A stretch of 64,000 nucleotides of DNA from Hydrogenimonas urashimensis. GTDB taxonomy: Bacteria; Campylobacterota; Campylobacteria; Campylobacterales; Hydrogenimonadaceae. The position numbers and the translations under genes are program-made. Numbering within the stretch: position 1 is the first letter of the stretch; each line of letters opens with the position of its first letter. Where the stretch lies: NCBI RefSeq assembly GCF_016593255.1, contig NZ_AP023212.1:1290001-1354000 (forward strand), read 5' to 3'. Below the pieces are notes generated by a model. The model did not search any database and was not told where the DNA came from. It saw nothing but the letters and a program-made list of their open reading frames with translations. This document shows positions 1 through 64,000 of the stretch, piece by piece.

Positions 1-2
1 TT

Positions 3-635
3 AGCGTTACCGCTTATGGAATGGGAACCGCCACATTCATGTCGAAAAACGGATCACACATCCTTATCGGTCTATATGAAGGCGGTGATGGTGGCAAATG
101 GTACGCTCTTGCAAGCGGAACGATCAAAGGCGACCTCTACACCTTCACTGCGTTCAGCGAGGACGAAAAACGAAGCATCTTCGAAACGGTGAGCGCCACC
201 GCTGATCCCGGCAACAAGACGTACAATCCCGAGTCCATCGCACCGTTCGAAGCCAACGCGAGCCGTAACGGCGACACCGTCTTCACGAATCTCGGATATA
301 CGCCCTCGGCCACATCTCCCGGGCTGAAAGCCTACTATATCAGTCTTTCGCAGGAGTCACCCGATCTGGAATACACCGTTTTCATCACGACCGGATGGCT
401 TGGAAACGAAACGACATACACGCTGCCCGAAAGCGATCTTGCCCAAACGACAGGATGGAACAACGATTGGAGCCTGGGCGGCAATCAAATCGAATGGAGC
501 GCCATGGCTATCATGGCAAACAAAGAGTTCGCCGAGGTGCTTGGCAGTGCAGTGGAGGGAGAAGAGGACAAAACACCGCTCTTCATGACCGAAAATCTAC
601 TTATGCACTGGTCTTCAAACGGCGGAGAGCTGTAA
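3..635 (+). CDS. C-terminal part of an unknown protein (cut by window edge)
   Basis: The reading frame is open from the first complete codon of the window to a TAA at 633-635, so the gene very likely starts upstream. The first ATG inside the window is at 21, but no ribosome binding site is seen before it. The roughly 210 visible residues are rich in Thr, Ser, Gly, Asn and aromatic residues, with many short beta-strand-like stretches. That suits an exported or surface beta-rich protein. No cysteines, membrane segments or known motif were recognised. A strong hairpin and T-run follow the stop codon, so this is the last gene of its transcript. The family is not recognised. Confidence 0.65.
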   Translation, partial: SVTAYGMGTATFMSKNGSHILIGLYEGGDGGKWYALASGTIKGDLYTFTAFSEDEKRSIFETVSATADPGNKTYNPESIAPFEANASRNGDTVFTNLGYTPSATSPGLKAYYISLSQESPDLEYTVFITTGWLGNETTYTLPESDLAQTTGWNNDWSLGGNQIEWSAMAIMANKEFAEVLGSAVEGEEDKTPLFMTENLLMHWSSNGGEL

Positions 636-654
636 ATAGAAGAGCCGAATCGGA

Positions 655-685
655 CCGAAGGGGCCTCGGCCCCTTTCGGTTTTTT
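655..685 (+). terminator. Intrinsic terminator after the first gene
   Basis: A GC-rich hairpin (arms 655-665 and 668-679, one bulged T) is followed by six T residues at 680-685. It lies 20 bases after the stop of the plus-strand gene and before the end of the convergent aldo/keto reductase gene. It should stop plus-strand transcription. Confidence 0.7.
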
Positions 686-694
686 CATCTCCCC

Positions 695-1714
695 TCAGCC
701 CATCGGATACATAATCGCTTCATGGACGCCGTCACAGGCTCTCATCACTTCCTCATCCAGACGCGTATCAAGAGCCGCCAATGTATCGTCGAGCTGCTTG
801 GCGGAAGTGGCCCCGATGATGGATGATGCGACAAAATCGTGCTGCATGCTCCATGCCGTCGCCAGCGTCGTTACACTCAATCCCGCCATCTCGGCGATTT
901 CCATATAAAGCGCCGTCGCTTCGAGCGTTTTGTCGTTGAGATATTTCGCCGCCTGGGCCCTTACCCGCGGGTTTTTGTCCTTCAGATAGCGGGTGAAACG
1001 GGCCTCGGGAGGAAAAAACTCTCCATTGTATTTGCCGCTTAGCACGCCCCCCGCCAGCGGCGCGTAGGGGAGCAGGGAAATCTTCTCTTTTCGGCAGACC
1101 GTCGCCAATTCATCCATGAAACGACGGTTGAGCAGGGAGAAATTGTTCTGGATCGACTCGAACCGGGCCAACCCCAGATAGCGGCTCGCCTCGTTGGCTT
1201 TGGTCAGACCGTAGGCGGTGTCGTTGGATGTGCCGATATAGCGTACTTTGCCGCTTTGCACCAGCCGGTCGAAAGCTTCGAGGCTCTCCTCGATCGGCAC
1301 CACCGTGTCGGGCCAATGCATCTGGTAGAGGTCGATGTAGTCGGTTTTCAGACGCCTCAGGCTCCCCTCCACCGCCCGTTCGATATGAAAGCGGTCGATC
1401 GCCGTAAGACCGTGCCGTATCGGAGGAACGAACCAGCCGCTCGCCGCGCCTGCGACTTTCGTTGCGAGAACCACCGAATCCCGCGGTTTCGTTGCCAGCC
1501 ATTCTCCCACAATCTCTTCGGTGACACCCGCCCACGATGCACGCGGAGGAACGGGATAGAGCTCCGCCGTATCGAAGAAATTGATGCCACGTTCGTATGC
1601 TTGCTCCATAATCTCGAAAGAGTGCTTTTTGTCACAGAAGGAACCGAACGTCATGGTTCCCATGCCAAGGGGAGAGACCCGCAATCCTGTTCTGCCTATA
1701 TAACGATATTCCAT
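695..1714 (-). CDS. Aldo/keto reductase
   Basis: This 339-residue cytosolic NAD(P)H-dependent oxidoreductase belongs to the aldo/keto reductase superfamily (Tas/YajO-like branch). The catalytic tetrad can be placed at Asp48 and Tyr53 (motif FFDTAELY), Lys86 (ATK) and His133 (QMHWPD). The C-terminal cofactor-binding region includes a GATS segment. Full family length is present and the ATG start is at 1714. The physiological substrate cannot be read from the sequence. It is a single gene that converges with the plus-strand gene to its left. Confidence 0.9.
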   Translation of the reverse strand: MEYRYIGRTGLRVSPLGMGTMTFGSFCDKKHSFEIMEQAYERGINFFDTAELYPVPPRASWAGVTEEIVGEWLATKPRDSVVLATKVAGAASGWFVPPIRHGLTAIDRFHIERAVEGSLRRLKTDYIDLYQMHWPDTVVPIEESLEAFDRLVQSGKVRYIGTSNDTAYGLTKANEASRYLGLARFESIQNNFSLLNRRFMDELATVCRKEKISLLPYAPLAGGVLSGKYNGEFFPPEARFTRYLKDKNPRVRAQAAKYLNDKTLEATALYMEIAEMAGLSVTTLATAWSMQHDFVASSIIGATSAKQLDDTLAALDTRLDEEVMRACDGVHEAIMYPMG

Positions 1715-1881
1715 ACACTTCCCCTCCGAACATTTTTATTGGCAACCAACGATGCCGCACACGCTGAAACTCCGGATGACAGGGAATTCTGCGTAACATC
1801 GGTTAATAAAACGTTGACAGTCCGTTTACATCAAACGACTACCATTGCGCATTGCAGTTTGAGCGTTGGGGAGATATTGCC

Positions 1882-1986
1882 ATGGAGTGGTTGGAGATGT
1901 CGCTTGAAGGAGGCGCCTTGACAATAAGCCTGTATATCCTTCTTTTCGTGCTCTTTCGCTCTTTGATGAAACTTCGCAACCGATAG
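1882..1986 (+). CDS. Possible small membrane peptide (34 aa)
   Basis: A 34-codon ORF starts with ATG at 1882, preceded by GGGGAG at 1868-1873. An even better Shine-Dalgarno (AAGGAGG, 1907-1913) precedes an in-frame TTG at 1918, so a 22-residue form is also possible. Both forms contain one hydrophobic helix (ISLYILLFVLF) and a basic C-terminus, typical of small bacterial inner-membrane peptides. A TTGACA box lies at 1814-1819, but no convincing -10 was found. The ORF ends one base before the stop of the convergent GGDEF/EAL gene. No homolog is recognised and the ORF could be chance. Confidence 0.3.
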   Translation: MEWLEMSLEGGALTISLYILLFVLFRSLMKLRNR

Positions 1987-1987
1987 C

Positions 1988-4549
1988 TCACGCCTTCTCC
2001 CCCAGCCATGCCATGAAGGTTTCAATCGGCATCGGCTTGCTGAAATAGTATCCCTGTGCCAGGTCGCACCCGAATTTTTTGAGAAAGGCGAGTTGCGTCT
2101 CGTTCTCCACCCCTTCCGCTACCGTCTTCATCCCGAAATGGGCGGCGATATCGATAATGGTCCGGGAGAGGACCTCGTCGTTGGGATTGATGCCGATATC
2201 TTCGACGAATCCCCGGTCGATTTTCAATGTTTTGATCGAAAGGTTCTTCAGGTAAGCAAGAGAGGAGTATCCGGTGCCGAAATCGTCGATACTGAATCTA
2301 AAGCCCATTTGGCGGAGTTCCTGGAGTTTCTTGTTGGTCTCTTTGAAGTTTTCGATAAAGACCGATTCGGTCATCTCCAATTCGATGCGGGAGGGGTCGA
2401 TCTCCCCTTTTTCCGCCATCTCTTTCACCATTTCGATGAAATCGCTCCGTACGAACTCTTTGATACTGACATTGACGGCCACATAGTCAAGAGGAAGCAC
2501 CATACTCTCCTGGGCGACACGTCTGAGAACCCACTGCCCCAGTTCGTGGATCAGGCCGCTCTCCTCGGCCAGAGGAATGAATATGCCCGGAGAGACCAGC
2601 CCGCGTTTGGGATGTTCCCACCGCAGCAGCGCCTCCGCGCCTACACATTTTCCCGTCGAAATCTCGATCTGAGGCTGATAGAGGAGTGTGAGCTGATTCT
2701 TTTCGATCGCATTGTGGAGCTCCTGCAGCAGTTCCGTCTTGTTCATCGTGCTCTTCTCCAGCTTGCTGTCGAAGATGCGCACGCCATTCTTGCCCGCCGA
2801 TTTCGCCTCGTACATCGCCACATCGGCCTCTTTGAGAAGATCGAAGAAATCGCGGTCATGGGTGAATAGCGTGATCCCGATGCTGACACTGAAGTGGAGT
2901 TTGCGCCCCTTGATCGCGAAGGGGCGCGCCACCTCTTCGCGTATCTTTCTGGCCACGATTTCGCTCTTCATCGCCGCCTCTTCGGCATCTCCCTCGATAT
3001 CCGAAAGCAGGATGACAAATTCATCCCCGCCGAGTCGGGTGACGATGTCTCCGGTACGCATCAGATTGGTCAGACGTTTGGCGAGCTGCTGCAACAGGTA
3101 GTCTCCCACATCGTGGCCCATCGAATCATTGATCTGCTTGAAGTTGTCCAGATCGAGGAAGAGAAGGGCGTTGGTCGTATGGTTGCGCTCGGCCCGGAGC
3201 ATCGCGATCTTGACATGCTCGAAGAGAAGTTTCCGCCTCGGAAGCCCCGTCAGCTCGTCGTAATAGGCCAGATAGTCCGCCCGCTCCCTTGCGATGCGCT
3301 CTTTGGTCACGTTGCGCCCGTAGAGGTTGACCCGCTCCTTGTCGAGGATGACGATATCGAACTGGTATACCGTCTCCTCATACCGCAGGTCGAGACTTTT
3401 ATGCTCCCCGCTGCAGACATTCTCCAGAAAACCTTCCCAGCGCTTCGGATCCGTATTCTCCAGCCCCACATGGATCATCCGCGCCGCATCGTTTTCGATC
3501 AGAATGGAATGGGAGTGGCAGGAGATCTGCATGACGGGATTGGGGTTTTGGATGTAAAACTGCGCGAACGATTCAATCTGTCGTTTGTGCTCCAATTCCT
3601 GGGAGATATCCTCGACGATACCGATCGCTCCCACGAGCCGGTTTTTCGAATCTTTCAGCGCCGTGGTTTTCATACGGATATAGACATCGATGTCGCTGGT
3701 CGTCGTATGGTACACTCCCTCGTAATAGCCATCTTCCAGTCCGTTGTAGTCGATCGGCATCCGGATCGCCGGCACGATGCGCCTGTCTTTGAGTTTTTCG
3801 AGATTGAAGCCGATCAGTCTCTCCCGGCTCGAACCGAACAGCTGGACGAAGTGCTGATTGACGTTGACGACATTGAACTCCTTGTCGTAGAAGAAGATCC
3901 CCACCGGAACATTGTCGAAAATCAGTTCGATCTCCGCCCGGTGAGCCCTGAGCGCACGGATCCAGTGCTCGTTCTCCCGCCGCAGCACCATCGCGTCGAC
4001 GATCGTTTTGTGTATCCTGCCCGAACTGGAGATCAAAAACGCGAGATAGATGACAACCATCACCCCCATCATCACTTCGATACCATGCGGACTGATCAGA
4101 AGCCACAGGGCGGTACCGCCGAGTGTGATCAGCACATAGGTGATCGCGGTGATCCGTTCCGAGGAGAGGGTCGTGATAGCACCCGAAGCCATCCCTCCCA
4201 TGACAAAGGCCATCAGAAAATCGTAGGCGATCCCCTGTTTGCCAAGAAAATACCACAGTCCGCTCACCCATACGACGGCACTGGCGAACATCCCTATCCA
4301 CTGCAGCACCTCCGCCCGCACCACGGGAATTTCGTCCTGATGCGCCTTGTAGTAGAGATAGATTCCAAGCCGATAGAGCATGGCGCCGACGACAATTCCG
4401 TACCAAATGACGGCATTTTTGCCCGATTTGGGCCAGTAGACGACAAGAACGACGAGTCCCGCCATGATATTGACGATAATGCTGAAGGGAATGGAGTCGT
4501 AGACCAGATCGATCAGGTCTTTTCGGATTTGCGGTTCGTACCGTTCCAT
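1988..4549 (-). CDS. Membrane PAS-GGDEF-EAL c-di-GMP enzyme
   Basis: This 853-residue membrane protein is predicted to make and/or degrade cyclic di-GMP. About six hydrophobic segments lie between residues 22 and 175, followed by a PAS sensor at about 203-320 and a second PAS-like region at about 325-420. The GGDEF domain covers about 430-595 and the EAL domain about 605-850. The GGDEF motif is intact at 507-511, with an RxxD inhibitory site (RTGD) five residues before it. The EAL motif is at 639-641, and further EAL-domain residues are present (the DDFGTG motif and the Lys of LKIDRG). Both activities could therefore be real. The gene starts one base after the stop of the S24 repressor gene, so the two are co-transcribed. 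Confidence 0.93.
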   Translation of the reverse strand: MERYEPQIRKDLIDLVYDSIPFSIIVNIMAGLVVLVVYWPKSGKNAVIWYGIVVGAMLYRLGIYLYYKAHQDEIPVVRAEVLQWIGMFASAVVWVSGLWYFLGKQGIAYDFLMAFVMGGMASGAITTLSSERITAITYVLITLGGTALWLLISPHGIEVMMGVMVVIYLAFLISSSGRIHKTIVDAMVLRRENEHWIRALRAHRAEIELIFDNVPVGIFFYDKEFNVVNVNQHFVQLFGSSRERLIGFNLEKLKDRRIVPAIRMPIDYNGLEDGYYEGVYHTTTSDIDVYIRMKTTALKDSKNRLVGAIGIVEDISQELEHKRQIESFAQFYIQNPNPVMQISCHSHSILIENDAARMIHVGLENTDPKRWEGFLENVCSGEHKSLDLRYEETVYQFDIVILDKERVNLYGRNVTKERIARERADYLAYYDELTGLPRRKLLFEHVKIAMLRAERNHTTNALLFLDLDNFKQINDSMGHDVGDYLLQQLAKRLTNLMRTGDIVTRLGGDEFVILLSDIEGDAEEAAMKSEIVARKIREEVARPFAIKGRKLHFSVSIGITLFTHDRDFFDLLKEADVAMYEAKSAGKNGVRIFDSKLEKSTMNKTELLQELHNAIEKNQLTLLYQPQIEISTGKCVGAEALLRWEHPKRGLVSPGIFIPLAEESGLIHELGQWVLRRVAQESMVLPLDYVAVNVSIKEFVRSDFIEMVKEMAEKGEIDPSRIELEMTESVFIENFKETNKKLQELRQMGFRFSIDDFGTGYSSLAYLKNLSIKTLKIDRGFVEDIGINPNDEVLSRTIIDIAAHFGMKTVAEGVENETQLAFLKKFGCDLAQGYYFSKPMPIETFMAWLGEKA

Positions 4550-4550
4550 A

Positions 4551-5210
4551 CTACGACCCCCTCTGCATGATGGCTACCGCCTCGCCGATAATCTGAATCT
4601 CCGAGGCTTCGGCATAGATCACGGGATAGGCGGGATTGAGCGAGACACAGGCTAGACCGTCCCTCTCTTTTTGTCGCACCTGCTTGATAAAAAGCTCTTC
4701 GCCGATTCTCAGTACGTAGATGCCCCCGTTGCGTACCCGTTGGCGGCTGCGGTCGACGGCGATCAGATCCCCGTCGTGCAGAAGCGGCTCCATCGAATCG
4801 CCCCGCACTTCGAGTGCATCGATATTTTTCAGGTATTTGCGGCCGCCGAGCAACCGAACGAGCGCCTCGTCGATAGCGATCGTTTCGTAACTCTCCTCCC
4901 AGTTGATCGCGCCGTTGCCCGCCGACGCGTTGATCTGCCTGAAATAGCGGATCGTCGCGACCTTCTCCGTATTCTCCTCCAGCGATCTGGGGGCCTGGTC
5001 GTAGAGTAGCCAGTTGATACTGATTTTGCGTTTGGCACAGAAATCGGCGATGGGAGCGAACGGGATGGAACCCCGCTTTTTCAGCACGGCAAAATAGGCA
5101 GGGGCGATCCCCAGCGTTTCGGCGACATCCTTGTCCAACACCCGGCGTTCACCCACCTCACTGCTCAAAATATCCTTGAGTCTGCCAACTACTTCATCGA
5201 AAGAGAGCAT
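4551..5210 (-). CDS. S24-type self-cleaving transcriptional repressor
   Basis: This 219-residue CI/LexA-like regulator has an N-terminal helix-turn-helix at about residues 5-70. The C-terminal S24 peptidase domain has the nucleophile Ser139 (RGDSM) and the general base Lys176 (ELFIKQ). An Ala97-Gly98 pair in the linker fits the usual autocleavage site, so damage-induced self-cleavage is plausible. The gene is divergent from a Y-family polymerase across a 91-base region with overlapping promoters. It is followed one base later by the GGDEF/EAL gene. No other phage genes are nearby, which argues for a host regulator. Its targets are inferred, not shown. Confidence 0.88.
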   Translation of the reverse strand: MLSFDEVVGRLKDILSSEVGERRVLDKDVAETLGIAPAYFAVLKKRGSIPFAPIADFCAKRKISINWLLYDQAPRSLEENTEKVATIRYFRQINASAGNGAINWEESYETIAIDEALVRLLGGRKYLKNIDALEVRGDSMEPLLHDGDLIAVDRSRQRVRNGGIYVLRIGEELFIKQVRQKERDGLACVSLNPAYPVIYAEASEIQIIGEAVAIMQRGS

Positions 5211-5218
5211 CGTTCTTC

Positions 5219-5278
5219 TTTAGAAAATGATATTTTTTTGCACCAATCATACCATATCGGCCTACAATAGTTTCTAAA
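5219..5278. promoter_or_regulatory. Divergent promoter region with flanking inverted repeat
   Basis: The region lies between the S24 repressor and the Y-family polymerase. TATGAT at 5246-5251 reads leftwards towards the repressor, and TACAAT at 5263-5268 reads rightwards towards the polymerase. A perfect 8-base inverted repeat, TTTAGAAA (5219-5226) and TTTCTAAA (5271-5278), brackets both. These are good candidates for paired operators of the repressor. A strong AAAAGGAG ribosome binding site for the polymerase follows at 5288-5295. Confidence 0.5.
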
Positions 5279-5301
5279 AACCCCGGGAAAAGGAGTCTTC
5301 C

Positions 5302-6579
5302 ATGATCATCCATCTCGATCTCGACTGTTTCTTCGCCTCGTGCGAACGTCTTCTCGACCCTTCTCTCGCAGGCAAGCCTATTGCCGTGGGCGGACGGGGC
5401 GATCCGTTCATCTTCGCCCCGACTTCCAGGCGCAACATCGATGTCACGCTCGAAAACAGCGGGGCCTTCGTGCCGACCCTTTTTTACGATGCCCAGGCCG
5501 GTTTCGACGACTATTTCGTCGAAGGGGGCAGAGTCCGGGGCATCGTCATCACCTCCAGCTACGAAGCGAGAGCTTTCGGTGTCAAAACCGGCATGACGAT
5601 CCGCGAAGCGCTGCGCCTCTGCCCCCGCATGATCGTCCGGCCGCCCAACCACCTCTTCTACCACGACCGCTCCCACACCCTCAAACAATGGCTGCAGAAA
5701 CGGATCCCGGTGCTGGAGCAGTACAGCGTGGACGAATTTTTCGGTGACGTGGGTGGCTGGATTCCCGATAGGAAGGTGGAAGCCTTCTGCCATACCCTGC
5801 GCCGGGAGATCGAGAGCACATTCGGATTGCCCATCACGATCGGAGCCGCCCCCTCCAAATGGATCGCCAAGCTCGCCACCGGAGCCGCCAAACCCTCGGC
5901 AGGGAACGGGGTGAAAGTCATTTTTCCGGAGACGGTTGACAACTTTGTCAACCCACTTCCCATCGACGCCTTTCCGGGCATCGGGCGGGGATTTTCGAAA
6001 CGCCTGAAAGCCTATAAAATCGAAACCCTCGGTGATCTGAAAGCGGCGAAACACCTGCTCTACCGCTGGAAAAAACCGGGCATACAGCTCTACCATCGTG
6101 TCAACGGTGACGACAACGAACCGGTCGTCGCCGGCCGCGACAGGCGTTCCATCGGCATCTCACGCACCATCGATCCCGTCTTCGACCGCAACGAAATCCG
6201 AAGAAGGCTTATCATCCTCTGCCGCCATCTGGCCCATCTCGTCGGAAAGATCGACGCCCATCCCCACACCATTTTTCTGGGGATCAAATACCAGTTCGGC
6301 CAAAAGAGCAAACGCAGCGTCACCGAACGCTTCACCTTCAGCGAGCTGACCCTGCGCAGAAGGGTGCTGGAACTTTTTGATACCATCGACATCTACCGGA
6401 GTCTCGCCATCGTCCGGCTTGGCATCAGCTGCGGCAATTTCGCCGTAAAACCGGTCACCGAAGGATCGCTGCTGACCTACGCAGCCGATCTCAAGGCGCA
6501 AAAACTTTGGCAGCAGACCGCCATCGTCCGGAAAAAATACGGCATCGATACGATCCGTTCGGCCGTGGAGATGATTTGA
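5302..6579 (+). CDS. Y-family (DinB/UmuC-like) translesion DNA polymerase
   Basis: This 425-residue error-prone polymerase copies damaged templates. Metal ligands are visible at Asp6/Asp8 (HLDLDCFFAS) and Asp144-Glu145 (YSVDEFFG). The helix-hairpin-helix thumb segment (PGIGRGF) and a little-finger domain follow. Between the AVGG strand (about residue 31) and the usual ITSSYEAR motif (about residue 82) there is an extra segment of some 45 residues absent from E. coli DinB. No UmuD gene is adjacent. The divergent S24 repressor is the likely controller, which would make the polymerase damage-inducible. Confidence 0.9.
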   Translation: MIIHLDLDCFFASCERLLDPSLAGKPIAVGGRGDPFIFAPTSRRNIDVTLENSGAFVPTLFYDAQAGFDDYFVEGGRVRGIVITSSYEARAFGVKTGMTIREALRLCPRMIVRPPNHLFYHDRSHTLKQWLQKRIPVLEQYSVDEFFGDVGGWIPDRKVEAFCHTLRREIESTFGLPITIGAAPSKWIAKLATGAAKPSAGNGVKVIFPETVDNFVNPLPIDAFPGIGRGFSKRLKAYKIETLGDLKAAKHLLYRWKKPGIQLYHRVNGDDNEPVVAGRDRRSIGISRTIDPVFDRNEIRRRLIILCRHLAHLVGKIDAHPHTIFLGIKYQFGQKSKRSVTERFTFSELTLRRRVLELFDTIDIYRSLAIVRLGISCGNFAVKPVTEGSLLTYAADLKAQKLWQQTAIVRKKYGIDTIRSAVEMI

Positions 6580-6582
6580 TTC

Positions 6583-6701
6583 AGTCGTTGGTCGTTGGTG
6601 AAACGGAAGCAGATGCTCCTCTTTTCTGTCGTGCAATTTCGCCAATTTCGCACAAACTTCCAATCAAAATCGGATCAACGCGCGCCGATGACCAATGACT
6701 A
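6583..6701. repeat. Imperfect inverted repeat of heptamer elements
   Basis: The plus strand at 6583-6598 contains two GTCGTTG-type heptamers in tandem. The minus strand at 6701-6686 contains a related pair (AGTCATTGGTCATCGG). The two arms match at 13 of 16 bases and face each other across about 87 bases. The right arm overlaps the stop codon of the macrodomain gene. No gene was found between the Y-polymerase stop (6579) and the right arm. Confidence 0.55.
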
Positions 6702-7217
6702 ATGAGCAGTCGCCTTCTCAAACACCTTCCGGCTCCTGTCGGAATGGAAGATGAAGGTCACATCCATATCCGGATGTGACTTTAGGAAATCCTTCACCGT
6801 TTTGTAGGCGATCTTCGCCGCCCGATCGGCGGGAAAGCCGTAGACCCCCGTGGAGATAGCGGGGAAAACGACGGAGTCGCACCCCAGTTCCACGGCAACT
6901 TTCAGGGAGTTTCGGTAGGCGTTGGCGAGCAGTTCGTCGCACCGGTCGCCACAACGTCCCCAGATGGGGCCGACGGTATGGATGACATACTGCGCGGGCA
7001 GGTTACCCGCTGTGGTCGCCACCGCTTCGCCGGTCGGCAGGCCGTCGGGGTATTGGGTCCGTCGGACCTCTTTGCACGCCGCCAGAATCGCCGGGCCGCC
7101 GGCGCGGTGGATCGCCCCGTCCACGCCACCGCCTCCCATCAACGACCTGTTGGCGGCATTGACGATGGCGCAAGCCTTCTCTTTCGTGATATCTCCGGCT
7201 TTAATGTGTATCGGCAT
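6699..7217 (-). CDS. Macrodomain protein (ADP-ribose / O-acetyl-ADP-ribose hydrolase type)
   Basis: This 172-residue single-domain macro protein of the YmdB/MacroD type binds or hydrolyses ADP-ribose derivatives. It shows the VNAAN segment, the GGGGVDGAIHRAGG loop, the HTVGPIW strand and the ISTGVYGFP phosphate loop, all expected for an active macrodomain. The chosen ATG shares its A with the TGA stop of the RelE-like toxin gene (TGATG) and has AGAGGTG upstream. A TTG one codon earlier is possible. Translation is therefore probably coupled to the toxin-antitoxin pair, and a role in reversing ADP-ribosylation or modulating the module is an inference. Confidence 0.88.
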   Translation of the reverse strand: MPIHIKAGDITKEKACAIVNAANRSLMGGGGVDGAIHRAGGPAILAACKEVRRTQYPDGLPTGEAVATTAGNLPAQYVIHTVGPIWGRCGDRCDELLANAYRNSLKVAVELGCDSVVFPAISTGVYGFPADRAAKIAYKTVKDFLKSHPDMDVTFIFHSDRSRKVFEKATAH

Positions 7218-7468
7218 CAATACACCTCTTTTCGATGGGCCACACGAACAAGTGTGATGATGAGCACATCTTCTTCTCTCACATAAATGATACGATAATT
7301 CCCCGCTCTCTTTCTAAATTTACCTCGATATTTTCCTTTCAGAGGTTTATCTCCGGAAAATTCGCCTTTTTCAAGTTGACCAATTTTTTTCCATACCAAT
7401 TCCAAATCTTTATGGTCAATTTTTTTCAATTCCTTGAACACGCTATGAGGAACGAGAACCTTATACAT
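7217..7468 (-). CDS. RelE/ParE-type toxin
   Basis: This 83-residue small basic protein has the RelE/ParE fold pattern. An N-terminal strand is followed by two helices, then KPLKGKYRGKFRKRAGNYRIIY and a C-terminal strand ending in HRKEVY. The spaced basic residues and the Tyr in the RIIYV strand resemble mRNA interferases such as RelE, though ParE-type gyrase inhibition cannot be excluded. The gene overlaps the antitoxin gene by eight bases and the macrodomain gene by one base. Confidence 0.88.
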   Translation of the reverse strand: MYKVLVPHSVFKELKKIDHKDLELVWKKIGQLEKGEFSGDKPLKGKYRGKFRKRAGNYRIIYVREEDVLIITLVRVAHRKEVY

Positions 7469-7694
7469 TTTCCAATCCGAGTTTTTCCCTCACCTCTTTC
7501 AGCGAATAGAGTGTTTCTTTTCCGTTTTTTATATCGTCCAATCGCTTGTCGGAGATAATCTCGTCCAGTCTATCCATATAGGCACTCACCGCCTGTTCAA
7601 TCAGCCATGTTCGGCTTCTATCCAACTCTTTGGCAGCTTCGTCGAGTGTTTTCAACAAATTCTCATCCATTCGTATATTGATCGCTTTTTTCAT
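7461..7694 (-). CDS. Ribbon-helix-helix antitoxin
   Basis: This 77-residue protein opens with a CopG/RHH DNA-binding domain: strand AINIRMDENLL, then helices over LDEAAKELDRSRTWLIEQAVSAYM. An acidic C-terminal tail would wrap the toxin. It is the first gene of the antitoxin, toxin, macrodomain operon and should autorepress it. The start is an ATG with AAGGAG about eight bases upstream. Confidence 0.88.
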   Translation of the reverse strand: MKKAINIRMDENLLKTLDEAAKELDRSRTWLIEQAVSAYMDRLDEIISDKRLDDIKNGKETLYSLKEVREKLGLENV

Positions 7695-7758
7695 AAGGCT
7701 CCTTTTTTACTTTCAACATTTTTGTCAGATCGTTGATTTTTATCCAATGCCCTATGCC

Positions 7759-7818
7759 GATTCGCGGAGCGAATCATCATGCCCATTGTCTTTAAAAATC
7801 TTTTGTAGATACATTATA
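7759..7818 (-). promoter_or_regulatory. Promoter and dyad upstream of the toxin-antitoxin operon
   Basis: A perfect TATAAT reads leftwards at 7813-7818. It sits inside a partial palindrome (7806-7823) and overlaps the 3' end of the VWA gene. Downstream lies the perfect dyad GATTCGC-GGA-GCGAATC (7759-7775). Both dyads are candidate operators for the RHH antitoxin. No good -35 is seen. Confidence 0.4.
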
Positions 7819-8989
7819 CTACATGTGGATTCAAAAGTATCCTTTTTCCAAAGGGGACCTCTTTCTCTTCGGGCAGTACCCAGATCGTATCGTAAAACGG
7901 TTCCGTTTCGGGAAACCGCCCCTCTCCGTCGGTGAAATAGATCAGAAGTGCGGTCTGGGGCAGCTCTTTGTCTATGGTCTCGAACACCGGCCGAAAATCG
8001 GTGCCGCCGCCACCTTTGAGAGTGAAGTCGAGCACTTCGCCCGACCGGAACCGGTAGATACCCTGGATTTTGGCGTCGCATACCAGCAGATCCACTTCCG
8101 CATCGGGGAAGCTGAGCATCATCGCCTCCAGTTCGCCCATGAAAAGCCCCAGCAGTTTTTCGTCCACCGAGCCGCTGGAATCGATGGCGACGGTGACGGT
8201 GAGCCGCTCACTGGTCGTGGAAGGCAGATAGATGCCGTAAGCCAGCGCTTTTCTGTTGGGACGGGCGTAGGTGTAGTCGCTTTTGAGATGGCGGTGGATC
8301 GCCTGGTAGAGTTCGCTGCGCCAGTCGACGGAGCCTTGCACCCCTTTTTCGAAGAGCCGTTCCAGTCCGGCCGGCGTTTTGCCCTGATCCTTCGCACGTT
8401 TCAACGCCTCCTGCATGGCGTTGGCCCACATCTCTTCCAATGCCGGCTCCAGCTCCTGGGGTGGAAGGGGGAATTTCTCGCTTCCTTCTTGTTTTCGCTC
8501 TTTGGAAGGGGCCTGCTCTTTCTGGCGGTTTCTGTTCTGCTCGTTGAACCCTTCTTCGTTGCTCTCGTCGTCGTTGTACTCTTCGTTTTTGATCTCATCT
8601 TTCAAAACGGCGTAGATTGCTTCGGCGTACATGCCGGAAAAACGCGCCTCGAAGCGGGCACCCTCGGGTATGTGAAATCCGTTTTGCGCCAACAGGTCGT
8701 TGATGGCGTAATCGGTGGCGAGCTGCCAGAGCCACCCCTGGCGGGAGAGTTTGCGGTTTTCGTGGGAGAGAACATGGTGCATGACGCTGTTGGCCAGGGC
8801 AAACTCGACACTCTCCACGGGCACTTCGGCAATCCATTCGTCGTTGTATTGCAACACCCGTCCGTCGCTCAAAAAGGCTTCCACCTCGTCGCTGGACTCC
8901 ATCTTCAAGCGGCTGGCCAGCAGACCGAACCAGGGATTTCTCACCACCAGGCGCGTCTTGGCGCGGGCAATCTTCTCTTCGGGGTTCAT
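7814..8989 (-). CDS. VWA-domain protein (DUF2201-like) partner of MoxR ATPase
   Basis: This 391-residue protein has three parts. An N-terminal metallopeptidase-like region (about 15-130) has a degenerate His motif (HHVLSH at 71-76). A charged, Glu/Asn/Gln-rich linker (about 130-190) follows. The C-terminal von Willebrand A domain (about 260-390) has MIDAS residues DSSGS (270-274), the Thr of GGGGTD and the Asp of YFTDGEG. The preferred ATG overlaps the MoxR stop in an ATGA arrangement; a GTG ten codons upstream is the alternative. In MoxR/VWA pairs the ATPase loads or remodels a target through the VWA adaptor. The target here is unknown. Confidence 0.85.
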   Translation of the reverse strand: MNPEEKIARAKTRLVVRNPWFGLLASRLKMESSDEVEAFLSDGRVLQYNDEWIAEVPVESVEFALANSVMHHVLSHENRKLSRQGWLWQLATDYAINDLLAQNGFHIPEGARFEARFSGMYAEAIYAVLKDEIKNEEYNDDESNEEGFNEQNRNRQKEQAPSKERKQEGSEKFPLPPQELEPALEEMWANAMQEALKRAKDQGKTPAGLERLFEKGVQGSVDWRSELYQAIHRHLKSDYTYARPNRKALAYGIYLPSTTSERLTVTVAIDSSGSVDEKLLGLFMGELEAMMLSFPDAEVDLLVCDAKIQGIYRFRSGEVLDFTLKGGGGTDFRPVFETIDKELPQTALLIYFTDGEGRFPETEPFYDTIWVLPEEKEVPFGKRILLNPHVV

Positions 8990-9987
8990 GTCAGCAGGTA
9001 AGCGAACTTTTGTATCCACGTTTTGAAGCGGGGCGATTTCTCAAGCAGGACCCCTTTGTGCTGCAGCTCCTTGACGATCATCACCGAAAACTCCGGCGGC
9101 AGTTCCATCAGGTAGGCCAGCAGATACTCCAGCCTCTCCTTGGGCGTGTCGGCATCGATACGCTGTAGAATCATCGAAGCGAGCACATGGAGGGCGTTTG
9201 GGTCTTCGGGAATCCCGCACGTCTCCCCCTCCAGCAGCGCCTCCACGTCCGGCAGATCCTTGGCGGCGGCCCGCCAGCTCAGAAATTCCGCCGCCAGCTC
9301 CTCCCCAATACTTCCGGCAATGAGCGGCATCAGCAGTTCCGCCTCCGGCGTCGATTTCAAAATTTTGTCCACATACTCCCAGCTTCGGGGTGTGGCGAAA
9401 GAGCGATGGGACGATGTGGCATCGAACATGAAAAGGGCGTCGGGACGGGCGGCGATGAATCCGACGATGGCGGGGTCGATCCCACGTTCCGTCGCCCATC
9501 GCCGCCACTGGGCGGGATCGCTCTGCATCCGCAGATGGACGAAACGGTTGGCCAAAGGCGCGGGCATGCGGTAGACCACCCCCCGGTCGCTCTCCCTATT
9601 GCCCGCCGCCACGATGGCCCACCCTTCGGGCAGTTCGTACTCACCGATTTTTCGATCCAGTATCAGCTGGTAGGCGCTCGCCTGCACCATCGGCGCGGCG
9701 GTATTGAGCTCGTCGAGAAACAAAATCCCCTCCGCCACGCTGCCATCGGGCAGAAAGGCGGGCGGCGCCCAGACCGCCTTGTGGGCCTGCTGGTCGAAAA
9801 AGGGAATCCCCCGCAAATCGGTGGGATCGAGCAGAGAGAGCCGCAGGTCGACAAAGCCGATCCCCTTCTCTTCGGCGATTTGCCGGACGATGGAGGATTT
9901 GCCGATACCCGGTGGCCCCCAGAGAAAGAGCGGCACCCGCTCCTCCACCAGGTGGGCGACCGCCGTTTTCGCTTCATTTGGTTTCAA
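8986..9987 (-). CDS. MoxR-family AAA+ ATPase
   Basis: This 333-residue chaperone-like ATPase has Walker A GPPGIGKSS at about 24-32, Walker B ILFLDEL at about 88-94 and a sensor-1 AAGN near 130, followed by an Arg-rich lid region. The start is a TTG preceded by AAAGGA at eight bases; no better ATG fits. The 3' end overlaps the VWA gene by four bases, so equimolar production is likely. It stands 55 bases after the BRCT-like/LRV gene in the same operon. Confidence 0.92.
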   Translation of the reverse strand: MKPNEAKTAVAHLVEERVPLFLWGPPGIGKSSIVRQIAEEKGIGFVDLRLSLLDPTDLRGIPFFDQQAHKAVWAPPAFLPDGSVAEGILFLDELNTAAPMVQASAYQLILDRKIGEYELPEGWAIVAAGNRESDRGVVYRMPAPLANRFVHLRMQSDPAQWRRWATERGIDPAIVGFIAARPDALFMFDATSSHRSFATPRSWEYVDKILKSTPEAELLMPLIAGSIGEELAAEFLSWRAAAKDLPDVEALLEGETCGIPEDPNALHVLASMILQRIDADTPKERLEYLLAYLMELPPEFSVMIVKELQHKGVLLEKSPRFKTWIQKFAYLLT

Positions 9988-10008
9988 GAGACAATCCTTT
10001 GAATTTCG

Positions 10009-10022
10009 GTGATTGGTGATTG
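10009..10022. repeat. Tandem heptamer repeat
   Basis: Two exact copies of GTGATTG stand head to tail in the gap between the LRV gene and the MoxR gene. It is one of several period-7 tracts in this part of the window. Confidence 0.5.
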
Positions 10023-10042
10023 GAGAGTTGGATGAATGGCGG

Positions 10043-11428
10043 TCATTGCATTCCCAGGTTTTGGCGTATATAGTCTCCGAACGCTTCGTTACGCTTGAGA
10101 ATCTGGTTCAGTTCGCCATCGGTCTGGTAGGCAAGCAGAATCTCGATGGGGGTGGCCGGGTTGGCGGCCAGGGCTTTCTGGATGTCTTTCTCCTTGATTT
10201 TGGAAAAGTTGCGCAAAAGCCGCTCGGGGGTGGAGGGGTTTTGGGCCAGCGCGACATAGAGCGCTTTGTCCCGTACCCGCGTAAGTCGCTCCAATAGCGC
10301 CTTGGGCGCAGAGGGGTTGCCCGCCAGGGCACGCAGGATGGATGGCATGCGTGTCCGCTCCAACCTCTCCGGCAGCTCGACGGGCAACGCCTCGTTGGAA
10401 GCCAGGGCGACGAGAACGCTTTCGATACCGCTCTCCATCAGCTTTTCGAACGCCTCTTTTTCCAGCCGCTCGTTGGAAGCCAGGGCGCACAGTATCTCCT
10501 CCTCCTTTTCATCCACCAGCCGTTGGAGCGTCTTTGCATCGAAGGGTTGATGGGTCGCCACGGATTGGCGAACCTTCGGCGGTCCGGTTTGCATCAAGGT
10601 TTCGCGCACCGCATCCGAGAGAGAGGGGTTTCTCGCCAATCCTTCCAGTACCCACACATCCTCTTCTCTCACCAGCCGCTCCTGCATCGCTTCGGGCAGG
10701 GAAGGGTGGGCCGCGAGCAATCCCCGCAGTCTGGTCTCATCTTTTTGCAAAAAGGAAAGAAGCAGCGGTTCGGGAAGGGCGGGGTTGGAAAGCAACGCTT
10801 CATGCAGCGATCTGGGCATCCAGGCATCCTGGCTTCGCTGGGTGATTTCATAGTCGGGAATCTTGGTCAGCGCCTCCAGAAGCGCCGGATTGTCAGCCTG
10901 TGCCGCCACCAGAAAGAGCCCGACGGGCGAATACTGGATATTGTGGTTTCTCTTAATGTCAGGATAGAAACGGGCCACCACACTGCCTGCGATATCGCGG
11001 TTTTCATCGCTTTCGTAAGGCCCCAGACCTTCCCAGTCGTAGCGCTTGAGAATGTCGCAGAAGAGGTCGTCGCCGATGGCCGGGTTGTGCAGCAGATTGA
11101 TCATCCGCTCTCTGTTTGGAAAAAGGGTGAGGCTGGCCAGCAGCGATTCGGCGTCGATATGGGTGGCGTACCACCGCTCCAACGCTTCCAGCGTCACCAC
11201 CGGTATGCCCGCTTTTTCCTGCGCGTCGCTCCACGCCTCTTCCACCGGATTGACCAGCCGTCCAAGAACGATAAGGCCAATCTCTTCGTCCTCCATCGAC
11301 TTCGCTCTTTGGGCCCCCACACGATCCAAAAAGAGTTCGATATCCTCTTCGCTCATCGTCCGGGTACGCCCCAGAAACAAAACCCGCTTCCCGGCAACCT
11401 GCGCCACAGCCTCTTCCAGTCTCACCAT
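10043..11428 (-). CDS. BRCT-like domain plus leucine-rich-variant (LRV) repeat protein
   Basis: This 461-residue cytosolic protein begins with a region at about 8-80 that resembles a BRCT domain. It has GKRVLFLGRT, a two-helix layout, a GLIVLG strand, then GIPVVTLEALERW with the typical late Trp. The rest is a solenoid of repeats of about 22-24 residues with the pattern ALAxNPxxPxxLLxRL, as in LRV or HEAT-like proteins, clearest at about 255-440. The ATG at 11428 is chosen because it follows the ankyrin stop by one base; the open frame extends further upstream, inside the ankyrin gene. It is probably a scaffold or target-recognition partner for the MoxR/VWA pair (inference). Confidence 0.75.
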   Translation of the reverse strand: MVRLEEAVAQVAGKRVLFLGRTRTMSEEDIELFLDRVGAQRAKSMEDEEIGLIVLGRLVNPVEEAWSDAQEKAGIPVVTLEALERWYATHIDAESLLASLTLFPNRERMINLLHNPAIGDDLFCDILKRYDWEGLGPYESDENRDIAGSVVARFYPDIKRNHNIQYSPVGLFLVAAQADNPALLEALTKIPDYEITQRSQDAWMPRSLHEALLSNPALPEPLLLSFLQKDETRLRGLLAAHPSLPEAMQERLVREEDVWVLEGLARNPSLSDAVRETLMQTGPPKVRQSVATHQPFDAKTLQRLVDEKEEEILCALASNERLEKEAFEKLMESGIESVLVALASNEALPVELPERLERTRMPSILRALAGNPSAPKALLERLTRVRDKALYVALAQNPSTPERLLRNFSKIKEKDIQKALAANPATPIEILLAYQTDGELNQILKRNEAFGDYIRQNLGMQ

Positions 11429-11429
11429 C

Positions 11430-11924
11430 TCAGAAAGGGTTCTCCATCTTCGCTTCGATCCACCGGCTCGCCCGCTCTCTACGGAGCCTTTTCGCGAAAT
11501 CGGCGGCCGTCCAACCGAATTCATCCTGGGCGTAAATGTCCGCCCCGTTGGCAAAAAGGAGTTCCATCATCTCGATATAGTCGAAAGAGGCGGCCAGCAT
11601 TAAAACCGTCATACCACTCTTTCGGCGTGTCGTCGCCGGATCGAGCCCTTTTTCGATGAAAAGCTCCACCAGGTCCAAGCGGTTCTTCTCCACCGCCTCA
11701 TCCAGCAGGCTTACCCCCTCTTCCGTCGTCCACGTCAGGTCGGCACCCCGCGCCAGGAGCAGCTCCACCATCTTTCTGGATGCGCCGCTCTTGATGGCGA
11801 CTAAAAGCAGCGGCCACCCTCTCTCATCGGTCATGTTTGCGTCAGCCGCTTCCAGCAGACGTTCGACTTCGTTTAACGCATCGGCTTTCACCGCTTCGAT
11901 CAATTTATTTTTATTATCATTCAT
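11430..11924 (-). CDS. Ankyrin-repeat protein
   Basis: This 164-residue protein consists of four or five ankyrin repeats (for example GWPLLLVAIKSGASRKMVELLLARGADL and GMTVLMLAASFDYIEMMELLFANGADI). It has no signal peptide or membrane segment and is probably a protein-binding module. It is the first gene of the four-gene operon with the BRCT-like/LRV, MoxR and VWA genes, one base from the next start. An AT-rich tract with heptamer repeats precedes it. Confidence 0.88.
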   Translation of the reverse strand: MNDNKNKLIEAVKADALNEVERLLEAADANMTDERGWPLLLVAIKSGASRKMVELLLARGADLTWTTEEGVSLLDEAVEKNRLDLVELFIEKGLDPATTRRKSGMTVLMLAASFDYIEMMELLFANGADIYAQDEFGWTAADFAKRLRRERASRWIEAKMENPF

Positions 11925-11969
11925 AAGAAGATTATAGCAAGAACTCTGATAGCAATTTTTCTTTTTCGG

Positions 11970-11997
11970 TTTTTAGTTTTTAGTTTTTAGTTTTTCA
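11970..11997. repeat. Tandem heptamer repeat (TTTTTAG)
   Basis: Three exact copies of TTTTTAG (11970-11990) and a fourth partial copy lie between the ankyrin gene and tRNA-Arg. Because the copy length is seven, changes in copy number would alter the spacing upstream of the ankyrin operon. Confidence 0.6.
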
Positions 11998-12004
11998 CTA
12001 GGAG

Positions 12005-12081
12005 TGGTGACCCCGGCGCGATTCGAACGCGCGGCCTTCGGATTAGGAATCCGATGCTCTATCCTGCTGAGCTACGGGGTC
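12005..12081 (-). tRNA. tRNA-Arg (anticodon CCT)
   Basis: A 77-base cloverleaf has acceptor pairs GACCCCG/CGGGGTC, discriminator A, encoded CCA and T-loop GTTCGAATC. The seven-base anticodon loop TTCCTAA gives anticodon CCT (reads AGG). It stands alone, next to the accessory islet, and could have served as an integration site. Confidence 0.95.
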
Positions 12082-12133
12082 TGGTTTCGAGAGTTTAAAA
12101 AGATTGAGGAGGTATGGTGCCCCAATGAGGAGC

Positions 12134-12160
12134 AGGGAAAGAGCAGAGCGCTCTTTCCCT
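12134..12160. terminator. Perfect hairpin between fusA and tRNA-Arg
   Basis: Eleven-base-pair arms (12134-12144 and 12150-12160) enclose a five-base loop. No T-run follows on either strand, so it may be a processing or weak termination signal and not a classical terminator. Confidence 0.4.
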
Positions 12161-12166
12161 TCAATT

Positions 12167-12187
12167 CACTGTTCCCTGTTCACAGTT
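12167..12187. repeat. Tandem heptamer repeat
   Basis: Three consecutive related heptamers, CACTGTT, CCCTGTT and CACAGTT, lie between the hairpin and the fusA terminator hairpin. Confidence 0.45.
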
Positions 12188-12193
12188 GACCGG

Positions 12194-12215
12194 AAGACCG
12201 GAGAAATCCGGTCTT
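12194..12215 (-). terminator. Hairpin just after fusA
   Basis: Nine-base-pair arms (12194-12202 and 12207-12215) close a four-base loop five bases beyond the fusA stop codon. There is no U-tract, so its strength as a terminator is uncertain. It marks the end of the rpsL-rpsG-fusA transcript. Confidence 0.45.
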
Positions 12216-12219
12216 TCCA

Positions 12220-14295
<2,076 letters not shown>

Positions 14296-14411
14296 CTGGT
14301 TTTCCTTTTAACGTTGGTAAAATTTGGGGGATTATAGCAAACAGTCGTTTAAAAAATTCCAAACAGGCCAAGCCTGTCTGGAGCATGTAGACAAGTAAAG
14401 GTCTGAGTCGC

Positions 14412-14903
<492 letters not shown>

Positions 14904-14907
14904 TTAA

Positions 14908-15279
14908 TTATTTGGGGCGCTTCGCACCATACTTGGAGCGTGACACACGGCGGTTTGCGACACCGGCAGTATCGAGCGCACCGCGTACGATATGGTACTT
15001 GACACCCGGAAGGTCTTTGACACGGCCGCCGCGTACGAGTACGATGGAGTGTTCTTGCAGGTTGTGTCCCTCTCCGGGGATGTAACTGATGACCTCGAAA
15101 CCGCTTGTAAGACGGACCTTCGCGACTTTACGAAGCGCCGAGTTCGGTTTTTTCGGTGTCGTGGTATAGACGCGCGTGCAGACGCCGCGTCGCTGCGGAC
15201 ACTTGACCAGTGCCGGAGACTTCGATTTTTTGATGACCTTTTTGCGTTCCTTGGGGACCAATTGGTTAATGGTAGGCAC
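14908..15279 (-). CDS. rpsL: 30S ribosomal protein S12
   Basis: This 123-residue decoding-centre protein contains the conserved segment [17 protein letters not shown], including the Lys associated with streptomycin sensitivity, and [12 protein letters not shown]. It is the first gene of the str operon, behind an AT-rich leader with a TATAAT box. Confidence 0.98.
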
Positions 15280-15340
15280 TCAAATTCCTTTCTTGTAGAT
15301 AGATTTCTCAAAATTGATGGCAAATAATAGCCAAAGAAAT

Positions 15341-15346
15341 ATTATA
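15341..15346 (-). promoter_or_regulatory. -10 box for the rpsL operon
   Basis: A perfect TATAAT on the minus strand lies in a very AT-rich stretch 62 bases before rpsL, beyond the end of rpoC. No clear -35 is visible, as is common in Campylobacterota. It would allow the str genes to be made independently of rpoBC. Confidence 0.5.
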
Positions 15347-15396
15347 TTTAACTTAAATTAAGTAACTTTTAATTTTTTAGGATCCCCGGTGGGCAG

Positions 15397-24074
<8,678 letters not shown>

Positions 24075-24166
24075 CTAAGACCTCATTCAGTAGTGTGTTG
24101 CATAGGAAGTACCTGGATTCGGTACGAAAGTTAAGCGTAAAGCTAATAGTGTAGTGCAAAACGGAT

Positions 24167-24191
24167 AAAGGGAAGGTTGTGCCTTCCCTTT
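24167..24191 (-). terminator. rplL-rpoB attenuator-type hairpin
   Basis: Ten-base-pair perfect arms (24167-24176 and 24182-24191) with a five-base loop lie 20 bases after rplL. Downstream on the transcript come only scattered Us (ATCCGTTTTGC). In other bacteria a partial terminator or RNase III site at this place sets the rpoBC to rplJL ratio, and this hairpin is in the right position to do the same. Confidence 0.6.
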
Positions 24192-24210
24192 ATATATCTG
24201 TTTTAAAATG

Positions 24211-24585
24211 TTATTTAACTTCGACAGTCGCGCCAGCTTCTTCGAATTTGGTTTTGAGCTCTTCGGCCTCTTCTTTGCTGACACCTTCTTTGATGGTTGT
24301 CGGTGCATTGTCCACAGCCTCTTTCGCCTCTTTGAGTCCAAGACCAGTCACTTCGCGGACCACTTTGATGACGTTGATCTTCTTGGCGCCCGGGCTGGTC
24401 AGGACCACGTCGAATTCGGTCTTCTCTTCTGCCGCGCCGCCCGCTTCGCCGCCGGCCGCGCCGGCTACGACCATCGGAGTTGCGGAAACGCCGAAACGCT
24501 CTTCAAACTCTTTGACGAGCTCGTTGAGCTCGAGAACAGACAAACCTTCAATGTATTCAAACAATTCTTCTTTCGTAATTGCCAT
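24211..24585 (-). CDS. rplL: 50S ribosomal protein L7/L12
   Basis: This 124-residue stalk protein recruits translation GTPases. It has an N-terminal dimerisation helix, an Ala/Gly-rich hinge (about 40-55) and a C-terminal domain with [15 protein letters not shown]. It follows rplJ by 59 bases. Confidence 0.98.
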
Positions 24586-24644
24586 CGTTATCTCCTCTAA
24601 TAGATAATATTTTCCGGCGGCCAGACCGCCGTTTTACGCTGCGA

Positions 24645-25130
24645 TCAGGCAGCCTCTTCTTCTTTTTTCTTCGCCAGGTTGTCGAGTCCGGCCGCCAGGT
24701 TGCGCAGTGGCGCAGTCCAGACAGACAGCAGCATGCCGAGAAGCTCTTCGCGCCCCGCCAGTTTGCTGTACTCGTCGATCTTTGCCGCATCGACGGGCTG
24801 CTTGTCGATGACGCCGCTTTTGATGACGAATTTGTCGTTCTCTTTCGCGTATTTCGCGACAGCTTTGGCGGTAGCGATCGGGTCTTCTCCCCAGACAGCC
24901 ATGTTCGTATCGATCAGTTCCACCCCTTCGATACCCGCATTTTTGAATGCGATGTTCGCCAGTGTGTTTTTGATGACACGCGCACCCAGTCCGGCTTCGT
25001 ATCCGATTTTACGGAACTCTTCCATCTCCTTGACCGTCATCCCTTTGAAATCGACGATGACAACGCAGTTGGCCTGTCCGAACGCATCGGAAAGTTCCGC
25101 TACCAGCTGTTCTTTTTCGCTTCGGGTCAT
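24645..25130 (-). CDS. rplJ: 50S ribosomal protein L10
   Basis: This 161-residue stalk base protein anchors L7/L12 dimers to 23S rRNA. The N-terminal rRNA-binding domain carries VVIDFKGMTVKEMEEFR-like sequence, and the C-terminal helix has hydrophobic heptads for L12 dimers. It starts with ATG behind GGAGGAAAC and is preceded by a 100-base leader that may be its autoregulatory site. Confidence 0.97.
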   Translation of the reverse strand: MTRSEKEQLVAELSDAFGQANCVVIVDFKGMTVKEMEEFRKIGYEAGLGARVIKNTLANIAFKNAGIEGVELIDTNMAVWGEDPIATAKAVAKYAKENDKFVIKSGVIDKQPVDAAKIDEYSKLAGREELLGMLLSVWTAPLRNLAAGLDNLAKKKEEEAA

Positions 25131-25232
25131 GTTTCCTCCTTTCCGACCGAGACTTCAAGAAGGGCGGCGTAATGCCGTTTAAGCTTTCGCCCCTAACTAT
25201 CTCCAGTCTAAGATAAAGCGCACCGGGCGCTT
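25131..25232 (-). promoter_or_regulatory. Candidate L10 autoregulatory leader
   Basis: The 100 bases between rplA and rplJ include a palindrome at the rplA stop (25216-25232) and a structured, purine-rich segment before the rplJ ribosome binding site. In many bacteria the L10-(L12)4 complex represses its own mRNA at this position. The identification rests on position and possible folding, not on a recognised consensus. Confidence 0.4.
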
Positions 25233-25935
25233 ACTTGATCTCCATCAGCTCGTTGGTGTCGAGTTTGACCGAGGGACTCATCGTCAGTGAGAGCGCAGCG
25301 TTTTGGATGTAGCGTCCTTTCGCTGCCGCGGGTTTTTGCCTGTTGATCGCCGCGACGAATGCTTTGAGGTTCTCGGCGAGCTTTTCGGCATCGAAGCTCG
25401 CTTTGCCGATACCGGCATGGATGTTTCCCTTCTTGTCGACGCGGAAGTTGACCTGTCCGCCTTTGGCATTTTTGACACCCTGGGCAACATCCATCGTGAC
25501 GGTGCCGGTCTTGGGGTTCGGCATCAACCCTTTGGGCCCGAGGATACGGCCTATTTTACCGACCTGTCCCATCATATCGGGGGTTGCAATGACAATATCG
25601 AAATCGAGGTTGCCGTTTTGGATCTCTTCGACAAGATCCTCCGCTCCGACGACGTCGGCACCCGCCTCTTTCGCTTCGTCGGCTTTCGCACCCTTCGCGA
25701 AGACGGCGACACGGACGGTTTTGCCTGTTCCGTGGGGAAGGACGACGGCACCGCGGACCATCTGGTCCGCATGGCGGGGGTCGACGTTCAGGCGCAGTGC
25801 CAGTTCGACCGTTTCATCGAACTTCGCAGATTTGAGATCTTTGACGAGTTTTGTCGCCTCCTCGACCGAGTAGGTTTTGTTGGTATCGATTTTTTCGAGC
25901 AGTTTCTGGACTCGTTTGGAAAGTTTCTTGGACAT
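25231..25935 (-). CDS. rplA: 50S ribosomal protein L1
   Basis: This 234-residue protein forms the mobile L1 stalk and helps release deacylated tRNA. The signature segment around [17 protein letters not shown] and the [18 protein letters not shown] motif are intact. It lies 63 bases after rplK. Confidence 0.98.
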
Positions 25936-25998
25936 TATCTATTCTCCGCAAATGTATTTTTTGCTACCGCATCTTTTCGATCTGGCGGTGAAGATCGT

Positions 25999-26424
25999 TT
26001 AGTCGACAACCTCGACACCCATGCTTCGGCAGCTTCCTTCGATAATCTTGGCGGCCGCTTCCTCATCGTGAGCGTTCAGGTCATCCATTTTCGTTTTAAC
26101 GATGTTCATGATCTGTTCGCGAGTGATTTTTCCGACTTTGTTCTTCAGCGGATTGTCACTGCCCTTCTGCAGACCGATCTCTTTTTTGATCAGGTCGGTG
26201 ACCGGAGGCTTCTTCGTCACGAAAGTGAAACTTCTGTCGGAATAGACGGTGATGACGACGGGGATGTTGTATCCCATCATATCTTTCGTCTTTTCGTTGA
26301 ACGCTTTGCAGAACTCCATGATGTTCACACCGCGTTGTCCCAGTGCGGGTCCTACCGGAGGAGACGGGTTCGCCTTCCCGGCAGGAATCTGCAACTTGAA
26401 TTCATCAACAACTTTTTTTGCCAT
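25999..26424 (-). CDS. rplK: 50S ribosomal protein L11
   Basis: This 141-residue GTPase-centre protein has the N-terminal Pro-rich segment ([19 protein letters not shown]) and the C-terminal rRNA-binding domain. It lies 29 bases after nusG. Confidence 0.98.
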
Positions 26425-26453
26425 TGCGTATCCCTTCTATATGAGTTTGATAT

Positions 26454-26984
26454 TCAGATGATTTTTTCGACCTGCGAGTAGAGGATCTCTACCGGCGTGC
26501 TACGTCCGAAGATCGAGACGTTGAGCTTCAGCTTACCGTGTTCAAGATCGTACTCCTCCACCATTCCGGTGAAGTTGGCGAAAGGACCCTCGATGATCCG
26601 GACCATTTCGCCCGGCTCGAAAGAGATTTTCGGTTTCGGAGCCGCTCTGTTTTGAATTTTGTCCAGAATGTTTTTGACATCTTTCTCGCTCAGGGGCGTC
26701 GGTTTTTTCGACTCACCGATAAAGCGAGAAACACGCGGCAGCGACTGGATCTTGTGCCACAAGTCGGTGTCAAGATCCATTTTCGCGAAAACGTATCCCG
26801 GATAGAGCGACCGTTCGGTGATCTTCTTTTTTCCGTTTTTGACTTCGATCACATCCTCTGTCGGAACGACGATCTCTTCGATCTTGTCCTCGATGCCCAA
26901 TTGCTTGGCCATCGTTTCGATAGCGTTTTTCACGCTTCTTTCGCTTCCCGCATAGGTCTGTATTGCGTACCATTTTGCTGCCAT
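26454..26984 (-). CDS. nusG: Transcription elongation factor NusG
   Basis: This 176-residue factor has an NGN domain starting [14 protein letters not shown]. The C-terminal KOW domain ([20 protein letters not shown]) couples RNA polymerase to the ribosome or Rho. It follows secE by nine bases. Confidence 0.98.
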
Positions 26985-26993
26985 CGTGTCTCC

Positions 26994-27173
26994 TTAGATC
27001 AACGCAGAGAGAGATGCAGACATGATCAGATCGATCAGCGCCAGGAAAAGCGATACGACTGTCACGACGACGAAGACGGCGAAAAATGCCTGTCGAACCT
27101 GCATTTTGGTTGGAAAAATGACTTTGGATAGTTCTATTTTTGCATGGTTGACATAGTTTATCAATTTTTCCAT
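26994..27173 (-). CDS. secE: Preprotein translocase subunit SecE
   Basis: This 59-residue, one-helix form of SecE stabilises SecY in the inner membrane. It has an amphipathic N-terminal segment (LINYVNHAKIELSKVIFP) with the conserved Lys-Val-x-x-Pro pattern. A single membrane helix of about 25 residues (FFAVFVVVTVVSLFLALIDLIM) follows. The gene order tuf, rpmG, tRNA-Trp, secE, nusG supports the call. The start ATG at 27173 has AAGGAAAT upstream. Confidence 0.95.
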   Translation of the reverse strand: MEKLINYVNHAKIELSKVIFPTKMQVRQAFFAVFVVVTVVSLFLALIDLIMSASLSALI

Positions 27174-27191
27174 GATTTCATTTCCTTAACG

Positions 27192-27267
27192 TGGCAGGGC
27201 AGGAGGGACTCGAACCCACAACCTACGGTTTTGGAGACCGTTGCTCTACCATTGGAGCTACTGCCCT
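27192..27267 (-). tRNA. tRNA-Trp (anticodon CCA)
   Basis: A 76-base cloverleaf has acceptor AGGGCAG/CTGCCCT, discriminator G and encoded CCA. The anticodon loop CTCCAAA gives anticodon CCA. It sits between rpmG and secE on the same transcript. Confidence 0.96.
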
Positions 27268-27293
27268 AGAACAAAGCGAAACCCGCTCGGGGT

Positions 27294-27452
27294 TTAGCTT
27301 TTGAGTTTGACTTCTTTATGAAGTGTGTGTTTGTTGCAGCGCGGACAATATTTCTTTGTCTCGAACTTTTCCGTATGGGTCTTCGAGTTCTTCGTGGTCG
27401 TGTAGTTGATTTCACCACACTCGCTGCATTTGAGTCCTATATTGATTCTCAT
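27294..27452 (-). CDS. rpmG: 50S ribosomal protein L33
   Basis: This 52-residue zinc-binding form has CSEC near residue 10 and CPRC near residue 36 (C+ paralog). The start is set at the ATG of [12 protein letters not shown] because the family begins there; the frame stays open for nine more codons upstream. It lies between tuf and tRNA-Trp. Confidence 0.97.
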
Positions 27453-27506
27453 TGATTTTATCCTTCGGGTTGAGGGCACCCTTTCCGGGATGCCCCCATG
27501 GGTTCA

Positions 27507-28706
27507 TTATGCGAGGATCTTGGAAACAACACCTGCACCGACAGTACGTCCACCTTCGCGGATCGCGAAGCGTGTACCTTCTTCGAGTGCGATCGGAGCG
27601 ATAAGCTCAGCAGTGATCTTGACGTTGTCGCCAGGCATAACCATTTCCGTTCCCTCAGGCAGGGTGATGGCACCGGTTACGTCCGTTGTACGTACGTAGA
27701 ACTGCGGGCGGTATCCGTTGAAGAACGGAGTGTGGCGTCCGCCTTCCTCTTTTGTAAGAACATAGATTTCCGCTTCGAATTTCGTATGCGGAGTGATGGA
27801 ACCGGGCTTACAGAGAACCATACCGCGCTCGACTTCCTCTTTTTTCGTACCGCGAAGAAGAACACCGCAGTTGTCGCCGGCTTCACCGCAATCCATCTCT
27901 TTGCGGAACATTTCGACGCCGGTGACAGTTGTTTTCTGCGTATCGCGGATACCGACGATTTCGATCTCGTCGCCGACACAGACTTTGCCGCGCTCGATAC
28001 GTCCGGTAACGACGGTACCGCGTCCGGAGATGGAGAATACGTCTTCGATCGGCATCAGGAAATCTTTGTCTGTTTCACGCTCAGGAGTCGGAATGTACTC
28101 ATCGATCGCGTCCATCAGCTCAAGAATTTTTTGGCTCCATTCGCCGAGTTGGCCGCTTTTTGCCTCTTCGAGCGCTTTGAGAGCGGAACCGATAATGACC
28201 GGAGTGTCGTCACCCGGGAAATCGTACTCGTTAAGAAGTTCGCGAACTTCCATTTCAACAAGCTCAAGAAGCTCTTCATCGTCAACCATATCCGCTTTGT
28301 TCAGGAATACAACGATGTACGGAACGCCAACCTGTCGGGCAAGAAGGATGTGCTCGCGAGTCTGGGGCATCGGACCGTCCGCCGCAGAAACAACGAGGAT
28401 CGCACCGTCCATCTGAGCGGCACCTGTAATCATGTTCTTGACGTAGTCGGCGTGACCCGGGCAGTCGACGTGCGCGTAGTGGCGCTTGTCGGTTTCGTAC
28501 TCGACGTGGGATGTCGCGATGGTGATACCGCGCTCACGCTCTTCCGGCGCGTTGTCGATCTGATCGTAATCCATCAGTTCCGCTTCACCTTTTGTCGCGA
28601 GAACCGCAGTGATCGCTGCAGTGAGTGTAGTTTTGCCATGGTCGACGTGACCGATGGTACCGATGTTGACGTGCGGCTTGGTTCGTTCGAATTTTTCCTT
28701 AGCCAT
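27507..28706 (-). CDS. tuf: Elongation factor Tu
   Basis: This 399-residue GTPase delivers aminoacyl-tRNA to the ribosome. [17 protein letters not shown] and NKADMVDD are present. The start [10 protein letters not shown] matches the family; an in-frame ATG four codons upstream is less likely because GGAGGAAC stands before the chosen one. It is the only tuf copy in the window, downstream of four tRNA genes and its own promoter. Confidence 0.98.
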
Positions 28707-28738
28707 ATGTTCCTCCATAAAGAATTTAAAATAGGGTA

Positions 28739-28775
28739 CCTCTGCAAATTGGCCGACAAAGTCAATTTACAGAGG
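28739..28775 (-). promoter_or_regulatory. Long hairpin in the tuf mRNA leader
   Basis: Thirteen-base arms (28739-28751 and 28763-28775) pair fully in the transcript, with one U-G wobble, around an 11-base loop. The hairpin lies between the TATAAT box and the tuf ribosome binding site. It is well placed for leader-mediated control or RNA processing. Confidence 0.5.
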
Positions 28776-28797
28776 CACCCTGCCAAATGTGCGCCGT

Positions 28798-28803
28798 ATT
28801 ATA
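28798..28803 (-). promoter_or_regulatory. -10 box for tuf
   Basis: A TATAAT preceded by TTTTTTTGG lies between tRNA-Thr(GGT) and tuf. A TTGACA stands only ten bases upstream of it, too close to act as a standard -35. It would add tuf-rpmG-secE-nusG transcription to read-through from the tRNA promoter. Confidence 0.5.
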
Positions 28804-28880
28804 CCAAAAAAACTGTCAATATGTGCTTGCACGCTCCAGCACTTTTCTTCAGGCCCGATTTCATCGGTATTAAGAAAGCG

Positions 28881-28955
28881 TGGAGCCCAGAAGCGGGATT
28901 GAACCGCCGACCTCTTCCTTACCAAGGAAGTGCTCTGCCACTGAGCTATCTGGGC
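28881..28955 (-). tRNA. tRNA-Thr (anticodon GGT)
   Basis: A 75-base cloverleaf has acceptor GCCCAGA/TCTGGGC, discriminator T as written and encoded CCA. The anticodon loop TTGGTAA gives GGT. It is the fourth tRNA of the cluster before tuf. Confidence 0.95.
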
Positions 28956-29076
28956 ATTTTGTACCAGGAGTTGAAGTCTACGGGGTCCGTGGTTTTCTTT
29001 TTCGCGAATTTGTCGAAAAAGTCAAATGGACCACTCTTCGATTGCAAGAATCAAAAAAATTCAGCTCCCAGAATCA

Positions 29077-29153
29077 TGGAGCGGGAAACGGGACTCGAAC
29101 CCGCGACCCTCAGCTTGGAAGGCTGATGCTCTAGCCAACTGAGCTACTCCCGC
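29077..29153 (-). tRNA. tRNA-Gly (anticodon TCC)
   Basis: A 77-base cloverleaf begins GCGGGAG, and the loop CTTCCAA gives TCC. The CCA end is encoded. It is third in the cluster. Confidence 0.96.
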
Positions 29154-29172
29154 GCATTGAAAGACAAAGCCG

Positions 29173-29258
<86 letters not shown>

Positions 29259-29297
29259 AGCTGTCTTTTCTGGTACAAACACTGACAATAAAAAGAA

Positions 29298-29374
29298 TGG
29301 AGCCGGTGATGGGACTCGAACCCGCGACCTGCTGATTACAAATCAGCTGCTCTAGCCAACTGAGCTACACCGGC
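29298..29374 (-). tRNA. tRNA-Thr (anticodon TGT)
   Basis: A 77-base cloverleaf has acceptor GCCGGTG/CACCGGC and encoded CCA. The loop TTTGTAA gives TGT. It is first in the cluster, starting about a dozen bases after the predicted transcription start. Confidence 0.96.
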
Positions 29375-29392
29375 ATGTAAAAATGGAGTGCA

Positions 29393-29421
29393 ATTGTAAT
29401 ATCTTTTCTATCGCTTGTCAA
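29393..29421 (-). promoter_or_regulatory. Consensus sigma-70 promoter of the tRNA-tuf operon
   Basis: TTGACA (29416-29421), a 17-base spacer and TACAAT (29393-29398) stand just upstream of tRNA-Thr(TGT). It is the best promoter in the window, as expected for a stable-RNA and tuf operon. Confidence 0.8.
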
Positions 29422-29439
29422 GAGTTTTTTGAATTTTCT

Positions 29440-29799
29440 TCAAAAATCGTCGTCGCGGGATCGGTGGCGCTCTTTGCGGCTGTAGCTCTTTTTCCGCTTC
29501 GATTTGCGGATCTGATTGGCTTCGTGCAGCAGCAAAGCGCGTATCTCGTCACTCTCGCTCCCGCTCTCGCACAGCCGGTTGGTCTTTTCGATGAATTGCT
29601 CCAGCTTCTCGAAATAGTCGTTGTAGAGGGGAACTTTCTGAACGTGCGAGAGTTTTTCGTTCGCACTCTTGACGAAAGCGTCGAACTCGTCGGTTTTGAA
29701 AGTCTCCTTCTGCACGAAGTTGACGATGCGGTTGAGATAGCGCTCGAGTTCGCGCTTGTAACGGGTCAGAAGATACTTCTCCCTGCGCTTCTCTTCCAA
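29440..29799 (-). CDS. Unknown charged helical protein downstream of the sulfite/nitrite reductase
   Basis: This is a predicted protein of 119 residues, mostly helical and very rich in Lys, Arg and Glu, with a basic tail (RKSKRKKSYSRKERHRSRDDD). The frame stays open into the reductase gene, but the TTG at 29799 is preferred. It lies six bases after the reductase stop and has AGCAGG before it. No ATG or GTG fits better. The tail suggests nucleic-acid or acidic-surface binding. The family is not recognised and the link to the reductase is only operonic. Confidence 0.65.
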   Translation of the reverse strand: MEEKRREKYLLTRYKRELERYLNRIVNFVQKETFKTDEFDAFVKSANEKLSHVQKVPLYNDYFEKLEQFIEKTNRLCESGSESDEIRALLLHEANQIRKSKRKKSYSRKERHRSRDDDF

Positions 29800-29804
29800 G
29801 GCCG

Positions 29805-31517
29805 CTACCTGCTTCTGCGTTGGGATGGATGGACATGCTTCACGACGGCGATCTCCTCGGCGTGCCACAGCTTTTTGACGATGGCGTCCGAGGCTTTGGC
29901 GTACCCTTCCTTCCGTGCCACATCCATCCACGGTCTCTGGCCGAAAGCCTCGAGAATCTCTTCTGCACTCTTGCTTGGGTCCAGGTCTGCATCAAGGCCG
30001 CTCTCCCGTTTTGCCAGGAAAAAGAGCTCGATGAAACTCTCCTCGAAACGGTTGAGAACGTTGATTGTAAACGCTTCGAAATCCTCCAGGCCGCTCTTGG
30101 CGTACTCCTCGACGAGCAGCGAAACCATCCGGTTCATTTCGTCCACCGGAATCGTGCGGAAAACCACTTCGGCGGTACGCTTTCCGCCGGTATATTCGCA
30201 CCCCAGAAAGATACGGGCCGATTTGTCGTTTCTGCCGAATTTGCTGTTGCGCAATCCCACGATGCCGATATCGGCGTGCTTGTGGCGCCCGCACCCTTTC
30301 ATGCACCCCGAAAAACCAACTTTGATGTCATGCGCCATCAGTTGCTCCACCGGAAGGTAGTGGGCCTCCTCCTTGATGCTCCAGTAGGAGAAGGGGCAGT
30401 ATTCGCTGCCGGCGCAGGCGACGACGGTGGGGGAGGTGTCGCGCTGCGGAAAAGGGGCCGCAGGCTCTTTGATGCCCAGAATATAGAGCTGCTGGTCGAT
30501 GCCGATGCGCAGCTCCGCGCCCTCTTTTTGAACGAAATCGGCAATCCGCACGATTTCGTCCGATTGGATGAGGCCGTAATCGGTATGGTAGCGGTATCCC
30601 CAGCTGCCGTCTGCCAGCTCTTCCCAGTCACCGAAATGGCGCTTTTTCAGCAGGGATTCGCCGGCGCTTCGCCACGGCTTTTGGTAAAACTCCGCGATAA
30701 AAGCCTTCACCTGTTCCATCCCGTAGTGTTCTATCATATGGAAAAGGCGGCTCTTCATCCGTTTCTCCCGCAGGCCGTAACGGTTGAAGGCGGCGATGAC
30801 CGCCATGGCGAAATCGACGACCTCCTCTTTGCCCACGAAGATGTCGGCGCTTTTGGAGATTTCGGTGTTCTTGCCTCCCATATAGACGTTGAACCCCTTT
30901 TCTGTCTCCTTCCGGGCCAGGCCGAAAAAGAGGTCGTTGGAAAAGAGCGGCCAGCTGTTTTCGCGCATGCCTGTCATCCCGATGGAGATACGCCGCGGCA
31001 GCATTCCGACAAGATCGGGGTGTTTCAGAAAACGCTTGTGAAGTTCGTCGATGAAGGGGAAAGCTTCGATCTCGCAGCTTTTGCCCCGCCCGTCGAAAGG
31101 GTCGGTCACCACATTGCGGACATTGTCTCCGAATGTCTGCCAGGTACTGAGCCCCTCCATGGCGTTGACCTCTTTAAACACCTCCAGGACGTTGTGCGAT
31201 TCCAGCCCGTGCAGCTGCATCCCCGATCGTGCCGTCAGGATCAGAGCGAGGTCCTCGTTTTCGACGATCTCGGCGATGCGCCTAAAATGCTCAGCCCGGA
31301 TGCGTCCGCCGGGCACACGCACCCGCAGCATGAAGGTCTCCTCTTCGATTTCGGAGTTGAAGATACCGTAATCCTGCAGGTAGATACGGTCGCCTACGCC
31401 CAGGTTGTCGAAATCGAGTTCGTCGATCTGGGCGAAAAAGTCATAGGGGCGGATGGCGGCCTTGTACTTTTCGTACCGCTTTTCCACCAGATGTTCGGGG
31501 GCAAGATACATACGCAA
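29805..31517 (-). CDS. Siroheme/[4Fe-4S] sulfite or nitrite reductase
   Basis: This 570-residue ferredoxin-type reductase has the usual duplicated ferrodoxin-like and catalytic halves. The cluster and siroheme ligands are Cys368 and Cys374 (CAGSEYC) and Cys405 and Cys409 (CMKGC). Siroheme contacts are expected from the Arg of the TARSGMQLHG strand. It carries out six-electron reduction of sulfite or nitrite in the cytosol. Substrate choice cannot be fixed from the sequence. The frameshifted gene ends two bases upstream, and an unknown basic protein follows. Confidence 0.88.
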   Translation of the reverse strand: MRMYLAPEHLVEKRYEKYKAAIRPYDFFAQIDELDFDNLGVGDRIYLQDYGIFNSEIEEETFMLRVRVPGGRIRAEHFRRIAEIVENEDLALILTARSGMQLHGLESHNVLEVFKEVNAMEGLSTWQTFGDNVRNVVTDPFDGRGKSCEIEAFPFIDELHKRFLKHPDLVGMLPRRISIGMTGMRENSWPLFSNDLFFGLARKETEKGFNVYMGGKNTEISKSADIFVGKEEVVDFAMAVIAAFNRYGLREKRMKSRLFHMIEHYGMEQVKAFIAEFYQKPWRSAGESLLKKRHFGDWEELADGSWGYRYHTDYGLIQSDEIVRIADFVQKEGAELRIGIDQQLYILGIKEPAAPFPQRDTSPTVVACAGSEYCPFSYWSIKEEAHYLPVEQLMAHDIKVGFSGCMKGCGRHKHADIGIVGLRNSKFGRNDKSARIFLGCEYTGGKRTAEVVFRTIPVDEMNRMVSLLVEEYAKSGLEDFEAFTINVLNRFEESFIELFFLAKRESGLDADLDPSKSAEEILEAFGQRPWMDVARKEGYAKASDAIVKKLWHAEEIAVVKHVHPSQRRSR

Positions 31518-31519
31518 TC

Positions 31520-31833
31520 CTAAAAACGGGAAAATTCGAGTGCTCTATCGAGGGATGCTTCGTCAACCCCCAGGCGTTGATAAACCGCATCCTTCGCGAA
31601 ACGAAAATCCACCCCCCTGCTGGGCAATGAATCTTCTTGACTCGCAACTCCCTTTGATGTCCTGTTTCTTAAAGTATGCCAGAATTTCAATCTCTCCGCT
31701 GCGCAGACGCTTCTTGGGCTCTTTCGCAACGGGGCAGATGCGTGGAAATGGCGACCCGGCATAGACTTTTACTCCATGCCGAACAACTCGACGGGGACCG
31801 CTCTTTTTTCAGCGTATCGCACTCCACAAACAT
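31520..31833 (-). pseudogene. Frameshifted gene upstream of the sulfite/nitrite reductase
   Basis: The region codes convincingly only if the frame is switched. The middle part (RICPVAKEPKKRLRSGEIEI...) is in one frame between about 31774 and 31615. The end (VDFRFAKDAVYQRLGVDEAS...) and the preceding AVPVELFGM are in another. The breaks fall at a GG pair (31774-31775, one base short) and a run of six G on the coding strand (31612-31617, one base extra). If the ATG at 31833 is the start, a third break lies in the A run at 31804-31809. The rejoined product would be about 104 residues. It is either a decaying gene or an assembly error. The family is not recognised. Confidence 0.55.
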
Positions 31834-31858
31834 CTTTCTGGTCGCCTTCGTCGCAGAA

Positions 31859-31864
31859 ATTATA
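31859..31864 (-). promoter_or_regulatory. -10 box upstream of the frameshifted gene and reductase
   Basis: A TATAAT lies 26 bases before the ATG at 31833, just past the M23 peptidase stop. It is the likely promoter for the reductase transcript. No -35 is evident. Confidence 0.4.
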
Positions 31865-31875
31865 ACACACCCAAT

Positions 31876-32673
31876 TTACGGCAAAAACGCCGACGGATCG
31901 ACATAGACTCCATCGATCAACACCCCGAAATGAAGATGTGGTCCGGTGGCCCTGCCGGTACGGCCCACATAGCCGACCACCTCCCCTTTTTGTACCTTCT
32001 CTCCCGGTTTGACAACTATGCGTTTCAGGTGAGCATAAAGTGTCATCAGTCCCTGGCCGTGCTCAATGAAAAGCAGATTGCCGCTGAAGAAAAAATCGCC
32101 CGCATCGACTACCACACCTTCCTCGGAAGCGCGCACCGGCGCCCCTTCGGGAGCGGCAATATCAAGCCCCCGATGGGGGGCGCGGGGCTGGCCGTTAAAG
32201 AAGCGGCGCAGCCCGAAGGGACTGCTGATCTTTCCTTTCGCCGGCCAGAGGAAATCGACTTTTGGCGGCCTTTCGCTCCGAAAGGTTTTGTCCCTGCGCT
32301 TCCGGATGGCCTCTCTTTCGATCCGTCGCATATCCCGAAACTCCGGATTGACCTTGCGCCGCTCTCTTAGCACCAGATGCTGTTCGGCATAATCCTTCCG
32401 TGCGATCTCCACCGGCAGATCGACTGGTTTCGCCCTCTCCCTTTTCAGCCGTATGGCGTATCTTCCCTTCCGTGTTCCCAGCGGTACGGGAACGATCGCG
32501 TACCGCTCTTTTTCTTCAATGCAGAAGATGCCGCGATGGCCCATCAGGGAGACTTCGGTATACCTGTCCGCACCATCGAGCGGAACGACCACGATACCCC
32601 CCGGTACCGGAAGGGAGCGAGGCTCCGCCGGCAGGGAGAGGATAATCAGCATGAGCGATAAAAACGGTTTCAT
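31876..32673 (-). CDS. M23 (LytM-type) peptidoglycan endopeptidase, exported
   Basis: This 265-residue protein is predicted to be periplasmic, with an N-terminal signal sequence (MKPFLSLMLIILSLPAEP). A middle region binds substrate or regulates. The C-terminal LytM zinc domain has His167 and Asp171 (HRGLD), His215 (YAHL) and His246-x-His248 (HLHFG), so catalysis looks intact. The open frame extends 15 codons further upstream, but the signal peptide fixes the start at 32673. Related M23 enzymes in Campylobacterota shape the helical cell. Confidence 0.9.
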   Translation of the reverse strand: MKPFLSLMLIILSLPAEPRSLPVPGGIVVVPLDGADRYTEVSLMGHRGIFCIEEKERYAIVPVPLGTRKGRYAIRLKRERAKPVDLPVEIARKDYAEQHLVLRERRKVNPEFRDMRRIEREAIRKRRDKTFRSERPPKVDFLWPAKGKISSPFGLRRFFNGQPRAPHRGLDIAAPEGAPVRASEEGVVVDAGDFFFSGNLLFIEHGQGLMTLYAHLKRIVVKPGEKVQKGEVVGYVGRTGRATGPHLHFGVLIDGVYVDPSAFLP

Positions 32674-32765
32674 ACGGGGATTATAGCAGTTCGCAACCGA
32701 TCCCGTCCATCTTTTCAAAAAAGGCGTGCTACCATAGGAGAAACGATACGATGCAAGGAGTCCTC

Positions 32766-34085
32766 GTGAAAAGTCTGTCGACCGTTCTTCTTCTGCTTTC
32801 GCTCACCACATTCAGCCACGCCTCGCTGACACTCTCAGAAACTTCCGAAAAACCTGCCGAAAACCTGGCGCACTACCTTAACGGCCTGCTGGATGAGGGT
32901 ATCGACCTGCAATGCATCCGGTCGGCTTCGGGTTTTCAATGTCTCAAGGAGGATTTCACCGTCGTCAAAACCGACGAAGAGAATGTCACGGCCCGCACCC
33001 ATTTCGACAGACTCGAACTGCTCTTTCGAAAAGAGATCGCACCCTATTTCGAAAAAAACCGGTTCGATGCGGCGATGCGGGAATACCGACGAGCCGAAAA
33101 GGCGAGGCAAACACGGAAGCGTTCGGGTAGAGGAGCCGCCAAACCCGTTCCCACTCCCCAAAAGGACGCGATGGACAGGGCACTGTGGCGCACGCTCGAC
33201 CGCATGGTTCTGAAAAACCTTCGGATAGACGTATCGCATCCGGCGACCCGGACTTTTGTGAAAGAGGTCGTTTTCGAAAACCGTATGACGAACCTGGGCG
33301 GGAAAACGGTCTATTCCGACAGAATTTTCGGCACACTGTCACTGCGCTACAGGGATTTTGTCCTCGATACCAACGCCACGTCCGATTCGGCCTACACGAC
33401 GATGACAAGACGGCTGGAACGCTGGCTGGAGACGAACGATACAAAGCGGGCGGAGTATGTCGCCAAAAAACTCCGGCAGCTTTCTGCGAAACGGATGAAA
33501 TCTCCCACATCGGGAAAGTTCGTTCTCAAAACCCGCTATATCGGCAACGACAGCCTCTCCCTGCGCTTTCTTGCCGCAAGCCGCGACGGCATCGGCGATC
33601 GGAGCGATTTTTCATTCGACGGCGAGGTTCACCATCTTCGCTCAATGTTCAACCCCAAAGAAAAGGAGGTGCAGGTAGGCGCTCCCGATTTTCTCTTCCT
33701 TTCGATGCATCTGCAAACCGATACGAACAATACGACCTATCGCCATCTGCTGGCCCACGACAGACGCTTTCACCGCTATATAGCGGACTACGACGATCTC
33801 ATCCGTGCCCGATATGACGAAAAGATGAAAAGATACGCCAAAAATCCGGTCGTTGCGGGATGGTTGAAACAGGCGAAAAAGGCTTTCTCGAAAGTGTTGA
33901 GGGGGGAAGCGAAAAGCATTGTGCTTTCTGTGAAAAACAGAACGGGCGCGACCGCCATGCAGTTGGTCGGCGCCGTTATCGCTCAGCTCTCTGTCATGCC
34001 GCAGAAAGGCGAAAAACCCGACCGGGAGAAGCTCATCCTCGACACGGCAGCAGCGAATCTCGATGTCCGCATCGAAGCGGAATAG
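32766..34085 (+). CDS. Exported protein of unknown family
   Basis: A predicted 439-residue protein starts at a GTG with AAGGAG five bases upstream. An ATG five codons earlier (32751), behind AGGAG, is the alternative. It has a signal peptide (KSLSTVLLLLSLTTFSHA), a Cys pair near residues 50-60, a basic Arg/Lys-rich stretch at about 115-130, then alternating helices and strands (FVLKTRYIGNDSLSLRFLAASRD). It lacks any recognised catalytic motif. The gene converges with rhlE, with seven bases between their stops, and nothing around it suggests a function. Confidence 0.8.
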   Translation: MKSLSTVLLLLSLTTFSHASLTLSETSEKPAENLAHYLNGLLDEGIDLQCIRSASGFQCLKEDFTVVKTDEENVTARTHFDRLELLFRKEIAPYFEKNRFDAAMREYRRAEKARQTRKRSGRGAAKPVPTPQKDAMDRALWRTLDRMVLKNLRIDVSHPATRTFVKEVVFENRMTNLGGKTVYSDRIFGTLSLRYRDFVLDTNATSDSAYTTMTRRLERWLETNDTKRAEYVAKKLRQLSAKRMKSPTSGKFVLKTRYIGNDSLSLRFLAASRDGIGDRSDFSFDGEVHHLRSMFNPKEKEVQVGAPDFLFLSMHLQTDTNNTTYRHLLAHDRRFHRYIADYDDLIRARYDEKMKRYAKNPVVAGWLKQAKKAFSKVLRGEAKSIVLSVKNRTGATAMQLVGAVIAQLSVMPQKGEKPDREKLILDTAAANLDVRIEAE

Positions 34086-34092
34086 GAAAGGC

Positions 34093-35364
34093 TCATGCGC
34101 GGTCTCTTCGCTTGAATCCGCCGCCGCGGTGCGTGCCGGAAGCGTTTTTGGCCGGAGCGCCGTGATGGCTGCCGAAACTGCCGCGGCGTCGATTCCCGCC
34201 CCTTTTTTTGACCGGTTCCGCCTTGATCGAGGGATCGGGGTGGTATCCCTCCACCAGAATCTTCTCGATGCGGTTGCCCGTGAGCTTTTCGATGCGATGG
34301 AGCAGATGTTTCTCGTCGATGCAGACCAGCGAAAAAGCTTCCCCCGCATTGCCGGCGCGGCCGGTGCGGCCGATGCGGTGCACATAATCTTCCGCCACTT
34401 CCGGCAGATCGAAGTTGACCACCTGCCCCAATCTGTCGATATCGATGCCCCGCGCCGCCACATCGGTGGCGACCAGAACGCGCACGCGCCCCTCTTTGAA
34501 GGCTTTGAGCGCTTTCATCCGCGCCGCCTGGGTCTTGTTGCCGTGGATCGATGTGCTGGGCAGACCGTCCTGGCTGAGGCGTCTTGAGAGTTTGTCTGCA
34601 CCGTGTTTTGTACGGGTGAACACCAGCACCTGCTGCCAGTTGTTGGCACCGATCAGATAACTAAGAAGATCCGCTTTCTTCGCTTTGTCCACCGGGTGGA
34701 TGGTCTGCTTGATGCGATCGGCCGTCGTATTGTCGGCAGCCACTTTGATCATCTTCGGATCTTTGAGGATGCTCTGGCTAAGCCGTCTTATCTCGGCCGA
34801 AAAGGTGGCGGAGAAGAGGAGTGTCTGACGATGGTGCGGCGTCATGGCGATGATCTTCTTGATGTCGTGGATGAAACCCATGTCGAGCATTCTGTCGGCT
34901 TCGTCGAGCACCAGAACCTCCACGTGACCAAGATCGAGATGCCCCTGATTGATGTGATCGAGAAGTCGTCCCGGCGTGGCGACGAGAATGTCCATGCCGC
35001 TTCGCAGCGCTTTGGTCTGGGGATAGATGTTGACCCCACCGTAGATCTCGGCACTTTTTAGCTTGAGAAATTTGCCGTAGGTGCGCACCTGGGCATGCAC
35101 CTGGGCCGCCAGTTCACGAGTCGGTGCGAGCACGAGGGCGCGGACATGGCGTTTGCCTTCGTGTTTGTGACGGGAGAGTTTTTCGAGCATCGGCAGAGTG
35201 AACGCCGCCGTTTTACCTGTTCCGGTCTGTGCCGCCGCCAGGAGGTCGTGGCCCGCCAGCACGGCGGGAATCGCTTCGGCCTGGATCGGCGTGGGCTCGG
35301 TGTAGCCGGTCGCGTCGACGGCTTTGAGGATGTGGTGGTTGAGTTGAAGGTCATGAAATGTCAT
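34093..35364 (-). CDS. rhlE: DEAD-box RNA helicase, RhlE type
   Basis: This 423-residue ATP-dependent helicase has Walker A AQTGTGKT, motif II VLDEADRMLD, motif III SAT and motif VI HRIGRTGRAG. It carries an Arg/Gly-rich basic tail that would hold RNA. RhlE proteins act in ribosome assembly and RNA turnover. A long palindrome lies in the leader close to the start codon, which may control translation. Confidence 0.93.
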   Translation of the reverse strand: MTFHDLQLNHHILKAVDATGYTEPTPIQAEAIPAVLAGHDLLAAAQTGTGKTAAFTLPMLEKLSRHKHEGKRHVRALVLAPTRELAAQVHAQVRTYGKFLKLKSAEIYGGVNIYPQTKALRSGMDILVATPGRLLDHINQGHLDLGHVEVLVLDEADRMLDMGFIHDIKKIIAMTPHHRQTLLFSATFSAEIRRLSQSILKDPKMIKVAADNTTADRIKQTIHPVDKAKKADLLSYLIGANNWQQVLVFTRTKHGADKLSRRLSQDGLPSTSIHGNKTQAARMKALKAFKEGRVRVLVATDVAARGIDIDRLGQVVNFDLPEVAEDYVHRIGRTGRAGNAGEAFSLVCIDEKHLLHRIEKLTGNRIEKILVEGYHPDPSIKAEPVKKRGGNRRRGSFGSHHGAPAKNASGTHRGGGFKRRDRA

Positions 35365-35378
35365 GAAAATACTTTCTT

Positions 35379-35402
35379 AAGGGCCCTTTTAAAAGTGCCC
35401 TT
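35379..35402 (-). promoter_or_regulatory. Leader palindrome before rhlE
   Basis: A 24-base near-perfect palindrome with one mismatched position (AAGGGC...GCCCTT core) lies 15 bases upstream of the rhlE ATG. Folded, it would sit next to the ribosome binding site. It could respond to temperature or to the helicase itself. Confidence 0.45.
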
Positions 35403-35652
35403 ATTGCAATCCGCACGGCAAATGGTCGCCTTCCGGTCCGGATGACAATGGGTTTGAATTTTTTGTGAGTAGAGACTAAAGGGGAAATAGGAATGTGAAG
35501 TTCTGTTTCTGTTTTAGCATTACTCGCTCCGTAGAGCACATAAAGAGAGACCGTGTCTCTAAAGATGGCCGGAGTATAGCTGAAGTCGGGGCAAAGGTCA
35601 AGGGGAACGCTGAAAGAGGAGCGGATTTGGAATTTTTGCTATGATTGCTTCC

Positions 35653-36264
35653 ATGAAAAGCGTACCGTTTGAAAACGAAACCGTCGTCCCATCCAAAATC
35701 GTCTGTGTGGGACGCAACTATGTGGAGCACATCGAGGAGCTAGGCAACGAGGTACCCGAGAGAATGGTCCTTTTTTGCAAGCCCAACTCGGCCATCTCCG
35801 ATGCGTTCGGCTATTTCACGCCCGATACCCGCTTCGAAGGGGAGATCTGCCTGCTGATGGGATCGGAAGGTATCGAAGGCATCGGTTTCGGTTTCGATCT
35901 GACCCATGCCCATATCCAGAACGAACTGAAGCGAAAGGGGCTGCCGTGGGAGCGGGCGAAAGCATTCGACGGATCGGCCGTATTCTCCGATTTTGTCCGA
36001 GCGCCCGACGATCTTTCAAGCATCGGCTTCAGGCTCCGGCGAAACGGTATCCTCGTTCAGGAGGCCCGCTACGACCATATGATCTACAAACCTGAAACCG
36101 TCATCGAAGAGATTCGGCGTTTCATGACGCTGGAGAAGGGGGATATCGTCATGACCGGCACGCCCAAAGGGGTTTCGCCCTACGCAAAAGGCGACCGTTT
36201 CCGGGTCGAACTTTTCGACGGGGATGCTATACTGCTGCAAAAAGAGTGGAGCGTGAAAGCATGA
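35653..36264 (+). CDS. Fumarylacetoacetate hydrolase-family protein
   Basis: This 203-residue metal-dependent hydrolase or decarboxylase has the FAH core (KIVCVGRNYVEH at the N-terminus, then FEGEICLLMG with acidic metal ligands, and GDIVMTGTPKGV). Members include acylpyruvate hydrolases and oxaloacetate decarboxylases; the substrate is unknown. The ATG at 35653 matches the usual family start. An in-frame ATG at 35641 overlaps a TATGAT-like -10 box. It is the first gene of a four-gene overlapping operon. Confidence 0.88.
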   Translation: MKSVPFENETVVPSKIVCVGRNYVEHIEELGNEVPERMVLFCKPNSAISDAFGYFTPDTRFEGEICLLMGSEGIEGIGFGFDLTHAHIQNELKRKGLPWERAKAFDGSAVFSDFVRAPDDLSSIGFRLRRNGILVQEARYDHMIYKPETVIEEIRRFMTLEKGDIVMTGTPKGVSPYAKGDRFRVELFDGDAILLQKEWSVKA

Positions 36265-36692
36265 TCGACAAGTCAAAACTGCCGACCGTCTCCTATGAGG
36301 GCATGAACGCCATGCACTACGAAGAGGTGGCTCGGATCAACGGCCTTCTCGAGAAACTGGACAAAGGTGCCGCCGTGTCCGAAATCACCGAAGCGGTGGA
36401 AGCGCTGCTCGAGCACATGCAGGAGCATTTCGACTACGAAGAGGGAATGCTTCAAAACAGGGGATTTGGCATGTTCGACATCCACCGAAGCGATCACAAC
36501 CGCATCATGGGAGAGACCCGCATGGCCTATATGAACTGGCGAAACTTCAAGGACAGGGAGGCTTTGAAGGCGTTCATGGAAGAGGAGTTCATCGAGTGGC
36601 TGAACCTGCATATCCAGGCGATGGACAGTGTCGCCGCCGATTTTCTGAACCGATTGGAGAGAGACGATGACGATTCTTTTCGCCCCCAGTGA
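36261..36692 (+). CDS. Bacteriohemerythrin
   Basis: This 143-residue di-iron oxygen-binding protein has all ligands at canonical spacing: His19, His56 and Glu60, His75 and His79, His117 and Asp122. Its start overlaps the FAH stop (ATGA). Hemerythrins of Campylobacterota store or sense O2 and protect oxygen-sensitive Fe-S enzymes, which would suit a hydrogenase-using microaerophile. Confidence 0.93.
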   Translation: MIDKSKLPTVSYEGMNAMHYEEVARINGLLEKLDKGAAVSEITEAVEALLEHMQEHFDYEEGMLQNRGFGMFDIHRSDHNRIMGETRMAYMNWRNFKDREALKAFMEEEFIEWLNLHIQAMDSVAADFLNRLERDDDDSFRPQ

Positions 36693-37410
36693 AGGGAAAC
36701 GTCCCGGCGGAAAGCTGCCGCCGGTGGACACGTCGGCTTTTTGCTTTCCGGAGCTCTACGGCTTCCGTAAAGAGGCGATGGAGAGATACGGCACATTCGT
36801 AAAAAACGCTCCTCTCGACGCGCTTAAAAAGCTCTTCGGCATCAAAGACGAAAAGCTCATCGAACGCTACCGCACCGATCTCTTCGATGCACCGACCATG
36901 AAAGCCGTGGAGCGTTACGACGGGGTGGCCTACGACTACCTGGATTACGCCTCTTTGCCGCAAAGAGCGCAGCGATACGTCGATGAACACCTGATCATAT
37001 TCAGCAATCTGCTCGGGCCCGTCTGCGCTTCGGACCGCGTTCCGGACTACAAGCTGAAGCAGGGGGAATCCATCGGCGGTTTCATCCCCGAGAAATTCTA
37101 CAAAGCGCATTTCAGCCATGCGCTGGATGCCTATCTTGAAGCCAATGGCCCCATCGTGGACCTTCGGGCCGGTTTTTACGAGAAATTCTACAAAATCTCC
37201 CTTCCATACATCACGATGAAGTTTCTCAAAAACGGCAAAACGGTAAGCCACTGGGCCAAAGCGTACCGGGGCACCGTCTTGAAAGAGATGGCAAAGCATG
37301 CTATTATGGAAGAGAAGGATTTGCTGGCCATGGATGTGGAAGGATTGAACATCCTGGAGATCAAAACCCTCAACAACAAAAAAGAGATCGTTTACGACAT
37401 CGTGACATGA
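36667..37410 (+). CDS. yaaA: YaaA-family peroxide-stress protein
   Basis: This 247-residue protein of the YaaA/DUF328 family opens with MTILFAPSEGKRPGG and has the conserved SNLLGPV and DLRAGFY segments. E. coli YaaA limits intracellular iron and damage during peroxide stress and binds DNA. The gene overlaps the hemerythrin gene by 26 bases, so the operon appears to deal with oxygen or oxidant exposure. Confidence 0.9.
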   Translation: MTILFAPSEGKRPGGKLPPVDTSAFCFPELYGFRKEAMERYGTFVKNAPLDALKKLFGIKDEKLIERYRTDLFDAPTMKAVERYDGVAYDYLDYASLPQRAQRYVDEHLIIFSNLLGPVCASDRVPDYKLKQGESIGGFIPEKFYKAHFSHALDAYLEANGPIVDLRAGFYEKFYKISLPYITMKFLKNGKTVSHWAKAYRGTVLKEMAKHAIMEEKDLLAMDVEGLNILEIKTLNNKKEIVYDIVT

Positions 37411-38204
37411 ATATAGAACAAAACAGCGAACACACCATCGACTTCTGCATGCTTGACTACCAGTGCAGCTATCTGCCGGATAGGAAGACAAGGATGTTCT
37501 ACCGCTATATGCGCCATGCGAGCAAGGATCTTGTCAGCGAATTGATACGGCGCGGATGGCGGCGGTTCGGATGCTATTTCTTCCACCCCATCTGCGCCGG
37601 ATGCACCGGATGCAAGAGCCTTCGTATCGACGCGCAACGGTTCACTCTCTCCAAATCGCAGAAGCGGGTCATGAAGAAAAACCGGCAGACGATGCTCTAT
37701 ATCCGAAAGCCGGGCATGACGCAGGAGCACCTGGATCTTTACAACCGCTTCCACAAATACAAGAGCGAGACAAGCGACTGGAAATATACCCCCGTCAACC
37801 CCCACCTCTACTACGAAAATTTCGTCGACGGGGCCCACGATTTCGGCAAAGAAGTTCTCTACTTCATCGACGACAAACTGGTGGGCGTCGATCTGATCGA
37901 CATGACGACAGACGGCATCAGCTCCATCTACTTCTTCTACGACCCCGACTATGCGAAATATTCGCTGGGCACCTACTCGCTGCTGATGCAGATACATTTC
38001 GCCAAACAGATGGGATTGCGCTGGATCTACCTGGGATACTGGGTCCATGGGTGCAGAAGCTTCGCCTACAAAACCGCTTTCAAGCCCCTTGAGGTGCTCG
38101 ACGGGTTTCCCCCTCTCACCGAAGAGCCGGAGTGGGTCCCTTTCGACGAGAAAAAAGCGCAGGGCAACGCTTCGTGCCGCATTGCCGCTTCATCTGCCGG
38201 TTAG
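37407..38204 (+). CDS. bpt: Aspartate/glutamate leucyltransferase (N-end rule)
   Basis: This 265-residue aminoacyl-tRNA-protein transferase is predicted to add Leu to N-terminal Asp or Glu, marking proteins for ClpS/ClpAP. The early Cys pattern (Cys14, then HPICAGCTGCKSLRID) and the C-terminal GNAT-like half (YFFYDPDYAKYSLGTYSLL, YLGYWVHG) match Bpt. It overlaps yaaA by four bases and ends the operon. Confidence 0.92.
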   Translation: MNIEQNSEHTIDFCMLDYQCSYLPDRKTRMFYRYMRHASKDLVSELIRRGWRRFGCYFFHPICAGCTGCKSLRIDAQRFTLSKSQKRVMKKNRQTMLYIRKPGMTQEHLDLYNRFHKYKSETSDWKYTPVNPHLYYENFVDGAHDFGKEVLYFIDDKLVGVDLIDMTTDGISSIYFFYDPDYAKYSLGTYSLLMQIHFAKQMGLRWIYLGYWVHGCRSFAYKTAFKPLEVLDGFPPLTEEPEWVPFDEKKAQGNASCRIAASSAG

Positions 38205-38371
38205 GAGCATGAGCTCTGACCCATTCGTTTTCGGCTCCGGAAGCTTCGCTTTTTAAATAAGAGTATTTTTGTCCTGTTTATTAAACTTCACTATTACTTG
38301 CCCGCCTTTATCGGTTTTTTCGCTCGATTCGCTAAACTCCCTCGCAATCAAAACGAGAGGAGGAAACATTC

Positions 38372-38566
38372 ATGAAAAAGATCATCGTTGCGGCGCTTTT
38401 TGCATTGGCGACAGCGGCTTTGGCCGAAGAGACGGTTCAGTACGACGCCACAACCTACGGCCCGTCCGATACGGTTGTTCATTACGACAACGACCGTCAA
38501 CAGGACGAAAACAGAAACCAGACCAACGTCCCGAACAACGACGTCTACCCTCAGACAGACAAATAG
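38372..38566 (+). CDS. Small exported Asn/Asp/Gln-rich peptide
   Basis: This 64-residue ORF has a clean signal peptide (MKKIIVAALFALATAALAEE) behind GAGGAGGAAAC, which decides the start. The mature 45 residues are polar, rich in Asp, Asn, Gln and Tyr, with no Cys. It is probably periplasmic and disordered. No family is recognised. It converges with the hydrogenase operon. Confidence 0.7.
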   Translation: MKKIIVAALFALATAALAEETVQYDATTYGPSDTVVHYDNDRQQDENRNQTNVPNNDVYPQTDK

Positions 38567-38678
38567 TCTGTTTCCTTTTTCGGAGGCCTCGCCGCCTCCT
38601 CCGACTCAAACTCTCCTTCCACACCAACCAACAGAGCTGCGAAAGTTGTCAAAATCAACATCGTGCGCTGCACCCCGG

Positions 38679-40370
38679 TCACAGCGTGCATGCGCTTTTG
38701 ATACTGTATCGGGACAACTCCTTTCCTTTCGTATCGACGACATGGACGGCACACGCCAGGCAGGGATCGAAGGAGTGGATGATGCGGAGCACTTCCAGCG
38801 GCTTTGCTGGATCGGCGAGACGAACACCTATCAGCGACTCCTCGTAGGGTCCTCTTGTCTTGCCGGCATCTTTCGGGGAGGCGTTCCAGGTCGTCGGGGC
38901 CACCACCTGATAGTTGTGTATCCTGGCATCTTCGATCCCGACAAAATGGGAGAGTACGCCACGGGGCACTTCATGGATTCCCCTCCCCTTCGCCGATTTC
39001 GGCAACGCTTCGAAATCGTATCGGCTCCAGGTCTCCTCGTCGTAATATTTGATGTTTTCGATCAGGTCGCTGCAGAAATCGAAAATGACATCGCAGCAGA
39101 TCTGCGCTTCAACAGCCCGCGCGGCGTTCCTGCCCACACTCGATGAGAAGTCGATGAGCTCCATGCCCGTTTCGCTCATGAAACGCTCCACGACGGGCCG
39201 GATGATGCCCGACCCCTTCAGGTAGCCGATGATCATCCGTGCCGCGGGCCCCACCTCCATCGGCTGCCCTTTGTACCGTGGCGCCTTCACCCAGCTGTAT
39301 TTGCCCTCCGTTCTCAGCGTGCCGTCCTCGTTGAGATCGGTGTATTGGGGGACGGTGGACCCTTCGTAGGGAGATTTTCCGCCACTGCGGTCATACCAGG
39401 CCCTCGACACCTCTTCGGTGATATGGCCATCGTCGAAAGGTTCGACACGGTCGAAATCGTGCCCGTAAACGACACCGCTTTCAAAAAGATCCCTGCCGTT
39501 GGCAAAACGGTAGCCTCCTGATGCCATGAAGTTGCCATGCCCGCGGCCCACCCCCTCTTTCATCTCCTCTCCGTAGGCCTCCACGAGCAGTTTCATATCG
39601 GGTATGTAGGCGCGTTCGATGAAGTCGCGGGTATCTTTGATGATGAACATGAAATCGTTCAGACGTTGGGGATTGAGCATGTCCGCGACACTCGTGACCC
39701 CGCCGACAACGAGATTCTGGGGATGGGGCGTCTTGCCCGCGAAAATGGCGATCGCCTTGCTCAGAATTCTCTGGACGCGAAGCGCCTCGAAATAGTGGTT
39801 GATGAGCACCAGATTCTCCTCCGGCGAGAGGCGGTAGGCGTCGTGCCCCCAGTATCCGTTGGCGAAGAGTCCCAGGCGCCCCGCCCTGACGAACGAAGCC
39901 AGCTTCTCCTTCAAAGAGGAGAAGTGCCCCACGGAGCTTCGGTAGGGGTAGTCGTGATACCGCTTGGCGACCTGCTCCGCCCTGGCGACATCCGCATCGA
40001 GCGCACGCACGATATCGACGTAATCGAGCGAGTGGAGGTGGTAGAAATGGATGATATGGTCCTGCACGAAAAGAGAGAGGGTGATGAGATTGCGTACAAT
40101 GAGCGCGTTGGGCGGGGGTACGATGCCGTAGGCATCCTCGACGGCGGCTATCGAGGCGCGGTAATGGACATTGGTGCAGACACCGCAGATGCGCTGGGCG
40201 ATGAGTCCCGCATCCCTGGGATCGCGGCCCTGAAGAATGATTTCGATTCCGCGGAAAAGCTGTCCCGACGCCCACGCTTCTGTCACCACGTTGTTTTCGT
40301 CGATTTCCACTTCGATGCGCAGATGCCCTTCGATTCGGGTGACCGGATCGATCACGATTTTTCTACCCAT
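38679..40370 (-). CDS. [NiFe] hydrogenase large subunit
   Basis: This 563-residue catalytic subunit has Ni-Fe ligands at Cys62 and Cys65 (RICGVC) and Cys537 and Cys540 (DPCLACAVH). A 20-residue tail after His543 would be cut by a maturation protease not found in this window. The start MGRKIVIDPVTRIEGH overlaps the end of the fused small-subunit gene by eight bases; the frame is open 12 codons further up. There is no Tat partner signal on the small subunit, so the enzyme is cytosolic. The sequence looks like a group 2-type uptake enzyme (inference). Confidence 0.94.
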   Translation of the reverse strand: MGRKIVIDPVTRIEGHLRIEVEIDENNVVTEAWASGQLFRGIEIILQGRDPRDAGLIAQRICGVCTNVHYRASIAAVEDAYGIVPPPNALIVRNLITLSLFVQDHIIHFYHLHSLDYVDIVRALDADVARAEQVAKRYHDYPYRSSVGHFSSLKEKLASFVRAGRLGLFANGYWGHDAYRLSPEENLVLINHYFEALRVQRILSKAIAIFAGKTPHPQNLVVGGVTSVADMLNPQRLNDFMFIIKDTRDFIERAYIPDMKLLVEAYGEEMKEGVGRGHGNFMASGGYRFANGRDLFESGVVYGHDFDRVEPFDDGHITEEVSRAWYDRSGGKSPYEGSTVPQYTDLNEDGTLRTEGKYSWVKAPRYKGQPMEVGPAARMIIGYLKGSGIIRPVVERFMSETGMELIDFSSSVGRNAARAVEAQICCDVIFDFCSDLIENIKYYDEETWSRYDFEALPKSAKGRGIHEVPRGVLSHFVGIEDARIHNYQVVAPTTWNASPKDAGKTRGPYEESLIGVRLADPAKPLEVLRIIHSFDPCLACAVHVVDTKGKELSRYSIKSACTL

Positions 40371-42798
40371 GATTTTCCTCCTCGCCCAAAGGCCTCTCGT
40401 TGGCATAAAGATCGAACGCCACCTTCCCCTCGCCGCATGCGATGCAGCCGTGCCCCGCCTGAACCGGCCAGCTCGTGCCTTCGTTGAACTTCACCTGGGG
40501 GCAGTTGAGATCGGCGTAGGGCCCTTTGCATCCCATTTTGAAAAGGCACCACCCCTTCTTCGCCCCCTCGTCGCCCCACTCGAGCACGAACTCTTCGAGA
40601 TCGTAGTGGCCGCGACGCTCGCAGTTGTCGTGAATGCGGTAGCTGTAGGCCCATTTCGGCCGCCTCTTCTCATCGAGCTCGGGCACTTCGTCGAACATGA
40701 TGTAGTAGATGAGCGTGCCTACGACATTGGCCGGATTGACGGGGCATCCGGGCAGGTTGATCACGTCATCGCGTCCCAGCGCTTCCGATACGCCGACGGC
40801 GCCCGTCGGGTTGGGTGCCGCCGCCACGACGCCGCCATCGAACGCGCACGTGCCTACGGCAAACACCGCCGCGGCGCCCTTCGCCACCCTTTTCAGGAAG
40901 TCCGCGCCGGTTTCGCCTTTGGGCCCGATGCGCAAGAACTTGCCCTCCATTGCCAGGGGTACGGCGCCCTCCACGATCAGCACGTACCCATTTTCATCCT
41001 CTTTGATGACCGATTCGAGCGCACTCTCGCTCTGCTCCCCCGCCGCCGCCATCAGCAGTTCGTGATAATCGAGCGAAATGTAGTTGAGGATCAGATCGGT
41101 GATTTTTGGCTGAGCCGTTTTGATGAATGCCGTCGAATTCCCGGTACAATCGGCCAGTTCGAGCCATACGATCGGGATCTTGTTGAGCTGCCTGAGAGCC
41201 TGGTCGACCAGCTCTTCGTGCGCGGGAGAAAGACGCATGCTCGCCGTGATCATCGAGACCCAGCGGTTGTATTCCCGGTTCATGTCGAGCGCTTTGATCG
41301 CCTCTTCGAGGTTCTCGCTCGTGATTTTGTTTCTCGGATGCAGGCGGTTGAATTTTTCGATCCGCTTACGGATCCGCTCCATTTCGGCCGCCTCCTCCGC
41401 CGCTTTTTTGGCCGCCCGGATTCTGGCCGCCTCTTTCGGATCGACCTTTGTTTGGCGTATGAGATCGACGATATCCTGTTTGCAGCGGCCGCATACCCTG
41501 CCCGCTTCGGTCAAACCCTTCAGATCAGCAAAACAGGTGACGGCGTTTTCCCTGATGATGTCGACGAGATCCTTTTCGTAGGTTCCGGTACAGCTGCATA
41601 CGAGCCGGCCCCTCTCTCCGACCTTTCGGCTCTGATAGAAAAAAGCGGGATCGATCGGCTCGTTCTTCTCCATAAGCCGTTTGAGACTCATGAGATCCAC
41701 ATTGGAATTGAGACCGATGAAACGACGCAGAAGATCATGGTTGACGATGTACTGATCGATCCGCTTCTCTTTTTTCGACTCGATGATGATATCTTCATTC
41801 TCTTCGTCGCGCCGATCGTAGAGAGGCGACGTGACGTCGGCAAAATGGAATGACCCGACTTTCAGCCCGTCGATGGAGGGTTCGCGTTCGAACACCCTCT
41901 TTTTGAGGCCCAGCAGATTGTCGACAGCGATGTCGGCTTCCCGGGTGCACTCCCTGACCCTTCCAGGAATGAATCCGCTCTCGCGAATCTGCGCGGCCTC
42001 CCCGACGGCGTAGATGTCCGGGTCGCTGGTGCGCATCGTTTCGTCGACCAATATACCCCGGTCGGTTTCGAGTGCCTCTTTCGCGAAATCGATGTTGGGC
42101 TCGATCCCGATGCCGAAGACAAGAAAAGGATCGTCGATCGAGTGATGTTTCGTCCGTATGCGTTCCAGCCGATTTCTTGCAATCTTTTTGTCGACAATTT
42201 CGTCGTGATAGGAGATCTTCACCCTCGGGTCAGTTTCGAAGGTCTTCGCGATCCACTCCACTGCCGTGGGATTGAGCGCACGGTCGTAAAGGTGGGAGCC
42301 CCGTGAAAGAAGATAGATCCCTTTGGGATCGGGCAGTTTTATCAACGTATCCAGAAGTTCCAGTCCGATCGGCCCGACACCGACGATGACGGCATTGCGC
42401 CCTTTCAATCCCTTGGCAATCTTGAAGGCATCGTCGGCGCTGCGGAACGTCGCCGCGTTTTCAAGCGAGGTAATATCGAAAAGCTCTTTCGGTTTCGATC
42501 CGGTGGCTATGAGGAGTCTGTCGTAGCCGAAGGAGGCGTTTTTTGAAAAGACCCTCTTTCTTTTCGTATCGATGGAGACGATACGCTGATCGAGTTCGAT
42601 CCTCACGCCCGGATGGATATCAAGACGGATATCCTCCACTCTCGCGCGGCCCTCCACGAGCCGGCACAGATGGATGCGGTCGTAGGGCGGGTACTTTTCC
42701 GCCGACACGATCAGAACATCGTGCCCCTTCTGCCGCTCCATGATCGCATTGGCGGCATACGCCGCCGCTATGCCGCCTCCCACGATGACGATTCGCAT
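40363..42798 (-). CDS. FAD/NAD(P) oxidoreductase - BFD [2Fe-2S] - [NiFe] hydrogenase small subunit fusion
   Basis: This is one 811-residue chain. Residues 1-390 form an NirB/ferredoxin-reductase-like flavoprotein (VIVGGGIAAAYAA for FAD, VIVGVGPIGLELL for NAD(P)H, DIYAVGEAAQ). Residues 398-447 are a BFD-type [2Fe-2S] domain (Cys401, Cys403, Cys436, Cys439). A charged helical linker leads to a hydrogenase small subunit (about 545-800). Its proximal-cluster ligands are Cys551, Cys651 and Cys685, with Asn554 where a Cys is usual. The distal cluster has His723, Cys726, Cys751 and Cys757. The medial cluster has Cys766, Cys785 and Cys788 plus Pro778. There is no Tat signal. The chain suggests direct electron flow from H2 to NAD(P)+ or a similar carrier. 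Confidence 0.93.
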   Translation of the reverse strand: MRIVIVGGGIAAAYAANAIMERQKGHDVLIVSAEKYPPYDRIHLCRLVEGRARVEDIRLDIHPGVRIELDQRIVSIDTKRKRVFSKNASFGYDRLLIATGSKPKELFDITSLENAATFRSADDAFKIAKGLKGRNAVIVGVGPIGLELLDTLIKLPDPKGIYLLSRGSHLYDRALNPTAVEWIAKTFETDPRVKISYHDEIVDKKIARNRLERIRTKHHSIDDPFLVFGIGIEPNIDFAKEALETDRGILVDETMRTSDPDIYAVGEAAQIRESGFIPGRVRECTREADIAVDNLLGLKKRVFEREPSIDGLKVGSFHFADVTSPLYDRRDEENEDIIIESKKEKRIDQYIVNHDLLRRFIGLNSNVDLMSLKRLMEKNEPIDPAFFYQSRKVGERGRLVCSCTGTYEKDLVDIIRENAVTCFADLKGLTEAGRVCGRCKQDIVDLIRQTKVDPKEAARIRAAKKAAEEAAEMERIRKRIEKFNRLHPRNKITSENLEEAIKALDMNREYNRWVSMITASMRLSPAHEELVDQALRQLNKIPIVWLELADCTGNSTAFIKTAQPKITDLILNYISLDYHELLMAAAGEQSESALESVIKEDENGYVLIVEGAVPLAMEGKFLRIGPKGETGADFLKRVAKGAAAVFAVGTCAFDGGVVAAAPNPTGAVGVSEALGRDDVINLPGCPVNPANVVGTLIYYIMFDEVPELDEKRRPKWAYSYRIHDNCERRGHYDLEEFVLEWGDEGAKKGWCLFKMGCKGPYADLNCPQVKFNEGTSWPVQAGHGCIACGEGKVAFDLYANERPLGEEENHG

Positions 42799-42868
42799 GA
42801 CATCTGCTCCGTTTCCTTCTCAATTCCAAAAAACCTTCCGGTCTCCGCCGCATTTGCCGTTGTCGACT

Positions 42869-42953
42869 ATTTTACCACTTTTGTGAAAAGCGACGATTAG
42901 AGTATGAACCATTATTAATGCAGATTCTTCATATCATAATCAATCGATATAAT
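42869..42953. promoter_or_regulatory. Divergent promoters between hydrogenase and porin genes
   Basis: TATAAT at 42948-42953 reads rightwards to the FadL-like gene. TAAAAT at 42869-42874 reads leftwards to the hydrogenase fusion gene. Neither has a strong -35. The 192-base gap otherwise shows no ORF. Confidence 0.45.
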
Positions 42954-42990
42954 ACTCCCGCAAAACACTACCATACGAAGAAGGAAAATC

Positions 42991-44235
42991 ATGTTGAAAC
43001 GAGTCATGCTGCTCAGCGCGGTCGGCGCTTCACTGCTCTGGGCCACCAACGGAGACGAGCTCATGGGTATCGGCGCCAAATCACGTGCCATGGGGGGTGT
43101 GGGTATCGCGCTGGACCTGGGTGCGGAAAACGGATTGAACAACCCGGCGTTCATCGAGACCGGCGGCAGGCAGGAATTCCTGCTGGGAGGCACCCTGTTC
43201 ATGCCCGACGTCTCCTATGACGGAGGAGACGGGTACAAAAAGAGCGACGCCGATCTGAGCGTCATTCCGGCTGCCGCCCTGGCCGGTCGGATCAACGAGC
43301 GTTTCAGCTACGGTGTCGGCATGTTCGGAACCGCCGGTATGGGGGTCGACTACAGGGATGACGAAAGCGAATCGACGATGCAGATGGTCACGGCCCTGCA
43401 GATCATGAAGTTCGCCGTACCGCTCTGCTACAAATTCGGCAATTTCCGTATCGGCTACACGCCCTATGTCCAGTACAGTTCCCTGGACATCAACTACAAG
43501 GAGCCGACACTTCTTGGCCGCCACAGGGGAGCCGGTGTCGCGCAGGACCTGGGAATCGGCCATATTTTCGGCGCCGGATACGTGTTCGACGGCAAACCTG
43601 TCGGCGGGATCACGCTCGATGGCCTGAAAATCGGTCTCGTCTACAAAACGTCGGTCGATATGGATTTCAAAGACCAGCTCCAGCAGGCCACGGAACTCTT
43701 CACCCTGCTTGGATACCTGGAAGATATGGGTGATACCCTGGAGCAGCCTTCCCAGTTCGGCGCCGGTCTCTCCTACGCTTTCGGGGCCCACCATACCGTC
43801 GCTTTCGACTGGAAACATATCAACTGGAGCGATGCTAAAGGGTACAAGGTTCTCAAATGGAAGGATCAGGACGTTTTTGCGATCGGCTACGAGTATGCGG
43901 AAGAGACCTGGTCGCTGCGTGCCGGTTACAACTACGCCTCCATGCCGTTTGCGGAGAAAGACGGCACCACGGCGCAAGGCGCCACGATCAACCTCTTCAA
44001 CCTGCTCGGTTTCCCGGCGACAGTCGAACAGCACTTCACGTTCGGGGGAGAGTACCGGGTGAATGAACACCTGAGTTTCAACGGCGCTTTTGTCTATGCT
44101 CCCGAGACCACGACCACTTACGATACCTCGGGGATCAATCCGGAAATTCCTCTTCTGCCCCATATCATCAACGACACGGCGAGCGTCAGACACCAGCAGT
44201 CGAGTCTGACGTTCACGCTCAATTACAGCTACTGA
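42991..44235 (+). CDS. OmpP1/FadL/TodX-family outer-membrane channel
   Basis: This 414-residue outer-membrane beta-barrel for hydrophobic compounds has a signal peptide (MLKRVMLLSAVGASLLWA). The typical N-terminal hatch motif (GDELMGIGAKSRAMGGVGIAL, then ENGLNNPA) follows. The strand-rich remainder ends in Tyr (TLNYSY), with the aromatic terminus needed for BAM recognition. The ligand is unknown. Confidence 0.92.
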   Translation: MLKRVMLLSAVGASLLWATNGDELMGIGAKSRAMGGVGIALDLGAENGLNNPAFIETGGRQEFLLGGTLFMPDVSYDGGDGYKKSDADLSVIPAAALAGRINERFSYGVGMFGTAGMGVDYRDDESESTMQMVTALQIMKFAVPLCYKFGNFRIGYTPYVQYSSLDINYKEPTLLGRHRGAGVAQDLGIGHIFGAGYVFDGKPVGGITLDGLKIGLVYKTSVDMDFKDQLQQATELFTLLGYLEDMGDTLEQPSQFGAGLSYAFGAHHTVAFDWKHINWSDAKGYKVLKWKDQDVFAIGYEYAEETWSLRAGYNYASMPFAEKDGTTAQGATINLFNLLGFPATVEQHFTFGGEYRVNEHLSFNGAFVYAPETTTTYDTSGINPEIPLLPHIINDTASVRHQQSSLTFTLNYSY

Positions 44236-44241
44236 TTCTCC

Positions 44242-44273
44242 AAAGAGCGATGGCTACTCTCTCATCGCTCTTT
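44242..44273. terminator. Hairpin between convergent genes
   Basis: Eleven-base-pair perfect arms (44242-44252 and 44263-44273) with a ten-base loop lie six bases after the porin stop. The right part overlaps the end of the opposite YtfJ-like gene. Only short T-runs flank it. Confidence 0.5.
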
Positions 44274-44769
44274 CGATCAGCGAGAAAATTTCAGACCACT
44301 CGCTTTCCGCGATTTTTCCGCTGGCGGCATAGAGTACTCTGCCATCTTTTGATACGAGGAGAAAATTGGCTTCGTCGTCGGCAACACCCCACACCCGCAC
44401 CCCTTTTTTCCTCCTGTCTCTGACATAGAGGGTGTCGGGATATTTTTTCTGCTTCGATTTCAAAGCGGCGGCGATGGCGAAGTCGGGCAGCCATGTGGCC
44501 GCCATGTTGACGACGGCGACCGACCGGTATCGGCTTCGGTCGAAACGTTTCGCTTTGAGCGCTTCGGTGAAGGGTTCGTTGAGGCTCTTTTTGTCGGGAT
44601 CGACATAGAAGATGACAGTCACTTTGCCATGCAGCCTCTTTGAGTCGAAGGGCGAGCCGTCCACCCGGCCGCCCTCTTTGCCCGAAAGCTGCAGTCTGGG
44701 CAGCGGTTTCCCCACTTCGGCCGCCACCAGAGGCAGTATCAGCAAAAAAGAGGCAAGGACTCTTTTCAT
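44254..44769 (-). CDS. YtfJ-like exported thioredoxin-fold protein
   Basis: This 171-residue protein has a signal peptide (MKRVLASFLLILPLVAAEVG) and a thioredoxin-like core without a CxxC pair. The strand VTVIFYVDPDKKSLNEPF and the C-terminal FLLVSKDGRVLYAASGK resemble the YtfJ family. The ATG overlaps the transketolase stop (ATGA), which sets the start despite a longer open frame. The function is unknown. It is the last gene of a seven-gene transcript. Confidence 0.82.
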   Translation of the reverse strand: MKRVLASFLLILPLVAAEVGKPLPRLQLSGKEGGRVDGSPFDSKRLHGKVTVIFYVDPDKKSLNEPFTEALKAKRFDRSRYRSVAVVNMAATWLPDFAIAAALKSKQKKYPDTLYVRDRRKKGVRVWGVADDEANFLLVSKDGRVLYAASGKIAESEWSEIFSLIERAMRE

Positions 44770-46706
44770 CGTCCCAGCAGGGCTTTGACCCGCTCGACGA
44801 CACTGGTAATCGTGAATCCGAAATGTTTGAAAAGATCGCCTGCCTTCCCGCTGGCACCGAATGAATGCATGCCCAGCACATCGTCCGCGAAGCGGTACCA
44901 CTCGCTGCCGCTGGCCGCTTCGATCGCCAGCACTTTGGTGTCGGGGTCGATGATGGCGTCGATATACTCCCGGGGCTGTTCACACAGCAGCTCGTAACAG
45001 GGAACACTCACCACATTGGCCATGATGCCCTGCTCCTCCAGGTGGCAGCCGCTCTGCAGTGCCAGCATCACTTCGGATCCGCTGGCGATCAGGGTGACGG
45101 TGGCGTTTTCGCGGCGTTTGACGAGATATCCGCCGTTTTCGACACTGCCGTAATCGACCTTCTCCTTGAGCACTTTGAGTTTCTGGCGGCTGCAGACGAA
45201 AGCGGAAGGTTTTTGCATCTTCAGTGCGATTTTCCAGCAGGCGACGTTTTCGCTGGCATCGGCGGGGCGGAAGGTGTAGAAGTCGGGCAGCGCCCTGAAC
45301 TGGCTCAGATGCTCGATGGGCTGGTGGGTGGGGCCGTCTTCGCCCACGCCGATGCTGTCGTGCGTCCAGACGAAGAAGTGGCGCAGACCGCTGAGCGCCG
45401 CGATGCGAACCGCCGGCTTCATGTAGTCGCTGAAGACGAAGAAGGTGGCGCTGAAAGGCAGCAGCGGCCCGTAGGCGGCGATGCCGTTGGTGATGGCCGC
45501 CATCGCGTGTTCGCGGATGCCGTAATGGACATTTTTCCCTAAAGGAAAATCGCCCATATCTTTCAGTTCGGTTTTGTTGGACGGGGCCAGGTCGGCGCTG
45601 CCGCCGAAAAATCCGGGTACCGCCTTGGCGATGGCGTTGAGGATTTTTCCGTTGGAATCCCGTGTCGCCACTTCGCTTCCCGGCTCGAACACGGGCCACT
45701 CGATCGTATCGAAATCGGGATTCAAAAGCCGATCGAGTGCTTCGTTCTGTTCGATATAGGGGGTCTGCTTGAGCAGATGGTTCCACTCACGCTCCGCCAG
45801 TTCGCCCTCTTCGACCGCGCACCGGAAACGCACGAGCACGTCGTCGGGAATATAGAATTTCTTCTGCGGATCGAATCCCGCCACCTCTTTGGCACGGGCG
45901 ATCAGATCCTCACCCAGCGGCGCCCCGTGGCTGTTGTGGTCGCCGGCCATCTCCAGCGCGCCTTTGGCGATGATCGAATGGGCGATGATCAGAACCGGGC
46001 GGTCCGCCGTTTTCGCCAGTCGGAGCGTCTCGTCGATCTGCTGGTAGTTGTGGCCGTCGGTCTCCAGGACCTTCCAGTCCTGCGCTTCGAACCTCAGCCG
46101 CACATCCTCCGTCCACGCCAGCGAGGTGTCCCCCTCGATCGTGATGCGGTTGGAATCGTAGATCATGATGAGATTGTCCAGCTGCTGCCTGCCCGCAACG
46201 GCGCACGCTTCGTAGCTGATCCCCTCCATCAGGTCGCCGTCGCCGCAGAGGCAGTAGACCGTATGGTCGATAATCTTGGCCGTTTCGGAGTTGACGATAT
46301 TGGCGCAGTATCGGCTCGCCATCGCCATGCCCACGGCATTGGCCACACCCTGGCCGAGGGGACCTGTGGTGATCTCCACACCCGGCGTATGGCCGTATTC
46401 GGGATGCCCGGGGGTTTTGCTTCCGAGCTGTCGAAAATTTTTGAGATCTTCCATCGAAAGGTCGTATCCCCACAGATGAAGGAGCGAGTAGATGAGCCCG
46501 GTGGCGTGTCCGCCGCTGAAAACCAGCCTATCGCGGTTGAGCCATTTCGGGTTTTTCGGATTGTGTTTCAAATGGTTCGACAAAACGACGGCGATGTCCG
46601 CCAGTCCCATCGCTGCGCCGGGATGCCCGCTGTTGGCCTTCTGGATCATGTCGGCCGCGAGAAAACGGATCGTATCGGCCATCTTCTTCATCATCTGGTT
46701 GTCCAT
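44766..46706 (-). CDS. tkt: Transketolase
   Basis: This 646-residue thiamine-diphosphate enzyme of the non-oxidative pentose phosphate pathway transfers two-carbon units. ThDP/Mg binding is seen in GDGDLMEGISYEA to YDSNRITIEGDT, and the pyrimidine domain includes VWTHDSIGVGEDGPTHQPIEHL. Full length is present. It lies 16 bases after ispA. Confidence 0.96.
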   Translation of the reverse strand: MDNQMMKKMADTIRFLAADMIQKANSGHPGAAMGLADIAVVLSNHLKHNPKNPKWLNRDRLVFSGGHATGLIYSLLHLWGYDLSMEDLKNFRQLGSKTPGHPEYGHTPGVEITTGPLGQGVANAVGMAMASRYCANIVNSETAKIIDHTVYCLCGDGDLMEGISYEACAVAGRQQLDNLIMIYDSNRITIEGDTSLAWTEDVRLRFEAQDWKVLETDGHNYQQIDETLRLAKTADRPVLIIAHSIIAKGALEMAGDHNSHGAPLGEDLIARAKEVAGFDPQKKFYIPDDVLVRFRCAVEEGELAEREWNHLLKQTPYIEQNEALDRLLNPDFDTIEWPVFEPGSEVATRDSNGKILNAIAKAVPGFFGGSADLAPSNKTELKDMGDFPLGKNVHYGIREHAMAAITNGIAAYGPLLPFSATFFVFSDYMKPAVRIAALSGLRHFFVWTHDSIGVGEDGPTHQPIEHLSQFRALPDFYTFRPADASENVACWKIALKMQKPSAFVCSRQKLKVLKEKVDYGSVENGGYLVKRRENATVTLIASGSEVMLALQSGCHLEEQGIMANVVSVPCYELLCEQPREYIDAIIDPDTKVLAIEAASGSEWYRFADDVLGMHSFGASGKAGDLFKHFGFTITSVVERVKALLGR

Positions 46707-46722
46707 AAAAAATTTCCTTTTT

Positions 46723-47577
46723 CTATTTGGTTTTGTGTCGTGCGAGGTAGGGTTTTAAAAGCGCTTCGAGGCTCCTGCGCAAAGGGGCATCGAAGGATGC
46801 GAGCCTTTCGCCGATCCGGGCGGCGAGCGCGTCGGCCCTTTCGCAGGAGCCTTCCAGGCCGAAATGGTTGATATAGCTGTTCTTGTCTTCGTCGTTTCCC
46901 GTCGTCTTGCCCGCCGTTTCGCTGCTCTCGGTCGCATCGATGATATCGTCTTGAATCTGGAACAAGAGTCCCACGTCGAGTCCGAAATCGAAAAGCTCCC
47001 GCTGCATTTTCTCATCGAGACCGGCGATGATCGCTCCCATCTTCAGGCTGGCGGCGATCAGCCGGCCCGTTTTGTATTCGTGGAGAAAATCGACCTGTTC
47101 GGGCGTCAGCTTCTCTCCTTCGAACCAGCAGTCGATCGCCTGGCCCAGCACCATGCCCCCGATGCCTCCGCTGTAGGCCAGCTCCTGCACCAGCGCGACC
47201 TTCGCGTCGTTGTGAAGGGGCGCATTCGCGATCAGGTAGAACGCATGGGTGTTGAGGGCATCGCCAACCAGAACCGCCGTCACCTCGTCGTAGCGTTTGT
47301 GCAGCGTCGGTTCGCCCCGCCGCAGGTCGGCATTGTCCATGACGGGCAGATCGTCGTGTACCAGCGAATAGGTATGAAACATCTCCAGTGCCATCGCCAC
47401 GGGATAGGCGCTCTCTCTCAGCAACGGGGTGTAGGCATCGACAACCGCCAGAAGCAAACGGGGCCGGAAACGTTTCCCTCCCGCCAGAAGCATCGCCTGC
47501 AGGGCTTCGTTGAAGACCGGATGAAAGCTGGGCGCCTCCGGCAGGTTTGTCATCAGATACTCTTCAAATGCGTCCAT
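46723..47577 (-). CDS. ispA: (2E,6E)-Farnesyl diphosphate synthase-type polyprenyl synthetase
   Basis: This 284-residue short-chain prenyltransferase condenses IPP with DMAPP/GPP. The first Asp-rich motif HDDLPVMDNADLRRG and the second FQIQDDIID are intact. The residues before the first motif (EMFHTYSLVHDD) suit a short-chain product, as do length and context. Exact chain length is inferred. Confidence 0.92.
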   Translation of the reverse strand: MDAFEEYLMTNLPEAPSFHPVFNEALQAMLLAGGKRFRPRLLLAVVDAYTPLLRESAYPVAMALEMFHTYSLVHDDLPVMDNADLRRGEPTLHKRYDEVTAVLVGDALNTHAFYLIANAPLHNDAKVALVQELAYSGGIGGMVLGQAIDCWFEGEKLTPEQVDFLHEYKTGRLIAASLKMGAIIAGLDEKMQRELFDFGLDVGLLFQIQDDIIDATESSETAGKTTGNDEDKNSYINHFGLEGSCERADALAARIGERLASFDAPLRRSLEALLKPYLARHKTK

Positions 47578-47601
47578 GGTCCATCTTTGAAATTTTGGGA
47601 A

Positions 47602-48585
47602 TTATATCTCAGGTAGCGGCAAAAAAAACTGAAATGCATCGCGTTCCCAAAGCATCCTTTCAGGGACGCTCTTTCCGGCGGCGTATCGGGTCAGAATCTT
47701 TCGGACATCCTCTTCGTCGCCAACCCTCTCTCCGTCGATGGCAAGCAGTCTGTCACCCCGGCGCAGCCCCCTGCGGTAGGCCGCTCCTTCGGGATCGATT
47801 TCCGTGATCACGAGGCCCTTTGCGAACCGGAGCCCGAACCTTTCGAGGAAGGTGTCGGAGACCTTCCCGCCGCCGAATCGCTCGAAACAAAGAAGGTTCT
47901 CTCTCCTCTTTCGGCCGCCGTTTTCGAAAACAAGGACCAACTTTCCGCCCGCTCGGCAGCCATCGATCGCTTCGGCGAGGCGTCTGGGTGTCGGATGTCG
48001 GGTATCGCCTACGGCGAGCACCCTCTCTTTGGGACGGACCGACAGGCCAGCGAAAGGATCGACAGCCGAGACGACCGGCACCCCCTTCCGCTTTCCAAAG
48101 CGCAGGCCGATATCGCCGTGATAGGTCTTTTTTCGAAGCAGTTTTCTTATCGCCTCGCTGTCGAACCATCGGCCTTGGGCATCCGTGATGCCTACCCATT
48201 CGCAACATTCGCCGAAAATCGCACCCTCCCGGCCGACTCCTTTCACGAGCCGGCCGGGATAGATCGCATAGGGGTAGCTGCGTATTTTCACATAGCGCAT
48301 TGTGCGGGACGGGCAGAAATGAAGCGGGGGCTCGGGGTCGCCGAGATAGAAGGGATGGTTCGCGGCGTCTTCGAAAAGACAGAGCCCCTTGAGTCGGTCT
48401 TGCGCCACGATCCTTTTGCCGGCGGGGCAGCCGAATGAGACGAACCGGTCTTTCGCCACCGCATAGGCGTGATGCCCTTCGACGATTCGGTAACTTTTGG
48501 GAAAGAATTTGAAACAGGTTTCGGCAGCGAGGCCAAGGGAGGGAAGCAGAAACGTGAACAAAAAGGCGAGAAAGCGATACAGCAT
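47602..48585 (-). CDS. Exported PDZ-domain protein of unknown function
   Basis: This 327-residue protein has a signal peptide ([20 protein letters not shown]). The N-terminal region contains several Cys (FGCPAG, FCPS, GECCEW) that may form disulfides. The C-terminal PDZ domain is at about 240-320 (GLVITEIDPEGAAYRRGLRRGDRLLAIDG). No protease triad is visible. Its ATG shares a base with the ybaB stop (TGATG), so it is translationally coupled. Confidence 0.82.
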   Translation of the reverse strand: MLYRFLAFLFTFLLPSLGLAAETCFKFFPKSYRIVEGHHAYAVAKDRFVSFGCPAGKRIVAQDRLKGLCLFEDAANHPFYLGDPEPPLHFCPSRTMRYVKIRSYPYAIYPGRLVKGVGREGAIFGECCEWVGITDAQGRWFDSEAIRKLLRKKTYHGDIGLRFGKRKGVPVVSAVDPFAGLSVRPKERVLAVGDTRHPTPRRLAEAIDGCRAGGKLVLVFENGGRKRRENLLCFERFGGGKVSDTFLERFGLRFAKGLVITEIDPEGAAYRRGLRRGDRLLAIDGERVGDEEDVRKILTRYAAGKSVPERMLWERDAFQFFLPLPEI

Positions 48586-48911
48586 CAGTTCTGGCCGCTG
48601 CCTCCGGCAAAGGGGTTGACTCCGCCGAACATGCTCATCGCGGTGCTTTTCTTGTTGTCTTCCACCATTTTGATCACGTCGTTGACGGCGGAGATCAGAA
48701 GAATCTGGAGCGCCTCCTTGTCCTCCAGAAGCGAATCGTCGATATCGATATCGATGATCTCTCCCTTTCCGTTGGCGGTCACCTTCACCAGACCGCCCCC
48801 GCTTTTGGCGGTGAGTTCGACCGAGGCGCTCTTCTCTTCGAACTCTTTCGCCTTCTGCTGAACCTCTTCGAGCATTTTGCCCAGATCGCCCATGTTCAGA
48901 CCTTCGAACAT
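48585..48911 (-). CDS. ybaB: YbaB/EbfC nucleoid-associated protein
   Basis: This 108-residue small DNA-binding dimer has the helical N-terminus [21 protein letters not shown]. The strand motif [21 protein letters not shown] is typical of the family. The ATG is three bases past the panD stop. Confidence 0.93.
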
Positions 48912-48914
48912 CCG

Positions 48915-49283
48915 TTACAGCTCCTCGTGGACGGCGGCGATCGTATTGCTCTGCTCGTTCATCAGTACCACGGTCGGTTTGTAGTTTTCGAGCTCCTTCT
49001 CATCGTAGGAGGCGTAGGCGACGATGATGATCTTGTCGCCCGGATGCGCCTTGCGCGCCGCCGCGCCATTGAGGCAGATATCGCCTTTTCCGCGTTCGCC
49101 CCTGATGATGTAGGTACTGAAACGTTCTCCGTTGTTGATATTGAGTATCTCGACTTTCTGCCCCACCCGCATCTTCGCAGCATCCAGCAAATCCTGGTCG
49201 ATCGTGATGGAACCGACATAGTTCAGGTTCGCGTCGGTCACGGTCGCACGATGGATCTTGGAATAGAGCATTTCGATCTGCAT
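48915..49283 (-). CDS. panD: Aspartate 1-decarboxylase
   Basis: This 122-residue enzyme makes beta-alanine for pantothenate and CoA. The self-cleavage site Gly24-Ser25 (NYVGSITID) that yields the pyruvoyl group is intact, and Tyr57-region residues are present. The ATG is chosen from family length; the open frame extends far upstream over the ferredoxin gene. It lies two bases after the ferredoxin stop. Confidence 0.96.
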
Positions 49284-49285
49284 AA

Positions 49286-49663
49286 TCAGACGGCTCCGCT
49301 CATTTTCATCATCTGCTCGGGGCTGATGGGATCGTCCCACGCCTCTTTTTCGATCATGAACTCCTCCACCGGCTTGCCGCCGATGATATGCTCGTCGATA
49401 ATCCGGTCGATCTTCTCTTTCGTCAGCTGGGCGTACATGATGTGGCCCGGCTCCACGAGCATGACCGGACCGTACTGGCAGCGGTTGAGACATCCGGTGC
49501 GGACCGGCTGGACCGTCCCGATGAGCCCCTTCTCCATCAGCCGCTGGGCCAGATGCTGGAAAAGATCCCTGTTCCCTTCACTCACGCAGCTCGGTCGCGG
49601 CATGCCCGGAGGCGAAGACTGCTCACATTTGAAAATATAGAATGCCGGTTGCGGAATACCCAT
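49286..49663 (-). CDS. Thioredoxin-like [2Fe-2S] ferredoxin
   Basis: This 125-residue protein is related to the NuoE C-terminal and Aquifex Fd4-type thioredoxin-fold ferredoxins. Four Cys fit cluster binding: FKCEQS, RPSCV and [10 protein letters not shown]. The tail has a conserved acidic stretch. The ATG at 49663 sits behind GGAAGGACG. An in-frame ATG nine codons upstream is less likely. It is the first gene of the panD-ybaB-ispA-tkt transcript. Confidence 0.9.
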
Positions 49664-49756
49664 TTTTCGTCCTTCCCAATTTTTGTCCAAATTATAATGT
49701 TTGTCACTTAACGTACCTTTACACTATAATTTTAGCAGAATTTACCAAAAAGAGGG

Positions 49757-51154
49757 ATGCGTTTGACTCCTTTCCTGCCCGATGCACTTTCCGATACACT
49801 CTTTACGATCGGGGCGGAACTGCTGATCGTGCTCGCTTTTTTGCACATGATCTCCGCGCGGCGCAGCCCAAGCAGCATGATCGCCTGGACCCTTGCGATC
49901 TTCCTGGTCCCCTACGCCGCCGTCCCTTTCTATTTTCTCTTCGGCCACAGGAAGCTGATCAAACGCTACCAGAAGCTGCAGTATCTTCTCAGGCCGGTGG
50001 ATCGGGGCCTCTCGCTTTGCAACCATCCCGTCGAACGGCTGCTCTACACCAACGGCATTCCCCCGGCCACCTCGCAGAACCGGTTCGGCCTCCGCGACAC
50101 GCCGGAGGATGCCCGCAGGGAACTCCTCGCGCAGATCGACGGCGCGCGGCAAAGCATCGACATCTGCGTCTACGAGCTGGTCCTGGACGAGAGCACCCTT
50201 CCTTTGATGGAGCGCCTGAAGCGGCGGGCAAAAGAAGGAGTTCGCGTCCGGATCCTGATGGATTCGATCGGCTCCGCGAAACTCTATCTCCTCTCCCGGC
50301 ATCTTAAAGAGTACAGAGCCTCGGGAATCGAGATCGCCTTCTTCATGCCGTTTCTGCGTTTTCCCTTCCGGAACTTCATCAACCTGCGCAACCACAGGAA
50401 GATCTACATTTTCGACCAAAAAACGGCCCTGTCGGGGGGAATGAACCTGACCGGCGAATATCTCTCGGCCGATCCGCAGGAAATTCTCTACACCGACTTT
50501 CTCTGCCTGATCGAAGGAAGAGCCGCGCACTACTACCTGCAGATATTCGAAATGGACTGGGCCTTCGCCACCCATACCCCCGCGAAACTTCCCGAAGCGG
50601 CCGACACCTCCTTCGGCACGGCCTGCATCCAGGTGGCGCCCTCGGGTCCGGACACCCCGTCCGACGGCGTCGTCGAAGCGCTCCTGAGTGCGATCTGCAA
50701 CGCCTCGCGCCGCATCTGGATTTTCACCCCCTATTTCGTTCCCACGGAAGAGTTCGTCCGGGCGCTCACCATCGCCCTCCACAGAGGTGTCGAACTGAAA
50801 ATCGTCATACCCGAACGCTCCGACCACCTCGTCTCCGACCTGGGACGGGGAAGCTATCTGCGGGAACTCTCCTCCAAAGGGGCCGCGATACTGCTGCATC
50901 GCGGCAAGGTGCTCCACGCCAAGGCGATGGTCTTCGACGACGACGCCGCCATTGTCGGAACGATCAACTTCGACAACAGGAGCCTCTTCTACAATTTCGA
51001 AGTGGTCAGCCTCCTCTACTCCCGAAACGAGATCGAAACGATCGTTTCGTGGGGAGAGAGGGTGATACAGGCATGCCGTCCCTACCGGCCCACCGAAACA
51101 CTCTTTCAGGTCCGCATCGAAAATCTGATGCGCATGCTCTCCCCTCTGGTGTAG
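49757..51154 (+). CDS. cls: Cardiolipin synthase-type phospholipase D family protein
   Basis: This protein of about 465 residues has two N-terminal membrane helices (about 15-62) and two HKD phosphodiesterase motifs (HRKIYIFDQKTALSGG and HAKAMVFDDDAAIVGTINFD). It is predicted to join phosphatidylglycerols into cardiolipin. AGAGGG abuts the ATG at 49757, so the TTG at 49763 may be the true start. Two bases separate its stop from the next gene. Confidence 0.92.
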   Translation: MRLTPFLPDALSDTLFTIGAELLIVLAFLHMISARRSPSSMIAWTLAIFLVPYAAVPFYFLFGHRKLIKRYQKLQYLLRPVDRGLSLCNHPVERLLYTNGIPPATSQNRFGLRDTPEDARRELLAQIDGARQSIDICVYELVLDESTLPLMERLKRRAKEGVRVRILMDSIGSAKLYLLSRHLKEYRASGIEIAFFMPFLRFPFRNFINLRNHRKIYIFDQKTALSGGMNLTGEYLSADPQEILYTDFLCLIEGRAAHYYLQIFEMDWAFATHTPAKLPEAADTSFGTACIQVAPSGPDTPSDGVVEALLSAICNASRRIWIFTPYFVPTEEFVRALTIALHRGVELKIVIPERSDHLVSDLGRGSYLRELSSKGAAILLHRGKVLHAKAMVFDDDAAIVGTINFDNRSLFYNFEVVSLLYSRNEIETIVSWGERVIQACRPYRPTETLFQVRIENLMRMLSPLV

Positions 51155-51156
51155 CC

Positions 51157-51834
51157 ATGCGATTCTCTCTTCTTTGCTGGAATATCCAGAAGCGTTCGCT
51201 CACCCCCCGCTTCCAGTATGTTTTCGAGCATCTTCTTGAGACCTACCGAAGCGATATCGTCGCCCTCCAGGAGGTGAGACTCTCCCACGGGCACATCCCC
51301 TCCTCGTTTCGAGCCTTTACCCACGCGCTTAGCTGCAATATCGTGCGAAACAGGCACTGCTGCGGCGTCATGACCCTCTCCCGCTTCCCGCTGATCGATT
51401 CGACGCCCTATCTCTCCAAAACGAAAGAGATCGGCATCGCGACCCGCAAAAGCGGCCTGCTGACAAGACACCGGCTGCCCGACGGCGCCCCTCTTTCGCT
51501 CCTGAACCTTCATGTCATCAACTTCGTCCCCTACGGGCTCTTCGCGAAAGAGATCGAACGGATCGCGGAGCTGATCGCAGGGGTGGATGACGAGGCACTC
51601 ATCGTTGCGGGAGATTTCAACACATGGAGCGGCAAAAGACAGAAACGTCTCAATGAGGTGATGGCGGAGTTCGGACTTCAAAAAGTGCTCCTGGAAAACG
51701 AGAAGAGCATCAAATCGATTCTGGGAAGTCCGCTCGACCACATCTACTGCCGCAGCCTGCGGACAAGGCACGCCCTCGTCGTCGACACCCCCGTCTCCGA
51801 TCACAATCCGATCGCCGCGGAGTTCGAACTCTGA
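51157..51834 (+). CDS. Endonuclease/exonuclease/phosphatase-family protein
   Basis: This 225-residue protein has the EEP-fold core: LLCWNIQKR at the start, then ALQEVRL (metal-binding Glu), GDFNTWSG and SDHNPIAAEF at the C-terminus. These supply the metal and catalytic residues. It has no signal peptide. The start follows the cls stop by two bases; the open frame upstream lies inside cls. The substrate (DNA, lipid head group or phosphoester) is not determinable. Confidence 0.88.
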   Translation: MRFSLLCWNIQKRSLTPRFQYVFEHLLETYRSDIVALQEVRLSHGHIPSSFRAFTHALSCNIVRNRHCCGVMTLSRFPLIDSTPYLSKTKEIGIATRKSGLLTRHRLPDGAPLSLLNLHVINFVPYGLFAKEIERIAELIAGVDDEALIVAGDFNTWSGKRQKRLNEVMAEFGLQKVLLENEKSIKSILGSPLDHIYCRSLRTRHALVVDTPVSDHNPIAAEFEL

Positions 51835-51840
51835 TTTTTT

Positions 51841-53142
51841 TCAGCCGCTTTCGGCCTGACGGGCCAAAATCTGGCGGACCACTTCCCGGTCGTCAAAGGG
51901 GATTTTCCGCCCCGCGACCTCCTGCCACGTTTCATCCCCCTTGCCAAGAACAAGGAGCGCTTCACCGGGCTGCATCTCTTCGATGGCCCGGACGATCGCC
52001 TTCCGCCTGTCGACGATCTTTTCGATCTTTGTCTTGTCCTCGATTCCCGCGGCGATCTCCTCGATGATCGCCGCCGGGTCTTCGCTGCGGGGATTGTCGC
52101 TGGTGAGATAGACCTTTTTCGCGATCGAGGCGGCTGCCCGTCCCATTTTGGGGCGCTTGCTGCGGTCTCTGTCGCCACCGGCACCCAAAACGACACGAAC
52201 CTCCTTCTCTTTCAGGGAATCGAGTACCTGCCTGATGCCGTCTTCGGTGTGGGCGAAATCGACGATCACGAGAGGCTTCTCGCTCACCACCTCCATGCGT
52301 CCCGCGACACCGCCGAAATTTTCCGCCGCCTCGCAAATCTCACCGAGATCCTCGTCCGTCAGTATATGCACCGCCGAGATCGCCGCCGTGATGTTGTAAA
52401 GGTTGAAATGCCCCTGCAAAGAGGTCTCGAAAGGCACGACCGTTTCAAAATGCTTCAAAACGCCGCTGACACCGCCGCCGAGGGTGTAGGCCATCACTTT
52501 GTAGGTCGCGGCGTTTTCGATGCCGTAGCTGTAGGCGTTTTTGACATTGAACTCCAAAATCTCTTCGTCGCGGTTGACAAGTTTCCTGGACTCGTCGCTG
52601 AAAAAACTGCTCTTGACGGCACGGTAGGCCTCGACGGAACCGTGGTAGTCGAGGTGGTCACTGGTGATGTTGGTATGGATTTTGAGGGAGAAATCGATCC
52701 CTTCGATCCGCTCCTGTTCGATGGCGTGGGAACTCACTTCCATGACGAAAAATTCGGCGCCGCGGCGGAAGGCTTCGAACATATGGGCGATCGTCGCAAG
52801 AGAGGGGGGTGTCGTCAGGGACTTCTCCTCCACCTTCTCGTCGTTGATGAACAGTCCCCGTGTCCCCTGCAGTGCCGCGCGGTAGCCAAGATCGAGCAGA
52901 AGCGAATAGATCGCCGCCGCCGTCGTGGTCTTTCCGTTGGTCCCGGTGATGCCGACGACCTCCAGGCCGTCCATGCCCAGGGCTTCGATCAGCTCTTTGG
53001 GCGCGATCGCTTCCGCACCCCGGTCGATCGCTTCCTTCAGATACCGCGCATTGAGTTTCGTATGCAGAAAACGCGTCCCCTTCTCTGCCGCACGACTGTC
53101 ATCCGTTACACGGCCGATGCCGTTTCCAAAGTCGACCGTCAC
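51841..53142 (-). CDS. murE: UDP-MurNAc-tripeptide ligase (meso-diaminopimelate adding)
   Basis: This 433-residue cytosolic Mur ligase has the ATP loop GITGTNGKTTTAAA. The SDNPRSEDP segment carries the DNPR motif that selects meso-DAP. The C-terminal LGKGDE segment is present. The N-terminal domain is slightly short, as usual in Campylobacterota. It is preceded by the TPR gene, with a gap of two bases. Confidence 0.95.
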   Translation of the reverse strand: MTVDFGNGIGRVTDDSRAAEKGTRFLHTKLNARYLKEAIDRGAEAIAPKELIEALGMDGLEVVGITGTNGKTTTAAAIYSLLLDLGYRAALQGTRGLFINDEKVEEKSLTTPPSLATIAHMFEAFRRGAEFFVMEVSSHAIEQERIEGIDFSLKIHTNITSDHLDYHGSVEAYRAVKSSFFSDESRKLVNRDEEILEFNVKNAYSYGIENAATYKVMAYTLGGGVSGVLKHFETVVPFETSLQGHFNLYNITAAISAVHILTDEDLGEICEAAENFGGVAGRMEVVSEKPLVIVDFAHTEDGIRQVLDSLKEKEVRVVLGAGGDRDRSKRPKMGRAAASIAKKVYLTSDNPRSEDPAAIIEEIAAGIEDKTKIEKIVDRRKAIVRAIEEMQPGEALLVLGKGDETWQEVAGRKIPFDDREVVRQILARQAESG

Positions 53143-53144
53143 CG

Positions 53145-53720
53145 TTACCCTTTGATCTTGTCGATCAAATCCTGTATCTTCTCTTCACCCGGATAGGCGA
53201 CGGCCGCCCCTTCGATGTAGCGCATCGCCATCTCGTTGAATCCGTTTTCGACCAACTGCTGCAGAAAGTCGAGCAGCTCCTCCTTCTCGGTGATCACGAC
53301 GCGTGTGGAGAACATGATATCTTCAAAAGCGCGGCGGAAACTCCCCCGCAGCTCCACAAGCTCCTTGAAATCGCCATAGCTGATGCCGTTGACCGTCTCG
53401 TCGTTGCCGGTGAGCGATCCCTCCAGCAGATCCGATATCTTCGCAAGGGCGTCGTCGAGCGTGTCGATCATCTCTTCGATGATCCGTTCCGCCTCGTCGT
53501 TGTTTTCCTCCTTGAGCACCTGGTAGTATTCAAAAAGCGCCTGCGCCTCTTCGTCGTTTTCATGGGCCACATCGCTCAGTATCGCGCCGATACGCGCCTC
53601 GCGCAGACCGGGGTCGTCCCTCAGAAGTATGCCGTAGATCCGCATCGCTTCGTCGTATTCTCCCCGGTAAAAATGGTTTTCCGCACGTTCCAAAAATTTT
53701 TCAGTCTTTTTTCCGTTCAT
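53145..53720 (-). CDS. TPR-like helical protein of unknown function
   Basis: This 191-residue acidic all-helical protein has a clear tetratricopeptide unit at the start (AENHFYRGEYDEAMRIYGILLRDDP). More helical pairs follow, including an acidic segment at about 65-105. It has no signal peptide. It lies between nfu and murE in a tight operon, which is the only clue to its role. Confidence 0.8.
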   Translation of the reverse strand: MNGKKTEKFLERAENHFYRGEYDEAMRIYGILLRDDPGLREARIGAILSDVAHENDEEAQALFEYYQVLKEENNDEAERIIEEMIDTLDDALAKISDLLEGSLTGNDETVNGISYGDFKELVELRGSFRRAFEDIMFSTRVVITEKEELLDFLQQLVENGFNEMAMRYIEGAAVAYPGEEKIQDLIDKIKG

Positions 53721-53735
53721 GGTTCCCCTGGTTTC

Positions 53736-54014
53736 CTAGCTGATCTTGTCCCACTGGTTTTCCATACCGACCGGGACGTTGACCACCTCGATTTCGGGAT
53801 GAATATCCATCCGCATCTGCCTCTCCACCCCGTATTTGAGGGTGCTTCCGCTGCTGGCACATCCGATGCAGGCCCCCTGCAGCTGGACATACACCTTGCC
53901 GTTCTTGACGCCGAGAAGTTTGATGTCACCGCCATCCAACGCCAGCGAGGGGCGTATCTTCTCGATGACATTCTCGACGGCCGGATAGAGATCTTCATCG
54001 CTGAAAGGTATCAT
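53736..54014 (-). CDS. NifU C-terminal-type (Nfu) Fe-S scaffold
   Basis: This 92-residue Nfu protein carries or delivers [4Fe-4S] clusters. It has SLALDGGDIKLL and the CIGCASS motif that binds the cluster between two subunits. Its own promoter lies upstream. In an organism with many Fe-S enzymes it is likely a main carrier. Confidence 0.94.
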   Translation of the reverse strand: MIPFSDEDLYPAVENVIEKIRPSLALDGGDIKLLGVKNGKVYVQLQGACIGCASSGSTLKYGVERQMRMDIHPEIEVVNVPVGMENQWDKIS

Positions 54015-54050
54015 AACTATCGTCCTAAATCGAAGTTTGGTTATGACTCT

Positions 54051-54079
54051 ATCATAACAAAAAAGCTATGGTTTGGCAA
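54051..54079 (-). promoter_or_regulatory. Promoter of the nfu operon
   Basis: TTGCCA (54074-54079), a 17-base spacer and TATGAT (54051-54056) lie upstream of nfu and beyond the alpha-operon terminator. Confidence 0.55.
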
Positions 54080-54123
54080 CAGATTTTTCGGATGGAACAA
54101 TGAGTTTAGAAGTTTTTAATATT

Positions 54124-54138
54124 GGGGGCGAAGCCCCC
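54124..54138 (-). terminator. Terminator of the alpha operon
   Basis: GGGGGC-TTC-GCCCCC on the minus strand follows the rplQ stop by about 15 bases. AATATTAAAAAC comes next and not a pure U-run, so it is a stable hairpin of intermediate strength. Confidence 0.6.
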
Positions 54139-54152
54139 GGAGTTCATCGGAC

Positions 54153-54503
54153 TCAGACCAGTTCGATGATCGCCATTTCCGCGGAGTCTCCGCGGCGCTG
54201 GCGTGTTTTGATGATACGGGTGTATCCCCCGTTGCGCTCCGCGTATTTCGGTGCGATCTCCTCAACCAGTTTCTTGGTTGCGTTCTTGTCCTGCAGTTTC
54301 GCGAAGACCGCACGGTGCGCGTTGAAATCGCCTGCTTTGGCGCGAGTGACCATCTTTTCAAAAACGCTTCGCAGCGTCTTCGCCTTGGCGAGCGTGGTTT
54401 CGATACGTCCATGCTCGATCAGGGCGATCGAAAGGTTTTTCAACAAAGCAGCGCGATGAGAAGATGTTCGGCTCAGTTTGCGATATCCATGTCGATGTCT
54501 CAT
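54153..54503 (-). CDS. rplQ: 50S ribosomal protein L17
   Basis: This 116-residue protein opens [20 protein letters not shown] as all L17 proteins do and lines the exit tunnel opening. It is the last gene of the alpha operon, 16 bases after rpoA. Confidence 0.98.
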
Positions 54504-54519
54504 CGTTGTTCCTTAATAG

Positions 54520-55521
54520 TTATTTTTTCGTTTCGTCGATTTTCTTTTTCAGCTGTTTCGCTGTCTCTTCGTCCAGCTCGGACCCGACGGGGAATCCCGC
54601 CTCTTCGAGTTTCGCTTTGATCTCTTCCAGCGACTTCTTGCCGAGGTTCTTGATCTCTTTGAGTTCGTTTTCTGTCATCAGTACAAGTTCACCGACATAT
54701 TTGAGGCCGGCGCGCTCGAGCGAGTTGAAGCTTCTTGCACTCAGACCCAGCGTATCGAGTCCTTGCATCAGCTTCTTGACGACCGGGTTTTCCGCCGCAG
54801 GTGTCGCCGCTTCGGCTGCCACGTTGATGTCCAGAATGTTGTTGAAAACGGACATCTGGCGGTACATCACTTCGATCGTGTTTTTGAATGCCGTGACCGG
54901 ATCGATCTGTCCGTCCGTTTCGATGTTGAAGACAATCTTTTCGTAATTGGGATTGTCTTCGATCAGCATGTTCTCGATCGTGTAGTTCGCCGCCCGCACA
55001 GGCGTGAAGAACGCATCGAGCCCGATGTAGCCTTCCGGCAGCGAATCCCGCAGCTCCTCGCTCGGTACGTAGCCGATCCCCTGATGGATCAGAAGCGTGA
55101 AGTTGAGCTCGGCATCCTCGTTCAGTGTCGCGAGGAAACCGTCCGGCGTCACGACTTCGACCTGCTCGTTGTTCAGGTCGGCTCCGGTGATCTCGATCGG
55201 GCCGGTGAAGCTGTAGTTCACTTCGACCTTTTTCTCGTCCCCTTTGATTTTGAAACGGAGGTTTTTGAGGTTGATGATGAAAACCGCCACATCCTCAAGC
55301 ATTCCGCGTACAGAATCAAACTCGTGCGATGCCCCCTCGATTTTGACACCGATCGGAGCGTATCCGATGGTGCTGCCAAGAAGAAGACGGCGGATCGGAT
55401 GCGCGAGAGAGACGGCGTATCCCGTCTCGAACGGGTAGGCCGTGATGCGCATTTTGTTCTCGCCGGTCTGCTCGATTTCGACCTCGCTCGGCATAAAGGG
55501 TGATGTTTTGATTCTTTTCAT
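54520..55521 (-). CDS. rpoA: RNA polymerase alpha subunit
   Basis: This 333-residue subunit has the N-terminal dimerisation domain (about 1-230) that assembles the core enzyme. The C-terminal domain ([35 protein letters not shown]) contacts UP elements and activators. The start MKRIKTSPF is used; two more codons are open upstream. Confidence 0.98.
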
Positions 55522-55536
55522 GGGCAACTCGCTTTA

Positions 55537-56163
55537 TTATTTGCTGTAAAGCTCGACGATCAATCGCTCTTCAACAGGAATGACAACCTCTTCACGCTCG
55601 GGAATGCGTGTAAAGATCCCGAATACTTTGTCGTGATCCACATCGACCCACGGTGCGATGCCGGTCTGGCGCGTCAGCTCCATGGCGCGCTGAATCTGGG
55701 GGTTGTTTTTGCTCTTTTCGCGAATCTCGATCTTCTGTCCCGCTTTGACGCGGAAAGAAGGGATGTTGACGCGTTTGCCGTCGACCAGGACATGGCCGTG
55801 GGTGACGAGCTGGCGCGCGAACGCGCGTGTCGTGGCAAATCCCATGCGGTAGACCACATTGTCAAGGCGTCGCTCGAGAAGGGCGATCAGGTTCTCCCCC
55901 GTGTTGCCCTCCATGCGGTTCGCGTCTTTGAAAAGTCGGCGGAACTGCTTCTCCCCGACACCGTACATATATTTGGCTTTCTGCTTTTCGCGAAGCTGCA
56001 AGCCGTACTGGCTGATCTTCGTTCTGCGCTGACCGTGCTGTCCCGGTGCGTAGGGTCGCTTGTCAAGCGCGCTCTTTCCTGCAAGTCTTCGTTCGCCTTT
56101 GAGTCCGAGACTCACGCCCAGGCGACGTTCGATTTTTTCTACTGGTCCTCTATATCGTGCCAT
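55537..56163 (-). CDS. rpsD: 30S ribosomal protein S4
   Basis: This 208-residue primary 16S-binding protein has an S4 RNA-binding domain ([40 protein letters not shown]). The N-terminus lacks the zinc Cys set (C- form). It lies nine bases after rpsK. Confidence 0.98.
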
Positions 56164-56172
56164 CTCGTCCCC

Positions 56173-56565
56173 TTATACTCGTCGTCGTTTCGGAGGTCTG
56201 CAACCGTTGTGGGGCAGCGGCGTGATGTCTTTGAACCACATCACGCGGATACCCTCGATTGCGCCTACGCTTTTGACAGCCGTCTCGCGGCCGCTGCCCG
56301 GTCCCTGTACCTTGATACCGACCTCTTTGATCCCGTGCTCCATGGCTTTCGCCATCGCATCCTCGACCGCCTGCTGTGCCGCATAAGGAGTGGACTTCTT
56401 GCTTCCCTTGAAACCAAGAGAACCCGCGCTGCTCCATGAAATCACGTTGCCCGCTTCGTCCGTTACCGTAATGACAGTGTTGTTGTATGTCGCACTGATG
56501 TAGACCACACCGCGCGCGATATTCTTTTTGACAATCTTTTTTCTTGCTGCTTTTCGTTTTGCCAC
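56173..56565 (-). CDS. rpsK: 30S ribosomal protein S11
   Basis: This 130-residue platform protein has the typical [20 protein letters not shown] segment and a basic [10 protein letters not shown] tail. Confidence 0.98.
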
Positions 56566-56575
56566 TGTTTACTCC

Positions 56576-56944
56576 TTACTTGCTTGCCGCGCCGACAGTT
56601 TTACGCTTGCCCTTGCGTGTGCGTGCGTTTGTTTTCGTTTTCTGTCCGCGAACCGGAAGACCGCGTCGATGGCGAAGACCGCGGTAGTTGCCCAGATCCA
56701 TCAGCGCTTTGATGTCCATGGCAACCTTCTTGCGAAGATCCCCTTCCACCATATAGTTTTCCTGGATCTCCTTGCGGATCGCCGCCGCTTCCTCTTCGCT
56801 GAGTTCATGCACACGCTTGTCGTAGCTGATACCGGTCGCATCGAGGATCTTTCTCGATGTGGTCAGGCCGATACCGTAGATGTATGTCAGCGCATACTCC
56901 ATACGCTTCTTTTTGGGTAGATCAACACCTGCAATACGTGCCAT
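56576..56944 (-). CDS. rpsM: 30S ribosomal protein S13
   Basis: This 122-residue head protein touches the P-site t[23 protein letters not shown] and [22 protein letters not shown] are diagnostic. It lies three bases after rpmJ. Confidence 0.98.
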
Positions 56945-56947
56945 CTT

Positions 56948-57061
56948 TTATCCTTGTCTCTGTTTGTGTTTTGGGTTGACACAGATGACGCGAACAATGC
57001 CTTTTCGCTTGATGATCTTGCATTTGTCGCACATCTTCTTAACCGAAGGTCTGACTTTCAT
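56948..57061 (-). CDS. rpmJ: 50S ribosomal protein L36
   Basis: This 37-residue zinc-type L36 starts [17 protein letters not shown] and has the Cys, Cys, Cys, His ligand set (C11, C14, C27, H32). CAAGGAGAC stands before the ATG. It is the first gene after the long gene-free segment, so the alpha genes may be transcribed from there. Confidence 0.95.
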
Positions 57062-57507
57062 TTTTGTCTCCTTGATACGTTTCGGAGGCGAAGCCCCCGA
57101 AACTACGCTAACGCTGAGTTCTCCTCAGCGGAGGGCTCACGCGCAGTTGAACCGCGCTTGGATGCCACCTTGCGTTCCCGACTTTCGCCGCGTCCGCCTT
57201 GGCAGCGGGTCCGCCACGCTGGCGTGGCTTCGCCGGCTCCCGCCGTCGGATCGCTGAAACCTTATATCGAGGCGAATGTCGATCTCAACACTCGGCACTC
57301 GACACCAAACGGACGAAGCGGGTCTCTCGCTGCGGACCCGCCATGCACTGCGACAACATTTCCGGTCTCTTCGGAAGTGTTCCCCTTGTAATATAGGTTT
57401 GGCGAGTGACGGCCAAACCGACCCTTGCATAAACAGTGCGATTTATGCAAAACTCCTTCGCGTAGATGGAAAAGGGGATGGAATAATACCTTAAGCCAAC
57501 TTACAGC
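57062..57507. other. Gene-free hairpin-rich segment inside the spc/alpha block
   Basis: These 446 bases between rpmJ and infA hold no credible gene. The open frames across them have Arg/Ser-rich, non-family sequence. At least six short dyads are visible: 57079-57103, 57112-57130, 57213-57228, 57360-57376, 57396-57419 and 57425-57450 (nine-base arms). A heptamer triplet (TCAACAC, TCGGCAC, TCGACAC) lies at 57285-57305. The segment may be a structured leader or small RNA with its own promoter, or a repeat-derived insertion. Confidence 0.5.
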
Positions 57508-57726
57508 TTACTTATATCTGTAAGTTATGCGCCCTTTGTCCAGGCTGTAGGGTGTCAGCTCCACCTTGACCCTGTCTCCCGGAAGGATTCGGATATAGTG
57601 CATTCGCATCTTGCCTGCGATATGGCACAAAACCACATGACCGTTCTCCAGTTCGACGCGGAATGTCGCGTTCGGGAGGGCTTCGATCACCTTGCCGTCA
57701 ATCTCTATGACATCATCTTTTGCCAT
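57508..57726 (-). CDS. infA: Translation initiation factor IF-1
   Basis: This 72-residue S1/OB-fold protein begins [19 protein letters not shown] and ends [10 protein letters not shown]. The start follows GGAGAAACG; the longer open frame upstream overlaps map and is not used. Confidence 0.97.
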
Positions 57727-57736
57727 CGTTTCTCCT

Positions 57737-58495
57737 TTATGGTTGCGAGAGTATCTCTGCTTTGTTTCCCACGACTGCGACCGTGTGCTCATAATGGCTG
57801 CTTCGCATGCCATCCTGACAGACCACCGACCATTTGTCGTCCAGAATTTTCGGGGTCCCGTCTTTTTGGCATATCATCGGCTCCAGACAGAAGACCATGC
57901 CGTTTTTGATTTTCGGACCGCTTTTGGGGGAGCCGTGCTCCAGGTAGTTGGGAATCTCCGGCTCCTCGTGGGGTTTGCGGCCGATGCCGTGTCCGCAGAA
58001 GTTCAGCAGAGGCGTAAATCCGCGCGATTTGATGAACTTTTCGAGTTCGTAGCTCAACTCCTTGAAACGCATCCCCGGCCGAATCATATCGATCGCATGG
58101 TAGAGGGCGTCTTTCGCGCAGGCGATGAGCCGTTCATCCGCCTCGGAAATCTTTCCGATCGGCATGGTGATGGCGGCGTCGCCGTACCACCCTTCCAGTT
58201 CCGTGCCGATGTCCAGACCGAGAATATCGCCCTCTTTCACTTTCGTGTCGTCCGGGATGCCGTGAATGATGACTTCGTTGAGGGAGGTGCAGACAGCGGC
58301 CGGAAAGCCGTAGAGGCCCTTGAAGGAGGGACGCGCGCCTTTTGAGCGCACGAAATCCTCCCCCATGGTGTCGATCTCTTTGAGTGTCATGCCGGGTTTG
58401 ACATTCTCCTGCAGGTAGCGGAGTGTCTCCCCGACAATCTGGTTCGCTTTGCGTAGTTTTTCGATCTCGGCCGGCTTGCGGATCGCAATCGACAT
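57737..58495 (-). CDS. map: Methionine aminopeptidase type I
   Basis: This 252-residue enzyme removes the initiator Met from nascent chains. The five metal ligands can be traced: Asp in LGLDIGTE, Asp in GWYGDAAIT, His in FCGHGIG, Glu in LEPMI and Glu in YEHTVAV. Its ATG directly adjoins the secY stop. Confidence 0.96.
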
Positions 58496-59758
58496 CTACA
58501 GGCCCACCGCGCTGAGCGTTTCGTACTTGCTCATATAGATCTGCGCTTCGATCTTGCGCATCGTATCGAGTGCGACCTGAACCACGATCAGAACCGCCGT
58601 ACCGCCGAAATAGAAAGGCACGCCCATGCTCTTGACCAGGACCCACGGAAGGGTGGAGATGATCGCGAGATAGATGGCGCCCCAGAATGTCAGACGGCTC
58701 GCCACTTCGTTGAGGAATTCGGCCGTATGCTCACCCGGGCGCACGCCCGGGATAAATCCGCCCTGGCGCTTCAGGTTGTCGGCGATATCCTTCGCGTTGA
58801 AGACGATCGACGCATAGAAGTAGGCGAAGAAGATGACAAACAGGAACATCATGATGTTGAACGTGTAACTGTTCGGGTTCAGGAAATCGGAGATCTTCTG
58901 AACGATCGGGTTGGTGGACGCCTGCAGGATCGTGCTGGGAAACATCAGAATCGCCGAAGCGAAAATGGGCGGGATGACCCCGCTCAGGTTCACTTTGATC
59001 GGGATGTAGTTCATGACCCGCTTCTTCTGGTTCTGCATCATCACTTTGCGGGAGTAGCTGACAGGAACACGCCGCTCCCCCAGTTCCACATAGATGATGA
59101 ATCCGACCGTGGCGAAGATGATCGCCAGGATCGCCAGAACCACCAGGAAGTTAAGTTCCCCGGTGTTGACCAGGTTGATCGTCCCGCTGATGGCCGTCGG
59201 TATCGAGGAGACGATGCCGGCGAAGATGATCAGCGAAATACCGTTGCCGACCCCGCGCTGCGTGATCTGTTCACCGATCCACATCAGAAGCATCGTACCC
59301 GTCAGCATCGAGAATGCCGCCATCGTCACGAATGTCGTCGTGTCGACCATGATCGCACTCTCGCCCCCTTTGCCCGTCAGGCTCTGCAGTCCGATGGAAA
59401 CACCGATAGCCTGGATCAGCGTGATGGCGATCGTGGCGTAGCGGATGATCTGCATGTACTTCGTCATGCCGTCACGCTCTTTTTTCATTTTGCCGAGTTC
59501 GGGGAAAGTTGCTGCGAGAAGTTCCATGATGATGGATGCGGTGATGTAGGGCATGATGCCCAAAGAGATGATGCTCAGACGTCTGACGGCGTTGCCGCTG
59601 AACATGTTGACCATGCCGAGCGCGTTGTTGGCGTTGGAGTCGAAAAACTCTTTGATGACGTCGACGTTGACACCCGGAACCGGCACATAGGCCAGAATCC
59701 GGTATGCCAGCAAAAATCCCAACGTAATCAGGATTTTATTGACCAATGATTTGTTCAT
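58496..59758 (-). CDS. secY: Preprotein translocase subunit SecY
   Basis: This 420-residue, ten-helix channel of the Sec translocon has GIMPYITASIIMELL, the plug region and cytosolic loops with RRVPVSYSRK and GFIPGVRPGEHTAEFL. It lies two bases after rplO. Confidence 0.98.
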   Translation of the reverse strand: MNKSLVNKILITLGFLLAYRILAYVPVPGVNVDVIKEFFDSNANNALGMVNMFSGNAVRRLSIISLGIMPYITASIIMELLAATFPELGKMKKERDGMTKYMQIIRYATIAITLIQAIGVSIGLQSLTGKGGESAIMVDTTTFVTMAAFSMLTGTMLLMWIGEQITQRGVGNGISLIIFAGIVSSIPTAISGTINLVNTGELNFLVVLAILAIIFATVGFIIYVELGERRVPVSYSRKVMMQNQKKRVMNYIPIKVNLSGVIPPIFASAILMFPSTILQASTNPIVQKISDFLNPNSYTFNIMMFLFVIFFAYFYASIVFNAKDIADNLKRQGGFIPGVRPGEHTAEFLNEVASRLTFWGAIYLAIISTLPWVLVKSMGVPFYFGGTAVLIVVQVALDTMRKIEAQIYMSKYETLSAVGL

Positions 59759-59760
59759 TG

Positions 59761-60159
59761 TTATTTTCCGCTGGTCGTGATTCGCTCGTCTTTGATTTTG
59801 GCGGCAAGCTCACGGGCCGCTTTGCCGATCAATTTAACGCGCTTGTGTTTACCTTTGATGGTATGAACACTTTGAAGTGTCTCCATGGTGATCTCCTCGA
59901 GCTCCGCGATCGCGGGAACGCGCTCGACATTGATCACGTACGGCTTTTCCACGCGGGAGCGGAAACCGATCTTCGGAAGGCGGCGCTGAATCGGCTGCTG
60001 CCCGCCCTCGAAGCCGCGTTTGCGCTTGTAGCCGGTTCGAGACTTCTGGCCCTTGTTGCCGCGTGTGGCGGTCTTTCCCATGCCGCTGCCCTGGCCGCGG
60101 CCCACACGTTTTCTGTTTTTCGTGCTTCCCTGAGCATTTGTTAAGTTGTGCAGTGACAT
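59761..60159 (-). CDS. rplO: 50S ribosomal protein L15
   Basis: This 132-residue protein has a Gly/Arg-rich N-terminal extension ([27 protein letters not shown]) that threads into 23S rRNA. It follows rpsE directly because rpmD (L30) is missing, as usual in Campylobacterota. Confidence 0.98.
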
Positions 60160-60162
60160 CGC

Positions 60163-60606
60163 TTATCCTTTGATTCGGCTTAGCGCTTCAACAGTGGCAC
60201 GAACGAGGTTGTTCGGATTGTTGGAGCCCAGTGATTTGGTCAGGATATCCTTGATACCGGCGAGCTCGATGACGGGACGTGCCGCGCCACCGGCGATGAC
60301 TCCCGTACCTTCGGAGGCCGGCTTGAGCAGAATTTTGCTCGAATTGTATTTGTGCTCGATATCGTGCGCGATGGTCGAACCTTTGATATTGACCTTGACC
60401 AGGTTTTTGAACGCTTCGTCGATTCCCTTGCGGATCGCGTCCGGCACCTCTTTGGCTTTGCCCATGCCGTATCCGACCGTCCCGTTGCGGTCGCCCACAA
60501 CGACAAGCGCCGTGAATCGGAAACGCCGGCCGCCCTTGACGACTTTCGTGACACGGCCGATGTTTACGATGACTTCTTCGAAATCTTCTCTGTTAATATT
60601 TTCCAT
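60163..60606 (-). CDS. rpsE: 30S ribosomal protein S5
   Basis: This 147-residue protein helps accuracy and mRNA unwinding. [21 protein letters not shown] and [14 protein letters not shown] are typical. Two ATGs stand in tandem (60609 and 60606) behind AAGGG; the second has the better spacing. Confidence 0.97.
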
Positions 60607-60616
60607 CATTCTACCC

Positions 60617-60973
60617 TTACACCTGTATTCCGTTTTCACGCAAAGCGTCGGCGAACGCCGCGACCACACCGTGATAGATGTAACCGTTACGATCGAATAC
60701 CGCCTTGTCGAGACCCTTTTCCTTCATCGCATTCGCAAGCGCTTCCGCCACTTTGACAGCCGCCTCTTTGTTCGCTTTCAATCCCATGACACGTCCGTCG
60801 GCCGCGGCGAGTGTGGCACCGGCCACATCGTCGATCGCCTGGGCGTAGAGATGCTTGTTCGAGCGGAAAATGGTAACACGCGGCTTTTCGGCCGTGCCGA
60901 AAATCTTGCCGCGTACACGGGCTTTGCGTTTTGCACGCTGTGAATTCTTTTTCAAAAGGAGTGTTCTATTCAT
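60617..60973 (-). CDS. rplR: 50S ribosomal protein L18
   Basis: This 118-residue 5S rRNA-binding protein has a basic N-terminus and the C-terminal [26 protein letters not shown] segment. Confidence 0.98.
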
Positions 60974-60984
60974 TTTTTCAACCC

Positions 60985-61518
60985 TTACTTACCTGTTTTA
61001 CCGGCTTTGCGGAGAATCACTTCGTCCACATATTTGACACCCTTGCCCTTGTAGGGCTCCGGCGGACGGAATGCACGGATTTCCGCGGCGACCTGTCCGA
61101 CCTTCTGCTTGTCCTGGCCCTTGACGGAGATGACGTTTTTCTCGACCGCGATCTGAATCCCTTCGGGAATTTCGTAGTTGACGGGATGGGAGAATCCGAG
61201 CTGAAGCTCCAGCGTTTTGCCCTTGACGGCCGCACGGTAGCCGACCCCGTTGATCTCGAGTTTCTTCTCGAAGCCCTGTGCCAAACCGGTGATCATGTTC
61301 TGCGTCAAGGCGCGGTAGGTTCCCCAGAACGCGCTGCTGGCTTTGTCATCGCCTTTTCGGTGGAAGATGACCTGCTTGTCGGTCACCTCCACGTCGACAC
61401 GGCCATGCGTATCGAGACGCTTGACATCTTTTCCTTTGGAAACGACAACTTCTGTACCCTCGACCTTGACTTCGATGCCGGCCGGGATATCAATCGGTTT
61501 CTTTCCTATACGTGACAT
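60985..61518 (-). CDS. rplF: 50S ribosomal protein L6
   Basis: This 177-residue protein lies near the factor-binding site. [19 protein letters not shown] and the C-terminal [13 protein letters not shown] signature are present. Confidence 0.98.
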
Positions 61519-61529
61519 ATTCTAATTCC

Positions 61530-61925
61530 TTACCAGATACTGCAAAGCACTTCGCCGCCGATGCCGCGCTTGTACGCTTCATCGTTGGCAAGAACGCCCT
61601 GGGATGTGCTGACGACGATGGTGCCGTAGCCGTTTTTGAATCGCTTGATATCCTCCTTGCCCTTGTAGACGCGTCGTCCGGGCTTGGAGATACGCTTGAT
61701 CTCGTTGATGACCGTGTGGCCGTTGTCGTCATATTTCAGTACGACGTTGATGCTTTTCTTGCCGTCGTTTTCGACCACTTTGTAGCTCTCGATGTAACCT
61801 TTCTCCTGAAAGATTTTCATGATCGCTTCGATCATTTTGCTGTACAGCAACGTGGTCACTTCCAAACGTCGCATTGATGCGTTTCTGATTCGTGTCAAAG
61901 AATCTGCAATCAGATCGTTCACCAT
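61530..61925 (-). CDS. rpsH: 30S ribosomal protein S8
   Basis: This 131-residue 16S-binding protein has [20 protein letters not shown] and the C-terminal [26 protein letters not shown]. Confidence 0.98.
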
Positions 61926-61934
61926 GCTATCTCC

Positions 61935-62120
61935 TTACCAGCTTGCTTTTTTGACGCCAGGAAGCAGACCTTCGCTAGCCATTTTGCGCAGACAGATTCG
62001 GCAGATGCCGAAATCTCTGTACACAGAGTGCGGACGGCCGCAGATGCTGCAGCGCGTATAGGCACGAACTTTGAACTTGGGTTTTCGCTGTTGCTTCGCA
62101 ATCATCGATTTTTTAGCCAT
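61935..62120 (-). CDS. rpsN: 30S ribosomal protein S14 type Z
   Basis: This 61-residue short zinc-binding form has two CxxC pairs (CSIC and CRIC). The ATG at 62120 gives the family length and overlaps the end of rplE by eight bases. Confidence 0.97.
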
Positions 62121-62664
62121 TTTGTCGTCCTTTAGCAAAAGGCAGTCCCAGCTTCTGAAGAAGCGCGAATGCCGCTTTGTCGTTGTCGGTGGTCGTGACG
62201 ATCGTGATATTCATGCCGTGCGTCTTGATGATGTTGTCATACTCGACTTCCGGGAAGATCAGCTGCTCGTCCAGACCGAAGTTGTAGTTGCCGTGTCCGT
62301 CGAATCCGTTGCGCGAAAGGCCGCGGAAGTCTTTCACGCGCGGAAGCGCGATACTGATCAGTTTGTCGAGGAAGTTGTACATCATATTGCCGCGGAGCGT
62401 CACCTTGACGCCGACGGGCATCCCCTCGCGCACCTTGAAGCCCGCGACCGATTTGCGTGCCGGAACGATGACCGCTCTTTGACCCGCGATCAGGCTGATC
62501 GTGTCGGCGATGTTCTGGATCACTTTCATGTCCTTCGCATCGTTGCCGCATCCGACGCTGATGACGATCTTCTCGAGCGCCGGGATCGTCATCGGGTTTT
62601 CGAGCCCGAGCTCCTCTTTGAGGACCGGCTTTATTTCGTTAAATTTCTCTTTGAGTCTCAACAT
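62113..62664 (-). CDS. rplE: 50S ribosomal protein L5
   Basis: This 183-residue 5S rRNA protein forms an intersubunit bridge. [25 protein letters not shown] and GMNITIVTT are diagnostic. The ATG at 62664 is one base past the rplX stop; a GTG at 62673 within rplX is the alternative. Confidence 0.97.
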
Positions 62665-62665
62665 C

Positions 62666-62902
62666 TTAGGCACCTTCTACTTTGCGTACGTTGGAGATGT
62701 GGATCGGCATCTCTTTGTTGACGAAACCGCCTTCGGGATTCTGCTCGGTCGGCTTGACAGCCTTTTTGACCACTTTGCATCCCGCGACGATCACGGCATC
62801 TTTGGCGGGAAGCACCTGAAGCACTTCCGCTTTCTTGCCTTTGTCATCTCCGGCGATAATTTCGACCGTATCGCCCTTTTTGATCTTGAATTTCTTAGCC
62901 AT
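62666..62902 (-). CDS. rplX: 50S ribosomal protein L24
   Basis: This 78-residue KOW protein ([23 protein letters not shown]) starts 50S assembly. Its ATG shares a base with the rplN stop. Confidence 0.98.
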
Positions 62903-63270
62903 TACAGAACCTCCGGTGCAAGCGATACGATTTTCATGAAGTTCGCGTAGCGCACTTCACGGCTCACGGGTCCGAAAATACGCGTTCCGATCGGCTCCTT
63001 CTTCGCATCGAGGATAACCGCCGCGTTGTCGTCGAAACGGATAAGAGAACCGTTTTCGCGCTGGATCTCTTTTTTCGTGCGGACGACGACCGCTTTGACG
63101 ACCTGTCCCTTCTTCACTTTGCCGTTGGGCAGCGCTTTCTTGACGGATGCCACGATGATGTCGCCGACGCTGGCGTACCGGCGCTTGCTGCCGCCCAGGA
63201 CCTTGATACACATGATCTCTTTCGCGCCGCTGTTGTCCGCGACGTTCAGTCTTGTGAAACTTTGAATCAT
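62902..63270 (-). CDS. rplN: 50S ribosomal protein L14
   Basis: This 122-residue protein has [21 protein letters not shown] and [11 protein letters not shown]. It overlaps rpsQ by four bases. Confidence 0.98.
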
Positions 63271-63524
63271 GATCCGACTCCTCTACTCACGATCTCTTTG
63301 AGACGGAACGACTTGGTTTTGGAGATCGGTCGGCATTCGATGGCCGTCACCACATCGCCAACGTTGGTCGTGTTGTTCTCGTCGTGAATCAGATATTTCT
63401 TGAATCGTTTGACAGTTTTGTGATAGCGCGGGTGCATGATGCGACGCTCGACCAGAATGGTCGCCGTCTTGTCGCCCGCTTTCTTGACAACTGTTCCTTG
63501 AATAATACGTTTATGAGACGCCAT
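63267..63524 (-). CDS. rpsQ: 30S ribosomal protein S17
   Basis: This 85-residue OB-fold protein contains [19 protein letters not shown] and [19 protein letters not shown]. It lies 11 bases after rpmC. Confidence 0.98.
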
Positions 63525-63535
63525 AATCTAAATCC

Positions 63536-63727
63536 TTATGCATTCTTCTGCGCGCTGATGGCAGTCTTGATGCGTGCGATATCCTTGCGGCACGCACGAA
63601 TCTCGTTCGGGTTTGTCAGCTGCATCGTCTTGAGCTTGAGTTTGAGCTCAAACAGCTCCATCTTCTTCTCTTTCAACATCTTTTCGAGCTCTTCGCGGCT
63701 CTTTTCGCTGATTTCAGTATATTTCAT
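63536..63727 (-). CDS. rpmC: 50S ribosomal protein L29
   Basis: This 63-residue helical hairpin near the tunnel exit contains [34 protein letters not shown]. The start is inside the end of rplP (14-base overlap), which gives the family length. Confidence 0.96.
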
Positions 63728-64000
63728 TGCTAGCCTCTTGCGTGACGATTTTTGTTTTGAAAGGAAGTTTGTGCATCGCAAGCGTCAGCGCTTCGCGCGC
63801 CAGCTTCTCTTCGACACCCGCCATTTCGTAAATGATGCGGCCGGGCTTGATGTTCATGACCCATTTGTCCACCGCACCTTTACCTTTACCCATCCGTGTT
63901 TCGAGAGGCTTGGCAGTGATCGGCTTGTCCGGGAAGACACGGATCCAGACTTTGCCGCTACGCTTGACGTGACGTGTCATCGCGACACGCGCCGCTTCGA
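63714..64000 (-). CDS. rplP: 50S ribosomal protein L16 (C-terminal part, cut by window edge)
   Basis: The frame is open to the end of the window. The visible 94 residues or so ([30 protein letters not shown] and [15 protein letters not shown]) are the C-terminal two thirds of L16, which organises the A site. The internal ATG at 63980 is not the start. Confidence 0.97.

Follow-up and report, generated by a model that had tools for sequence, protein, structure and literature searches.

A three-gene cassette of Campylobacterales combines a MoxR ATPase and a DUF2201-type VWA protein with a predicted BRCT-LRV protein

Introduction

MoxR-VWA machines are widespread, and their clients are mostly not known. 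The genes of known MoxR systems usually adjoin those of the client, as with NorCB, Rubisco and CO dehydrogenase. NorQ-NorD, CbbQ-CbbO, CoxD-CoxE and RavA-ViaA resemble the locus studied here in that a MoxR AAA+ protein with intact motifs precedes a VWA protein whose metal site is intact. One report on NorQD describes the VWA protein as engaging the MoxR pore, with ATP turnover twisting its linker and remodelling the client (PMC13036017). MoxR and vWA proteins also occur in the VMAP ternary systems, whose gene order is third component, MoxR, vWA (PMC7159879).

The locus lies in a stretch of 64,000 nucleotides from Hydrogenimonas urashimensis (contig NZ_AP023212.1, positions 1,290,001 to 1,354,000), referred to here as the window. 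It has genes for an ankyrin protein, a protein with a BRCT-like domain and LRV repeats (BRL), a MoxR-type ATPase and a VWA protein, which an earlier note on this DNA had read as one four-gene unit.

Results

Gene layout of the locus

The four genes were found where the earlier note had placed them, with the junctions that it had described, and all lie on the minus strand (Table 1). The ankyrin and BRL genes were separated by 1 base (TGAGATG), 55 bases lay between the BRL and MoxR genes, and the MoxR and VWA genes overlapped by 4 bases (ATGA). Homologues at 25-90% identity were present in dozens of genomes, which indicated that these reading frames were not chance. The cassette sits in a ribosomal-protein/rpoC neighbourhood; in the window, the genes of a toxin and a macro-domain protein lie downstream of it, and a tRNA gene lies upstream of the ankyrin gene.

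Table 1. Coordinates of the features of the locus (window positions) and of the related class II loci.
Feature	Position	Strand	Description
Ankyrin protein	11430-11924	minus	164 aa; Pfam ankyrin 6.7e-22
BRL (BRCT-like+LRV)	10043-11428	minus	461 aa; predicted BRCT, conserved helical middle region, LRV solenoid
BRCT domain of BRL (predicted)	11162..11404	minus	residues 9-89; b-a-b-b-a-b-a; AF2 model and LigA/RFC1 matches
Helical middle region of BRL	10895..11158	minus	residues 91-178; E/D-N-D/E-N-R-D and RFY motifs
LRV solenoid of BRL	10046..10894	minus	residues 179-461; Pfam LRV_2/LRV, structural match to 1LRV
MoxR-type AAA+ ATPase	8986-9987	minus	333 aa, TTG start; Pfam AAA_3, alignment, tree
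DUF2201_N + DUF2201 (VWA) protein	7814-8989	minus	391 aa from ATG; Pfam, alignment, VWA fold matches
Degenerate zincin motif of DUF2201_N	8762..8791	minus	residues 67-76 NSVMHHVLSH; relatives HExxHxxxxH
VWA metal site (MIDAS), DxSxS...T...D	7928..8182	minus	D270, S272, S274, T330, D354; invariant
tRNA-Arg (CCT)	12005-12081		between fusA and the ankyrin gene, close upstream of the latter
ParE-type toxin gene	7217-7468		downstream of the cassette
Macro-domain gene	6699-7220		downstream of the cassette
Class II pair loci	L079, L081-L083, L085, L087-L090, L163, L164, L167-L170, L175, L176		MoxR-DUF2201 pairs

Domain structure of BRL

In the BRL sequence, Pfam matched LRV_2 (1.6e-10) and LRV (3e-7), the BRCT model (PF00533) gave no match at E<=0.5, and nothing was found by PDB sequence searches. 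An hhalign comparison with the LigA BRCT, a single comparison, was weak (prob 51, E 1.5e-4).

The AlphaFold2 model, built as a single chain on an alignment of 32 relatives, had a mean pLDDT of 93.5, and residues 1-90 (mostly 82-94) showed the BRCT order of elements. Foldseek matched the model to the DNA ligase A entry 9a6z (prob 1.00, 82 columns). In VIA-align 2, residues 9-89 were superposed on the C-terminal BRCT of LigA (9a6z_B 593-668) with Z 9.0 and an rmsd of 2.9 Å over 76 residues, residues 9-90 on the BRCT of RFC1 (7u1a_A 156-233) with Z 7.6 and 3.4 Å over 78 residues, and residues 180-451 on the LRV solenoid 1LRV with Z 9.7. The predicted structure therefore confirmed residues 9-89 as a BRCT fold. 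The BRCT-like domain that the earlier note had suggested for the N-terminus was borne out by structure prediction (LigA Z 9.0, RFC1 Z 7.6), as was its LRV solenoid by Pfam and the 1LRV match; for residues 1-90 this agreement came from the structure, whereas the Pfam sequence models gave none.

In the pocket of the predicted BRCT domain G20 was invariant, but the S/T that precedes it in LigA-type phosphate pockets was Leu (LFLGK/R), so phosphate binding cannot be assumed. The middle region was the best conserved part of BRL, with a mean column entropy of 1.70 versus 2.08 for the BRCT domain and 2.1-2.4 for the LRV repeats, and residues 91-178 are a candidate contact surface for the MoxR-VWA machine. 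BRL as a whole evolves fastest of the triad (25-35% identity between families, versus about 50% for MoxR), and neither Pfam nor the AlphaFold2 model showed a catalytic domain or cofactor motif in it.

In the literature searched, the coverage of which was partial, BRCT was not found together with "leucine rich repeat variant", and no description was found of a BRCT-plus-helical-repeat subunit of a MoxR-VWA machine. Other LRV proteins were observed. A second, short LRV protein of ~200 aa with no room for a BRCT domain (G000:C1:1586299-1586667) is widespread in the order, and the Aeromonas hydrophila plasmid pMAH4 (L207:3923-6030) encodes two adjoining LRV-repeat proteins annotated as hypothetical.

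The MoxR and VWA proteins

The MoxR protein matched AAA_3 in Pfam (3.8e-8; 33.7 bits versus a cut-off of 27), and its Walker motifs A (GPPGIGKS) and B (LFLDE), GN motif (sensor 1) and Arg residues were invariant in relatives. The protein encoded next to it matched DUF2201_N (1.3e-39) and DUF2201 (VWA-like; 4.8e-26, 91.7 bits). Its predicted structure had a pLDDT of 72 and was used for the VWA fold only; with it, Foldseek found VWA folds including that of NorQD. The VWA domain comprises residues 265-386 of 391, relatives have the same length, and the protein ends with this domain, with no C-terminal effector domain. An AAA_3 protein with intact motifs beside a DUF2201 VWA protein with an intact MIDAS supported the suggestion of the earlier note that these two proteins form a remodelling pair.

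HExxH was present in 25 of 28 DUF2201 proteins from outside Campylobacterota and in 0 of those of class I or II (classes as in the MoxR tree below). The class II proteins of Campylobacterota have lost the Glu; those of class I lack both this residue and the first His (the protein of the window reads NSxxH) and retain the following His and Arg. As judged from these alignments, the metallopeptidase motif of DUF2201_N has been destroyed, and the VWA metal site and the AAA+ motifs are intact, a combination consistent with an ATP-driven remodeller that has lost its cutting activity. The literature searched, again of partial coverage, yielded no link of DUF2201 to MoxR.

Co-occurrence and gene order of BRL, MoxR and VWA

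BRL was sought in 150 Campylobacterales genomes, many of them draft assemblies. Full-length BRL was found in 34 of them and class Ia MoxR in 32; 31 genomes had both, 3 BRL only, 1 MoxR only and 115 neither (Fisher p 1.5e-27, uncorrected for kinship). BRL was at a contig end in two of the BRL-only genomes (G131 and G038, the third being G142), and the MoxR-only genome, G095, is a contig fragment. Within the phylum, full-length BRL occurred only in the order of the window.

In 28 of 32 evaluable loci, MoxR lay downstream of BRL, on its strand and no more than 0.9 kb away (within 250 bp in 24), and the VWA gene usually came after MoxR. In the split loci of G141, G130, G106, G006 and G118 the VWA gene, or MoxR plus VWA, lay elsewhere in the genome; in G081 only a MoxR fragment remains, and in Sulfurovum-type genomes the VWA gene was often unlinked. 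An apparent BRL-MoxR gene fusion in G105 (L040; one 816-aa frame) was rejected, as its linker is a run of N. The neighbours of the cassette differed between families. Together, these data showed that BRL, MoxR and VWA genes are inherited, kept and absent together, as a three-gene cassette conserved across several families of sulfur-/hydrogen-oxidising Campylobacterales.

Individual loci had further neighbours. In Sulfurovum-like L074 (6116-10007) and L073, an unlinked class Ia VWA gene was followed by a MotA/ExbB-like and OmpA/MotB-like gene pair. BRL was the last gene of a PqiA/PqiB(MlaD)/PqiC-like operon in L046-L048, in one case with 4-base overlaps. In L049 (8570-9163), a gene placed between BRL and MoxR but in the opposite orientation encoded a small protein that by eye resembles ADP-ribosyltransferases (no Pfam match).

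Genomes without the triad and the ankyrin gene

Two genomes of the same genus that are 99% complete, G054 and G117, had neither BRL nor a MoxR of the class Ia kind, and no DUF2201 protein was found in them. G054 had rpoC - rpsL - fusA - ankyrin gene - Y-family polymerase - S24 regulator - GGDEF/EAL gene in unbroken order; in G117 rpoC - rpsL - rpsG - fusA and polymerase - S24 - GGDEF/EAL were intact, with the ankyrin gene between them (contig 3876-4352). Only the triad was absent, the ankyrin gene and both flanks being present. The polymerase and S24 regulator of the window were considered as a functional clue and rejected, because both stay where the triad is absent.

The ankyrin gene adjoined the triad, on the same strand, only in the genus of the window. 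Its orthologues in other families (30-37% identity) were located elsewhere, beside an S24-type regulator in L199, L201 and L202 and near cytochrome genes in L198 and L200. Its retention without the triad and the location of its orthologues indicated that the ankyrin gene is a neighbour outside the conserved unit. The four-gene unit of the earlier note thus reduces to three genes: the neighbourhood survey upheld the linkage of one proposed scaffold, BRL, to the MoxR/VWA pair (MoxR downstream in 28/32 loci), but found the ankyrin scaffold linked in this genus only.

A separate ankyrin family was seen near MoxR-VWA pairs of nif regions (L083:15913-16401, L079:17768-18238, L082:13219-13725, L203:4434-4868). 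These proteins were rejected as counterparts of the ankyrin protein of the window, as they belong to a different orthologous group.

MoxR classes and their distribution

A MoxR tree of 119 rows, made by a quick method, placed all Campylobacterales class I sequences in one group. BRL occurred throughout this group except in an 11-row subclade, class Ib, which is sister to the genus of the window; for some rows labelled in the tree as without BRL, the label merely reflects a contig end, Ns or an unlinked copy. nifH was present in 5/5 genomes with class Ib and 11/11 with class II MoxR (two of the 11 partial), and absent from 27/32 class Ia genomes. NifE- or NifA-like genes lay beside several class Ib and class II pairs. 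The nif association thus belongs to the sister classes and not to class Ia.

The class II MoxR-DUF2201 pair recurrently had a ~235-aa protein encoded downstream and a ~109-aa protein upstream, and its carriers among the 150 genomes were all nifH-positive. It looks like an undescribed nitrogenase-linked MoxR-VWA system.

In a cross-phylum survey of the best 80 MoxR loci, the MoxR-DUF2201 pair was common outside Campylobacterota and had there neither BRL nor a constant third gene; the survey was keyed on MoxR, so that a BRL beside a diverged MoxR outside this phylum could be missed.

Discussion

A proposed remodelling chaperone

We consider it probable, and hold with moderate confidence, that BRL, MoxR and the DUF2201 VWA protein constitute a three-component, ATP-driven and non-proteolytic remodelling chaperone. 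The MoxR ring and VWA protein would act like NorQ-NorD or CbbQ-CbbO, in that the VWA protein would grip a peptide via its metal site while MoxR, hydrolysing ATP, twists or pulls that peptide. BRL would be a dedicated receptor whose BRCT domain and solenoid dock the target and present it to the machine, which the conserved middle region of BRL may contact. The proposal of the earlier note that BRL is the likely target reader gained support from its almost one-to-one coupling to its MoxR, and we infer a receptor rather than a regulator or client. The most likely target would be an assembled enzyme complex of the host, not nitrogenase, on which sulfur/hydrogen-oxidising Campylobacterales depend under some conditions, and the outcome would be maturation or reactivation, not proteolysis. 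The cassette appears dispensable, because it is absent from some relatives. The confinement of the sister pairs to nifH-positive genomes speaks for a general role in enzyme maturation.

Alternative explanations

The earlier note had raised a conflict role for these genes, and the order of the BRL cassette is indeed that of the VMAP ternary systems (PMC7159879). That the cassette is a ternary MoxR-vWA system for conflict or phage defence is nevertheless very improbable, in that no VMAP, iSTAND, FtsH or beta-propeller component scored above the Pfam cut-off (bpMoxR reached 18.5 bits on MoxR versus 27), the VWA protein has no effector domain, and PADLOC matched no defence system, the ankyrin protein sharing only ankyrin repeats with some of its models. 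BRL was not found in viral contigs or in the phage and plasmid collections; LRV proteins encoded by plasmids of Aeromonas, Lactococcus and cyanobacteria matched the repeats only, and the Aeromonas protein examined had no room for a BRCT domain. The distribution of the cassette follows families, and its ribosomal-protein/rpoC neighbourhood also counts against a defence role. If all four genes did form one unit, with the ankyrin protein selecting targets alongside BRL in this genus at least, this would account for the 1-base junction between the ankyrin gene and BRL and the shared strand in most triad-carrying genomes of the genus. We regard such a unit as very unlikely given the retention of the ankyrin gene in two near-complete genomes without the triad (G054, G117) and the separate location of its orthologues in other families, several of them next to an S24-type regulator.

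Among solved folds, those closest to the N-terminus of BRL come from two BRCT domains that act on DNA, in LigA and RFC1, which raises the question of a DNA-linked remodeller, with the BRCT domain docking on DNA or on a DNA-bound replication or repair protein that MoxR-VWA evicts or reshapes. Sulfuricurvum-like genomes have an ExoX/DnaQ-like exonuclease gene upstream and a PIF1-like helicase gene directly after VWA, and Sulfurimonas has a helicase one gene away. Such a role is unlikely in our judgment, however, as the helicase and exonuclease genes are linked to the cassette in one family only, the Y-family polymerase and S24 regulator of the window persist in the triad-less G054 and G117 and are plain synteny, and BRL has Leu in place of the S/T of the phosphate pocket. 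That the BRCT domain recognises a DNA end, or else a protein that is DNA-bound or modified, so that the MoxR-VWA machine acts on nucleoprotein complexes, is a distinctly doubtful proposition; to our knowledge, this client class has so far not been attributed to MoxR/VWA systems. Similarly doubtful is a function of BRL separate from the machine, which would mature BRL or be inhibited by it. The rapid evolution of BRL relative to MoxR (25-35% versus about 50% identity) and the tendency of known MoxR systems to adjoin a client gene would suit BRL as client or regulator, but it has no catalytic domain or cofactor motif needing maturation.

Significance and comparison with known systems

With BRL as the probable receptor of a remodelling chaperone, the cassette would mark a lineage in which a MoxR-VWA machine gained a dedicated, co-inherited BRCT-solenoid partner while its VWA protein lost the protease motif, and it would offer a natural way into target choice by such machines. 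The nifH-restricted sister pairs hint at an unstudied MoxR-VWA role in the nitrogenase biology of Campylobacterota.

The LRV-repeat solenoid fold of BRL is that of the Azotobacter vinelandii protein 1LRV (Z 9.7). The two differ at the N-terminus, where 1LRV has a 4Fe-4S part and BRL its predicted BRCT domain.

The VMAP, iSTAND, FtsH and beta-propeller MoxR-vWA systems likewise have three components in the same gene order (PMC7159879). BRL is none of their third components, and their vWA proteins carry variable C-terminal effectors (PMC7159879), whereas that of the BRL cassette has none. Unlike these ternary conflict systems, the BRL cassette is single-copy and chromosomal and follows bacterial families.

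Closer in composition are the MoxR-DUF2201 pairs of Desulfovibrio, Thiobacillus and Clostridia, in which a homologous MoxR and a DUF2201_N+DUF2201 protein are encoded adjacently in the same order. The pairs of other phyla differ in that they mostly keep HExxH and have no BRL, and their upstream genes vary by phylum.

Compared with the MoxR/VWA co-chaperones, the BRL cassette has no enzyme client encoded beside it, its VWA protein belongs to the DUF2201 type and has a defunct metallopeptidase domain, and a third, BRCT-LRV, protein appears obligate. Several of the sister pairs of the BRL-linked MoxR-VWA resemble these co-chaperones in lying in metalloenzyme (nif) clusters.
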